DNA of 51,846 nucleotides from Nocardiopsis trehalosi NBRC 14201 (lineage in GTDB: Bacteria > Actinomycetota > Actinomycetes > Streptosporangiales > Streptosporangiaceae), in the NCBI RefSeq assembly GCF_001552555.1, contig NZ_BCRK01000021.1, positions 1-51,846 of the forward strand, read 5' to 3'. Shown in pieces: positions 1 to 51,846 of this stretch (within the stretch, counting starts at the first letter, position 1; each line of letters starts with the position of its first letter). A program made the position numbers and the translations under genes. The notes beneath the pieces were generated by a model. It was given only the letters and a program-made list of their open reading frames with translations. It was not told the DNA's origin and searched no databases.

Positions 1-76
1 CGGGAGCCGCCCATCAGGCGCGGCCGTCGCCGGCGCCGCCGCTCACCGAGGACGTCCGCCGCCGCCAGGTGGGGGC

Positions 77-460
77 TCAGGCGTGGGGGTCCGGGGCCGG
101 TACGCGCGGCGTCGGGGGGCTGCGGTGGTGGGGGACGTCGTGGACCGCGTGGTAGGCGTAGCCGAGCGCTTCGTCGACCAGGGCGGCCAGGTGGTCGCTG
201 GTGATGCGGTACAGCATCCGGCGCCCGTCCTTGCGGGAGGTCACCAATCCGGCCAGGCGCAACCGCCCCAGATGCTGGGACACCGAGGACCGCGACGCCT
301 CCACCTGGGAGGTCAGCGTGGTGACGTCCTGCTCCTCGCCGAGGAGGCGGAGCAGGTGCAGGCGGGTGGGGTCGGCCAGCAGGCCCAGCACCTCGGCGGC
401 GGCGCCGTACTGTTCGTCGGAACCGTCCGGCGGACCATTTGCGTTATTGTGCGCGTGCAT
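77..460 (-). CDS. ArsR/SmtB-family metal-sensing repressor (NmtR/KmtR-like)
   Basis: About 127 residues from the ATG at 460. A winged-helix ArsR core is clear (LADPTRLHLLRLL, then the recognition helix SRSSVSQHLGRL). The N terminus begins MHAHNN and the C-terminal helix carries several His (HAVH, then HH), as in Ni/Co sensors of the NmtR type. One residue expected to be a His ligand in that helix appears to be Tyr. The gene is divergent from a His-rich cation efflux gene 74 bp away, so it probably represses that gene and itself until metal binds. A longer frame starts at 496, but 460 is preferred because a CATCAT box lies 6 nt before it, as for a leaderless mRNA. The metal specificity is inferred. 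Confidence 0.85.
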   Translation of the reverse strand: MHAHNNANGPPDGSDEQYGAAAEVLGLLADPTRLHLLRLLGEEQDVTTLTSQVEASRSSVSQHLGRLRLAGLVTSRKDGRRMLYRITSDHLAALVDEALGYAYHAVHDVPHHRSPPTPRVPAPDPHA

Positions 461-475
461 GTTTGCATGATGTCG
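451..475. promoter_or_regulatory. Candidate metal-repressor operator between arsR-like and CDF genes
   Basis: The repeat GCATG-TTT-GCATG (457-469, also readable as a CATG-N4-CATG dyad) overlaps the arsR-like start codon. It lies in an AT-richer patch of the divergent intergenic region. Binding by the ArsR protein is inferred from position only. Confidence 0.4.
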
Positions 476-534
476 TGTGCAGGGGCCCGGCCGCAACCGC
501 CGGGCCCGCGACCCCGGACGAAAGGCGCGGCCCG

Positions 535-1569
535 ATGCGCGCGGAGCACGATCACCACGGTCATGGTCACGACCACGGGTCCCGGCGCGGTGTGGGGGCG
601 GTGTGGGCGCGCCTGGCCCATGCCGTCACCCCGCACAGCCACGACACCGCCGACCGGTTCGACTCCGCGCTGGAGTCCAGTCGGCTGGGCGTGCGCACCC
701 TGGCCTGGTCGTTCCTCGCCCTCATGGTGACCGCGTCCCTCCAAGCCGCCGTGGTCGCCTTCACCGGATCGGTGGCGCTGCTGGGCGACACCGTCCACAA
801 CTTCGCGGACGCCCTGACCGCGCTACCGGTCGGTGCCGCCCTGATCCTGGGGCGCCGGGCGGCGACCCGCCGCTTCACCTACGGGCTGGGCCGCGCCGAA
901 GACCTCGCCGGGGTGGCCGTGGTGGTGCTCATCGCCGCCTCGGCCGCCGCGGCCGGATACGAGGCGCTGCACCGGCTGGCCGACCCGCGGCCGGTGGCCC
1001 ACCTGTGGGCGGTCGCCGCAGCCGGGGTCATCGGGTTCGCGGGCAACGAACTGGTGGCGCGCTGGCGCATCCGGGTGGGGCGGCGCATCGGGTCGGCGGC
1101 GCTGGTCGCCGACGGCGCCCACGCCCGCGCCGACGGCTTCACCTCCCTGGCGGTGGTGGGCGGCGCCGCCGGTGTCGCCCTCGGCTACCCGATGGCCGAC
1201 CCGCTGGTCGGCCTGGCCATCACCGTCGCGATCACGTTCGTGGGCTACGGCGCGGCCAAGCAGGTCGGTGCCCGGCTGATGGACGCCGTGGACCCGGCCC
1301 TGGTCCAGGCGGTCGAGGACGCGGCCCGCGATGTGACGGGGGTCGCCGCGACCGGGGAGGCGCGGATGCGGTGGGTCGGTCACAGCCTGCGTGCCGAACT
1401 GTCGGTGGCGGTCGACGCCGACCTGGACGTTGCCCGGGCACACCGGATCGCCCATCAGGTGGAACACGCGGTGCTGCACGCCGTGCCCCGGATGCGCGCC
1501 GTGGTCGTGCACGTCGAACCCGATCGCGGGGCCGGCGCCGCACACGCCGGGCTCGCCCACCACCGCTGA
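535..1569 (+). CDS. Cation diffusion facilitator (CDF) metal efflux transporter
   Basis: 344 residues. The protein starts with a His-rich metal-binding segment (EHDHHGHGHDHG) followed by six predicted membrane helices. It has the CDF signatures GDTVHNFADALT (about residues 84-95) and HARADGFTSLAVV, whose His/Asp residues form the transport site, and a C-terminal ferredoxin-like cytoplasmic domain rich in His at the end. It would export Zn, Cd, Co or Ni in exchange for protons at the cytoplasmic membrane. The ATG at 535 is preceded by GAAAGG. Upstream in-frame codons exist but lack a binding site. The divergent ArsR-family gene indicates metal-induced expression. Confidence 0.92.
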   Translation: MRAEHDHHGHGHDHGSRRGVGAVWARLAHAVTPHSHDTADRFDSALESSRLGVRTLAWSFLALMVTASLQAAVVAFTGSVALLGDTVHNFADALTALPVGAALILGRRAATRRFTYGLGRAEDLAGVAVVVLIAASAAAAGYEALHRLADPRPVAHLWAVAAAGVIGFAGNELVARWRIRVGRRIGSAALVADGAHARADGFTSLAVVGGAAGVALGYPMADPLVGLAITVAITFVGYGAAKQVGARLMDAVDPALVQAVEDAARDVTGVAATGEARMRWVGHSLRAELSVAVDADLDVARAHRIAHQVEHAVLHAVPRMRAVVVHVEPDRGAGAAHAGLAHHR

Positions 1570-1705
1570 TGCCGGGCTGAGGGGGCGGGGACACCGCTCC
1601 GGCTCGTCCCGGTGTCGGCGCCGTCTCCGCCGGGAGCGCCGCCTCGCCGTGACCGGGGCCGGTGGGGTCGGGGAGTCGGGCCAGCCCGAGGCGGCGGGGC
1701 GGGGG

Positions 1706-2719
1706 CTACCACCCCAGGCGGGACAGGGCCTCGTCGGGGGACACGCCTTCGGGGTCGGGGGAGGCCCACGCCGCCGCGCATACGGCGCGGAGGCCGTCGA
1801 GGCGGTCGCCGTCGCCCGACAGCAGCACCGTGCCGTTGTCCACCCGCGCCACCCAGTCCGCGCAGCGCGCCACACCGTTGTCGACCGCCGTCTCGGGGTG
1901 GGGGTGGTGCAGGCCGTCGAGGTCCCACGCCAGGTACGACGGGCGGTGCGGGGGAGCGGCGGTCACCGCCTCGGCCGGGGTCGTCACCCCCGACAGCACC
2001 AGCATGCTCGCCACACCGCGCGCGGTCGCCCCCTCGATGTCGGTGTCCAGCCGGTCGCCGACCACCAGCGGCGACACCGCGCCGGTCCGCAGCACCCCCT
2101 CCTCGTGGAGGGGCCGCATGGGCTTGCCCGCGACCACCGGCTCGCGGCCGGTGGCGTGGGCGATCACCCGCGCCATCGACCCGTTGCCGGGCTGGATGCC
2201 GCGGTCCAGCGGCGCGGTCGCGTCGTTGTTGCTGGCGACGAACAACGCCCCCTGCGCCACCGCCAGGGTGCCTTCGACCAGCTGGTCGTACCCCAGGCGC
2301 GGCGAGTACCCCTGCACGACCGCCACCGGCCGCTCCACGGCCAGGGTCACCGGGCGCAGGCCCTGCCGGCGCAGCGCCACCCGCAGGCCGGTGTCGCCGA
2401 CGACCAGCACGGGCGACCCGGCGGGGAACCGCTCCGCGAGGAGGCGGGCGGCGGCCTCCGCCGAGGTCACCACCTCCTCCGGTGCGGCGTCGATCCCCAT
2501 GGCGGTCAGCCGGTGGGCGATCGCGGAGGGGGTCCGGGCGGCGTTGTTGGTGACGAACGCCACCCGCATGCCGGCCGCCCGCGCCTTGCCGATCGCCTCG
2601 GGTGCGGCGGGTACCGGCCGTGCGCCGATGTACACGACCCCGTCGAGGTCGAGCAGGGCCGCGTCGTGGACGGCGGTGAGCGGTCGGGTCGAGGTCAGCA
2701 GAGTCATGCGCTCCGTCAT
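1706..2719 (-). CDS. HAD-superfamily IIA phosphatase (NagD/PGP-like)
   Basis: 337 residues. The HAD motif I is LLDLDGVVYIG, motif II is VTNNAART, and the terminal motif is VVGDRLDTDIEGA. A IIA-type cap lies between them. The phosphate-ester substrate cannot be read from the sequence. Relatives act on 4-nitrophenyl phosphate, nucleotides or phosphoglycolate. About 60 C-terminal residues extend past the HAD fold. The start shares one base with the stop of the upstream DUF1015 gene (TGATG), so translation is probably coupled. An internal ATG at 2707 preceded by GGAG is an alternative start. The related gene order near tlyA in other actinomycetes supports the call. Confidence 0.88.
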   Translation of the reverse strand: MTERMTLLTSTRPLTAVHDAALLDLDGVVYIGARPVPAAPEAIGKARAAGMRVAFVTNNAARTPSAIAHRLTAMGIDAAPEEVVTSAEAAARLLAERFPAGSPVLVVGDTGLRVALRRQGLRPVTLAVERPVAVVQGYSPRLGYDQLVEGTLAVAQGALFVASNNDATAPLDRGIQPGNGSMARVIAHATGREPVVAGKPMRPLHEEGVLRTGAVSPLVVGDRLDTDIEGATARGVASMLVLSGVTTPAEAVTAAPPHRPSYLAWDLDGLHHPHPETAVDNGVARCADWVARVDNGTVLLSGDGDRLDGLRAVCAAAWASPDPEGVSPDEALSRLGW

Positions 2720-4089
2720 CAGGGTCGGGGTGGGCGGGAGGGGGTGGCGAACTCGCGGATCACCAGCCCCGTGCGGGGCTTCGGGCCGAAGGACGTCGAC
2801 TTGCGGGGGGTGAGTCCGCCGCGGGCGGTGACCGCGTAGACGTCCGCGACGTCCAGGGCCGGCACGAGGACGGCCGTGTCCGCCCCGGGCCGGGCCGCCG
2901 CGGCGGAAGCGGCGGGGTCGTCGTGCACGAGGTCGACCCGTTCGTCGCCGGCGCCCCACAGCGGCAGCAGCAGGTGTTCCAGGGCGGCGGTCGGCAGCGC
3001 CCGCCACTCCGGTGGCCGGCCGGGAGCGGCGCGCGTGAGCGCCGACGGGTCGAACCCGTCGACCAGGTAGCGGGCCTGCGACGCGTCGGCCAGCAGCAGT
3101 GCGGGCCCGTGCGCGGCGGCCGCGCGCAGCCGGGCGAGCCCCCCGTCGGGACCGTCCCCGGCGGAGACCTTCTTGACCCTGGCCACCCGCTCGGCCGCGC
3201 GGGCGGCGGCAGCGGTGTCCAGGCCGCGCACCACCCGGTGGATCGCCCCCAGGTGCGGGGGCCAGGCGTCAGAGTCCACGAGCAGGGCCAGTCCGTGGTC
3301 CCACGGTCCCGGGGCGGCCGCATCGGCGCGCAGCCGCTGGTACGCGGCGTAGCGGTGGTGCCCGTCGGCGATCAGGGCGGTGCGTCCGGCCAGATCGGCG
3401 GCGACGGCGGCCTGGGCGGCGGGGTCCGCGACCGCCCACAGCCGGTGCGCCACGCCGTCGCCGGTCACCGTGTCGACCAGGGGGGCGTCCGCGCCGTCGG
3501 CCACGGCGTCGGTGGTGCGGGTGGCGGCCCCGCGCGACGCGCCCGCGCCGCCCCGGTACAGCAGGAGGATCGGCTCCAGGTTGGCGCGGGTGGCGGCCAT
3601 GAGGCGGACGCGGTCGTCGACCGGTGCGGCGGCGACGTCCTCGTGCGGGCGCACCACCGTCCCGCCGGGAGCGGGCAGGCGCAGCGCGCCGATGAGGCCG
3701 CGCTGGCGGGTGCCGTCGGGCGCCGTCTGCTCGTAGACGTAGAGCACGGGGTCGGGGTCGCGGACCAGGACGCCGGTCGAGATCCACCGGCGCAGGGTGC
3801 GGGCCGCCGCGGCGTAGCGGTCGGGCCCGGTCAGCTCGCCCGCCAGCACCGCGCTCTCGGCGGCGGGCGGCACCGTCAGCCGGGCCGCGTTGTGCGGTTC
3901 GGCGCCGACCAGGTCGGCCACCGCCGCCGCGTCGACGACGTCGTAGGGCGGGGCGAGCGCCAGGGCCAGGTCGAACCCGGGGGTGTCGATGAGGGCGCGC
4001 GCGTCGGGGGTCGCGTAGCGCAGCCCCCGCAACGGGGCCAGCTCCAGGACCTCCGCGTCCGACTCCGTCGGGTCCGAATCTGTGCGCAC
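2719..4089 (-). CDS. DUF1015-family protein
   Basis: 456 residues from a GTG at 4089. It matches the DUF1015 family, with an N-terminal APPYDVV motif, a central ADGHHRYAAY motif near residue 240, and a C-terminal GGLTPRKSTSFGPKPRTGL segment. Biochemical function is unknown; the HHRY motif suggests an enzymatic role. No Shine-Dalgarno precedes the GTG. A TATCGT box ends 6 nt before it, the arrangement of a leaderless transcript. The frame stays open further upstream, but there it runs through the terminator and the SCP2 gene. It forms a two-gene operon with the HAD phosphatase. Confidence 0.85.
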   Translation of the reverse strand: MRTDSDPTESDAEVLELAPLRGLRYATPDARALIDTPGFDLALALAPPYDVVDAAAVADLVGAEPHNAARLTVPPAAESAVLAGELTGPDRYAAAARTLRRWISTGVLVRDPDPVLYVYEQTAPDGTRQRGLIGALRLPAPGGTVVRPHEDVAAAPVDDRVRLMAATRANLEPILLLYRGGAGASRGAATRTTDAVADGADAPLVDTVTGDGVAHRLWAVADPAAQAAVAADLAGRTALIADGHHRYAAYQRLRADAAAPGPWDHGLALLVDSDAWPPHLGAIHRVVRGLDTAAAARAAERVARVKKVSAGDGPDGGLARLRAAAAHGPALLLADASQARYLVDGFDPSALTRAAPGRPPEWRALPTAALEHLLLPLWGAGDERVDLVHDDPAASAAAARPGADTAVLVPALDVADVYAVTARGGLTPRKSTSFGPKPRTGLVIREFATPSRPPRP

Positions 4090-4104
4090 GCTGGCACGAT
4101 ACCC

Positions 4105-4141
4105 GCCCCCGGGCCCGCCCCCAGGGGGCGGGCCCGGGGGC
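4105..4141 (-). terminator. Strong hairpin terminator after the SCP2-domain gene
   Basis: Perfect 18-bp inverted repeat of G and C (4105-4122 and 4124-4141) around a single base. It lies 9 bp past the stop of the SCP2 gene and just before the DUF1015 start. There is no long T tract, which is usual for actinobacterial terminators. Confidence 0.75.
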
Positions 4142-4150
4142 GGTGGCGGT

Positions 4151-4501
4151 CTACAGCAGCTTGCGCATCCGGAGCAGGTCGCCGAAGCTCGCGTCGAGCT
4201 TGACCCGGCCGGAGAGCATCGCCTTGGCGAAGTCGAGCCGGTCCTCGGCCAGCTCCACCAGGTCACCGCTGGACACGGTGATGCGCACCTGCGCCCGGTC
4301 GGCGGGCGCGGCGGCGGCCCGGGGGGTGACGTCCTCCAGGCCGTTGCGGGTGAGCCGCATGTCGAACACCGTGTCCAGGTCGGGCACGGTGACGCTGACG
4401 GTGCGCTCCACGAGGTGCTTGCGCCGGTCCGCCTCGTCGACCTTCATGATCCGGTCGGACACCTTGCCGATCGCCGCCCGGCACTCTTCAACGCTGCTCA
4501 T
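4151..4501 (-). CDS. SCP2 sterol-binding-domain protein
   Basis: 116 residues, about the size of a single SCP2 domain. The N-terminal helix (MSSVEECRAAIGKVSDRIMK) and the closing segment with LSGRVKLDASFGDLLRMRKLL match the family, including the late 'ML-G-K-D-S-G-D' pattern. SCP2 proteins bind lipids in a hydrophobic tunnel, and the ligand here is unknown. The ATG at 4501 is preceded by GGGGGG and by a CATCAT box 7 nt away. The gene is divergent from the phasin-like gene and followed by a strong terminator, so it is probably monocistronic. Confidence 0.85.
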   Translation of the reverse strand: MSSVEECRAAIGKVSDRIMKVDEADRRKHLVERTVSVTVPDLDTVFDMRLTRNGLEDVTPRAAAAPADRAQVRITVSSGDLVELAEDRLDFAKAMLSGRVKLDASFGDLLRMRKLL

Positions 4502-4725
4502 GCCCCCCATGATGCCGCACCCCGATCGGTGCCCGCCGCGACGGCCGGGCCGGGCGGCGGCGACCGCGCGGGGTACCCGGCCGGTGGCGGGGCGGCCGCC
4601 GCGTGCGCGGTTCGGGCTCCCGGTGCCGGGCGATCCCGGTAGCGTTGTCGCACGAACCCCCTGGAACCCCCTCATCCCAGTGGCACGTTCTTGTGGCACG
4701 GTCGAGCAGCAAGGAGCACGTCACC

Positions 4726-5670
4726 ATGGTCGTCGATGCGGTTCGCGCCTATCTCGACGCCGCCAGCGGCCTCACGGAACTCACCCGCAAGCGCGCCGTG
4801 GCGGCGGCGAAGACCCTGCTGCGGGCGGCCGACGACCGGGCGCCGGGCACGCGCGGCACCGATGCGGCGGAGGGGGCGGCCGGGGCGCCGCGCGTGGGCG
4901 CGACCATCCAGACCCTGGCCACCGACCTGATCGAGACGAGCCGGGCCAACCGCGAGGCGCTGGACGCGCTGGTGCGGGCGGAGGTGGAGCAGGTCCTCGG
5001 CCGGCTCGACCTGGTGCGGCGCGACGACTACGACCGGCTCGCGCGCCGGGTGGCCGAACTGGAGCGCCGCCTCGCGCAGCGGGCGCCCGCCGCCCGGTCC
5101 GCCGGTGCTCCGGCCCCGGTGCAGCCCGCAGACGTCCAGGCCGCGCTGCGCCCGACCCCCGGCGTGACCGAGGCCACCACGGCGCCCCGCCCGGCGGCCT
5201 CCCCGGACGCGGTCCCGGCCCCCGCGCACCCCGCCGACGCGGCCGCCGCGCCGACCGCTTCCCCGACCGACGCCCCCGACACCGCCCCGGAACCCGCCGA
5301 CGCGGCCGCCGGGACCGCCCGGGACGTCGGCGACCCCGCGCTGTTCACGGCGGACGGCGAACCCACCGGTGACGTCACCGCCGGGGCCGCCGAAGACGCC
5401 CCCGAGGCGCCCCCCACCGACACGGTCGAGACCGGAGCGGAACCGGCCGCGGCGGCGGACGGCACGCCGCCGTCGGCGGAGGCCGCCCCGGCCGCCGCCG
5501 GGGACGACGGCCCGGCCGACGCCGAATCCGCCCCCGCGTCGAAGAAGGCGTCCACCCCCCGCACCGCCAAGGCCAAGTCCACGGCCGCCCGCTCCAGGTC
5601 GACCGCCAAGGGCACCAAGCGCTCCGGCGGCGCCCGCACCAAGAACGGCTCGGCGAAGAAGACCGACTGA
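4726..5670 (+). CDS. Phasin-like coiled-coil protein with Ala/Pro and Lys-rich tail
   Basis: 314 residues. The N-terminal ~125 residues are helical and end in a heptad-rich stretch (LARRVAELERRL). The segment before it, VEQVLGRLDLVRRDDYDRL, resembles the oligomerisation segment of PhaF-type phasins. Residues ~130-265 are low-complexity Ala/Pro/Asp. The last ~45 residues are Lys/Arg/Ser/Thr-rich and could bind nucleic acid, like the AlgP/PhaF tail. The gene has a good binding site (AAGGAGC, 9 nt before ATG). No PHA synthesis genes are in the window, so a granule role is unproven. Function unknown. Confidence 0.8.
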   Translation: MVVDAVRAYLDAASGLTELTRKRAVAAAKTLLRAADDRAPGTRGTDAAEGAAGAPRVGATIQTLATDLIETSRANREALDALVRAEVEQVLGRLDLVRRDDYDRLARRVAELERRLAQRAPAARSAGAPAPVQPADVQAALRPTPGVTEATTAPRPAASPDAVPAPAHPADAAAAPTASPTDAPDTAPEPADAAAGTARDVGDPALFTADGEPTGDVTAGAAEDAPEAPPTDTVETGAEPAAAADGTPPSAEAAPAAAGDDGPADAESAPASKKASTPRTAKAKSTAARSRSTAKGTKRSGGARTKNGSAKKTD

Positions 5671-6013
5671 TCCCCGCCACCCGCCGCCCGACCGCCTCGG
5701 GCCCTGGTGTGCCGACCCCGGATGCCGGTCACGCGCGCGGACGGCCGCCCGGCGACGGAACCGAGCCGCCCGCCGGCGGGGGCGGCCGCGTGCCGCTCTG
5801 CGGGTGGTGACCGCACCCGTTCGGGCACGTGCCCCGGCAGGTGCTCATCTCCTCGCCACAACCGCCAGGGCGGCGGCCCGAACCACCGGCTTTCCGCGCC
5901 TCGGTCCCGTGCCGTGTGGATGCCGGGCGGGCCGGGGCGGGTCGGGCGCCGCGTCGGAATGAGGCCGAACGGGCCCGCTCCACGGCGGGGTGTGGCCGCC
6001 CTAGCCTTTCCGG
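5671..6013. other. Non-coding gap before the small membrane protein
   Basis: 343 bp with no credible gene. Open frames here have no binding site and are by-products of high GC. The only interpretable element is TAGCCT at 6002-6007, a -10 box placed 6 nt before the next start codon. Confidence 0.5.
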
Positions 6014-6505
6014 ATGAACCTCGACCCGAATGAAGCCCTGGCCCTGTGGTGGTCCGGCGAGCAGTTGATCGGCCACTCCGTTCTCGGCGTCCCGGTGCTC
6101 TGGCTGAGCCGCGGCGGCAAGGTGCTGTCCCTGCTGTCCGGGCTGGTGATCGTCTACGACATCATCGGGCCGCGCCGCTTCCGCGACATCGCGCGCAGCC
6201 TCATCGACGAGGACCACCCCGAGTCGTCGCGGAGCCGGGAGGCGGTGGCCGTCCTCACGGTGGGTGCCGTCGCCGCGGTCGTGGTCTCGGGCTTGGCGGC
6301 CCTCGCCGCCGTACTGGGCGAGGACCTGTGGTTCTCCCCAGCGCTCGCCATCTTCGCGATGGTCGTCGGCACCCTGTCCCTGGTTTCCGTCATGCCCCGT
6401 CTGCTCTCCGGCGTGCTCGCCGATCCCTCCCTGGGCCACCGGATCAAACGCGGTGCCGCCTATCTGCTCTGCGTCGGGTTCCTGCTGGACCTCCTCGCCT
6501 CCTGA
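6014..6505 (+). CDS. Small integral membrane protein of unknown function
   Basis: 163 residues with four likely membrane helices (about residues 25-48, 78-99, 104-127 and 146-162). A charged loop RRFRDIARSLIDEDHPESSRSRE lies between the first two. I recognise no family motif. No Shine-Dalgarno is present. TAGCCT ends 6 nt before the ATG, so the mRNA is probably leaderless. The coding bias fits the rest of the genome. Neighbours point away from or across it and give no functional hint. Confidence 0.7.
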   Translation: MNLDPNEALALWWSGEQLIGHSVLGVPVLWLSRGGKVLSLLSGLVIVYDIIGPRRFRDIARSLIDEDHPESSRSREAVAVLTVGAVAAVVVSGLAALAAVLGEDLWFSPALAIFAMVVGTLSLVSVMPRLLSGVLADPSLGHRIKRGAAYLLCVGFLLDLLAS

Positions 6506-6630
6506 CGCCCGATGGCGGTGGGCCGAGTCGCGGGAACGGCCGTTCCACCGGGGACGACGTGCGGAGGGGCGCCCCCTGATGCGCCGGGCGGGGGCGATGG
6601 GGCCGCCCCGGCCGGCGGCCCCGGCCGCCG

Positions 6631-6984
6631 TCAGTCGTCCAGGCGGACGGTGACGGTGACGCGGCCCCGGGGGTCGCGGTGGGCGATCGCGTGGCCGGTG
6701 CGGTCCGCTCCGTCGAGTTCGAGCGTGATCGGGCCTCCCTCGCCCGTGAAGTTGCGCCACCACCGCTTGGCGTCGGGGATCTGGACGCCGATCGTGACCG
6801 TCGGGCCCGAACGCCGGAACGCGACGGGGGTGCTGAAGGTGCGCCCCGACCGGCGGCCCGTGTAGGTGACGACCGTGAGGTGCCGGCGGACCAGCGGGCC
6901 CAGGCGCCGCGACGACCGCGCTTTCACGGCGCACGCGTTCACGTGGTCGATCGCGCCCTTCGGCAGCGGCCCCTTGTATCCCAT
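6631..6984 (-). CDS. DUF385 / deazaflavin-dependent nitroreductase-family protein
   Basis: 117 residues. The segments VRRHLTVVTYTGRRSGRTFSTPV and PDAKRWWRNFTGEGGPITLEL are typical of the actinobacterial DUF385 family. This family binds F420 or other cofactors in a split beta-barrel. The reaction is unknown. The ATG at 6984 has an excellent GAGGAGG site. It is divergent from a TetR-family gene across a 90-bp region with an inverted repeat, so TetR control is likely. Confidence 0.8.
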   Translation of the reverse strand: MGYKGPLPKGAIDHVNACAVKARSSRRLGPLVRRHLTVVTYTGRRSGRTFSTPVAFRRSGPTVTIGVQIPDAKRWWRNFTGEGGPITLELDGADRTGHAIAHRDPRGRVTVTVRLDD

Positions 6985-7025
6985 TTCGTCCTCCTCTGTG
7001 GCTGAACGTCGCGTCGCGCCGAACG

Positions 7026-7066
7026 TAACACGGTAAGCGGAGGGGGCCATCCGTTTGCCGTAAAGT
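7026..7066. promoter_or_regulatory. Divergent promoter and candidate TetR operator
   Basis: Imperfect inverted repeat CACGGTAAGCGG (7029-7040) / CCGTTTGCCGTA (7051-7062), 9 of 12 positions matching. TAAAGT at 7061-7066 is a -10 box 7 nt before the tetR GTG start. Repressor binding is inferred. Confidence 0.45.
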
Positions 7067-7073
7067 GAGAAGG

Positions 7074-7775
7074 GTGAGCGCCGAATCCTCTCGCCTGCCG
7101 ACCGCCCCGGCACGGCTGCGCGCCGACGCGCGGCACAACCGCGACCGCATCGCCGAGGTCGCGCGCGACCTCCTCGCCACGCGCGGGCTCGACGTGCCGA
7201 TGGCCGCGATCGCCCGGCGCGCCGGTGTCGGCATCGCGACGCTCTACCGGCACTTCCCCACGAAGGAGGCCCTGGTCGAGGTCGTGTTCGCCGAGAAGTT
7301 CGCCGCCTGCGCCTCCGTCGTCGACGACGCGCTCGCCGACCCCGACGCGTGGCGGGGCTTCCGGACCGCCGTCGAGCGGGTGTGCGCGCTCCAGGCCGAC
7401 GACCACGGTTTCAGCGCGGCCTTCGTCGCGGCCTTCCCGGCGCCGGACGCGCGCGAACGCGAACGCGCCCGCGCCGTCGAGGGCATGGCCGAGCTGACGC
7501 GGCGCGCCCAGGCGGCCGGGCGGCTGCGCGCGGACTTCGTACCGGCGGACCTCGCCCTGCTGATGGCGGCCAACAGAGGGGTCATCGCCGCCGCCGGCCG
7601 TGCGGGGCCGGCCGCCTCGAAGCGGCTCGTGGGCTACCTGCTCGGCGCCTTCGACGCCGAAGGCGCGGGGCCGCTGCCGCCGCCCGCCCCGATCGACCTG
7701 CTGGATGCCGTGGGCCGGCCGCCCGCACCGCCGGTGCGGCCACGTGCGGAGCGGGGCGGCCGTCCCGGCGCGTGA
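7074..7775 (+). CDS. TetR-family transcriptional regulator
   Basis: 233 residues from the GTG at 7074. The N-terminal HTH is clear (IAEVARDLLATRGLDVPMAA, then IARRAGVGIATLYRHFPTKE). The C-terminal ligand-binding region (SetR/TetR_C-like, with FSAAFVAAFPAPDAR) is diverged, and the last ~30 residues are Pro-rich. The start is favoured by a TAAAGT box 7 nt upstream (leaderless). GTG 7065 is an alternative. It probably represses itself and the divergent DUF385 gene. The ligand is unknown. Confidence 0.88.
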   Translation: MSAESSRLPTAPARLRADARHNRDRIAEVARDLLATRGLDVPMAAIARRAGVGIATLYRHFPTKEALVEVVFAEKFAACASVVDDALADPDAWRGFRTAVERVCALQADDHGFSAAFVAAFPAPDARERERARAVEGMAELTRRAQAAGRLRADFVPADLALLMAANRGVIAAAGRAGPAASKRLVGYLLGAFDAEGAGPLPPPAPIDLLDAVGRPPAPPVRPRAERGGRPGA

Positions 7776-7868
7776 GGCCCGGCCGGCACCCGCCCGCCGG
7801 CACCGCGACCGGCCCCGGGGCGGCGCCCGCCGGTCCGCCTCCGGGGACGGCCGGGCTACCGTTGCGGT

Positions 7869-8138
7869 GTGCAGAGCGACGCCCCGGAGCCCGTGGTCAT
7901 CGTCCGCGCGGTGCGGACCGGCCGGGCCACCCCCTCGCAGTGGGACGCGTGGACCGCTGATGGCACCTACCTGTACCTGCGGTACCGCTGGGGGCACGGG
8001 GACGTCGCCGTCGGCGACGTGGACGGCCCGGTCATCGCCGGGTTCCGGCACGGCGGTCCATGGGCGGGCGACATCTCGCTGGAGGAGTTCTGCCGGAGGG
8101 CGGGCGTCGTGCTCGCCGACGGCGTCCGCGAGGCGTGA
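7869..8138 (+). CDS. Conserved hypothetical small protein
   Basis: 89 residues. It contains Trp/Tyr/Gly-rich stretches (TADGTYLYLRYRWGHGDVAV, then FRHGGPWAGDISLEEFCRRAG) compatible with a small beta-rich fold. I do not recognise the family, although similar short proteins occur in Streptomyces. The GTG start at 7869 lies 6 nt after a TACCGT box, so a leaderless transcript is likely. It follows tetR by 93 bp and could be separately expressed. Confidence 0.65.
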   Translation: MQSDAPEPVVIVRAVRTGRATPSQWDAWTADGTYLYLRYRWGHGDVAVGDVDGPVIAGFRHGGPWAGDISLEEFCRRAGVVLADGVREA

Positions 8139-8741
8139 CCGGCCGACGGCGGCCGTGAGCGCGACCGCCCGGGTGCCGTCCCGGGCCCGTGGCCGACCGG
8201 CCGCGTCGCGGCCCTGAGTGGTGTTTCCTGATCATCCCGGGCTCGCGACCACGCCCCCACCGTGCGCTGCTCCGCGGCTTCGCATAGCAGGGCCCGAACG
8301 GCGCTCGCGGCGCCGATCGGCTCGAACGGCCAGACCGGGACGGATCTCGCGGATCGGCTTGCGAGCGTCCAGAGCCCCCGCTGTGCCGACCCGAGAAGCA
8401 GGCACGGTAGGGGAGAGGCCGCTCGCTGATCCGGAAGCATCCGAAAACCCTCCCAAGGGCGGCGGCGCGCGGCGTCACAGCCCCGTCCGACCGCCCGCCC
8501 CGGCGTTCTCCGCGGAGCCGCCTTCGCACGGCATGCCCGTTCGACGGGACGGTCCGGGCGGCCGCCTGCGGCGCGCCGGCGCGGGGCCGAGCCGGCGCAC
8601 CCGTCCCTGCCGCGTCCGGACCCGGCACCCGTGCCCCGTGCGCGGCGCGGACCTGCCATGTGCGACGCGGGTTCCTCGGTAGGCTTCGGCCCGGACCCGC
8701 ACACCCGTGCGGGGGCACCGGACGACGGCGGGGGGCGTGGC
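8139..8741. other. Non-coding stretch with a candidate repeat or element remnant (about 8215-8480)
   Basis: About 600 bp without a credible gene. From about 8215 to 8480 the sequence looks different: it is less GC-rich, loses the third-position bias in every frame, and contains short self-similar pieces (GATCGGCT twice, TCGCGGATCGGCTTGCGA as a small hairpin). It could be a decayed mobile element or a genome-wide interspersed repeat. TAGGCT at 8681-8686 is a possible promoter box for the following genes. Confidence 0.35.
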
Positions 8742-8945
8742 GTGGCGGGCGAGGACGGCGCGGGGCAGGACGAGGAGGCCGTCGCCGACGGCCTGGTCGA
8801 GCGGACCGTCGAAGGCACCCGCGAACGGCTGGCGGCACTGGACGACCTGGCCGTCCACGAGCACGTCGCCGTCTTCGACGACCTGCACCGCGAACTGTCC
8901 GGGGTGCTCGCCGCCCTCGACCGCGACGAGCCCGGCGCCCGCTGA
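8742..8945 (+). CDS. Small acidic conserved hypothetical protein upstream of tlyA
   Basis: 67 residues from the GTG at 8742. Strongly helical and acidic (TVEGTRERLAALDDLAVHEHVAVFDDLHRELSGVLAALDRD). Small proteins of this kind lie directly before tlyA in several actinomycetes. Function unknown. The start follows a G-rich site (GGGGGCG). An ATG at 8658 would add 28 residues of low-complexity sequence and is less likely. It is probably co-transcribed with tlyA. Confidence 0.65.
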   Translation: MAGEDGAGQDEEAVADGLVERTVEGTRERLAALDDLAVHEHVAVFDDLHRELSGVLAALDRDEPGAR

Positions 8946-9113
8946 CCCGTCGGCGCCCGCCGACCCACCGCCGGCGGCCCCGCCACCCGCTCCGCTGCGC
9001 GGCGCGGGACGCGCCGCGTCCCCATCCCGCCGCGCCGCGCGGGCGGCCCCCGCCCCGGTCGGCGGTATCGTCGCTTGCGCAGGTTTCCCCGCAGATAGGC
9101 GCAGCGCACTCCC

Positions 9114-9914
9114 ATGCCCAAACGCACCCGGCTCGACGCCGAACTCGTCCGCCGCGGCCACGCCCGTTCGCGCGGCCACGCCGCCGAACTGATCGACGGC
9201 GGGTGCGTCCGCGTCGCGGGCGTGCTCGCGACCAAGCCCGCCACCCAGGTCGGCACCGACCAGCCCATCGTCGTGAAGACCCCCGACGACGCGCCCGCCT
9301 ACGTCTCGCGCGGCGCGCACAAGCTCATCGGCGCCCTGGACGCGTTCGGCGTCGACCCCGCCGGCCGCCGCTGCCTGGACGCGGGCGCGTCCACGGGCGG
9401 GTTCACCGACGTGCTGCTGCGGCGCGGTGCCGCGCACGTGGTCGCGGTCGACGTCGGGTACGGGCAGTTGGCGTGGTCGCTGCGCAGCGACGACCGGGTG
9501 ACCGTGCTGGAGCGGTGCAACGTGCGCGAACTCACCCCCGGCCAGGTGGGTGAGCCGCTGCCCGACCTCGTCGTGGGCGACCTGTCGTTCATCTCGCTCA
9601 AGCTGGTGCTGCCCCCGCTGGTGCGCTGCGCCGACCCCGCCGCCGACTTCGCGCTGATGGTCAAGCCCCAGTTCGAGGTGGGCAAGGAGCGGGTGGGCGC
9701 GGGCGGTGTCGTGCGCGACCCGGAGCTGCGCGCCGAGGCCGTGCGCGGCGTCGCCGAGCACGCCCGCACCCTGGGCCTGGGCACCGCCGACGTGACGGCG
9801 AGCCCGCTGCCGGGCCCCTCGGGCAACGTCGAGTACTTCCTGCGGCTGCGCGCCGACGCCGGCCCGCTGCGGGAGGACCGCCTGGCCCGCGCGATCGCCG
9901 AAGGGCCCCGCTGA
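9114..9914 (+). CDS. tlyA: TlyA-family rRNA 2'-O-methyltransferase
   Basis: 266 residues. An N-terminal S4 RNA-binding domain (residues 4-60) is followed by an FtsJ/RrmJ-like methyltransferase. The SAM-binding motif is DAGASTGGF (about 89-97) and the likely catalytic tetrad is K70, D155, K184 and E240. In mycobacteria TlyA methylates 16S and 23S rRNA cytidines and confers capreomycin sensitivity. It is followed by nadK and recN, as in other actinobacteria. The 245-bp gap to nadK holds no gene that I can support. Confidence 0.93.
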   Translation: MPKRTRLDAELVRRGHARSRGHAAELIDGGCVRVAGVLATKPATQVGTDQPIVVKTPDDAPAYVSRGAHKLIGALDAFGVDPAGRRCLDAGASTGGFTDVLLRRGAAHVVAVDVGYGQLAWSLRSDDRVTVLERCNVRELTPGQVGEPLPDLVVGDLSFISLKLVLPPLVRCADPAADFALMVKPQFEVGKERVGAGGVVRDPELRAEAVRGVAEHARTLGLGTADVTASPLPGPSGNVEYFLRLRADAGPLREDRLARAIAEGPR

Positions 9915-10159
9915 CACCGGGCCCCCGTTCCCGGATCGCCCGCCCGGCCGCGCCTGTCCCCGGTGTCGTGTACCGTTCGGCGGCCGGGCGAACCCCGAGG
10001 TCGCGGGCGGGCCCCTGGACACCGCCCCCCGGTGGCGGCAGCGGATAACGTCGACCCGTGCGCGCCGTCCCCCGCGCCGCCTCCGGCTAGAGTGACCCGG
10101 CCGGGTGGGGCCGGGCGGCGCCACCCACGGGTACCCCCAGGCGATGCGAGGAGACGCCC

Positions 10160-11098
10160 ATGACCGGCCCTGGACCGGGCGGCCGCAGTGTGCTGCTGGT
10201 GGCGCACACCGGCCGCTCCGCCGCGCTGCGCAGTATCGAACTGGTGCACCGCAGCCTCACCGACGCCGGGCTGACCGTCAGGATGATCGCCTCGGAGGCC
10301 GACGAGCTGAAGGCCGCGGGGGTCGACCTGCACCCGGTCGAGGTGGTGCGCCCCGACGACGCCGCCTCCGGCGCGGAGCTGGTCATGGTCCTGGGCGGCG
10401 ACGGCACCCTGCTGCGGGCGGCCGAGATCGCCCGCCCGGCCGGGACGCCGCTGCTCGGGGTGAACCTGGGCCACGTGGGCTTCCTGGCCGAGGCCGAGCG
10501 CGAGGACCTGTCGGCGACGGTGCGCAGCGTGGTCGCCCGCGACTACGAGGTCGAGGAGCGCATGACCCTCGACGTGGCGGTGTACAACGACGGCCGCAAC
10601 GGCACCGGCCCGCCGGTCCGCACCTGGGCGCTGAACGAGGCCACCCTGGAGAAGGCGTCGGCGCGCCGCATGCTGGAGATGGTGCTGGAGATCGACGGCC
10701 GGCCCCTGTCGCGCTGGGGCTGCGACGGTGTGGTGTGCGCCACCCCCACCGGGTCGACGGCGCACGCGTTCTCGGCGGGCGGTCCGATCGTGTGGCCGGA
10801 GGTGGCGGCGCTGCTGGTCGTGCCCATAAGCGCGCACGCCCTGTTCGCGCGGCCGATCGTGGTCTCGCCCGATTCCACGATCGCCCTGGAGGTGCTGCCC
10901 GAGACGACCGCGGGCGTGCTCTGGTGCGACGGACGCCGTAAGGTCGAATTGCCCGCCGGGGCGCGGATCGAGGTGACGTGCGGCGAAGTGCCGGTGCGCC
11001 TCGCGCGGCTCCAGCGGGCGCCGTTCACCGACCGGCTGGTCGCCAAGTTCGCCCTGCCCGTGGCGGGGTGGAGGGGCCGCGCCGAGCACGATCTGTGA
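10160..11098 (+). CDS. nadK: NAD kinase
   Basis: 312 residues. It phosphorylates NAD to NADP in the cytosol. The diagnostic motifs are GGDGTLLRAAE (79-89), NLGHVGFLAE, and the C-terminal CATPTGSTAHAFSAGGPIV. The ATG at 10160 has a GAGGAG site. It is in the tlyA-nadK-recN order with recN 74 bp downstream, and the genes are probably co-transcribed. Confidence 0.95.
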   Translation: MTGPGPGGRSVLLVAHTGRSAALRSIELVHRSLTDAGLTVRMIASEADELKAAGVDLHPVEVVRPDDAASGAELVMVLGGDGTLLRAAEIARPAGTPLLGVNLGHVGFLAEAEREDLSATVRSVVARDYEVEERMTLDVAVYNDGRNGTGPPVRTWALNEATLEKASARRMLEMVLEIDGRPLSRWGCDGVVCATPTGSTAHAFSAGGPIVWPEVAALLVVPISAHALFARPIVVSPDSTIALEVLPETTAGVLWCDGRRKVELPAGARIEVTCGEVPVRLARLQRAPFTDRLVAKFALPVAGWRGRAEHDL

Positions 11099-11172
11099 GT
11101 GAACGGCGGGGGGCCGGGCAGGCGTCCCGCGTCCGAGCGGTACACCCACTGGTGGGAGCAGGAGAGGATTCG

Positions 11173-12873
11173 GTGCTCGAAGAAGTCCGCATCCAGGGCC
11201 TTGGCGTCATCGACGACGCCGTTCTGGAGCTGTCCCCCGGGTTCACCGTCGTCACGGGCGAGACCGGGGCCGGGAAGACCATGGTGGTGACCGGGCTGGG
11301 TCTGCTCTTCGGCGGGCGCGCCGACCCGCAGCGCGTGCGGCCGGGCGCCGACCGCGCCGTGGTGGAGGGCCGGCTGTCGGTGCCCGCCGAGGGCCGGGTC
11401 GCCGACCGGGTGACCGAGGCGGGCGGCGAGCTGGACGACGGCGTCCTCATCATCACCCGCGCCGTGTCGGCCGAGGGCCGGTCGCGGGCGACCCTGGGCG
11501 GCCGGTCGGCGCCGGTGAGCGTGCTGGCCTACCTCGCCGACGACCTGGTGGCCGTGCACGGCCAGTCCGACCAGCAGCGGCTGCTGCGCCCCGAGCGGCA
11601 GCGGGCCGCGCTCGACCGGTACGCGGGCGACCGGCTGGCCCGCACCCTGAACTCCTACGCGGCCGTCTACCGCCGGCACCGCGAGGTCGCCGCCGAGCTG
11701 GACGAGCTGACCACCCGGGCGCGCGAACGCGCCCAGGAGGCCGACATGCTGCGGTTCGGCGCCGAGGAGATCGCCGAGGCGCAGCCCCGCCCCGGTGAGG
11801 ACGCCGAACTCCTCGCCGAGGAGGCCCGGCTGGCGCACGCCGACGCGCTGCGCGTCGCCGCCACCACCGCCCACGAGGCGCTGACCGGCGACCCCGCCGC
11901 CGAGGTGCAGGCCGACGTGGTGGGCCTGCTCGCGGCCGCCCGCGGGGCGCTGGCCGCGGTGCGCGAGCACGACGCCGCGCTGGCGTCGGTGGCCGACCGG
12001 CTGGAGGAGGTCGGCTACGTCCTCAGCGACGCCGCCACCGAGCTGGCGTCCTACGCCGAGTCGGTCGAGTCCGACCCGGGGCGGCTCGCCGCCGTGCAGG
12101 AGCGCCGCTCCCTGCTCACCCAGCTCTCCCGCAAGTACGGCGCGACGACCGACGACGTGCTGGCGTGGGCCGAGGACGCCGCCAAGCGGCTGGCCGACCT
12201 GGAGGGCGACGACGACCGCATCGACGCGCTGCGCGCCGAGGAGGCCGAGCTCGCCGAGCGGCTGACCGGCCTGGCCGACGAGCTGACCGCCGTGCGCACC
12301 GCCGCCGCCGAGGCGTTCGGGGCCGCGGTCACCGAGGAGCTGACCGCGCTGGCCATGCCGCACGCGCGGGTCGCGGTCAAGATCACCACGGGCACCGAGT
12401 TCGGCCCGCACGGCCGCGACGACATCGAGGTGCTGCTGGCCCCGCACCCCAGCGCCCCGCCGCTGGCCCTGCACAAGGGGGCGTCCGGCGGTGAGCTGTC
12501 GCGTGTGATGCTGGCCATCGAGGTGGTGTTCGCCGGCGCCGACCCGGTGCCCACGTTCGTGTTCGACGAGGTCGACGCGGGGGTGGGCGGCAAGGCGGCG
12601 GTCGAGATCGGCCGCCGGCTGGCGCGGCTGGCCCGCCGCGCCCAGGTCATCGTCGTCACGCACCTGCCGCAGGTGGCGGCGTTCGCCGACAACCACCTGG
12701 TGATCGAGAAGTCCAACGACGGCACGGTCACCGAGAGCGGGGTGACCCGGCTGGACCGCGGCGGCCGCACCCGGGAGCTGTCGCGCATGCTCGCCGGGCT
12801 GGAGGACTCCGAGCTGGGCCGGGCGCACGCCGAGGAGCTGCTGACGATCGCGGCCGCCGACCGCGCCCGCTGA
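11173..12873 (+). CDS. recN: DNA repair protein RecN
   Basis: 566 residues from the GTG at 11173 (site GGAGAGG). SMC-like architecture: Walker A GETGAGKT (29-36), a long coiled coil with the RecN feature GQSDQQRLLRPERQR near the first arm, the signature ASGGELSRVMLAIE (about 437-450), and Walker B FVFDEVDAGVGG (about 461-472). It acts at double-strand breaks with RecA. No LexA-box-like sequence is visible directly upstream, so SOS control, if any, would come from a distal promoter. Confidence 0.95.
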   Translation: MLEEVRIQGLGVIDDAVLELSPGFTVVTGETGAGKTMVVTGLGLLFGGRADPQRVRPGADRAVVEGRLSVPAEGRVADRVTEAGGELDDGVLIITRAVSAEGRSRATLGGRSAPVSVLAYLADDLVAVHGQSDQQRLLRPERQRAALDRYAGDRLARTLNSYAAVYRRHREVAAELDELTTRARERAQEADMLRFGAEEIAEAQPRPGEDAELLAEEARLAHADALRVAATTAHEALTGDPAAEVQADVVGLLAAARGALAAVREHDAALASVADRLEEVGYVLSDAATELASYAESVESDPGRLAAVQERRSLLTQLSRKYGATTDDVLAWAEDAAKRLADLEGDDDRIDALRAEEAELAERLTGLADELTAVRTAAAEAFGAAVTEELTALAMPHARVAVKITTGTEFGPHGRDDIEVLLAPHPSAPPLALHKGASGGELSRVMLAIEVVFAGADPVPTFVFDEVDAGVGGKAAVEIGRRLARLARRAQVIVVTHLPQVAAFADNHLVIEKSNDGTVTESGVTRLDRGGRTRELSRMLAGLEDSELGRAHAEELLTIAAADRAR

Positions 12874-12953
12874 CCCTCCACGCGGGCCGCCCGCGTCGCC
12901 GCAGGTCACGATGGGGGCGTGTGCCCCGGAACGCCGGAAAACGGTGTCACCGG

Positions 12954-12984
12954 GTGAACACGCCGTGTACTCGCGCGCTATAAC
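12954..12984 (+). promoter_or_regulatory. Candidate promoter of the steA operon
   Basis: TATAAC at 12979-12984 with GTGAAC 19 nt upstream at 12954-12959. A near-perfect hairpin, GTGTCACC / GGTGAACAC, overlaps the -35 area. A second option is CAGTAT (13005-13010), 7 nt before the ATG at 13018, which would give a leaderless mRNA. Confidence 0.35.
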
Positions 12985-13017
12985 GGTGGCGCGGACCCGC
13001 GTGGCAGTATGCGAGCA

Positions 13018-14223
13018 ATGAAGGTCCCGACGGCGCTCGGCGCCCGAATCCCCAGAATCCGCCGGGCGCGCCCCGACGGTTCCGCCGGTATCACCGGACC
13101 CGTCCGGTCGGACCGCCGGACCAAGAACCTCACCAAGCGGCTGCGCCCCGGCGACATCGCGGTCATCGACCACGTCGACCTCGACCGGGTGAGCGCCGAG
13201 GCGCTGGTCGAGTGCGGCGTCGCCGCCGTGCTCAACGTCGCCACCAGCATCAGCGGGCGCTACCCCAACCTCGGCCCGCAGCTCCTCGTCGAGGCGGGCA
13301 TCCCGCTCGTCGACGACGTCGACCCCGAGGTCTTCTCGCGGGTCCGCGACGGCGAACCGGTGCGCCTGGAGGGCGGGGTGCTCTACCGCGGGTCGGCCGT
13401 GGTCGCCACCGGGGCCGTGCAGGACGTCGCGTCGGTCGAGGCCGCCATGGCCGAGGCCCGCGCCGGGCTGTCCGTGCAGTTGGAGGCGTTCGCCGCCAAC
13501 ACCATGGAGTACCTGCGCCGCGAGCGCGCCCTGCTGCTCGACGGGGTCGGGGTCCCCGACATCGACACCCGCATGGAGGGCCGGCACGCGCTGATCGTCG
13601 TGCGCGGCTACCACTACCGCGAGGACATCGCCGCCCTGCGATCCTACATCCGCGAGTACCGCCCCATCATGATCGGGGTCGACGGGGGCGCCGACGCGCT
13701 CCTGGAGGCCGGGTACCGGCCCGACATCATCGTCGGCGACTTCGACTCGGTGTCCGACCACGCGCTGACCAGCGGCGCCGAACTCGTGGTGCACGCCTAC
13801 CGCGACGGCCGCGCGCCCGGCCTCAAGCGGGTCCACGACCTCGGCCACCAGGCCGTGGTGTTCCCGGCCACGGGCACCAGCGAGGACGTCGCGATGATGC
13901 TGGCCGACGACTCCGGGGCGGCGCTGATCGTCGCCGTCGGCACGCACGCCACCCTGGAGGAGTTCCTCGACAAGGGGCGCGCCGGCATGGCCAGCACGTT
14001 CCTCACCCGGCTGCGGGTCGGCGGCAAGCTCGTCGACGCCAAGGGGGTCAGCCGCCTGTACCGCAGCCGCATCTCGCCCTGGACGCTGCTGGCGCTCGTG
14101 GCGGCCTCTCTGCTCACCATCCTGGTCGCGGCCTACAGCTCCCCGGCGGGGCAGGTGTACATCACCTTCCTGGCGGTGCGGTGGGACGCGTTCCTCTACT
14201 GGCTCACGGGGTTGTTCACGTGA
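13018..14223 (+). CDS. steA: Septation / cytokinetic-ring protein SteA
   Basis: 401 residues (an ATG at 13009 would add three). The N-terminal part contains GITGPVRSDRRTKNLTKRL. A thiamine-pyrophosphokinase-like domain carries IGVDGGADALLEAGYRPDII followed by VGDFDSV (about 218-246). A single membrane helix lies near 356-380, followed by a short Trp-rich end. In Corynebacterium SteA works with SteB in cell separation after division. The stop codon overlaps the steB start (GTGA), so the two are translationally coupled. What nucleotide or sugar phosphate the TPK-like fold binds is not known. Confidence 0.9.
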   Translation: MKVPTALGARIPRIRRARPDGSAGITGPVRSDRRTKNLTKRLRPGDIAVIDHVDLDRVSAEALVECGVAAVLNVATSISGRYPNLGPQLLVEAGIPLVDDVDPEVFSRVRDGEPVRLEGGVLYRGSAVVATGAVQDVASVEAAMAEARAGLSVQLEAFAANTMEYLRRERALLLDGVGVPDIDTRMEGRHALIVVRGYHYREDIAALRSYIREYRPIMIGVDGGADALLEAGYRPDIIVGDFDSVSDHALTSGAELVVHAYRDGRAPGLKRVHDLGHQAVVFPATGTSEDVAMMLADDSGAALIVAVGTHATLEEFLDKGRAGMASTFLTRLRVGGKLVDAKGVSRLYRSRISPWTLLALVAASLLTILVAAYSSPAGQVYITFLAVRWDAFLYWLTGLFT

Positions 14224-15350
14224 TCGACTTCCGCTACCACCTGGTCTCCATCGTCGCCGTGTTCCTCGCGCTCACGGTCGGCATCGTGCTCGGCACCACC
14301 ATGCTCCAGGACCCGCTGCTCAACACGCTGCAGTCGGAGACCTCCGACCTGCGCGAGGAGAGCGAGGAGCTGCGCGGTGAGAAGGACGTGGTCGACCGCT
14401 ACAGCGCGGGCGGCGACCAGCTCGCCGCGGCGTTCTCCGACGACATCCTCGCCGACCGCCTCGCCGGGGTGCGGGTGGTGGTTCTGGAGTCGCCGGGGGT
14501 CGACGAGGAGCTGCGCAACGGCGTCGTCGCCCGCATCGAGCAGGCCGGCGGCACCGTCCCGGGCCGGGTGGCGTTCACCGAGAAGTACATCGACCCCGAC
14601 CAGGCGACGTTCGTCAACGAGCTGACCGACCAGCTCGCCGCGGGCGCCGACCTGCCGCGCGGCGGCGCGCACGAGCGCGCCGGCGCCGAACTGGCGCGGG
14701 CGGTGATCGACCCCGGCACCGGCGGCGAGGACCCCGCCGCCGAGGACGCCACCGGGTTCGACGCCTCGGCCGTCCTCGCCGGGTTCACCGAGGCCGGTCT
14801 GGTGGCGGTGCAGGGCGACCCCGCCGAGCAGGGCGACATCGGCGTCGTCCTCGCACCCGGCACGGTGTTCGCCACCACCGGCGGCTCGCCCGAACCGCAG
14901 GACGGCACGGACTCCCCGGGCAACGACGCCATGCTCGCCCTCACCCGCGCGCTGCACGACGCCGTCGGCGGCGCCGTCCTCGTCGGCGACACCGGCGCGC
15001 TCGGCGCGGGCGGCATCCTCGCCGAGGCGCGGGCCGCCGAGGAGCCGTTCAGCACGGTCGACAGCGCGGGGCGCACCGCCGGCGACGTCGCCACGGTCCT
15101 CGCGGTCGCCGCCGCCACCGAGAGCCGCGCCGGCGACTACGGCATCGGCGAGGGCGTCGACGGCTTCCTGCCCGACCCGCTGCCCGGTGTGCGCGAGAGC
15201 GGCGCCGACCCGCAGGACCGGCGCAGCCCGCCCCACGGCGACGGCGCCGAGGACGGTGGCGACGGTTCCGGTGCCGACCCCGCCGGCGACGACGCCGGCG
15301 TCGGCCCCGCCGACCGGCCCGTGCGCGACGTCGAGACCGGCAAGGGCTGA
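14220..15350 (+). CDS. steB: SteB / MctB-family membrane-anchored protein
   Basis: 376 residues. It starts IDFRYHLVSIVAVFLALTVGI, a signal-anchor helix at residues 6-27, followed by a coiled coil (about 33-60: LQSETSDLREESEELRGEKD) and a mixed extracytoplasmic domain. The C-terminal ~50 residues are an Asp/Gly/Ala-rich tail. The family is often annotated 'copper transporter' after mycobacterial MctB, but the steA neighbour and gene overlap point to the SteA-SteB division pair. The GTG at 14220 shares four bases with the steA stop. Confidence 0.88.
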   Translation: MIDFRYHLVSIVAVFLALTVGIVLGTTMLQDPLLNTLQSETSDLREESEELRGEKDVVDRYSAGGDQLAAAFSDDILADRLAGVRVVVLESPGVDEELRNGVVARIEQAGGTVPGRVAFTEKYIDPDQATFVNELTDQLAAGADLPRGGAHERAGAELARAVIDPGTGGEDPAAEDATGFDASAVLAGFTEAGLVAVQGDPAEQGDIGVVLAPGTVFATTGGSPEPQDGTDSPGNDAMLALTRALHDAVGGAVLVGDTGALGAGGILAEARAAEEPFSTVDSAGRTAGDVATVLAVAAATESRAGDYGIGEGVDGFLPDPLPGVRESGADPQDRRSPPHGDGAEDGGDGSGADPAGDDAGVGPADRPVRDVETGKG

Positions 15351-15412
15351 GTCCCGCCGCGCCGCCGTCAGCGGCGCGCCCGGGTCCAGGAGAGAAGGAA
15401 GGCGACACCCCC

Positions 15413-16408
15413 ATGACCGTCCGCCCGTCCGGTACCGCCCGCCGCGCGCGGCGCCTGCGCGCCGCTGGGGCCGCCGCACTCCTCGGAGCGGCCTGCGCCC
15501 GGGGCGCCTACGCCACGCTGTTGGGGCCCCGCCGGCGCGACCGCGTCGACGGCGACGTGTTCCGCACCGCCGAGCACTCCCGCGACGTCTGGCAGCGGAC
15601 CAACTTCCGCGGCGAGCAGGTCACCCTCGTGGAGGGGCCCGCGGTCACCGCGGGTATCTGCGCGGGGGTGGCGCTGGCGCCGGGCGTGCCCGAGCGGTGG
15701 CGCGCGGCCGCCCTGGTCGCGGTGGCCGGGGCAGGGGCGTTCGGCGCCTACGACGACCTGTCCGGAACCGCCGGCGCGCGGGGGTTCCGCGGCCACCTGG
15801 CGGCGCTGCGCCGGGGCACCGTCACCACGGGCGCGGTCAAGATCGCCGGGATCGGCGCGTCCGGGGTGGCCGCCGCGGCGCTCGCCGGACGCCGCCCGCT
15901 CGACGCCCTCCTCGACGGGGCGCTCATCGCGGGCGCGGCCAACCTGATGAACCTGTTCGACCTGCGGCCCGGCCGGGCCGCCAAGGTGGCGCTGGCGGCG
16001 GGCGCGCCGGCGCTGGCGGGGCCGGCGCCGGGCATCGCCGGGGCCGCGCTCGGCGCGGCCGCCGCGCTGCTCCCGGAGGACCTGGACGAGCGGGCCATGC
16101 TCGGCGACGCGGGCGCGAACGCGCTGGGCGCCGCCCTGGGCACGGCCGCCGCCGCGTCCCTGCCCCGCCGGGCCCGCCTGGGCGTGCTCGGCGCCGTCGC
16201 CGGGCTCACCCTGGCCAGCGAGTTCGTCAGCTTCGGCCGGGTCATCGCGGCCACCCCGCCGCTGCGCCGCCTCGATGAGCTGGGCCGGCGCCGCGACGCC
16301 GCGCCCGCCCCGGGGCCCGTCCCCGCGCACGCCCCGATGCCCCAACCGCCGCCCGCGCGGGTGGTCGTGCCCGCGCAGGCCGGCCCGCCGGCCCGCGACC
16401 GTACCTGA
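15413..16408 (+). CDS. MraY/WecA-like polyprenyl-phosphate sugar-1-phosphate transferase
   Basis: 331 residues, multi-pass membrane protein. The family acidic motifs are visible: AYDDLSG (112-118), NLMNLFDLRPGRA (177-189) and MLGDAGANALG (229-239). These match the FDD, NxxNxxDG and GD-G elements of polyprenyl-phosphate GlcNAc/MurNAc transferases. It would load a sugar phosphate on undecaprenyl or decaprenyl phosphate at the inner face of the membrane. It is shorter and more diverged than true MraY, so a paralogue with its own substrate is likely. The last ~45 residues are Pro-rich. A clear GGAGAGAAGGAAGG site precedes the ATG. Confidence 0.82.
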   Translation: MTVRPSGTARRARRLRAAGAAALLGAACARGAYATLLGPRRRDRVDGDVFRTAEHSRDVWQRTNFRGEQVTLVEGPAVTAGICAGVALAPGVPERWRAAALVAVAGAGAFGAYDDLSGTAGARGFRGHLAALRRGTVTTGAVKIAGIGASGVAAAALAGRRPLDALLDGALIAGAANLMNLFDLRPGRAAKVALAAGAPALAGPAPGIAGAALGAAAALLPEDLDERAMLGDAGANALGAALGTAAAASLPRRARLGVLGAVAGLTLASEFVSFGRVIAATPPLRRLDELGRRRDAAPAPGPVPAHAPMPQPPPARVVVPAQAGPPARDRT

Positions 16409-17024
16409 CCGGACCCATGCCCCCACCCCCACGCCCGGCCCCCGGAGCCGCGCCCCGCCGCGCGCACGCCGCCCCGTGCGCGTTCCGCAGCGGGGCGGGC
16501 GCCGACGTCCGGCGTCCCGCTGTTCCGGGTCCGCCCGGCCGCGCGCGTGGGGGGCGGCCATACGAGGACGCCCGCGCTCTCGTCGTCCCGTGGGTGTTCC
16601 GCAGCGGGGCGGGTGCGGACGTCCGGCGCCCCGCTGTTCCGAACCCTCCTGGCCGCGCGCGTGCGGGGCGGCCCGTGTGGGCCGTCGCGGCCGCGGCCGC
16701 ATGCCACGGCGGCGCGCGTGCGGCGTTCCGGTGGACGCGGCCCGGCTCCGCCGCCCACAGCGTCCGGGCCGGCGGGAACGCCCGCTCCGCCGTCCGGCCG
16801 GTCGCGGTATCCGGTCCGCCGGACGCCCGGCGCCGGCGGCGCCGGTCCGCCGCGCTGCGGCGCCACCCGGCCACGCCGGCCGGCCCGGTGCCGCGCGGAC
16901 CGGTCGGCGGGGCGCGGCCGCTCCCACCGGCACCGAACGGACCTCCGGTGCGATCCGCCGCCCGGCGCCGGGCGGCCGTCGCCGCGCCTCGGTGCGCGGA
17001 GGGCCGGTGGCGGGGGGCGGGGTG
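16409..17024. other. Non-coding gap holding a tandem duplication before the MurJ-like gene
   Basis: 616 bp between the MraY-like gene and the MurJ-like GTG start. A frame is open through much of it, but it is extremely Arg/Pro/Ala-rich and unlike any MurJ N terminus, so I do not include it in the gene. It contains the 78-bp direct repeat pair and a diverged partial copy near 16730. Confidence 0.5.
16482..16673. repeat. Two direct repeat copies, 78 bp each, spaced 114 bp
   Basis: Copies at 16482-16559 and 16596-16673 agree at 69 of 78 positions by my count. Both run from GTTCCGCAGCGGGGCGGG to GGGGCGGCC. The offset of 114 bp is a multiple of three. The unit may be an interspersed intergenic repeat that has been duplicated here. 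Confidence 0.75.
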
Positions 17025-18632
17025 GTGACGCGGCAGTGGGCGGCCGGGGTCGCCGGGGCCGCCGCGCTCATCGCCGTGGTGACCGGGTTCGCCCGGATCG
17101 CCGGGTTCGCCCGGACCCTCGTGTTCTCCCAGACCGTGGGCGACAACTGCCTGGGCACCGCCTACGTCACCGCCAACCAGGTGCCCACGGTGCTGTTCGA
17201 GGTCGCCATCGGCGGCGCCCTGTCCGGGATGGTCGTCCCCGTTCTGGCCACCGCCGCCGCGCGCGGCGACCGGGCCACCGCCGGGCACGTGGCCTCGGCG
17301 CTGCTGACGTGGACGCTGCTGGTGTCCGTCCCGCTCAGCCTGCTCCTCGCCGCCGCCGCCGTGCCGGTGATGGCGCTGATGCTCGGCGGCACGGCCGGCT
17401 GCGACCCCGGCGCGCTGCTCGCCCTCGCCGCGCGCCTGCTCGCGGTGTTCGCGCCGCAGATCGTGTTCTACGGCCTGGCCGCCGTCCTCTACGGGGTGCT
17501 CCAGGCGCACCGGCGCTTCCTCGCCCCCGCCCTCGCCCCGCTGGTGTCGAGCCTGGTGGTCATCGGCGCCTACCTCGCCTTCGTCCCGCTGGGCGCCGGC
17601 ACCCAGGACGACCCCGCCGCCGTGCCCGCCGCCGCCGAGCTGACCCTGTCGCTCGGGACGACCGCCGGGGTCGCCGCGCTGCTCCTCACCGCGCTGGTGC
17701 CCGCGCTGCGGCTGCGGCTGCCGCTGCGCCCGCGCCTGGCGTTCCCCCCGGGCACCGGGCGGCGCGTGCGCGCGCTGGCCGGCGCGGCGCTGGCCCCGCT
17801 GGTCGCCATGCAGCTCGCGCTGCTGCTCGCCCTGGCCCTCGCCAACCGCGGCGGCGGCGCCGGGGCCGCCGTGCTCCACAGCTACGCCTGGATCCTGTTC
17901 ACCCTGCCCTACGGGGTGGTGGCGGTGCCGATCGCGACCAGCGCGTTCACCGCCCTGTCCGTGCGCCACGGCGAGGGCGACCGCGACGGCTACGACGCGG
18001 TGCTGTCGGCGGCGGCGCGTGCCACCGCCGTCCTCACCGCGGCGCCCGCGGCCGCGCTGGCCGCCGCCGCCGGGCCCGTGGCCGCCGTGTTCGCCGCCGA
18101 CCCGCTGCCGCTGGAACGGGCGCTGGTCGCCCAGGCCCCCGGCATCGCCGGGTTCGGCCTGGTCGCCGTGCTGAGCCGGGCCCTGTACGCGGTCCACCAC
18201 GGCCGGGGCGCCGCCCTGGCCCAGGTCACCGGGTGGGCCGTGGTGATGGCGGCCGGAGTGGGGCTCGTCGCGGTGGCGCCCCCGGGGTGGACGGTGGCCG
18301 CCCTCGGCGCCGCGTCCGCCCTCGGGCTGTGCCTGGCCGCCGCCCTGCTCGCCGCGACGGTGGTGGCCGTGCGCGGCCGCGCGGCGCTGGCCGGGCTGGG
18401 CCGGGGCCTGCTCGCCGCGCTCCTCGGCGCGGCCGCCGGGTACGCGGCCGGCGCGGCCGTCGCCGCCGCGCTGCCGGCCGACGGGACCTGGGGCGCCGCG
18501 GGGGCGGCGGCGGCCTCGGGCGCGACGGCCGTCCTCGCGTTCGCCGCCGTCGCGGCGGCGGTCGACGCGCCCGCCGTCAGCGCGGCACTGGCGCGCGGCC
18601 GGGTCGCGCGCGGCACCGGCGGGCGCGGATGA
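17025..18632 (+). CDS. MurJ/MviN-like lipid-linked precursor flippase
   Basis: 535 residues from the GTG at 17025 (G-rich site just upstream). The N-terminal core has FARIAGFARTLVFSQTVGD and NQVPTVLFEVAIGGALSGMV, typical of MurJ/Wzx-type MOP exporters. About 14 membrane helices follow. It lacks the C-terminal pseudokinase region of the mycobacterial MviN. It should flip a lipid-linked sugar or lipid II across the membrane. Position between a MraY-like transferase and a GT4 enzyme suggests a dedicated pathway separate from the housekeeping MurJ. Upstream GTG codons would only add low-complexity sequence. Confidence 0.85.
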   Translation: MTRQWAAGVAGAAALIAVVTGFARIAGFARTLVFSQTVGDNCLGTAYVTANQVPTVLFEVAIGGALSGMVVPVLATAAARGDRATAGHVASALLTWTLLVSVPLSLLLAAAAVPVMALMLGGTAGCDPGALLALAARLLAVFAPQIVFYGLAAVLYGVLQAHRRFLAPALAPLVSSLVVIGAYLAFVPLGAGTQDDPAAVPAAAELTLSLGTTAGVAALLLTALVPALRLRLPLRPRLAFPPGTGRRVRALAGAALAPLVAMQLALLLALALANRGGGAGAAVLHSYAWILFTLPYGVVAVPIATSAFTALSVRHGEGDRDGYDAVLSAAARATAVLTAAPAAALAAAAGPVAAVFAADPLPLERALVAQAPGIAGFGLVAVLSRALYAVHHGRGAALAQVTGWAVVMAAGVGLVAVAPPGWTVAALGAASALGLCLAAALLAATVVAVRGRAALAGLGRGLLAALLGAAAGYAAGAAVAAALPADGTWGAAGAAAASGATAVLAFAAVAAAVDAPAVSAALARGRVARGTGGRG

Positions 18633-18807
18633 GCCCGCCCGGCCGCACCGCCCGCCCGTCCGGAGCGGGACCGGGCGCCGCCCGCGACCGGGCGCCCGCC
18701 CGGCACCGGCGGGCGGACCGGCGCGCGCGGGCCGTGCGGAACGGGGCCGCCCGGGGCCCGGCGCCCCGGGTGCGCACAACGGAGACGACGAGGGGAAGGG
18801 GTGGACC

Positions 18808-19887
18808 GTGCGGATCGCGCTCGTCCTGGGGGTGAGCAGCGGCGGCGTGGGCAACCACGTCCGGTCGCTGGCCCGCGGCCTGGTGGAGCGGGGCCACCGG
18901 GTGGTGGTGGCCGGGCCGCCCGAGACGGGGGAGCGGTTCGGGTTCACCGCAGCCGGGGCGGCGTTCGCGCCCGTCGGCATCGGGGCCGTGCCGCACCCCG
19001 GCCGGGACCTCGCGGCGCTGCTCCGGCTCGGCGGCCCGCTGGCCGGGGCCGACGCCGTGCACGCCCACGGGGTGCGCGCCGGGGCGCTGAGCGGGCTGGC
19101 GACCCGCACCCCGCTCGCCGTCACCCTGCACAACGCGCCCCCCGAGGCCACCGGGCCGCGTGCGCTGGTGTTCCCCGTCCTGGAGCGGATCGTGGCCCGC
19201 CGCGCCGAGACGGTTCTGGGCGTGTCGGGCGACCTGGTCCGCCGCATGCGCGAGCGCGGCGCCCGCGACGCCCGCCCCGCCGTGGTGGCCGCGCCGCCGA
19301 TGCCGCCCCCGCGCCGCACCCGCGCCGAGGTGCGGGCCGCCCTGGGCGTGCCCGAGGGCCGCCCGCTGCTGCTGGTGGTCGCCCGCCTCGCCGCGCAGAA
19401 GGGGCTCGACGTGCTGCTCGACGCGGTCCCCGCCATCGCCGACCGCGGCCCGCGCCCGGTGGTGGCCGTGGCCGGGGACGGCCCGCTGCGCGGCGCGCTC
19501 GCCGCCCGCGCCGCAGAGCGCGACCTGCCGGTGCTGCTGCTGGGCCACCGCACCGACGTCGCGGACCTGCTGGCGGCGGCGGACCTGTTCGTGCTGCCGT
19601 CGCGCTGGGAGGGGCCGTCGCTGGTGGTCATGGAGGCGCTGCGGGCCGGCCTGCCCGTCGTGGCCACCCGGGTCGGCGGCATCCCGGACCTGTACAGCGG
19701 GACCGCCCTGCTCGTGGCGCCGGGCGACCCGGCGGCGCTCGCCGCCGCGGTCGGGTCGGTGCTCGACGACGCGGCCCTGGCCGGGCGGCTGCGCGCCGCC
19801 GCCGCCCGCGCCGCTGTGATCTTGCCCACCGAGGACGACGTGCTCGACCAGGTCACCGGGCTCTACCGGGAGCTGGCGCGGCGGTGA
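18808..19887 (+). CDS. GT4-family glycosyltransferase
   Basis: 359 residues, GT-B fold. The N-terminal domain starts IALVLGVSSGGVGNHVRSLA. The C-terminal nucleotide-sugar site shows LLVVARLAAQKGLDVLLDA and the E-x7-E motif, EGPSLVVME (E268 and E276). It would transfer a sugar from an NDP donor to a lipid-linked acceptor on the cytoplasmic side. The start is the GTG at 18808 after GGGGAAGGGG. The 175-bp gap to the flippase gene contains only short G/C repeats (GCACCGGCGGGCG twice). It is the last gene of the steA-steB locus. Confidence 0.88.
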   Translation: MRIALVLGVSSGGVGNHVRSLARGLVERGHRVVVAGPPETGERFGFTAAGAAFAPVGIGAVPHPGRDLAALLRLGGPLAGADAVHAHGVRAGALSGLATRTPLAVTLHNAPPEATGPRALVFPVLERIVARRAETVLGVSGDLVRRMRERGARDARPAVVAAPPMPPPRRTRAEVRAALGVPEGRPLLLVVARLAAQKGLDVLLDAVPAIADRGPRPVVAVAGDGPLRGALAARAAERDLPVLLLGHRTDVADLLAAADLFVLPSRWEGPSLVVMEALRAGLPVVATRVGGIPDLYSGTALLVAPGDPAALAAAVGSVLDDAALAGRLRAAAARAAVILPTEDDVLDQVTGLYRELARR

Positions 19888-20054
19888 CCGGCGCGGACCC
19901 GGGGCAGGTGGGGACCGTGGGATACCACGGTCGGCCACCCCCTCTGACGTGGCATCGGACACGGACAGCGCCCAGTGTTCACAGCGCGCGTTCGATGGCA
20001 TGATGAGAGGGATCCGGGAACGGCCGGAGCGCCCCAGGCGTTCGGTTCTTCGGA

Positions 20055-20182
20055 TCAGGTGAGGGGAGTATCCCTTCGCGACGGTGTCGTCATCACGGAA
20101 CGCGCAGGCGCGGGCCCGGTGCCGTCGGCCCAATGGAGTCCGGAGTCGCACAACGGACCCATGGGCGGGAGAGACCTCCGGT
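20055..20182 (+). promoter_or_regulatory. yybP-ykoY-type manganese riboswitch upstream of the TerC gene
   Basis: The hallmark aptamer pieces are present in order. P1 5' strand GAGG (20061-20064) is followed at once by GGAGTA; the middle segment is GTCGTCATCACGG (near 20086-20098); and the 3' AGACCTC element has AGA at 20172-20174 and the P1 partner CCTC at 20175-20178. This class binds Mn2+ and commonly controls TerC-type exporters. The remaining ~165 bp upstream (19888-20054) hold no gene that I can support. Confidence 0.85.
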
Positions 20183-20224
20183 CGTCGAGCATGCCCTGGC
20201 CCCGTCCGGGTAGGGCGAACCGAA

Positions 20225-20233
20225 CCGGAGGAG
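20225..20233 (+). promoter_or_regulatory. Ribosome binding site of the TerC gene, sequesterable by the riboswitch
   Basis: CCGGAGGAG lies 7 nt before the ATG at 20241. ACCGGAGG (20224-20231) is an exact complement of CCTCCGGT (20175-20182), the 3' strand of riboswitch helix P1. Pairing would hide the site when P1 is open. Confidence 0.7.
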
Positions 20234-20240
20234 TTTTCGC

Positions 20241-21257
20241 ATGGATGTCCCCTTGTGGGTGTGGGTCGCCACCATCGGCGCGATGGTGGTCATCCTCGCC
20301 GTCGACCTCGCGATCGTCGACCACCCGTGGAGCAAGAAGTCCGGACCCAAGGAGTTCGGCATGAAGCAGGCCGCCTGGTGGGCGGCCTTCTACATCGGCA
20401 TCGCCATCCTGTTCGGGTTCGGCGTCTGGTACGTCGGCGGGGCGACGATCGCCGGTGAGTACTTCGCCGGGTTCGTCACCGAGAAGAGCCTCAGCGTCGA
20501 CAACCTCTTCGTGTTCTACCTGATCATGGGCAGCTTCGCGGTGCCGAAGAAGTACCAGCACGAGGTGCTGCTGGTCGGCATCGTCATCGCCCTGGTCATG
20601 CGCGGTATCTTCATCGCGATCGGCGCCCAGGCCATCAACGCCTGGAGCGAGGTCTTCTACCTCTTCGGCGCCTTCCTCATCTACACGGCCGTCAAGATCG
20701 TCCGCGACCACCTCAAGAAGGACGAGGAGGACGAGGACTTCACCAACAGCTTCGCGGTCCGCATGGTCCGCAAGGTGTGGCCGGTCACCGACGACTACCA
20801 CGGCGCGCACCTGACCGTGAAGCAGAACGGCCGCCGCTACGTCACCCCGATGCTCATGGTGATCGTCGCCATCGGCGTCACCGACCTGGTGTTCGCGGTC
20901 GACTCCATCCCCGCGATCTTCGGCCTGACCCAGGACCCCTACATCGTCTTCACGGCCAACGCGTTCGCCCTGCTCGGCCTGCGCCAGCTCTACTTCCTCC
21001 TGGCCGGCCTGATGGACCGGCTGTCGCTGATCAGCTGGGGCCTGGCCATCATCATGGTGTTCATCGGCGTCAAGATGATCCTGCACGCCCTGCACGAGAA
21101 CGGTGTGCACGTCCCCGAGATCGGCACCGGCCTGTCGCTGGGCGTGATCCTCGGCGTGATGACCGTCACCGTGGTGGCCAGCCTCGTCGTCGGAGGGCGC
21201 CGCAAGGAGTCCGAGCCCGTCGAGGACGCCGAGCGTCCGGGCGTCGCCTCGGAGTGA
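20241..21257 (+). CDS. TerC-family membrane protein, probable manganese exporter
   Basis: 338 residues, about nine membrane helices. Conserved acidic pairs of the family are in SVDNLFVFYLIMG and VTDLVFAVDSIPAIF. TerC/Alx proteins export Mn2+ or help metalate secreted proteins. A large cytoplasmic loop, DHLKKDEEDEDF, is acidic. The C terminus is charged and variable. The start is fixed by the strong GGAGGAG site. Expression is predicted to rise with Mn2+ through the upstream riboswitch. It is monocistronic: a hairpin and the uvrA promoter follow. Confidence 0.92.
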   Translation: MDVPLWVWVATIGAMVVILAVDLAIVDHPWSKKSGPKEFGMKQAAWWAAFYIGIAILFGFGVWYVGGATIAGEYFAGFVTEKSLSVDNLFVFYLIMGSFAVPKKYQHEVLLVGIVIALVMRGIFIAIGAQAINAWSEVFYLFGAFLIYTAVKIVRDHLKKDEEDEDFTNSFAVRMVRKVWPVTDDYHGAHLTVKQNGRRYVTPMLMVIVAIGVTDLVFAVDSIPAIFGLTQDPYIVFTANAFALLGLRQLYFLLAGLMDRLSLISWGLAIIMVFIGVKMILHALHENGVHVPEIGTGLSLGVILGVMTVTVVASLVVGGRRKESEPVEDAERPGVASE

Positions 21258-21264
21258 GCCGCCT

Positions 21265-21287
21265 TCGAACGGCTGTTCGTCTATAGT
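21265..21287 (+). promoter_or_regulatory. LexA (SOS) box and promoter of uvrA
   Basis: TCGAACGGCTGTTCGT (21265-21280) fits the actinobacterial LexA box CGAAC-N4-GTTCG exactly in both half sites. TATAGT (21282-21287) follows directly as a -10 hexamer, so LexA would block the promoter. It starts only 8 bp after the TerC stop. Confidence 0.85.
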
Positions 21288-21290
21288 GGG

Positions 21291-21326
21291 GGATGCCCGC
21301 CGGGTTCCGGCGGGCATCCGGCGTTT
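21291..21326 (+). terminator. Hairpin with T run between terC and uvrA
   Basis: Perfect 13-bp stem (21291-21303 / 21307-21319) with loop GTT, followed by GGCGTTTT. It probably ends terC transcription. It also overlaps the predicted start of the LexA-controlled transcript, where it could act as a 5' structure or attenuator. Confidence 0.75.
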
Positions 21327-21513
21327 TCGCGCGCGGAAGATTTCCACCGCCCGAAGTCGTTAACGTTAGAGGTCTGCGGCCGCGCGCCGCCCGGCGCCGT
21401 GCGCCGGGCCGCCCCGGCGGCGCGGACCGTTCCACGCGTGGCACGCGCCGTCCGACTCCGGGCCCGCGCGTTCCTCGAACGCGAGCCGATGCCGAAAGGG
21501 CTGATCTAGCAAC

Positions 21514-24348
<2,835 letters not shown>

Positions 24349-24370
24349 ACCCCGCCCCCCGAGGAGGACC

Positions 24371-24886
24371 ATGAGCGACATCCCCGGGCCGGTCCCGGCC
24401 GGCCTGGGCCGGCGCACCGCCGCGCGCCTGGTCGACCTGGTGCTCCTCGGCGCGGCCGGCCTGGCCGCCACGTCGCTGGCGGTGCGCACGCTCCCCGGCG
24501 CGGCCGACCCCGCCGGCATGGAGCCGCTGCCCGCGCTGGTGCTGTCGGTCGCGCTGTTCGCGCTGTACACCGGCTACGAGGTGGTGCTGACCGCCCTGTA
24601 CGGCGGCACCGTGGGCAAGCTGCTGCTGAAGGTGCGGATCGCGGCCGTCGCGCCGGAGCCCGGGTCGGCGTCCGGGGGCGTGGCCACCGTCGCCGTCGCC
24701 CGGCGCTCCGCGGTGCTGTACGCGTCGGTGCTGCTCAACTTCGTACCCGTGGCGGGGCTGCTCGCCCTGCTGGTGTCGCTGTACGCCGTGGTCTCGGTGT
24801 TCACCTCGCCCGAGCGGCGCGGCCTGCACGACCGCGCGGGCGGTACGGCGGTCGTGGCGGGGGTCCGGCCCTCGGTATCGTCGTAG
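24371..24886 (+). CDS. RDD-family membrane protein
   Basis: 171 residues. The RDD hallmark residues are visible: R at RRTAARLVDLVLL (Arg then Asp) and GTVGKLLLKVRI. Three to four membrane helices, ending with RGLHDRAGGTAVV, which is the typical family end. Function of the family is mostly unknown; some members are sodium/proton antiporters. A GAGGAGG site precedes the ATG, 22 bp after uvrA, so it is likely in the uvrA transcript. Confidence 0.85.
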   Translation: MSDIPGPVPAGLGRRTAARLVDLVLLGAAGLAATSLAVRTLPGAADPAGMEPLPALVLSVALFALYTGYEVVLTALYGGTVGKLLLKVRIAAVAPEPGSASGGVATVAVARRSAVLYASVLLNFVPVAGLLALLVSLYAVVSVFTSPERRGLHDRAGGTAVVAGVRPSVSS

Positions 24887-24953
24887 GCGCCGCGCGGTGC
24901 GGCCCCGCCGACCGCCGCGTCCGTCCCCACCCGTCCGAGGAGGACCAGTCCCC

Positions 24954-25664
24954 ATGAGCCAGCCCCCGCCCTGGAACGACGGCCCCGGCGTCCCGGTCGG
25001 CGGCCATCCCGGCGGGGTGTCCGGGGGCGTGCCGCCCTACCACCCCGACGGGCACCGCGCCGCCCCCGCGCCGCCGCCCTACCCGGGGCCCGTCCCGGCC
25101 GCCGACCCCGGCCCGCTCCCGTACGCCGCGCCCGCCCCGGCGGCCCCGCCCGCCGGGGCGGCCGACGCGCCCATGGCGCCGGCCGCCTGGGGGCTGCGGG
25201 TCGCGGCCCGGCTCATCGACTGGCTGCTGCTCCTCGTGCCCGCCGCGATCGCGGCCGCGCTCGTCGCCGCGGCGTGGGTGGGCATCCAGGCCCTCTCCGG
25301 CCAGTCCTCGGGGGTGGCCGGCCACTTCACCAACATCTTCAGCGTCGTGTACTTCCTCATCCTCACCGTCTACGACTCCGTCGCGGTGACCAAGCGGCGG
25401 CGCACCTTCGGCAAGCGGTTGATCGGCCTGGTGGTGGCCCCCGCCGACGGCGGCGGCCGCCAGGGGCCCATCCCGGTGGCGTCGGTCGTGGCGCGGGCGG
25501 CGGTGCTCAACGTCGCCACCCTGGCGGCGGCGCTGGACTTCTGGGTGGAGGCGCTGGTGCTCCCCGCGGCGGTGGTGGCCATCGCGCTGTGGCCGCTGTG
25601 GGACGCCCGCGGGCAGGGCCTGCACGACAAGGTCGCCCGCACCGTGGTGCTGCGCCCGTCCTGA
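24954..25664 (+). CDS. RDD-family membrane protein with Pro/Gly-rich N terminus
   Basis: 236 residues. Residues 1-75 are Pro/Gly/Ala-rich and disordered (PPPYPGPVPAADPGP). The RDD domain follows (WGLRVAARLIDWLLLLVPAA, RRTFGKRLIGLVV, QGLHDKVARTVVL). The proline-rich cytoplasmic tail may bind partner proteins. The ATG has a GAGGAGGA site. It lies 67 bp after the first RDD gene, and the two are probably paralogues with related roles. Confidence 0.85.
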   Translation: MSQPPPWNDGPGVPVGGHPGGVSGGVPPYHPDGHRAAPAPPPYPGPVPAADPGPLPYAAPAPAAPPAGAADAPMAPAAWGLRVAARLIDWLLLLVPAAIAAALVAAAWVGIQALSGQSSGVAGHFTNIFSVVYFLILTVYDSVAVTKRRRTFGKRLIGLVVAPADGGGRQGPIPVASVVARAAVLNVATLAAALDFWVEALVLPAAVVAIALWPLWDARGQGLHDKVARTVVLRPS

Positions 25665-25698
25665 CCCGTCGGCCCGGGTCGGACCACGTCCCCGGCGG

Positions 25699-25715
25699 TA
25701 CTACATTGTGTAGTA
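25699..25715 (+). promoter_or_regulatory. BlaI/CopY-type operator-like dyad upstream of the Rieske gene
   Basis: Perfect dyad TACTACA-TTG-TGTAGTA. BlaI/MecI/CopY repressors recognise TACA/TGTA dyads of this type. The dyad is AT-rich in an otherwise GC-rich area and ends 28 bp before the ATG, a position suited to blocking a promoter. No blaI-like gene is in the window. Confidence 0.6.
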
Positions 25716-25743
25716 GTCATTGGGGAGTGGAAGGAGCCGCGCG

Positions 25744-26172
25744 ATGGGTGCGGGGTCGACGTGTGCGTGCGGGATGAGCCGGCGGCGGCTGCTGGGCGCC
25801 GCCGGGATCGCGGGGGCGGCGGTGGTCGGCGCCTCCGCCTGCGGTACGCGCGACGAGGACCGCCCCAAGCCGCAGGACGTGCTGCGGGGGACCGTGGTCG
25901 CGCAGACCACCGACGTCCCCGAGGGCGGCGGCACCATCGTGGTCGAGGGCAAGATCGTCCTCACCCAGCCCGAGCCGGGCGACTACCGCGCCTACAGCGC
26001 GGTGTGCCCGCACGCCGGGTGCACCATCCAGGAGGTCGAGGTGAACATCCACTGCCTGTGCCACGGCAGCGAGTTCGACATCGCCACCGGGCAGCCGCTG
26101 GCGGGCCCGGCCACCTCGCCGCTGGAGGAGCTGGCCATCTCGGTCTCGGGCACCGACATCACCCTGGAGTAG
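25744..26172 (+). CDS. Exported Rieske [2Fe-2S] protein with Tat and lipobox-like signal
   Basis: 142 residues. The twin-arginine segment MSRRRLLGAAGIAGAAVVGA is followed by SAC, compatible with a lipoprotein cleavage site. The Rieske cluster ligands are CPHAGC (Cys, His) and CLCHGSEFD (Cys, His). The protein ends with the short beta domain LEELAISVSGTDITL. It should carry electrons outside the membrane; its partner is unknown. The start is the ATG with the AAGGAG site at 25731. Similar genes lie between uvrA and uvrC in Streptomyces. Confidence 0.9.
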   Translation: MGAGSTCACGMSRRRLLGAAGIAGAAVVGASACGTRDEDRPKPQDVLRGTVVAQTTDVPEGGGTIVVEGKIVLTQPEPGDYRAYSAVCPHAGCTIQEVEVNIHCLCHGSEFDIATGQPLAGPATSPLEELAISVSGTDITLE

Positions 26173-26179
26173 CCGGGAC

Positions 26180-26222
26180 GCATGAGGGGGCGGGCACCTG
26201 CCGGGTGCCCGCCCCCTCATGC
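26180..26222. terminator. Bidirectional terminator between the Rieske and MscS genes
   Basis: Perfect 19-bp inverted repeat (26180-26198 / 26204-26222) with a 5-nt loop, between two convergent genes. Confidence 0.85.
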
Positions 26223-26238
26223 GTGTCCGGTCGGCGGC

Positions 26239-27435
26239 CTACTCGCTGTCGCCGTCCTCGTCGTCGCCGCGCTCGCGGGTGAAGGAGCCGTCGGAGCCCG
26301 CCACCTTGAGCTGGCCGTCCGGGCCGGGGGAGCCGGTGCCGCGGGCGCGGATGCGGCGGAACGCCGACTCGGGGAAGATCGCCGCGTAGTCCTCCTCGTC
26401 GCCGCCGGGGAAGAACTCGGTGCGGCGGCGGGGGAGCGCTCCGGGGAAGTTCTGGCTGATGTAGGTGATCAGGTGCTCGCGCAGGTCGCAGCAGAGGTCC
26501 CAGCGGGCGTCGGAGTCGGCGGTGGTGACCACGGCCCGCAGCTCCACCAGCCCGTCGGGCAGGATGTCGGTGGCCTGGAGCGACCAGCGGCGGCCGTCCC
26601 ACAGGGGGTGCCGCTGGACGTACTCGCCGACCTCTTCGCGGATCTTGTCGATGGGCGCCGACCAGTCGAGCTGGAGCAGCACCCACCCGGTGATGGACGC
26701 GCCCTGCTTGGTCCAGTTCTCGAACGGGTTCGTGGTGAAGTGCGACACCGGCACCACGAGGCGGCGCTCGTCCCACATCCGCAGGGTCACCGCGGTCAGG
26801 CTCAGCTCCTCGACCCGGCCCCACTCGCCCTGGAACACGACGATGTCGTTGATGCGCAGGGCGTCGCTGAACGCGAGCTGGATGCCGGCCAGGATGTTGC
26901 CGAGGGTGGACTGGGCGGCGACGCCGACCACCACCGACAGCAGGCCGGCCGAGGCCAGGAGCCCGGCGCCGAGGCCGCGCACGGCGGGGAAGGTGAACAG
27001 GATCGCGGCCAGCGCCAGGACCCCGATGATGCCGGCCACCACCCGGCGCATGAGGCGCACCTGGGTCTGCAGCCGGCGGGATCTGCGGTCGTCGTCGGCG
27101 TTGCGCTGGGAGAGCTTGAGCAGCACGGTGTCGGTGACCGCGTAGGCCGCAGCGAGGGCGAGCCAGGTCAGGGCGGCGATCAGCAGGATGCGCATGCCGT
27201 GCTGGATCACCGGGAAGAGCGATCGGTCGTCCATCTGCGCGCGGGTGGGCAGTGCGATGTTCACACCGACCACGGCGGCCGCGAAGTAGGCGGGGTAGCG
27301 GCACCGCTGAACGAGCGGCCCGGCCATGGTCCACACCTTGGCGAGCTGATGGGTGAGCAGCCAGTGCACCACCGTGACGAGGAGCACGGCGATCACGACG
27401 GCCGCGCCGATCGCGATCCACTGTGCGACATCCAC
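26239..27435 (-). CDS. MscS-family mechanosensitive ion channel
   Basis: 398 residues. Four predicted membrane helices, then the pore-lining and beta-domain signature GLLSVVVGVAAQSTLGNILA and FSDALRINDIVVFQGEWGRVEEL, as in MscS. The C-terminal ~130 residues form the cytoplasmic cage and an acidic tail (RGDDEDGDSE). It releases solutes on hypo-osmotic shock. The GTG at 27435 follows GAGGGG. It is divergent from uvrC across 232 bp that contain a small dyad, ATTGT-G-ACAAT (27504-27514). Confidence 0.9.
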   Translation of the reverse strand: MDVAQWIAIGAAVVIAVLLVTVVHWLLTHQLAKVWTMAGPLVQRCRYPAYFAAAVVGVNIALPTRAQMDDRSLFPVIQHGMRILLIAALTWLALAAAYAVTDTVLLKLSQRNADDDRRSRRLQTQVRLMRRVVAGIIGVLALAAILFTFPAVRGLGAGLLASAGLLSVVVGVAAQSTLGNILAGIQLAFSDALRINDIVVFQGEWGRVEELSLTAVTLRMWDERRLVVPVSHFTTNPFENWTKQGASITGWVLLQLDWSAPIDKIREEVGEYVQRHPLWDGRRWSLQATDILPDGLVELRAVVTTADSDARWDLCCDLREHLITYISQNFPGALPRRRTEFFPGGDEEDYAAIFPESAFRRIRARGTGSPGPDGQLKVAGSDGSFTRERGDDEDGDSE

Positions 27436-27667
27436 GGGAGGGTCCCCTCTGCGTAGGGAGAAAACGGTCGGTATGCGCCCAACCTAGGGCATGAGTAGAC
27501 CGAATTGTGACAATCGGCGAGTGGTCTGCGGCATGCCCGCAGGGGGCGGCGCGGACCAGCCTAGGCCACCCCGCCCCGCCCTCACCGGGGTTCGCCGCGG
27601 CCGGGGACCCGCCCCGGACCGGGCCGCCGAGTGGCCGAACGTCCCCGGGGCCGACCACAATGGGGGC

Positions 27668-29785
27668 ATGCCAGTCCAACCCCACCTGAGGCCCCGCCCC
27701 GGATCGATCCCCACCTCCCCCGGGGTCTACCGCTTCCGCGACGCCCACGGGCGGGTCATCTACGTGGGCAAGGCCAAGAACCTGCGCGCGCGCCTGTCCT
27801 CCTACTTCCAGGACTTCGCCGGCCTGCACCCGCGCACCCAGTCCATGGTGTCCACCGCCGCCGACGTCGACTGGACCGTGGTCGGCACCGAGGTCGAGGC
27901 GCTGCAGCTGGAGTACTCCTGGATCAAGGAGTACGACCCCCGGTTCAACGTCAAGTACCGCGACGACAAGAGCTACCCCTACCTCGCGGTCACCATGGGC
28001 GACGAGTACCCCCGCGTGCAGGTCATGCGCGGCGCCAAGCGCAAGGGCGTCCGCTACTTCGGCCCCTACGGCCACGCCTGGGCCATCCGCGAGACCGTCG
28101 ACCTGCTGCTGCGCGTCTTCCCGGTGCGCACCTGCTCCGCCGGGGTGTTCCGCAGCGCCCGCAACAGCGGCCGGCCCTGCCTGCTCGGCTACATCGGCAA
28201 GTGCGCGGCCCCCTGCGTCGGCCGCGTCGACCCCGGCGAGCACCGGGAGCTGGCCGAGGACTTCTGCTCCTTCATGGCGGGCGACACCGGCCGGTTCATC
28301 CGCCGCCTGGAGCAGAGCATGCGCGACGCCGCCGCCGACCAGGAGTACGAGCGCGCCGCGCGCATCCGCGACGACGTCCAGGCGCTGCGCACCGCCCTGG
28401 AGAAGCAGGCGGTCGTCCTCGGCGACTCCACCGACTGCGACGTCATCGCCTTCGCCGAGGACCCCCTGGAGGCCGCCGCCCAGGTGTTCTACGTGCGCGG
28501 CGGCCGCATCCGCGGCCAGCGCGGCTGGGTGGTCGACAAGGTCGAGGACGTCGGCACCGGCGAGCTGGTCGAGCGCTTCCTCGCCCAGACCTACGGCAAC
28601 GGCGACCCCGCCTCCGCGCCCGAGGGCGCCCGGTCGGCCATCCCGCGCGAGGTCCTCGTCTCCGCGCCGCCCGCCGACCGCGAGGCCGTGGTCGCCTGGC
28701 TGACCGAGCGCCGCGGCGCCCAGGTCGACCTGCGGGTGCCGCAGCGCGGCGACAAGCGGGCGCTGCTGGAGACCGTCGCCAAGAACGCCGAGCAGGCCCT
28801 GGCCCGGCACAAGACCCAGCGCGCCGGCGACCTCACCACGCGCAGCCGCGCCCTCGCCGAGATCCAGGAGGCCCTGGGCCTGGACGAGGCCCCGCTGCGC
28901 ATCGAGTGCTACGACGTGTCCAACCTCATGGGCGACCACGTCGTGGCGTCCATGGTGGTGTTCGAGGACGGCCTGCCCCGCAAGTCCGAGTACCGCCGGT
29001 TCAGCATCCGCGGCACGAGCCGGGGCGACGCCGAGCAGAACGACGTCGCCTCCATGCACGAGGTCATCACCCGCCGCTTCGCCCGCTACCTGGAGGAGAG
29101 CCGCCGCACCGGCGAGGTCGCCACCATGGGCGACAGCGGCGCCGACGCGGCCGGCGCCCCCGAGGGCGCCCCCGCACCGCCCGCCGACCCGGCCGACCCC
29201 GGACAGAACGGGCGCACCGCCCCCGCGCGGTTCGCCTATCCGCCTAACCTGGTGGTGGTGGACGGTGGCCGTCCCCAGGTCCAGGCCGCCCGGCGGGCCC
29301 TGGACGAGCTCGGTATCGACGACATCGCGGTATGCGGTCTCGCCAAGCGGCTGGAGGAGGTATGGCTTCCCGACGACGACGACCCGGTCATCCTGCCGCG
29401 CGCGGGCGAGGGCCTGTACCTGCTCCAGCGGGTCCGCGACGAGGCGCACCGGTTCGCCATCACCTACCACCGGCAGAAGCGCGCCAAGGCCCTCACCGGC
29501 AGCGCGCTGGACGACCTGCCGGGCCTCGGCCCCTCGCGCCGCACCGCGCTGATCAAGCACTTCGGATCGGTGAAGCGGCTGGCGGCGGCGACGGCCGAGC
29601 AGATCGCGGAGGTGCCGGGCATCGGGGCCCGCACCGCCGAGACCATCCACGCGCGGCTCAGCGGGGAGCCCGCGGCCGCGCCGAAGGCGGGTACGGGGAC
29701 CCGCGCAGCCGATCACGACGACGGCGGCGGTGCCACGGCCCGCCGCCCGGGGGACGAGGATGAACGACACGACCATGGGGGATGA
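27668..29785 (+). CDS. uvrC: Excinuclease ABC subunit C
   Basis: 705 residues. N-terminal GIY-YIG nuclease ([21 protein letters not shown]), a Cys cluster ([13 protein letters not shown]), UVR domain ([17 protein letters not shown]), endonuclease-V-like domain ([20 protein letters not shown]) and C-terminal helix-hairpin-helix repeats ([19 protein letters not shown]). It cuts both sides of the lesion after UvrAB recognition. A Pro/Ala linker (about 490-515) interrupts the nuclease region. The ATG follows GGGGG and a CACAAT box 6 nt upstream. The 3' end overlaps rapZ. Confidence 0.97.
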
Positions 29786-30677
29786 CCCGACCGGCACCGG
29801 CAGTCTCAGCGGCGACCTGCCGCCCGAGATCGTCATCGTCACCGGCATGTCCGGGGCGGGCCGCAGCACCGCCGCCCGGGCACTGGAGGACCTCGACTGG
29901 TTCGTGGTCGACAACCTCCCGCCCGGCCTGCTGCCCACGATGATCGACCTCGCGGGCCGCACCCAGGGCGCCGTGCCCCGGGTGGCCGCGGTGGTCGACG
30001 TGCGCAGCATGGCCTTCACCGAGGACCTGCTGTCCACCGTCGAGACCCTGCGCCAGCGCGGCATCGCCGCCCGCGTGGTGTTCCTGGAGGCCGGCGACGA
30101 CGCCCTGGTGCGCCGGTTCGAGAGCGTGCGCCGCCCGCACCCCCTCCAGGGCGACGGCCGGCTGACCGACGGCATCTCCCGCGAGCGCGAGACCCTGCGC
30201 GCCGTCCGCGGCGAGGCCGACCTGGTGATCGACACCTCGCAGCTCAACGTGCACCAGCTCAAGGCCAAGGTCATCGGGTTCTTCGGCGAGGCCGAGGAGA
30301 CCCGGCCGCGGGCCAACATCGTCTCGTTCGGCTTCAAGCACGGCCTGCCCGTCGACGCCGACCTCGTCCTCGACTGCCGGTTCCTGCCCAACCCGCACTG
30401 GATCCCCGAGCTGCGCCCCATGAACGGGCGCGACACCCCCGTGCGCGAGTACGTGCTCGCGCAGAACGGGGCCAAGGAGATGCTCGACTCCTACGCCGAG
30501 GTGCTGCGGCTGATCATCGACGGCTACCAGCGCGAGGGCAAGCACTACATGACCCTGGCGGTGGGCTGTACCGGCGGCAAGCACCGCAGCGTCGCCATGG
30601 CCGAGCAGTTCGGCGACCGGCTGCGCGAGCAGGGCCTGGAGGTCCACGTCGTCCACCGCGACCTCGGCCGCGAGTGA
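29760..30677 (+). CDS. rapZ: RapZ-family nucleotide-binding protein
   Basis: 305 residues. Walker [10 protein letters not shown] near residue 30, then [17 protein letters not shown], and the C-terminal [15 protein letters not shown]. In E. coli RapZ controls GlmS sRNA decay; in Gram-positives and Streptomyces it lies with yvcK and whiA and its role is less clear. The ATG at 29760 follows GACGAGG and lies inside the uvrC 3' end, so coupling is likely; ATG 29775 is an alternative. Confidence 0.93.
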
Positions 30678-30716
30678 GCCCCCGGCCGCCGGATGGCGGT
30701 CGGGTCCCGCGGTGCC

Positions 30717-30722
30717 TAGCAT
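30717..30722 (+). promoter_or_regulatory. Candidate -10 box of yvcK
   Basis: TAGCAT in the 145-bp gap between rapZ and yvcK. It suggests that yvcK has its own promoter in addition to read-through. There is no convincing -35 element. Confidence 0.3.
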
Positions 30723-30822
30723 TGGCTCGTTCACCGGTGGTGTCCACCCGTGTACCGACCCCCCGCACCCCGGGCACCGCGCGCCGTGCGCGCCGTCCCG
30801 CACGAAGACGTAACGGATCTTG

Positions 30823-31875
30823 ATGCCAGACAACGCCCACGCCCCAGAGCCGGACCCCGACCCGCCCCCCGGCGGCGCGGGGCCGGACCGCAGCACGACC
30901 GGCGTCGGCCCCCGCGACCCCGCCTGCCCCGCCCCGTCCCCGCCCCGGGTGGTCGCCCTGGGCGGCGGGCACGGCCTGTACGCCTCGCTGTCCGCCCTGC
31001 GGCGCGTCACCACCGACGTCACCGCCGTCGTCACCGTCGCCGACGACGGCGGGTCCAGCGGCCGCCTGCGCCGCGAACTCGGCGTGCTGCCGCCCGGCGA
31101 CCTGCGCATGGCGCTGGCGGCGCTGTGCGGCGACGACGAGTGGGGCCACACCTGGAGCGAGGTCATCCAGCACCGGTTCCGCTCCGAGGGCGACCTGCAC
31201 GGCCACGCCGTCGGCAACCTGCTCATCGTGGCGCTGTGGGAGCTGCTCGGCGACTCCGTGGCCGGGCTCGACTGGGTGGGCCAGCTCCTCGGCGCGCACG
31301 GCCGGGTGCTGCCCATGTCGTCGGTGCCGCTCGACCTGCTCGCCGAGGTCGAGGGGGCCGACCCCGCCCGCCCGCACGAGATCACCGAGGTGCGCGGGCA
31401 GGTGGCGTGCGCGAGCACCAGCGGGCGGGTGCGGTCGATCTCCCTGGTGCCGAAGGACCCGCCGGCGTCGCCGCCCGCGGTCAAGGCCGTGCGCGAGGCC
31501 GACTGGGTGGTGTTCGGGCCCGGGTCGTGGTTCACCAGCGTGCTGCCGCACCTGCTGGTGCCCGACCTCGCCGACGCCCTGGTCACGACGAAGGCCCGGC
31601 GGGTCGTGGCGCTGAACCTGTCGCCGCAGCGCGGCGAGACCGACGGCTTCCGCCCCGAGACCTACCTGGAGGTGCTGGCGGCGCACGCCCCCCGGCTGGG
31701 GGTCGACGTGGTGCTCGCCGACCGCGGCGTGGTCGACGACCCCGGCCGGCTCCGCGAGGCCGCCGAGGCGCTGGGCGGCCGGCTGGTGCTGGCCGACGTG
31801 CGCGCCGACGACGGCTCCGCCCGGCACGACCCCGCCCGCCTCGCCGCGGCGTTCGACCGGGTCCTGCGCGGGTGA
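30823..31875 (+). CDS. yvcK: YvcK/CofD-like gluconeogenesis factor (GlmR)
   Basis: 350 residues. Family motifs are VVALGGGHGLYASLSALRRV, TVADDGGSSGRLRRELG, PPGDLRMALAAL and FGPGSWFTSVLPHLLV. A ~40-residue Pro-rich N-terminal extension precedes the core. In Bacillus the protein binds UDP-GlcNAc and supports cell-wall precursor supply. The ATG at 30823 is used; a TTG directly before it is ignored. It is part of the widespread rapZ-yvcK-whiA order, here split by a DUF488 gene. Confidence 0.93.
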   Translation: MPDNAHAPEPDPDPPPGGAGPDRSTTGVGPRDPACPAPSPPRVVALGGGHGLYASLSALRRVTTDVTAVVTVADDGGSSGRLRRELGVLPPGDLRMALAALCGDDEWGHTWSEVIQHRFRSEGDLHGHAVGNLLIVALWELLGDSVAGLDWVGQLLGAHGRVLPMSSVPLDLLAEVEGADPARPHEITEVRGQVACASTSGRVRSISLVPKDPPASPPAVKAVREADWVVFGPGSWFTSVLPHLLVPDLADALVTTKARRVVALNLSPQRGETDGFRPETYLEVLAAHAPRLGVDVVLADRGVVDDPGRLREAAEALGGRLVLADVRADDGSARHDPARLAAAFDRVLRG

Positions 31876-31936
31876 GCGCGGGCCGTGGCGGGCGTGTCGG
31901 CGCCCGCCGCGGCCCGGTCCGGGGCACCCTGGGAGG

Positions 31937-32311
31937 GTGGCCGCACACCATCGCATCGACCTGTGCCGCGTGCACGACGCCCTCGACGACCCGCCGGCCG
32001 GCCGGGTGTTCCTGGTCGACCGGTTGTGGCCGCGCGGCGTCCGCAAGGACGCCCTGCGCCTCGACGGGTGGGTGCGCGACGCCGCGCCCAGCACCGAGCT
32101 GCGCCGCTGGTTCCACGCCGACCCCGACGCCCGGTGGGCGGAGTTCCGCGACCGCTACACCGCCGAGCTGGAGCGCGCCCCCGAGGCGGTGGAGCCGCTG
32201 CGCGCCGCGCTGCGCGAGGGCCCGGTGACCCTGCTCTACGCCGCACGTGACACCGCGCACACCCACGCCGCTGTGCTGCGCGACCACCTCGCGGCGCAGG
32301 GCGCGGGCTGA
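31937..32311 (+). CDS. DUF488-family protein
   Basis: 124 residues. The family motif VDRLWPRGVRKDALRLDGWVRDAAPS is clear (quoted in part: LVDRLWPRGVRKD), followed by ELRRWF and a C-terminal VTLLYAARDTAHTHA. The function is unknown; the fold and a conserved Cys/Arg-free core give no certain reaction. GTG at 31937 follows GGGAGG and a CACCCT box 6 nt upstream. It sits between yvcK and whiA, an unusual insertion into that order. Confidence 0.85.
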   Translation: MAAHHRIDLCRVHDALDDPPAGRVFLVDRLWPRGVRKDALRLDGWVRDAAPSTELRRWFHADPDARWAEFRDRYTAELERAPEAVEPLRAALREGPVTLLYAARDTAHTHAAVLRDHLAAQGAG

Positions 32312-32428
32312 CCGCGCGGGTCGGCCCCGCCCCGGGCCGCCGGGCCGCCGTGTGCGGGCCGGGCGCATTCCGGAGCAAGGCCGTGCGAAGGCGGAGAACC
32401 CGACGCGCCGGATCGGCCAGGGGCTTCG

Positions 32429-32474
32429 GACACGCGGCCAGGGGCGTGGCGAACCGGCGCACGGCCAGTAGTCT
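32429..32474 (+). promoter_or_regulatory. Candidate whiA promoter with GACAC site
   Basis: TAGTCT (32469-32474) is a likely -10. GACAC (32429-32433), the core known for WhiA binding in Streptomyces, lies 35 nt upstream. Short GGCCAGGGGC repeats (near 32415 and 32436) flank it. Autoregulation is an inference. Confidence 0.3.
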
Positions 32475-32546
32475 GCGACGGAGGGCGGCGGGCGTGCGGG
32501 CCGCCCTGTCGCATCGTGGTCGCAGAGCAGGGGGAGGACGGCATCC

Positions 32547-33527
32547 ATGGCGATGACCGGCGTGGTGAAGGACGAGTTGAGCCGACTGACCGTTCTGAAG
32601 CCGTGCTGCCGGAAGGCCGAGGTCTCCACGATCCTCCGCTTCACCGGCGGCCTGCACCTGGTGAGCGGCCGGATCGTGATCGAGGCCGAACTCGACACCG
32701 GGGCGGCGGCGCGCCGGCTGCGCCGCGACATCTCCGAGGTGTTCGGCCACGAGTCCGAGGTCGTCGTCCTGGCCCCGAGCGGGCTGCGCAAGGGCAACCG
32801 GTACGTGGTGCGGGTCATCAAGGAGGGCGAGAGCCTGGCCCGCCAGACCGGGCTCATCGACAACAACGGGCGCCCGGTGCGCGGCCTGCCCCGGCACGTC
32901 GTGGCGGGCGGGTCCTGCGACGCCGAGTCGGCGTGGCGCGGCGCGTTCATCGCCCACGGATCGCTGACCGAGCCCGGCCGGTCGATGTCGCTGGAGGTCA
33001 CCTGCCCCGGCCCCGAGGCCGCGCTCGCGCTGGTGGGGGCCGCGCGCCGGCTCAAGGTGCACGCCAAGGCGCGCGAGGTGCGCGGGGTCGACCGGGTCGT
33101 CGTGCGCGACGGCGACTCCATCGGCGCGCTGCTCACCCTGCTCGGCGCGCACCAGAGCGTGCTGGCCTGGGAGGAGCGGCGGATGCGCCGCGAGGTGCGG
33201 GCCACCGCCAACCGGCTGGCCAACTTCGACGACGCCAATCTGCGGCGCAGCGCCCGCGCGGCCGTGGCCGCCGGGGCGCGGGTCGAGCGGGCGCTGGAGA
33301 TCCTCGGCGAGGAGGCCCCCGACCACCTGGTGGCGGCCGGCCGGCTGCGGCTGGCGCACAAGCAGGCGTCGCTGGAGGAGCTGGGCCAGCTCTCCTCGCC
33401 GCCGCTGACCAAGGACGCGATCGCCGGGCGCATCCGCCGGCTGCTCGCCATGGCCGACAAGCGCGCCTGCGACCTGGGCGTCCCCGGCACCGACGCCAAC
33501 CTGACCCCCGACATGCTGGTGCCCTGA
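32547..33527 (+). CDS. whiA: Sporulation transcription factor WhiA
   Basis: 326 residues. An N-terminal degenerate LAGLIDADG domain ([20 protein letters not shown] in its second half) is followed by a C-terminal HTH ([33 protein letters not shown]). In Streptomyces WhiA works with WhiB to switch on division genes and stop growth of aerial hyphae. The ATG at 32547 follows GGGGGAGGA. It ends the uvrC-rapZ-yvcK-whiA block. Its presence suggests a mycelial, sporulating organism but the gene is also found in non-sporulators. Confidence 0.96.
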
Positions 33528-34943
<1,416 letters not shown>

Positions 34944-34971
34944 TCCGGACCGCGCACCGTGCGGCGCCGGG

Positions 34972-35003
34972 GGTGGCGTCCCCTCCACGGAGGGGGCGCC
35001 ACC
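34972..35003 (+). terminator. Hairpin between gap and pgk
   Basis: 15-bp arms (34972-34986 / 34989-35003) with one G-T mismatch that can pair as G-U in RNA, and a 2-nt spacer. It lies 29 bp after the gap stop. It could end part of the gap transcripts or stabilise a gap-only mRNA. Confidence 0.55.
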
Positions 35004-35055
35004 GCGCCATGTCGGCCCCGGCGCGCACGGGCGCCCCTCGTGAAAAGGAGAGCGC

Positions 35056-36243
<1,188 letters not shown>

Positions 36244-36306
36244 CCCGCACCACCCCGCGGCGCGGCGCCCCGCCGCGCCGCCCGCACACCCCGGCAAGGA
36301 CCACCC

Positions 36307-37086
<780 letters not shown>

Positions 37087-37093
37087 CCCGCTG

Positions 37094-37140
37094 CCGCGGC
37101 CCGGCGGCGCCCCTGTGCGGGCGCCCCCGCCGGGCCGCGG
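37094..37140 (+). terminator. Terminator after tpiA
   Basis: Perfect 14-bp outer stem (37094-37107 / 37127-37140) enclosing a further G/C-rich stem. It starts 7 bp after the tpiA stop. Confidence 0.75.
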
Positions 37141-37199
37141 CGCCCCGGGCCGGTACCGCACCGTGCCCGAAGGGGAACCGAGCGGTGTGCGGCGCGGGT

Positions 37200-37205
37200 T
37201 AGACT
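37200..37205 (+). promoter_or_regulatory. Candidate -10 box of secG
   Basis: TAGACT after the tpiA terminator and about 170 nt before the secG GTG. The leader in between contains a 14-bp palindrome, CTTGGGGCCCCAAG (37326-37339). This fits secG being transcribed separately from the glycolytic genes. Confidence 0.4.
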
Positions 37206-37373
37206 GCGCGGGAGGGTTTTCCCTCGCTTCACCCCTGCGCCCCCGCGGCACGGGGTAAACTCCAGAACTGTCCCCGGTCCCTCCTCCGTCGGGCCCTTGG
37301 CCCAGCCGAGCGGCGAGCACACGGTCTTGGGGCCCCAAGTCCCCCGCTTCGGGGTCGAGCTACGGGTGAGCGC

Positions 37374-37610
37374 GTGATCCTCGGTCTGTCCATTGTCGTG
37401 ATGGTCTGCAGTGTGCTGCTGGTCCTGCTGGTGCTGCTCCACAAGGGCAAGGGCGGTGGCCTCTCCGACCTGTTCGGTGGCGGCGTCACCTCCTCCCTGG
37501 GCGGCTCGTCGGTGGTGGAGCGCAACCTCGACCGGTTGACGATCGCCACCGGTCTGCTCTGGATCGTGTGCGTGGTCGCGCTCGGTCTGCTGATCAACCG
37601 GGGCGCCTGA
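37374..37610 (+). CDS. secG: Preprotein translocase subunit SecG
   Basis: 78 residues. Two membrane helices (about 1-21 and 57-75) separated by a Gly-rich loop KGKGGGLSDLFGGG, exactly the SecG plan. It supports SecYEG-mediated export. The GTG at 37374 is the only in-frame start compatible with the first helix. In many actinobacteria it follows tpiA, as here. Confidence 0.93.
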   Translation: MILGLSIVVMVCSVLLVLLVLLHKGKGGGLSDLFGGGVTSSLGGSSVVERNLDRLTIATGLLWIVCVVALGLLINRGA

Positions 37611-37620
37611 CCCGTCCTAC

Positions 37621-37642
37621 CCCCGTGCCCGAGGGCACGGGG
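37621..37642 (+). terminator. Small terminator hairpin after secG
   Basis: CCCCGTGCCC / GGGCACGGGG, 10-bp arms around two bases, 10 bp after the secG stop. Confidence 0.6.
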
Positions 37643-37725
37643 AGCGCCGCCCGCACCCTGCCGTCGTGCGGTGTGCGCGCAATTCGTCGTCCCCCGAGCG
37701 GGGTATGTCCGCTGAAGGAGTTTTC

Positions 37726-38097
37726 GTGGGTAGTGGCAGCGCCATTCGAGGCAGCCGAGTCGGCGCCGGTCCGATGGGCGAGGCCGAGCGGGGCGAGTCC
37801 GCGCCTCGGGTCCGCGTCCCGTTCTACTGCGCCAACAAGCACGAGGTCGTGCCCAGCTTCGCGCACGAGGCCGCGGTCCCCGACGAGTGGGACTGCCCGC
37901 GCTGCGGCTTCCCCGCCGGGAAGGACCCGCAGAACCCGCCGGCGCCGCCGCGTACCGAGCCCTACAAGACCCACCTCGCCTACGTGAAGGAGCGCCGCAG
38001 CGAGGAGGAGGGCCGCCTCATCCTCGACGAGGCCCTCGCCAAGCTGCGCGCCGACCGCGCCGAGGTCCGTGCGTTCATGCGCGCCAACGCCGGCTAG
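37726..38097 (+). CDS. rbpA: RNA polymerase-binding protein RbpA
   Basis: 123 residues. N-terminal GSGSAIRGSRVGAGPMGEAE, a central zinc-binding region (C35, H39, then CPRC at 57-60) and the C-terminal sigma-interaction helix with RRSEEEGRLILDEAL. RbpA is an actinobacterial activator that binds RNA polymerase and the principal sigma factor. The GTG at 37726 follows GAAGGAG; upstream codons lack a site. The stop shares CTAG with the stop of the convergent iclR gene. Confidence 0.95.
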   Translation: MGSGSAIRGSRVGAGPMGEAERGESAPRVRVPFYCANKHEVVPSFAHEAAVPDEWDCPRCGFPAGKDPQNPPAPPRTEPYKTHLAYVKERRSEEEGRLILDEALAKLRADRAEVRAFMRANAG

Positions 38098-38912
38098 CCG
38101 TCTCCGCGCCCGCGCCCGCCGTCCCCTCGGGGCGGCGGGCCTCCGTGTTCCGGGTCGGGGGCGCGGCCGCCCAGCCGGCGGGTCAGCTCCGCGGCGGCGT
38201 CGCGGGCGCGCGCCGCGAGCGCCCGCGCGGTCACCGGGCGCGCCGTGGGCACCGTCAGGCCGATCGCGGCCACCGGTGCGCCGTTGTGGTCGAACGCGGC
38301 CGCCGCGACCGAGGAGAACCCCGGGGTGACCTCGCCGTCCTCGGCGGCGAAGCCCTCGCGGCGCTCCCGGTCCAGCAGGTCGCGCAGCTGCCCGGGGGTG
38401 GCCGGGCCGCGCCCGGTGCGGTCGGTGAACGCGCCCACGCCCGGGTACAGCGCCCGCACGTGGGCGCGCGGCAGGTGGGCGAGCAGCACCCGACCCGACG
38501 CGGTCAGGTGCGCCGGCAGCCGCACCCCCACCCCGGTGACCAGGGCGGGCGCGTGCGGCGGCCGCTCCTTGAGCAGGTAGAGGACGTCGGCGCCGTGCAG
38601 CACGCCCAGGTGCGCGGTGGCCCCGCTCTCGGCGCCCAGCCGCTCCAGCAGGGGGCGGGCCAGCCGCTCCAGCGGGCCGTGCCGCAGGTAGGCCGAGCCG
38701 ATCTCGAACGCCGCCACCCCCAGCCCCCACCGGCGCTCCTCGGGCAGGTGCACGACGAAGCCCTCGTCGGCCATCGCCTCCAGCAGCTGGTAGACGCTGG
38801 AGCGCGGCAGCCCCAGGCCGCCCGCGATCGCCCCGGCCGACACCGGTCCGGGCCGCGACGCCAGGAAGCGCAGCAGCCGCAGGGCGCGGGTGGCCGCCGG
38901 GACACGGGTCAT
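38094..38912 (-). CDS. IclR-family transcriptional regulator
   Basis: 272 residues. An N-terminal winged helix (AGAIAGGLGLPRSSVYQLLEAM) is followed by a C-terminal effector domain (TAHLGVLHGADVLYLLKERPP, then RLPAHLTASGRVLLAHLP and FSSVAAAAFDHNGAPVAAIGL). It probably controls a catabolic operon; the nearby hut genes are the best candidate. The ATG at 38912 has a CACAAT box 7 nt upstream and no Shine-Dalgarno. The stop codon overlaps that of rbpA. Confidence 0.9.
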   Translation of the reverse strand: MTRVPAATRALRLLRFLASRPGPVSAGAIAGGLGLPRSSVYQLLEAMADEGFVVHLPEERRWGLGVAAFEIGSAYLRHGPLERLARPLLERLGAESGATAHLGVLHGADVLYLLKERPPHAPALVTGVGVRLPAHLTASGRVLLAHLPRAHVRALYPGVGAFTDRTGRGPATPGQLRDLLDRERREGFAAEDGEVTPGFSSVAAAAFDHNGAPVAAIGLTVPTARPVTARALAARARDAAAELTRRLGGRAPDPEHGGPPPRGDGGRGRGDG

Positions 38913-38947
38913 GTGCGCGATTGTGGCACGCCGCCCGGGCGGCCCGA

Positions 38948-39136
38948 TCAGCGCCGCGCCCCGCCCCGGCCGGTGCCCGGCACGGGGACGGGGTGCGCGC
39001 GCAGCCGCCCGCACGGGCAGCGGGTGTACAGCAGCAGGCCGGTCGACACCGGATGCCGCGACACCACCTCGTAGACCTCGGCGTCGGGCCATCCGCAGTC
39101 GGGGCAGGTCGGTTCCGTTCCGTCGCGAGCGTCCAT
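38948..39136 (-). CDS. Small zinc-ribbon-like protein
   Basis: 62 residues. Four cysteines, CPDC (11-14) and CPC (40-42), form a probable zinc ribbon around a short beta segment (VYEVVSRHPVSTGLLLYTR). The C terminus is Gly/Arg-rich. The ATG at 39136 is chosen because CAGACT ends 6 nt before it; ATG 39172 would add 12 residues. It lies 35 bp upstream of iclR on the same strand and may share its transcript. Function unknown. Confidence 0.65.
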   Translation of the reverse strand: MDARDGTEPTCPDCGWPDAEVYEVVSRHPVSTGLLLYTRCPCGRLRAHPVPVPGTGRGGARR

Positions 39137-39410
39137 CCCCTCAGTCTGGGGTCGGCGATCTTGCGCGTCCATCGACGGTTTCCGAACGGAACCGTGTAGC
39201 GCCGCTTCATCGACCCGCGCCGCCTCCCCCTTCCTCCGGGCGGCACGGAACGCCGACCGCGCGGGGACGGGGCGGGGGAGGCCGCCCCGAGGCCCGCCGT
39301 CGCGGCCAATGGCCGTGGAAGATACCCCGAAAACCGTCGGCCGGTTCCGTACGGTGGTGCGTACGTGAGCGTTCGGGCTCTGAGACGCCCCCTAGGCGAA
39401 TCGAGGATGT

Positions 39411-39602
39411 GTGAGCGACAAGAAGGTCATGACGGTCTCCGACCTGGCGCAAGAGCTGGGCTTCGACCGTTCCACGGTGTATCGCTGGCTGCACTTGGGA
39501 CAAGGGCCGAAAGTGTTCCGATCCCCGGGCGGCCATATCAGAATCTTCCGGTCCGATTTCCTGGAGTGGCAGGAGAAGGGCACCCCGCCGAATGATCATT
39601 GA
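39411..39602 (+). CDS. Excisionase/BldC-like MerR-type HTH protein
   Basis: 63 residues. One helix-turn-helix: TVSDLAQELGFDRSTVYRWL, then a wing with SPGGHIRIFRSDFLEW, as in phage excisionases (AlpA/Xis) and the regulator BldC. The gene is clearly less GC-rich than its neighbours and uses AT-ending codons (aaa, ttc/att, agt-type), suggesting transfer. The start is a GTG at 39411 after GAGGATG. No integrase is present. It could act as an orphan directionality factor or a developmental regulator; I cannot decide. Confidence 0.8.
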   Translation: MSDKKVMTVSDLAQELGFDRSTVYRWLHLGQGPKVFRSPGGHIRIFRSDFLEWQEKGTPPNDH

Positions 39603-39606
39603 TCAT
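39592..39606. promoter_or_regulatory. Perfect AT-rich dyad overlapping the HTH gene stop
   Basis: ATGATCATTGATCAT, 7-bp arms around one base, spanning the stop codon of the small HTH gene. It is a rare composition in this genome and could be a binding or recombination site. Confidence 0.5.
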
Positions 39607-39832
39607 GGAAGTGCGCGCGGATTCGGGCATCGGGAGCCGAGGCCCCGGACGTGGGGAGAACGGGGATAGTCGCACGGAGCCCGGGTATGCGGGCGCGTGG
39701 CCTCCCGCCGCGCTGCGGCGAGCCGGGCGGCCCGCGGCCGTGTCGGCGCCCGCCGCCCCTGTCTGAGATCTCGGACGGTATCGGCGCCGCCGGGGTCGCC
39801 CCGCGCGGGGCGACCGGCGTGCAATAGGGGGT

Positions 39833-41377
39833 ATGACAGGACCCTCCGAGATCGCGGTCGGCGGCGGCCCCCTCGCCCCCGCCGACGTCGTCGCCGCCGC
39901 ACGCGGCGGGGCGCGCGTCGTGCTGACCGCCGAGGCCCGCTCCGCGCTGGCCCGCGGCCGCGCCCGCGTGCGCGCCCTCGCCGAACGCGACACCCCCGCC
40001 TACGGCATCAGCACCGGGTTCGGCGCGCTGGCCACCCGGCACATCGCCCCCGACCTGCGCGCCCGGTTGCAGCGCTCGCTCATCCGCTCCCACGCCGCCG
40101 GCTCCGGGCCGGAGGTGGAGCGCGAGGTCGTCCGGGCGCTCATGCTGCTGCGGCTGCGCACCCTGGCCACCGGGCACACCGGCGTCGAACCCGCCACCGC
40201 CGACGCCCTCGCCGGGCTGCTCAACGCCGGGATCACCCCGGTGGTGCGCGAGTACGGCAGCCTCGGCTGCTCCGGCGACCTCGCCCCGCTCGCCCACGTC
40301 GCGCTGGCGCTGATGGGCGAGGGCGAGGTCCGCGACGCCGGCGGCGCCCTGCTGCCCGCCGCCGACGCGCTGCGCGCCGCCGGGCTCGACCCGGTCGCCC
40401 CGGCCGCCAAGGAGGGGCTGGCGCTCATCAACGGCACCGACGGCATGCTCGGCATGCTCGTCCTGGCCTGCCACGACCTCGACCTGCTGCTGCGCACCGC
40501 CGACATCACCGCCGCCATGAGCGTCGAGGCGCTGCTCGGGACCGACCGGGTGTTCGCCGCCGACCTCCAGGAGCTGCGCCCCCACCCCGGGCAGGCGGCC
40601 GCCGCCGCCAACATGCGGGCGCTGCTCGCCGGGTCCGGCATCGTCGCCTCGCACCGCGGCGCCGACTGCACCCGGGTGCAGGACGCCTACTCGCTGCGGT
40701 GCGCCCCGCAGGTGGCCGGCGCCGCCCGCGACACCCTCGCCCACGCCCGCACGGTCGCCGAGCGCGAACTCGCCGCCGCCGTCGACAACCCCGTGGTGCT
40801 GGCCGACGGCCGGGTGGAGTCCAACGGCAACTTCCACGGCGCCCCCCTCGCCCACGTCCTGGACTTCCTCGCCATCTGCGCCGCCGACGTCGCCTCCATC
40901 GCCGAGCGCCGCACCGACCGCATGCTCGACACCGCCCGCTCCCACGGGCTGCCCGCGTTCCTCGCCGACGACCCCGGCGTCGACTCCGGGCACATGATCG
41001 CCCAGTACACCCAGGCCGCGATCGTCTCGGAGCTGAAGCGGCTGGCCGTCCCCGCCTCCGTCGACTCCATCCCCAGCTCCGCCATGCAGGAGGACCACGT
41101 CTCCATGGGGTGGGCGGCGGCGCGCAAGCTCCGCCGCTCCCTGGACGGGCTCACCCGGGTCCTCGCCGTGGAGCTGCTGACCGCCGCCCGCGCCCTGGAC
41201 CTGCGCGCCCCGCTGGCGCCCGCCCCGGCCACTGCGGCCGTGCGCGACGCGCTGCGCGCCCGCGTCCCCGGCCCCGGACCCGACCGCCACCTGGCGCCCG
41301 AGATCGACGCGGCCACCGCCCTCGTCGCCGACGGCACCGCCGTCGCCGCGGCGGCGTCCGTCGCCCCGCTGGTCTGA
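39833..41377 (+). CDS. hutH: Histidine ammonia-lyase
   Basis: 514 residues. First step of histidine degradation, giving urocanate and ammonia. The catalytic MIO cofactor forms from CSG (146-148) in [14 protein letters not shown]; most characterised enzymes have ASG. Other family motifs are [12 protein letters not shown] and [10 protein letters not shown]. The ATG follows AGGGGGT. It is 20 bp before hutU and starts the hut operon. The 230-bp region upstream has no clear promoter box but follows the HTH gene and its dyad. Confidence 0.95.
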
Positions 41378-41397
41378 CCCGCGAGAAAGGGACCCGC

Positions 41398-43068
41398 ATG
41401 ACCCACCACGCCACCGCCGGCCCGCGCCCCGTCCGGGCGCCGCGCGGCACCACCCGCACCGCCCGGGGCTGGAGCCAGGAGGCCGCCCTGCGCATGCTGC
41501 ACAACAACCTCGATCCCGACGTCGCCGAACACCCCGACGACCTGGTCGTCTACGGCGGCACCGGGCGCGCGGTCCGCGACTGGGCGAGCTTCGACCGCAT
41601 CACGGCCACGCTGCGCGGCCTCGCCGACGACGAGACCCTGCTGGTGCAGTCGGGGCGGCCCGTCGGCGTGCTGCGCACCCACGAATGGGCGCCGCGGGTC
41701 CTCATCGCCAACGCCAACCTGGTCGGCGACTGGTCCACCTGGGAGGAGTTCCGCCGCCTCGACGCCCTCGGCCTCACCATGTACGGGCAGATGACCGCCG
41801 GGTCGTGGATCTACATCGGCACGCAGGGCATCCTCCAGGGCACCTACGAGACGTTCGGCGCGATCGCCGCCCAGCGGTTCGGCGGGTCGCTCGCCGGCAC
41901 CCTCACCCTCACCGCCGGGCTCGGCGGCATGGGCGGGGCCCAGCCGCTCGCCGTCACCATGAACGGCGGGGTGGCGCTCGTCGTGGAGTGCGACCCGGCG
42001 CGCGTCGACCGCCGGCTGCGCACCGGCTACCTGGACGTGCGCGCCGACGGGCTCGACGACGCGCTGCGCCGGGCCGAGCGGGCGCGCGCCGACCGCGTCC
42101 CGCTGTCGATCGGCGTCGTCGGCAACGCGGCGGAGCTGGTGCCGGAGATCCTGCGCCGGGGCGCCCACGTCGACGTCGTCACCGACCAGACCTCCGCCCA
42201 CGACCCCCTCGCCTACCTGCCCGCCGGGATGGACCTGGCGCAGTGGCGCGACAGCGCCGCCGCCGACCCCGAGGGGTTCACCGCCCGCGCCCGCGACTCC
42301 ATGGCCGAGCACGTCCGCGCCATGGTCGGGTTCGCCGACGCCGGGGCCGAGGTGTTCGACTACGGCAACTCGCTGCGCGCCGAGGCGCGCGCCGCCGGGT
42401 ACGCGCGGGCGTTCGACTACCCGGGGTTCGTGCCCGCCTACATCCGCCCGCTGTTCTGCGCCGGCAAGGGCCCGTTCCGGTGGGCGGCGCTGTCCGGCGA
42501 CCCCGCCGACATCGCCCGCACCGACCGCGCCGTCCGCGAGCTGTTCCCCGACGACGGCCACCTCGCCCGCTGGCTCGACCTGGCGGGGGAGCGGATCGCC
42601 TTCCAGGGCCTGCCCGCCCGCATCTGCTGGCTGGGGCAGGGCGAGCGCGCGGCGGCCGGGCTCCGGTTCAACGAGCTGGTCGCCGCCGGCGAGATCAGCG
42701 CCCCGCTCGCCATCGGCCGCGACCACCTGGACACCGGGTCGGTGGCCTCGCCCTACCGCGAGACCGAGGGCATGCGCGACGGTTCGGACGCCATCGCCGA
42801 CTGGCCCCTGCTCAACGCCCTGACCGCCGCCTCCTCGGGCGCCTCCTGGGTGTCGGTCCACCACGGCGGCGGCGTCGGCATCGGCCGGTCGCTGCACGCC
42901 GGGCAGGTGAGCGTCGCCGACGGCACCGACCTGGCGGCGGCCAAGCTCGACCGGGTGCTCACCAACGACCCGGCGACCGGGGTGCTCCGCCACGCCGACG
43001 CCGGTTACCCGGAGGCGCGCGCCAGCGCCGAGCGCCACGGCCTGCGCATTCCCATGGACGAGGGGTGA
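41398..43068 (+). CDS. hutU: Urocanate hydratase
   Basis: 556 residues, typical. It converts urocanate to imidazolonepropionate with tightly bound NAD. Motifs include [39 protein letters not shown] and the signature [16 protein letters not shown] near residue 402. The start ATG follows GAGAAAGGGA. Co-transcribed with hutH. Confidence 0.97.
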
Positions 43069-43133
43069 GGGGTGGCGCCGCGCGCGGGTAGGAGCGCACC
43101 GAGGAGGAGTCCGCGAGTCGGAACGGAGGGATC

Positions 43134-44351
43134 ATGAGCGACACGTTCGACGCTCTGTGGGCCGCGCTGGCCCCGCTGGGCCGGCACCGCACCACCGGCG
43201 GCTACCGGAGGTTCACCTGGGGGCCGGCCGACACCGAGGTCCGCGCCTGGTTCACCGCCGCCGCGGCGGAGCGCGGGCTGGACGTCCGCACCGACCGCAA
43301 CGGCAACCTGTGGGCGTGGTGGGGGGAGCCGGGGCCCGACGCCGTCGTCACCGGGTCGCACCTGGACTCCGTCCCCGACGGGGGCGCCTTCGACGGGCCG
43401 CTCGGCGTCGTCTCCGCGCTGGCCGCCGTCGACGCGCTGCGGGCGCGCGGGGTGCGCCCCGCGCGGCCCCTGGCCGTCACCGTGTTCGTGGAGGAGGAGG
43501 GCGCCCGCTTCGGCGTGCCCTGCCTCGGGTCGCGGCTGCTCACCGGCGCCATCACCCCCGGCCGGGCGGCCGGGCTCACCGACGCCGCCGGCACCACCTA
43601 CGCCGCCGCCATGGCCGCGGCCGGGCTCGACCCCGAGCACATGGGCCCCGACCCCGACCTGCTCGCTGGCATCGGGGCGTTCGTGGAGCTGCACATCGAA
43701 CAGGGGCGCGGCCTGGTGCACACCGGCCACCCGGTGGGCGTGGCCGGCGCGGTGTGGCCGCACGGCCGCTGGCGGCTCGACTTCTCCGGGCGGGCCGACC
43801 ACGCCGGCACCACCCCGCTGGCCGACCGCAGCGACCCGATGCTGCCCTTCGCGGCGACCGTGCTCGCCGCCCGCGCGGCGGCGGCCGAGCACGGCGCCCT
43901 CGCCACGATCGGCAAGGTGCTGGCCGTGCCCAACGGCACCAACGCCATCCCATCGCGGGTGCGCGCCTGGCTGGACGCCCGCGCCCCCGACGAGGCCGCA
44001 CTGCGCGCGGTCACCGCCCAGGTCGACGCCGCCGCGCGCGCCGCCGCCACCGACAACGGGGTCCTGCTCACCACCTACCAGGAGTCCGCCAGCCCCATCG
44101 TGCGGTTCCAGACGGCGCTGCGCGACCGGATCGCGGCCGTCGCCGGCGGCGGTCCCGGCGAGCCCGTCCCGGTGCTGCCCACCGGCGCCGGCCACGACGC
44201 CGCGGTGCTCGCCGCCCAGGTGCCGACCGCCATGCTGTTCGTGCGCAACCCCACCGGGGTCTCCCACGCCCCCGACGAGCACGCCGACACCGCCGACTGC
44301 CACCGCGGCGTGGCCGCCCTCGCCGACACCCTCGCGGCGCTGGCCGGATGA
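43134..44351 (+). CDS. M20-family amidohydrolase (allantoate amidohydrolase-like) in the hut operon
   Basis: 405 residues. Peptidase M20 metal ligands are evident: H76 and D78 in GSHLDSVPDGG, D87 in AFDG, and E121/E122 in VEEEGARFG; a later VELHIEQG and a C-terminal SHAPDEHAD supply the rest. The family includes allantoate amidohydrolases and N-carbamoyl amino-acid hydrolases. Because the operon lacks HutG but has HutF, which makes N-formylglutamate, this enzyme is a candidate N-formylglutamate deformylase. The same gene is found in hut clusters of Streptomyces. It is 65 bp after hutU, with ATG at 43134 after AACGGAGGG. Confidence 0.85.
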   Translation: MSDTFDALWAALAPLGRHRTTGGYRRFTWGPADTEVRAWFTAAAAERGLDVRTDRNGNLWAWWGEPGPDAVVTGSHLDSVPDGGAFDGPLGVVSALAAVDALRARGVRPARPLAVTVFVEEEGARFGVPCLGSRLLTGAITPGRAAGLTDAAGTTYAAAMAAAGLDPEHMGPDPDLLAGIGAFVELHIEQGRGLVHTGHPVGVAGAVWPHGRWRLDFSGRADHAGTTPLADRSDPMLPFAATVLAARAAAAEHGALATIGKVLAVPNGTNAIPSRVRAWLDARAPDEAALRAVTAQVDAAARAAATDNGVLLTTYQESASPIVRFQTALRDRIAAVAGGGPGEPVPVLPTGAGHDAAVLAAQVPTAMLFVRNPTGVSHAPDEHADTADCHRGVAALADTLAALAG

Positions 44352-44390
44352 CCCCCGCACGCGGCGGCGCGCACGGACGAGAGGAGCCGC

Positions 44391-45797
44391 ATGGCGACCG
44401 TTGACGCCGCAGGACGCTACTGGTGCGAATGGGCGCTGGTGGACACCCACCCCAGCGCCGCCGCGGCGACCCCCGGGGTCCTCCTGGAGGTCGGCGGCGG
44501 CCGCTTCACCGCCGTCGGCACCGCCCCCGCGCCGCCGCCCGGCGCCGAGCGGCTGCCCGGCCTCACCCTGCCCGGCCTGGCCAACGCCCACTCCCACGCC
44601 TTCCACCGGGCGCTGCGCGGGCGCACCGGCGAGCACGGCGGCAGCTTCTGGACCTGGCGCGAGCGCATGTACGCCGTCGCCGACCGGCTCGACCCCGACT
44701 CCTACCACCGGCTCGCCCGCGCCGTGTACGCCGAGATGGCGCTGGCCGGCATCACCTGCGTCGGCGAGTTCCACTACCTGCACCACGGCCCCGGCGGCCG
44801 CCCCTACGCCGACCCCAACGCCATGGGCGCCGCCCTGGTCGCCGCGGCCGCCGACGCCGGAATCCGCATCACCCTGCTCGACACCCTCTACCTGCGCGGC
44901 GGGCTCACCGCCGACGGCACCCACGCGCCGCTGTCGGGCACCACCACCCGCTTCGGGGACGCCGACGCCGACGCCTGGGCCGAGCGCGTCGCCGCGTTCC
45001 GGCCCGGCGGCGGCCACGCCAAGGTCGGCGCCGCCGTCCACTCGGTGCGGGCCGTGCCGCGCGCCGCCGTCGCCCGGGTCGCCGACCTGCACCGCGACGC
45101 CGGGTGGGCGTCGCTGCACGTCCACCTCTCCGAGCAGCCCGCCGAGAACGAGGCGTGCCGCGCCGCGTACGGCCGCACGCCCACCGAACTGCTGGACGAC
45201 ACCGGGCTGCTCGCCGCGGGGCCCGTCCTGGTGCACGCCACCCACCTCACCGGCGCCGACACCGCCCTCGTCCGCTCCTCCCCGGCGGCGGTCTGCCTGT
45301 GCCCCACGACCGAGCGCGACCTCGCCGACGGCCTGCCGCCGCTGGCCGGGTTCGAGGGGGTGGCGGTCGCCCTGGGCAGCGACGGCCACTCCACCATCGA
45401 CATGTTCGAGGAGGCGCGCGGCGCGGAGATGCACGAGCGGCTGCGCACCGGGCGGCGCGGCACCCGCCCGTCGTCGCTGCTGCTGGAGGGGCTGCACGGC
45501 CACGGCCACGGCGACGCCCTCGGCTGGACGGGCGACGGCCCCGGCGGGGCGGACCCGGCGGCGGGCTGGATCGCCCCCGGCCTCCGCGCCGACCTGCTCA
45601 CCCTCGATCTCGACGGGGTGCGGCTGGCCGGGTTCGACCCGGACGCCGCGACCGACGCCGTCGTGGCCGCCGCGACCGCCGCCGACGTCCGCCACGTCAT
45701 GGCCGACGGGCGGTGGATCGTCCGCGACCGCGCCCACCTGTCCGTCCCCGACGCCGCCCGCGACCTCGACGCCGCCATCCGGGAGCTGACCTCATGA
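44391..45797 (+). CDS. hutF: Formimidoylglutamate deiminase
   Basis: 468 residues. An amidohydrolase-superfamily protein with metal-binding [13 protein letters not shown] (His-x-His), later [14 protein letters not shown], and [12 protein letters not shown]. HutF releases ammonia from N-formimidoyl-L-glutamate to give N-formyl-L-glutamate. The ATG follows GAGAGGAG. Its stop overlaps the hutI start (ATGA), showing translational coupling. Confidence 0.93.
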
Positions 45798-46999
45798 CCG
45801 CACCCGCCGCCCGCTCACTGCTCGTGGACCGCATCGGGGTGCTCGCCACCCTCGACCCCGCGCTGGGCACCGGGCCGCTCGGCCTGGTCGACGACGCCGC
45901 CCTGGTGTTCGACGGCGGGCGCGTCGCCTGGGTGGGGCGGGCCGCGCACGCCCCGGCCGCCGACACCCGGGTGGACGCCGCGGGGCGGTGCGTCGTCCCC
46001 GGGTTCGTGGACGGCCACGCGCACCTGGTGTTCGCCGGGGACCGGGGCGCCGAGTTCGCCGCCCGCATGGCCGGCCGCCCCTACGAGGCCGGCGGCATCC
46101 GCACCACGGTGGCGGCCACCCGCGCCGCCACCGACGCCGAGCTGCACGCGACGGCGGCCCGCCTGGTGGCCGAGGCCCGCGCCCAGGGCACCACCACCCT
46201 GGAGATCAAGTCGGGGTACGGGCTGACCGTCGGCGACGAGGAGCGGTCGCTGCGGGTCGCCGCCCGCCTCACCGAGGAGACCACCTTCCTCGGCGCGCAC
46301 GTGGTGCCCGCCGAGTACGCCGACGACCCGGCGGGCTACGTCGACCTGGTCACCGGCCCCATGCTCGACGCGTGCGCCCCGCACGCCCGCTGGATCGACG
46401 TGTTCTGCGAGCGGGGCGCGTTCGACGGCGACGCAGCGCGCCGCGTCCTGGCCGCCGGGCGGGAGAAGGGCCTGCTCGGCCGGGTCCACGGCAACCAGCT
46501 GGGGGAGGGGCCGGGGGTGGCGGTCGCCGTGGAGGCGGGCGCGGCCTCGGTCGACCACTGCACCCACCTGTCGCCCGCCGACGTGGACGCGCTCGCCCAG
46601 GCGGGCGGGCCGGGCGGCACCGTCGCCACGCTGCTGCCGGGCGTGGACTTCTCCACCCGCCAGCCCTACCCGGACGCGCGGGCGCTGATCGACGCGGGCG
46701 CCGCCGTCGCGCTGGCGACCGACTGCAACCCGGGGTCCTGCTACACCTCCAGCATGGGGTTCGTCATCGCCCTGGCGGTCCGCGAGATGCGCATGACGCC
46801 GGAGGAGGCGCTGGCCGCCGCCACCCGGGGCGGCGCGCGGTCGCTGCGCCGCGACGACGTCGGCCACCTCGCCCCCGGCGCCCGCGCCGACGCCGTCCTG
46901 CTCGACGCCCCCTCGCCGGTCCACCTCGCCTACCGCCCCGGCGTCCCCCTGGCCGCCGCCGTCTGGAAGAACGGCACCCTCACCGCCGGCCACCCCTGA
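45794..46999 (+). CDS. hutI: Imidazolonepropionase
   Basis: 401 residues. Amidohydrolase fold with metal site [19 protein letters not shown], substrate loop [17 protein letters not shown], and the late [14 protein letters not shown]. It hydrolyses imidazolonepropionate to formiminoglutamate. The start codon overlaps the hutF stop by four bases. It is the last gene of the hut operon; a toxin-antitoxin pair follows after 59 bp. Confidence 0.95.
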
Positions 47000-47058
47000 C
47001 CACCCACCGCGCCCCCGAAATTGTGCGTTTCCCCTGCGGAGCGGGTATGGCTGTGGTT

Positions 47059-47301
47059 ATGGTGAAGCGCGTGACCGTCAATATCGACATGCCCGACGAC
47101 CTCCGGACCCGGCTGAGCGCCGAGGCCGAGACGCGCGGGATGACCCTGGAGGACCTCGTCCTCCAGCGTTTGCAGGGCGCCCCCCCCGAAGACGCGACAC
47201 CCCGCCGTGAATTCCGTTCCGCCGGCGCCGGCAGAAGCGGCCGTACCGACATTTCGGTGAGAGCCCGCGAGATCCTGCGCGCGGAATGGGGCGGCACGTG
47301 A
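47059..47301 (+). CDS. vapB: VapB-type antitoxin
   Basis: 80 residues. An N-terminal ribbon-helix-helix (RVTVNIDMPDDLRTRLSAEA, then TRGMTLEDLVLQRL) and a C-terminal toxin-binding part ending AREILRAEWGGT, the usual layout of VapB/FitA-like antitoxins. The ATG at 47059 is used; ATG 47047 would add four residues. The stop overlaps the vapC GTG. Composition is less GC-rich than hut, suggesting acquisition. Confidence 0.85.
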   Translation: MVKRVTVNIDMPDDLRTRLSAEAETRGMTLEDLVLQRLQGAPPEDATPRREFRSAGAGRSGRTDISVRAREILRAEWGGT

Positions 47302-47711
47302 CCCTCGTCGTCGACGCCGGCCCCCTGTACGCGCTGGTCGACGCGGACGACGACCACCATGAGGCGGTCGCACGGCTGTTCTCCCGACATCGCGGCCCCC
47401 TCGTCGTCCCCACGTTGGTGATCGCGGAGGTGGCGTACCTCGTAGGCGAACGTATAGGGACGCGTGCGGAGCTCGCGCTACTCGACGACCTTGCGGACGG
47501 GGTGTTCGACGTCGAACCCGTCCATCGGCACGATTGGTCGCGCATCCGCGACCTCGTCGAGAAGTACGCCGATCTGCCCATAGGTGCGACGGATGCCTCC
47601 GTGATCGCCGCCGCCGAACGCCTGCACGTCACCGAGGTCGCCACGCTGGACCGACGGCACTTCTCGGTCGTCCGTCCACGGCACGTGGACGCCTTCACCC
47701 TGCTGCCGTGA
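47298..47711 (+). CDS. vapC: VapC-type PIN-domain ribonuclease toxin
   Basis: 137 residues. The PIN acidic residues are in place: D6 in VVDAGPLYALV, E44 in VIAEVAYL, D99 in GATDASVIAAAERL, and D118 in VATLDRRHF. VapC toxins cleave specific tRNA or rRNA and are neutralised by VapB. The GTG at 47298 shares four bases with the vapB stop, the usual coupling; ATG 47286 is an alternative. The catalytic set is intact, so the toxin should be active. Confidence 0.9.
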   Translation: MTLVVDAGPLYALVDADDDHHEAVARLFSRHRGPLVVPTLVIAEVAYLVGERIGTRAELALLDDLADGVFDVEPVHRHDWSRIRDLVEKYADLPIGATDASVIAAAERLHVTEVATLDRRHFSVVRPRHVDAFTLLP

Positions 47712-47843
47712 GGGCGTGCGGGGAACTTACATCGGTGTAGCACGTCCGAAATGCGGCACATGCACCCTTGAGGGGAGTTGGCGCGCCCCGCCGGGCGCAA
47801 TGGAGCGGACCGGCGGGGGCGCGCCCTTCCGTGAGGGGGCCGC

Positions 47844-48935
47844 ATGGCGCTGTGGCGCATCCGCACCGTGGTCGAGGACCGCCCGGGGCAGCTGGCCGGG
47901 GTGGTCGACGCCATGGCCGCCGAGGGCGGCAACATCGTGGGGCTGTCCATCCACGCCGACGCGGCGGGGGTGGTGGACGAGTTCGTGGTCGACGTCCCCG
48001 GCGCACACCACACCCTGCTGCGCGAGGTCGCCCGGCGCAGCGTGGACGACTCCGCGACCGCCGTCCCCGCGCACCCCCGCGAGGTCGGCGACGACGTCAC
48101 CCGCGCCCTGCTGCTCACCGCCCGGCTGCGCGCCGCCCCCAACCGCCTCCCCGAGGCCCTGGGCGAGCTGCTCCGCGCCGACGAGGCGCGGTGGACCAAC
48201 CTCACCCGGCCCGTCGCCGAGTTCCCCGAGGAGCCCGAGACCACGCTGGTCGTGCCCGTCGGACCCCTGCGCGCGGTCCGGCTGCGCCGCACCGACCAGC
48301 CCTTCACCTGGACCGAGTCGGCCCGCGCCGACGCGCTCGTGCGCTCGGTCCTGCCGCCCACCGGCCCCGCGCCGATCGACGGCTCCCTGGTCACCGGCCA
48401 CGGGGTGGAACTGTCCGTCGCCCAGGTGGGCGCCGCCGACGCCGACGCCGTGCAGCGCCTGCACCGGCGGTGCACCGCCGAGACCACGCGCCGCCGCTAC
48501 TTCGCCGGGATGCCCCGGCTCACCCCGGGCATGCTCGCCGTGTTCTGCGACCCCGAGCGGGGCCTCACCCTGGCCGCCCGGCCGAGCGGGGGCGGCGAGC
48601 CGGTCGCCCTGGCGCACCTGATGTACACGCTCGACCCCGGCGTGGGCGAGATCGCGCTGCTGGTCGAGGACGCCTGGCAGGGCCAGGGCGTGGGGACCGC
48701 GCTGACGCGGGCGCTGGCCGCGGTCGCCGCCGACTGGGGCCTGGCGGAGCTGCGGGCGGACACCGTCGCCGGCAACACCGCCATGCAGCGGATCATGCGC
48801 CGGATGGGCGCCGCCATCGGACCGGTCCGCGACGGGGTGGTCCAGGCGCGGCTCCCGGTGGCCGGGACCGCGCCGCCGCGCCTCCCGGGACGGGTGGCGG
48901 GCCTGATGAGCCGACCGGGGGCCGCAGGGGGCTGA
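47844..48935 (+). CDS. ACT-GNAT amino-acid-regulated acetyltransferase
   Basis: 363 residues. The N-terminal ACT domain (about 1-70: LWRIRTVVEDRPGQLAGVVD, then GGNIVGLSIH) is joined to a C-terminal GNAT domain (about 205-345) whose acetyl-CoA loop is GQGVGTALTRAL (the R/Q-x2-G-x-G/A motif). Actinobacterial enzymes of this architecture are protein lysine acetyltransferases controlled by free amino acids. The hut operon and a permease nearby suggest that it senses an amino acid linked to nitrogen catabolism. The ATG follows GAGGGGGCC. A TACATCGGTGTA dyad (47728-47739) lies upstream. Confidence 0.88.
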   Translation: MALWRIRTVVEDRPGQLAGVVDAMAAEGGNIVGLSIHADAAGVVDEFVVDVPGAHHTLLREVARRSVDDSATAVPAHPREVGDDVTRALLLTARLRAAPNRLPEALGELLRADEARWTNLTRPVAEFPEEPETTLVVPVGPLRAVRLRRTDQPFTWTESARADALVRSVLPPTGPAPIDGSLVTGHGVELSVAQVGAADADAVQRLHRRCTAETTRRRYFAGMPRLTPGMLAVFCDPERGLTLAARPSGGGEPVALAHLMYTLDPGVGEIALLVEDAWQGQGVGTALTRALAAVAADWGLAELRADTVAGNTAMQRIMRRMGAAIGPVRDGVVQARLPVAGTAPPRLPGRVAGLMSRPGAAGG

Positions 48936-48949
48936 TTCCCGGAAGGACG

Positions 48950-48989
48950 GCGGGGGAGGCCGGCGAAATGGGGCGCCGGCCTCCCCCGC
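48950..48989. terminator. Bidirectional terminator between the acetyltransferase and permease genes
   Basis: Perfect 16-bp inverted repeat (48950-48965 / 48974-48989) with an 8-nt loop between two convergent genes. Confidence 0.85.
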
Positions 48990-49004
48990 TGACATGCCTC
49001 GACG

Positions 49005-50492
49005 TCAGGCGGAGCCGGACTCCGCGGAGCCGGGGGCGGCGACGCCCTCGCCCCGTCCGAGGCGGCTGTGCCGGCGGCCGTACAGGAAGTACACCGCCAC
49101 GCCGATCGCCATCCACACCAGGAACCGCAGCCAGGTGTCGACGGTGAGGTTGAGCATCAGCCACACGCACGCCAGGGCGGCGACGATCGGCAGCACCGGA
49201 ACCCACGGGGCGCGGAAGGCGCGGGGCAGGTCCGGCCGGGTGCGGCGCAGCACGATCACGCCGATGGACACCACGACGAACGCGAACAGCGTGCCGATGT
49301 TGACCATCTCCTCCAGGGTGCCGATGGGCACGAGGCCCGCCAGCACCATGACGGCGACGGTGGTCACGATGGTCATGACGTAGGGGGTGCCGAAGCGCGG
49401 GTGGGTCTTGGACAGGCCGCGCGGCAGCAGGCCGTCGCGCGACATCGCGAACGCCACCCGCGACTGGCCCATCATCAGCACCAGGATCACCGACGTGATG
49501 CCGATGACACCGCCCAGCGAGATCAGCGTGCCCGCCCAGTCGGCGCCCACCGCCCGGAACGCCTCGGCCAGCGGGGCGTCGGTGCCGAGTTCGGTGTAGG
49601 GGCGCATGCCGGTGACCACCGCGGCGACGGCCATGTACAGCACCGTCACGATGATCAGCGAGCCGAAGATGCCGATGGGCATGTCCCGCTTGGGGTTCTT
49701 GGTCTCCTCGGCGGTGGTCGCGACGATGTCGAAGCCGATGAAGGCGAAGAACACCACGGAGGCCGCCGCGATGACGCCCCAGATGCCGTACTGGCTGGGC
49801 TCCAGGCCGAGCAGCACCTGGGTCAGCGGGGTGTGGCCGATGGAGTCGGTCGCCGCCGGGCGGTCGATCGCCTCGGGGATGAACGGGGTCCAGTTGGCGA
49901 CGCGGATGTAGAACACGCCGACGCAGATGATCAGCAGGACGATGCCGACCTTGATGGCGACGATGACCGCCGAGACCCGGCCGGACAGCTTGGTGCCGAG
50001 GACACCGAGCACGCCGAGCACGAGCACGATGAACATCGCGCCGATGTTCACGGGCCAGCCGGCGACCTCGATGGTCGTCGGCACGCCCAGCAGGTCGCCG
50101 GCGTACCCCGACCAGCCCACGGCGACCACCGAGGCGGCCAGCGTGAACTCCAGGACGAGGTCCCACCCGATGATCCACGCGACGAACTCGCCGAGGCTGG
50201 CGTAGCCGAAGGTGTAGGCGCTGCCGGCGACCGGGACGGTCGAGGCGAACTCGGCGTAGCACATGGCCGCGAGCGCGCACACGAGGCCGGCGATGAGGAA
50301 GGAGACGACGATGGCGGGGCCGGCGTTGTCGGCCGCCTGCCGCCCCGTCACGACGAAGATGCCGGTACCGATGATGACACCGATACCGAAGACGATGAGG
50401 TCGAAGCCGTTCAGATCCTTGCGGAGCCGGTGTCCCGGTTCATCCGTGTCCCGGATCGACTGCTCGATGCTCTTAGTGCGCCAGATACTCAA
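49005..50492 (-). CDS. APC-family amino-acid permease (cationic amino-acid transporter type)
   Basis: 495 residues and about 12-14 membrane helices. The first helix has the APC motif GFDLIVFGIGVIIGTGIFVV. Later FAFIGFDIVATTAEETKNPKRD is typical of the CAT subgroup for Arg/Lys/His and other amino acids. It imports amino acids with protons. The start is a TTG at 50492, six bases after GGAG; no ATG or GTG fits better. It may supply histidine to the hut pathway, but this is inferred from position only. Confidence 0.9.
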   Translation of the reverse strand: MSIWRTKSIEQSIRDTDEPGHRLRKDLNGFDLIVFGIGVIIGTGIFVVTGRQAADNAGPAIVVSFLIAGLVCALAAMCYAEFASTVPVAGSAYTFGYASLGEFVAWIIGWDLVLEFTLAASVVAVGWSGYAGDLLGVPTTIEVAGWPVNIGAMFIVLVLGVLGVLGTKLSGRVSAVIVAIKVGIVLLIICVGVFYIRVANWTPFIPEAIDRPAATDSIGHTPLTQVLLGLEPSQYGIWGVIAAASVVFFAFIGFDIVATTAEETKNPKRDMPIGIFGSLIIVTVLYMAVAAVVTGMRPYTELGTDAPLAEAFRAVGADWAGTLISLGGVIGITSVILVLMMGQSRVAFAMSRDGLLPRGLSKTHPRFGTPYVMTIVTTVAVMVLAGLVPIGTLEEMVNIGTLFAFVVVSIGVIVLRRTRPDLPRAFRAPWVPVLPIVAALACVWLMLNLTVDTWLRFLVWMAIGVAVYFLYGRRHSRLGRGEGVAAPGSAESGSA

Positions 50493-50551
50493 CAGCGACT
50501 CCGCGCCCGATTTTGGCCCTTGTGGGGCACCTGGGGATATTACGTCGCGCG

Positions 50552-50581
50552 ATCCTACCGCCGATTTTAGTGATCCTAAAA
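50552..50581 (-). promoter_or_regulatory. Permease promoter with AT-rich operator-like dyad
   Basis: On the minus strand TAGGAT (50557-50552) is a -10 box about 60 nt before the TTG start. A dyad TTTTAG-TGATC-CTAAAA (50565-50581) lies just upstream, about where a -35 would be, and stands out by its low GC. Confidence 0.45.
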
Positions 50582-50712
50582 CCCGGCCGTAAGGGCGGCG
50601 GGTCTGGGGCGAAGCGGACGCGCGCCTGTTCAGGGCGGGTGCGGTGGCGCGGGGCGGCCGTTAAGCGGAGCTACACGGGGCGGCCGCCCGGTCGGCGCCG
50701 GGTGGCCCGGAC

Positions 50713-50756
50713 GCCGACGGCCGGCGCGCCCGGGGAGGGGCGCGCCGGCCGTCGGC
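50713..50756 (-). terminator. Terminator of the Lsr2-like gene
   Basis: Perfect 18-bp G/C inverted repeat (50713-50730 / 50739-50756) with an 8-nt loop, 12 bp past the stop codon. Confidence 0.8.
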
Positions 50757-50767
50757 GGAGGCGGGAC

Positions 50768-51016
50768 TCAGGAGTCGTCGGCCTCGGAGTCGGGGGAGGA
50801 GTCGGTCTTCTTGGTGGCGCGGCGCTTCTTCACCGGCCGGGAGTAGTCGACCAGGGGCTCGTAGAGGGAGGCGTGCTCCTTGCTGCACTCGGCGCAGGCG
50901 TCGACCTCGCGCACCGTCCCCTCCCAGGCGAACTGGATGACATCCGTCGCCTCGACCTTCTCCTCGCGGACGGCGTGCGGATCGCAATACTTGCGCGTGA
51001 AGACCTCGGTGACCAC
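50768..51016 (-). CDS. Small Cys/His protein with Lsr2-dimerisation-like fold
   Basis: 82 residues from the GTG at 51016. The order beta-hairpin (IQFAWEGTVREVD), helix (CAECSKEHASLYEPLVDYSR) and basic patch (KKRRATKK) resembles the N-terminal dimerisation domain of the nucleoid protein Lsr2. Two Cys/His pairs (C11/H14; C41, C44, H48) could bind zinc. No DNA-binding Lsr2 C-terminal domain follows; the end is Ser/Asp/Glu-rich. A TATGAT box (51068-51063) lies ~45 nt upstream. Function unknown; the Lsr2 resemblance is my own reading. Confidence 0.75.
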   Translation of the reverse strand: MVTEVFTRKYCDPHAVREEKVEATDVIQFAWEGTVREVDACAECSKEHASLYEPLVDYSRPVKKRRATKKTDSSPDSEADDS

Positions 51017-51062
51017 GGCGGGCGGCGTCCCTTCGGTAGATCGTGTGGGTGCTGGTGCCGAA

Positions 51063-51068
51063 ATCATA
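51063..51068 (-). promoter_or_regulatory. -10 box of the Lsr2-like gene
   Basis: TATGAT on the minus strand, a strong match to the principal-sigma -10. It argues against starting translation at the ATG at 51067, which would lie inside it. Confidence 0.5.
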
Positions 51069-51215
51069 CACGCGTTCGAAGGGGGCGGCCGGGGCTTCCG
51101 GGGATGTTCCGCCAGGCCCGGCGGGGCGCGCCGACAGCAGCCTAGCGAAGGCGGCGTGCGGCCGGGTGCACCGGTTTGTGGGGATCGACACGTGACGTGT
51201 GCGGCCGGTGGCGGA

Positions 51216-51243
51216 TACGATTCATCTTCCGGGGAAGATTTTT
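51216..51243 (+). promoter_or_regulatory. DoxX promoter with perfect dyad and T run
   Basis: TACGAT (51216-51221) as -10, followed at once by ATCTTCC-GG-GGAAGAT (51224-51239) and a run of T. The dyad can serve as an operator at the transcription start. GATCTTCC recurs at 51247-51254. Confidence 0.45.
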
Positions 51244-51328
51244 CCTGATCTTCCCACCAGGAGGCTCGGCGCCGCGCAGCCAGTCCCCGTCCATCGCCCA
51301 TATCCCCACCAGGAAGTGAGATAAGACG

Positions 51329-51787
51329 ATGTCCGGACGGACAACGAGAGCGGGCGCCCTGCCCGCCGACGTCGCGCTCCTCGTCGCGCGTATCGCCATC
51401 GGCGTCATCTTCGCCGCCCACGGCTGGCAGAAGATCACCGGAGGTGTCGACGGCACCGCCCAGGGGTTCGCCGCCATGGGCGTCCCCCTCCCCGAGGTCG
51501 CGGCGGTCGTCGCCATGGCCGTCGAGTTCGGCGGCGGCATCGCCCTGGCCGTGGGCTTCGGCCTGCCGGTCACCGGCGTGCTGCTCGCCGGGATGATGGC
51601 GGGCGCCTACGTCTTCGGCCACCTCGGCACGCCGCTGTTCGCCAGTGAGGGCGGCTTCGAACTCGTGCTCGCGCTGGGCGTCTCGGCGCTGGCGCTCGGG
51701 TTCACCGGCGGCGCCTTCTCGGTCGACCGGGTCCTGCCCTGGGGGCGGCGCGCCGCCCCCGACCGGCGGGCCGCCGCCGCGGCCTGA
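51329..51787 (+). CDS. DoxX-family membrane protein
   Basis: 152 residues, four membrane helices. The family start is visible: VALLVARIAIGVIFAAHGWQ followed by KITGG. Also AMAVEFGGGIALAVGF and GAYVFGHLG. DoxX proteins are small quinone-linked or redox-associated membrane proteins of uncertain function; in mycobacteria a relative joins a superoxide dismutase complex. The ATG follows AGGAAGTGAG. The C terminus is Arg/Ala-rich. It may be monocistronic, as terminator-like repeats follow. Confidence 0.88.
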   Translation: MSGRTTRAGALPADVALLVARIAIGVIFAAHGWQKITGGVDGTAQGFAAMGVPLPEVAAVVAMAVEFGGGIALAVGFGLPVTGVLLAGMMAGAYVFGHLGTPLFASEGGFELVLALGVSALALGFTGGAFSVDRVLPWGRRAAPDRRAAAAA

Positions 51788-51788
51788 C

Positions 51789-51835
51789 GCGGACGCCCCA
51801 CGACGCGGGCCCGCGTCCGCACCCTCCCGGGTGCG
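51789..51835 (+). terminator. Terminator-like repeats after the DoxX gene
   Basis: GCGGACGC (51789-51796) pairs with GCGTCCGC (51813-51820), and CGCACCC / GGGTGCG follows at once. Together they can end the DoxX transcript at the window edge. Confidence 0.5.
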
Positions 51836-51846
51836 GGCGCGGGCCC

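Follow-up and report, generated by a model that had tools for sequence, protein, structure and literature searches.

A probable alx-type Mn2+ riboswitch before a TerC/Alx gene of Nocardiopsis trehalosi, with conserved pairing between its P1 3' strand and the ribosome binding site

The window (the whole stretch of DNA that was analysed, 51,846 nucleotides from Nocardiopsis trehalosi NBRC 14201, contig NZ_BCRK01000021.1) contains a gene of the TerC/Alx family preceded by a structured leader. The encoded protein matched PF03741 (E 7.9e-52) and TIGR03718, 'R_switched_Alx' (376.1 bits versus a curated cut-off of 246.4), which bears out the TerC family assigned in the initial annotation; the label of exporter given there is likely rather than certain. 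E. coli Alx carries the annotation Mn2+ exporter, and TerC proteins of B. subtilis have been described as metalating exported enzymes (PMC10246235, PMC12096827). By analogy, TerC/Alx proteins may load metal onto exported enzymes instead of simple export. A PDB sequence search with the TerC protein returned no match at E ≤ 0.1, and the nearest named TerC among the matches listed was that of Marinactinospora thermotolerans (88.9% over 316 aa).

Direct reading of the leader recovered, in place and in order, all the aptamer strings named by the initial annotation, including GTCGTCATCACGG at 20086–20098 and AGACCTC at 20172–20178. Also as annotated, CCTCCGGT (20175–20182) is the exact reverse complement of ACCGGAGG (20224–20231), over 8 of 8 bases. 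The start codon ATG occupies 20241–20243, 9 nt past GGAGG. The features of the locus are:

20061–20064, plus strand: P1 5' strand GAGG, from direct reading, the alignment of 26 leaders and the fold; it resembles the Shine-Dalgarno with which it would compete
20065–20070, plus strand: 5' side of L1, GGAGUA (DNA GGAGTA), adjoining GAGG and invariant in 26 of 26 leaders
20071–20074, plus strand: P1.2 5' strand UCCC, pairing with 20167–20170, with no variation in 26 leaders
20079–20089, plus strand: P3.1 5' strand, pairing with 20117–20127; 5 of 11 pairs changed on both sides
20090–20096, plus strand: L3, UCAUCAC, candidate Mn2+ loop with A20092 and A20095 invariant in 26 of 26; role assigned by comparison with PMC6754395
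20117–20127, plus strand: P3.1 3' strand (alignment, fold)
20128–20166, plus strand: P4 arm with a variable tip, 20128–20132 pairing with 20162–20166; 3 of 5 pairs changed on both sides
20167–20170, plus strand: P1.2 3' strand GGGA (alignment, fold)
20171–20174, plus strand: 3' side of L1, GAGA (direct reading, alignment)
20175–20182, plus strand: putative switch strand CCUCCGGU, the first four bases of which are the P1 3' strand and all eight of which can pair with 20224–20231
20193–20216, plus strand: small predicted hairpin between the two switch strands, GCCCU (20193–20197) with AGGGC (20212–20216)
20224–20231, plus strand: ACCGGAGG, containing the Shine-Dalgarno GGAGG (20227–20231) and complementary to 20175–20182
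20241–21257, plus strand: TerC/Alx-family membrane protein, 338 aa (PF03741, TIGR03718)

In several of the nearest relatives a GCCC/GGGC hairpin of this kind can be made out. The sequence GATGGCATGATGA, found at 19994–20006, about 50 nt upstream of the aptamer, likewise recurs in several of them and may hold a −10 element, CATGAT; a promoter scan of 19850–20300 returned no sigma-70-type site. Two snoRNA-like Rfam matches at 19996–20024 (12.6 and 8.9 bits) were taken as chance.

The structure of the aptamer was derived by comparison. A search of 60 genomes gave 30 TerC loci, of which 26 had a leader; the other four (L028, L029, L034 and L035) showed neither leader motif nor significant model match and were left out of the alignment. 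The 26 aptamers aligned over 145 columns, and a structure of P1, P1.2, P3 and P4 left 96.9% of cells paired, a figure favoured by the structure having been drawn by eye from the same alignment, with 8 pairs changed on both sides. Slid versions of the structure paired only 43–56% of cells. The observed covariation score was reached by none of 500 shuffles and the number of pair types by 3 of 500. Covariation sits in P3 and P4; P1.2 has none and P1 is one-sided, its changes being A-U to G-U only, apart from a fifth pair that 9 of the 26 leaders, the window's included, lack. P1 in the window has 4 bp versus the 8 bp of its competitor. The L1 motif GGGGAGUA was invariant in all 26 leaders and GAGACC on the 3' side in 25 (AAGACC in L014); the L3 adenosines 20092 and 20095 were also invariant, and either could match the metal-contacting A48 of X. 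oryzae. Between P1.2 and P3 the alignment holds a short linker only and no P2 arm of the kind found in four-way junctions, so that a three-way junction is predicted. Such a junction has been described for the mgtA member of S. pneumoniae (PMC9495176) and the E. coli alx leader also aligns without P2, which indicates that this arm is not required of every member of the class. The fold of the window's leader was only moderately better than its own shuffles (z −2.06), with 4 of 200 shuffles equal or better.

Assignment to the yybP-ykoY class had been referred by the initial annotation to the Rfam model RF00080, and there the expected match did not appear: the model scored 10.3 bits (E 0.99) in 19880–20300 (421 bases), relative to a gathering score of 45, and Rfam 15 produced no gathering-level match in the window. 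The same model was run on controls. In E. coli K-12, mntP scored 41.6 bits and fell short of the model's threshold of 45; the alx leader was absent from its list at E ≤ 1. Across 14 control genomes it found something in nine and exceeded the threshold in two, and at E ≤ 1 it detected none of 35 related loci (20 including L001, a second leader from the same genome, and 15 including the window's own leader as L006). Its consensus line contains the P2 hairpin and leaves P1 unpaired, making it a poor test for P2-less members. Since RF00080 misses alx and places mntP below threshold, and a model built from the leaders themselves joins the window with alx, the missing match is an unfair refuter of the class. 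These results suggest that Rfam-based annotation under-counts Mn2+ riboswitches in actinobacteria; the words yybP, TerC and manganese are all missing from the main text of an Rfam-based survey of leaders in Streptomyces lividans (PMC8079986).

The model in question, a covariance model named R1, was built from the 26 TerC leaders. It scored 98.8 bits on the window, which is a training sequence, and 49.5 bits on L001, a GDT1 leader outside the training set. A whole-genome search with R1 did not have L001 in its list; that first look scored 150 of 20,241 candidates. In E. coli, R1 found the alx leader just upstream of alx (39.0 bits, E 1.9e-8 in 16 kb); mntP was not found at E ≤ 10. Mainly because R1 finds the Mn2+/pH-responsive alx leader, the window's leader was filed in the yybP-ykoY class as alx type. 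The covarying fold and the TIGR03718 gene also support the class proposed by the initial annotation, and judged by its sequence the leader, placed before a TerC/Alx gene, very probably belongs with E. coli alx among the Mn2+ (yybP-ykoY) riboswitches. The yybP-ykoY class was reportedly established by two papers of 2015. The alx leader resembles that of the window in being found by R1, in having no P2 arm in the alignment and in being followed by a TerC-family gene, and differs from it in its downstream part, where no simple complement between the P1 3' strand and the Shine-Dalgarno can be seen by eye.

Related leaders are widespread. In the family, 119 of 150 genomes had an R1 match at E ≤ 0.001; in the phylum, 70 of 396 had one at E ≤ 0.01. 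Both counts include the window's genome and, given the strict filters, are lower bounds. Of the 78 phylum matches other than the window, 77 were taken (29 and 48 loci), leaving out only the one in G256, at a contig end, and L001 was added to give 78 loci. The genes that follow encode TerC in 50 cases, a P-type ATPase in 13, GDT1 in three, M50 peptidases, M48 peptidases and an unassigned protein in two each, and had no assignment by comparison in six; these labels used seeds drawn partly from the same loci, and Pfam named seven of the eight seeds or labelled members compared with it. A 'TerB' label on L113 and L078, which have no Pfam hit, is a guess. The M50 genes follow L096 and L074 and the M48 genes L109 and L110 (L096 and L109 by Pfam, the others by similarity); membrane-protease-type genes behind such aptamers would widen the gene set under Mn2+ control. 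Among the six without assignment, according to Pfam, the leader of L070 precedes a DksA/TraR zinc-finger protein and that of L080 a Na/Ca exchanger.

This last neighbour bears on the ligand, together with two published observations: besides Mn2+, alkaline pH too elicits a response from the alx leader (PMC9603457), and the S. pneumoniae member binds Ca2+ (PMC9495176). An alx-type leader that senses chiefly pH or another divalent ion such as Ca2+ is nevertheless quite improbable here, given that TerC, P-type ATPases and GDT1 predominate among the gene neighbours and that L1 and L3 are invariant or nearly so, as in Mn2+ sensors. We keep Mn2+ as the probable ligand.

An exact-pattern scan of named genomes gave at least 119 stretches and at least 80 loci, with Nocardiopsis, Nonomuraea, Cellulomonas, Terrabacter and Knoellia among the genera in the matches listed. 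TerC follows 79 of the 80 loci among these matches, and the last one ends 77 nt downstream. The pattern required CCTCCGG, hence the 80 loci say nothing on variation in those seven bases. In Corynebacterium glutamicum the leader of cg2157 (terC), likened here by description as an actinobacterial terC leader annotated with RF00080, was assigned 49.13 bits with an older Rfam release and was seen by RNA-seq (PMC3890552). Because of this earlier annotation, the association of terC with yybP-ykoY in actinobacteria is not new. The loci now available form a large comparative set in which to test how Mn2+ is read, and translation controlled, by a single weak helix.

The pairing of the P1 3' strand (P1') with the ribosome site, which the initial annotation had proposed as the switch, was analyzed at several depths. 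Of 200 single-base shuffles of the 85-nt downstream stretch of the window, 1.5% did no worse than the real stretch in pairing with the 12-nt P1' strand. Of downstream stretches from leaders with a different P1' strand, 23% matched the window's own pairing strength, because most of them hold GGAGG. The 8-nt pairing was perfect in 23 of the 26 close relatives (the exceptions being L012, L014 and L024), with an eighth pair T-A in 7 and C-G in 16, a change that may stem from few events. Among the named loci listed (at least 80), whose genomes are related and do not represent independent events, perfect pairing extended over 8 nt in 56 loci and over 7 nt in 61 loci. The eighth pair of these 61 was C-G in 38, T-A in 18 and neither in five (one T-G), and 15 of the 19 named loci without CCGGAGG read CGGAAGG, a one-base bulge.

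Across the phylum, 78 leaders were compared (the 77 matches minus L040, where the contig ends, plus L001 and the window). Pairing between the first 10 nt of P1' and the 85 nt downstream in the same leader had an energy of −14.3 kcal/mol, versus −11.6 kcal/mol for swapped leaders (z −11.1; 0 of 2000 permutations). Drawing a single leader from each of the 24 families, 100 times over, gave a mean z of −6.2, ranging from −8.1 to −4.1. The effect was gone when the strand was reversed (z −0.7; per family −0.3) and nearly gone when it was shuffled (z −1.6; per family −1.4). For individual leaders the swapped-pair test is weak, with 14 of 78 below 5%, because many leaders carry near-identical strands, and the case therefore rests on the pooled permutation. 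The same helix is built from differing sequences in L051 (CCTTCAACTG/CAGTTGAAGG), L053 (CCTCCAGC/GCTGGAGG) and L071 (CCTTCGTC/GACGAAGG). In the most frequent classes the P1 5' strand tracks the site, the two reading GGAGG with GGAGG in 21 leaders, GAAGG with GAAGG in seven and GAAGG with GGAGG in five. A helix of at least six pairs, starting in the first four bases of P1' and ending 2–16 nt before an in-frame start, was present in 54 of the 72 loci with an assigned gene (TerC 39/50, P-type ATPase 12/13, M50 2/2, M48 1/2, GDT1 0/3, unassigned protein 0/2) and was absent, short or elsewhere in the other 18. A count made without a reading-frame check, which placed a helix of at least six pairs over a purine motif in 56 of 78 loci, was discarded because it took in at least L001, L086 and L102, where the helix lies 43–48 nt before the start. 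With the pooled permutation and the position of the helix near the start, the proposed architecture holds against the relatives, and a switch between the P1 3' strand and the ribosome site is, as far as sequence comparison goes, well supported.

The same data weigh on whether there is a riboswitch at all. A GC-rich leader with a chance 8-nt match would agree with the insignificant Rfam score and with the modest advantage of the leader fold over its shuffles, but is contradicted by the covariation, the alx match and the swapped-pair test, and the phylum-wide recurrence before cation transport genes also speaks against it; we regard it as extremely unlikely. A chance origin of the 8-nt match itself was rejected on the shuffles and the swapped-pair permutation.

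Combined, these observations make it likely that 20055–20240 is an alx-type, P2-less, three-way-junction Mn2+ riboswitch that turns translation of TerC/Alx ON. Its direct basis is the conserved covarying fold, the alx match, the gene family and the conserved covarying pairing; from these we infer Mn2+ as the ligand, the direction of switching and a choice made during transcription. Without Mn2+, CCUCCGGU would pair with ACCGGAGG and hide the Shine-Dalgarno. Mn2+ would dock L1 and L3, and the first four bases of CCUCCGGU would be kept in P1 with GAGG (20061–20064); retention of P1 would block the 8-bp helix, allowing the ribosome to bind. The P1 5' strand would in effect imitate the Shine-Dalgarno, competing for the same anti-strand. 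P1 and the 8-bp helix are mutually exclusive by sequence, and the pairing is conserved. In published single-molecule work, Mn2+ docking makes P1.1 more stable towards an invading strand (PMC6754395). For E. coli mntP, unmasking of the ribosome site has been described as the step that turns the gene on (PMC11647493). By analogy, the leader anatomy fits this logic of P1.1 stabilisation and site freeing, with a one-step exchange. The translational ON mechanism is not new in kind, having been published for mntP (PMC11647493), which belongs to the same class and differs from the window in its RF00080 score (41.6 bits), in being missed by R1 and in its gene family.

Folding predictions bear on the timing of the switch. 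The predicted probability of the 8-bp helix was 0.98 in the free leader (20040–20262) and 0.00 when P1 was forced. The free (OFF) fold was favoured by 8.2–11.0 kcal/mol in the window, varying with the 3' end, by 16.1 kcal/mol in a shorter construct of the window and by a median of 12.6 kcal/mol over the 26 leaders, all energies that omit L1-L3 contacts and metal. With OFF favoured by 8–16 kcal/mol, switching, if any, is probably co-transcriptional, and these models point to a decision probably taken during transcription, before the Shine-Dalgarno emerges. When the aptamer was forced, predicted exposure of the Shine-Dalgarno ranged from 0.06 to 0.99 in the window according to the ends chosen, and 13 of the 26 leaders exceeded 0.5. 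Without this constraint the site was less than 20% exposed in 25 of 26 leaders, though in L030 not via the P1' strand and in L014 only half via it.

The same aptamer and ligand could instead act on transcription, through a terminator formed by the hairpin 20175–20231 or a leader opened to Rho if untranslated. Members of the class from B. subtilis, L. lactis and X. oryzae work through intrinsic termination, Rho is active at E. coli mntP (PMC6754395, PMC11647493), and TTTT stands just past the helix in the window. However, TTTT past the helix occurs in one of 78 leaders, that of the window alone, and 19850–20300 holds no terminator-like site; these results do not support an intrinsic terminator. 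Moreover, in 54 of 72 loci the helix ends 2–16 nt upstream of an in-frame start, as a switch at the ribosome site needs, and action on transcription is accordingly unlikely. The L. lactis, X. oryzae and B. subtilis riboswitches dock L1 with L3 and use P1.1 as the switch helix (PMC6754395), as predicted for the window's leader; they have four-way junctions and work by transcription antitermination, whereas the window's leader has no P2 and no terminator was seen in 19850–20300. Translational control at the ribosome site is thus retained as the preferred reading.

Already known are the class, its link to the gene and translational ON control. The present analysis adds comparative support for the pairing, and shows how broad the group is in actinobacteria and that the current Rfam model does not see it. 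Beyond the single locus, we give about even weight to the proposal that in Actinomycetota the alx-type Mn2+ riboswitches that precede genes for TerC and P-type ATPases share one minimal platform, with the P1 3' strand as anti-Shine-Dalgarno and the P1 5' strand as Shine-Dalgarno mimic, the three strands co-evolving, and that they have been largely overlooked because the Rfam model is blind to them. The GDT1 leaders, removed from this platform because none of the three has the helix near the start, would in the same proposal combine the same aptamer with a different, longer platform; their helix lies 43–48 nt before the start, so that they must work differently.

The genome of the window itself contains a second leader of the class, L001 (1514–1717 of contig C69), before a GDT1 antiporter gene. 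Its P1 3' strand and ACCGGGTCGAAGG can form a hairpin of 12–13 bp, 48 nt upstream of the start. Farther on, a CTCCCT is complementary to AGGGAG, the Shine-Dalgarno, and could pair with it, making a relay of alternative helices possible.
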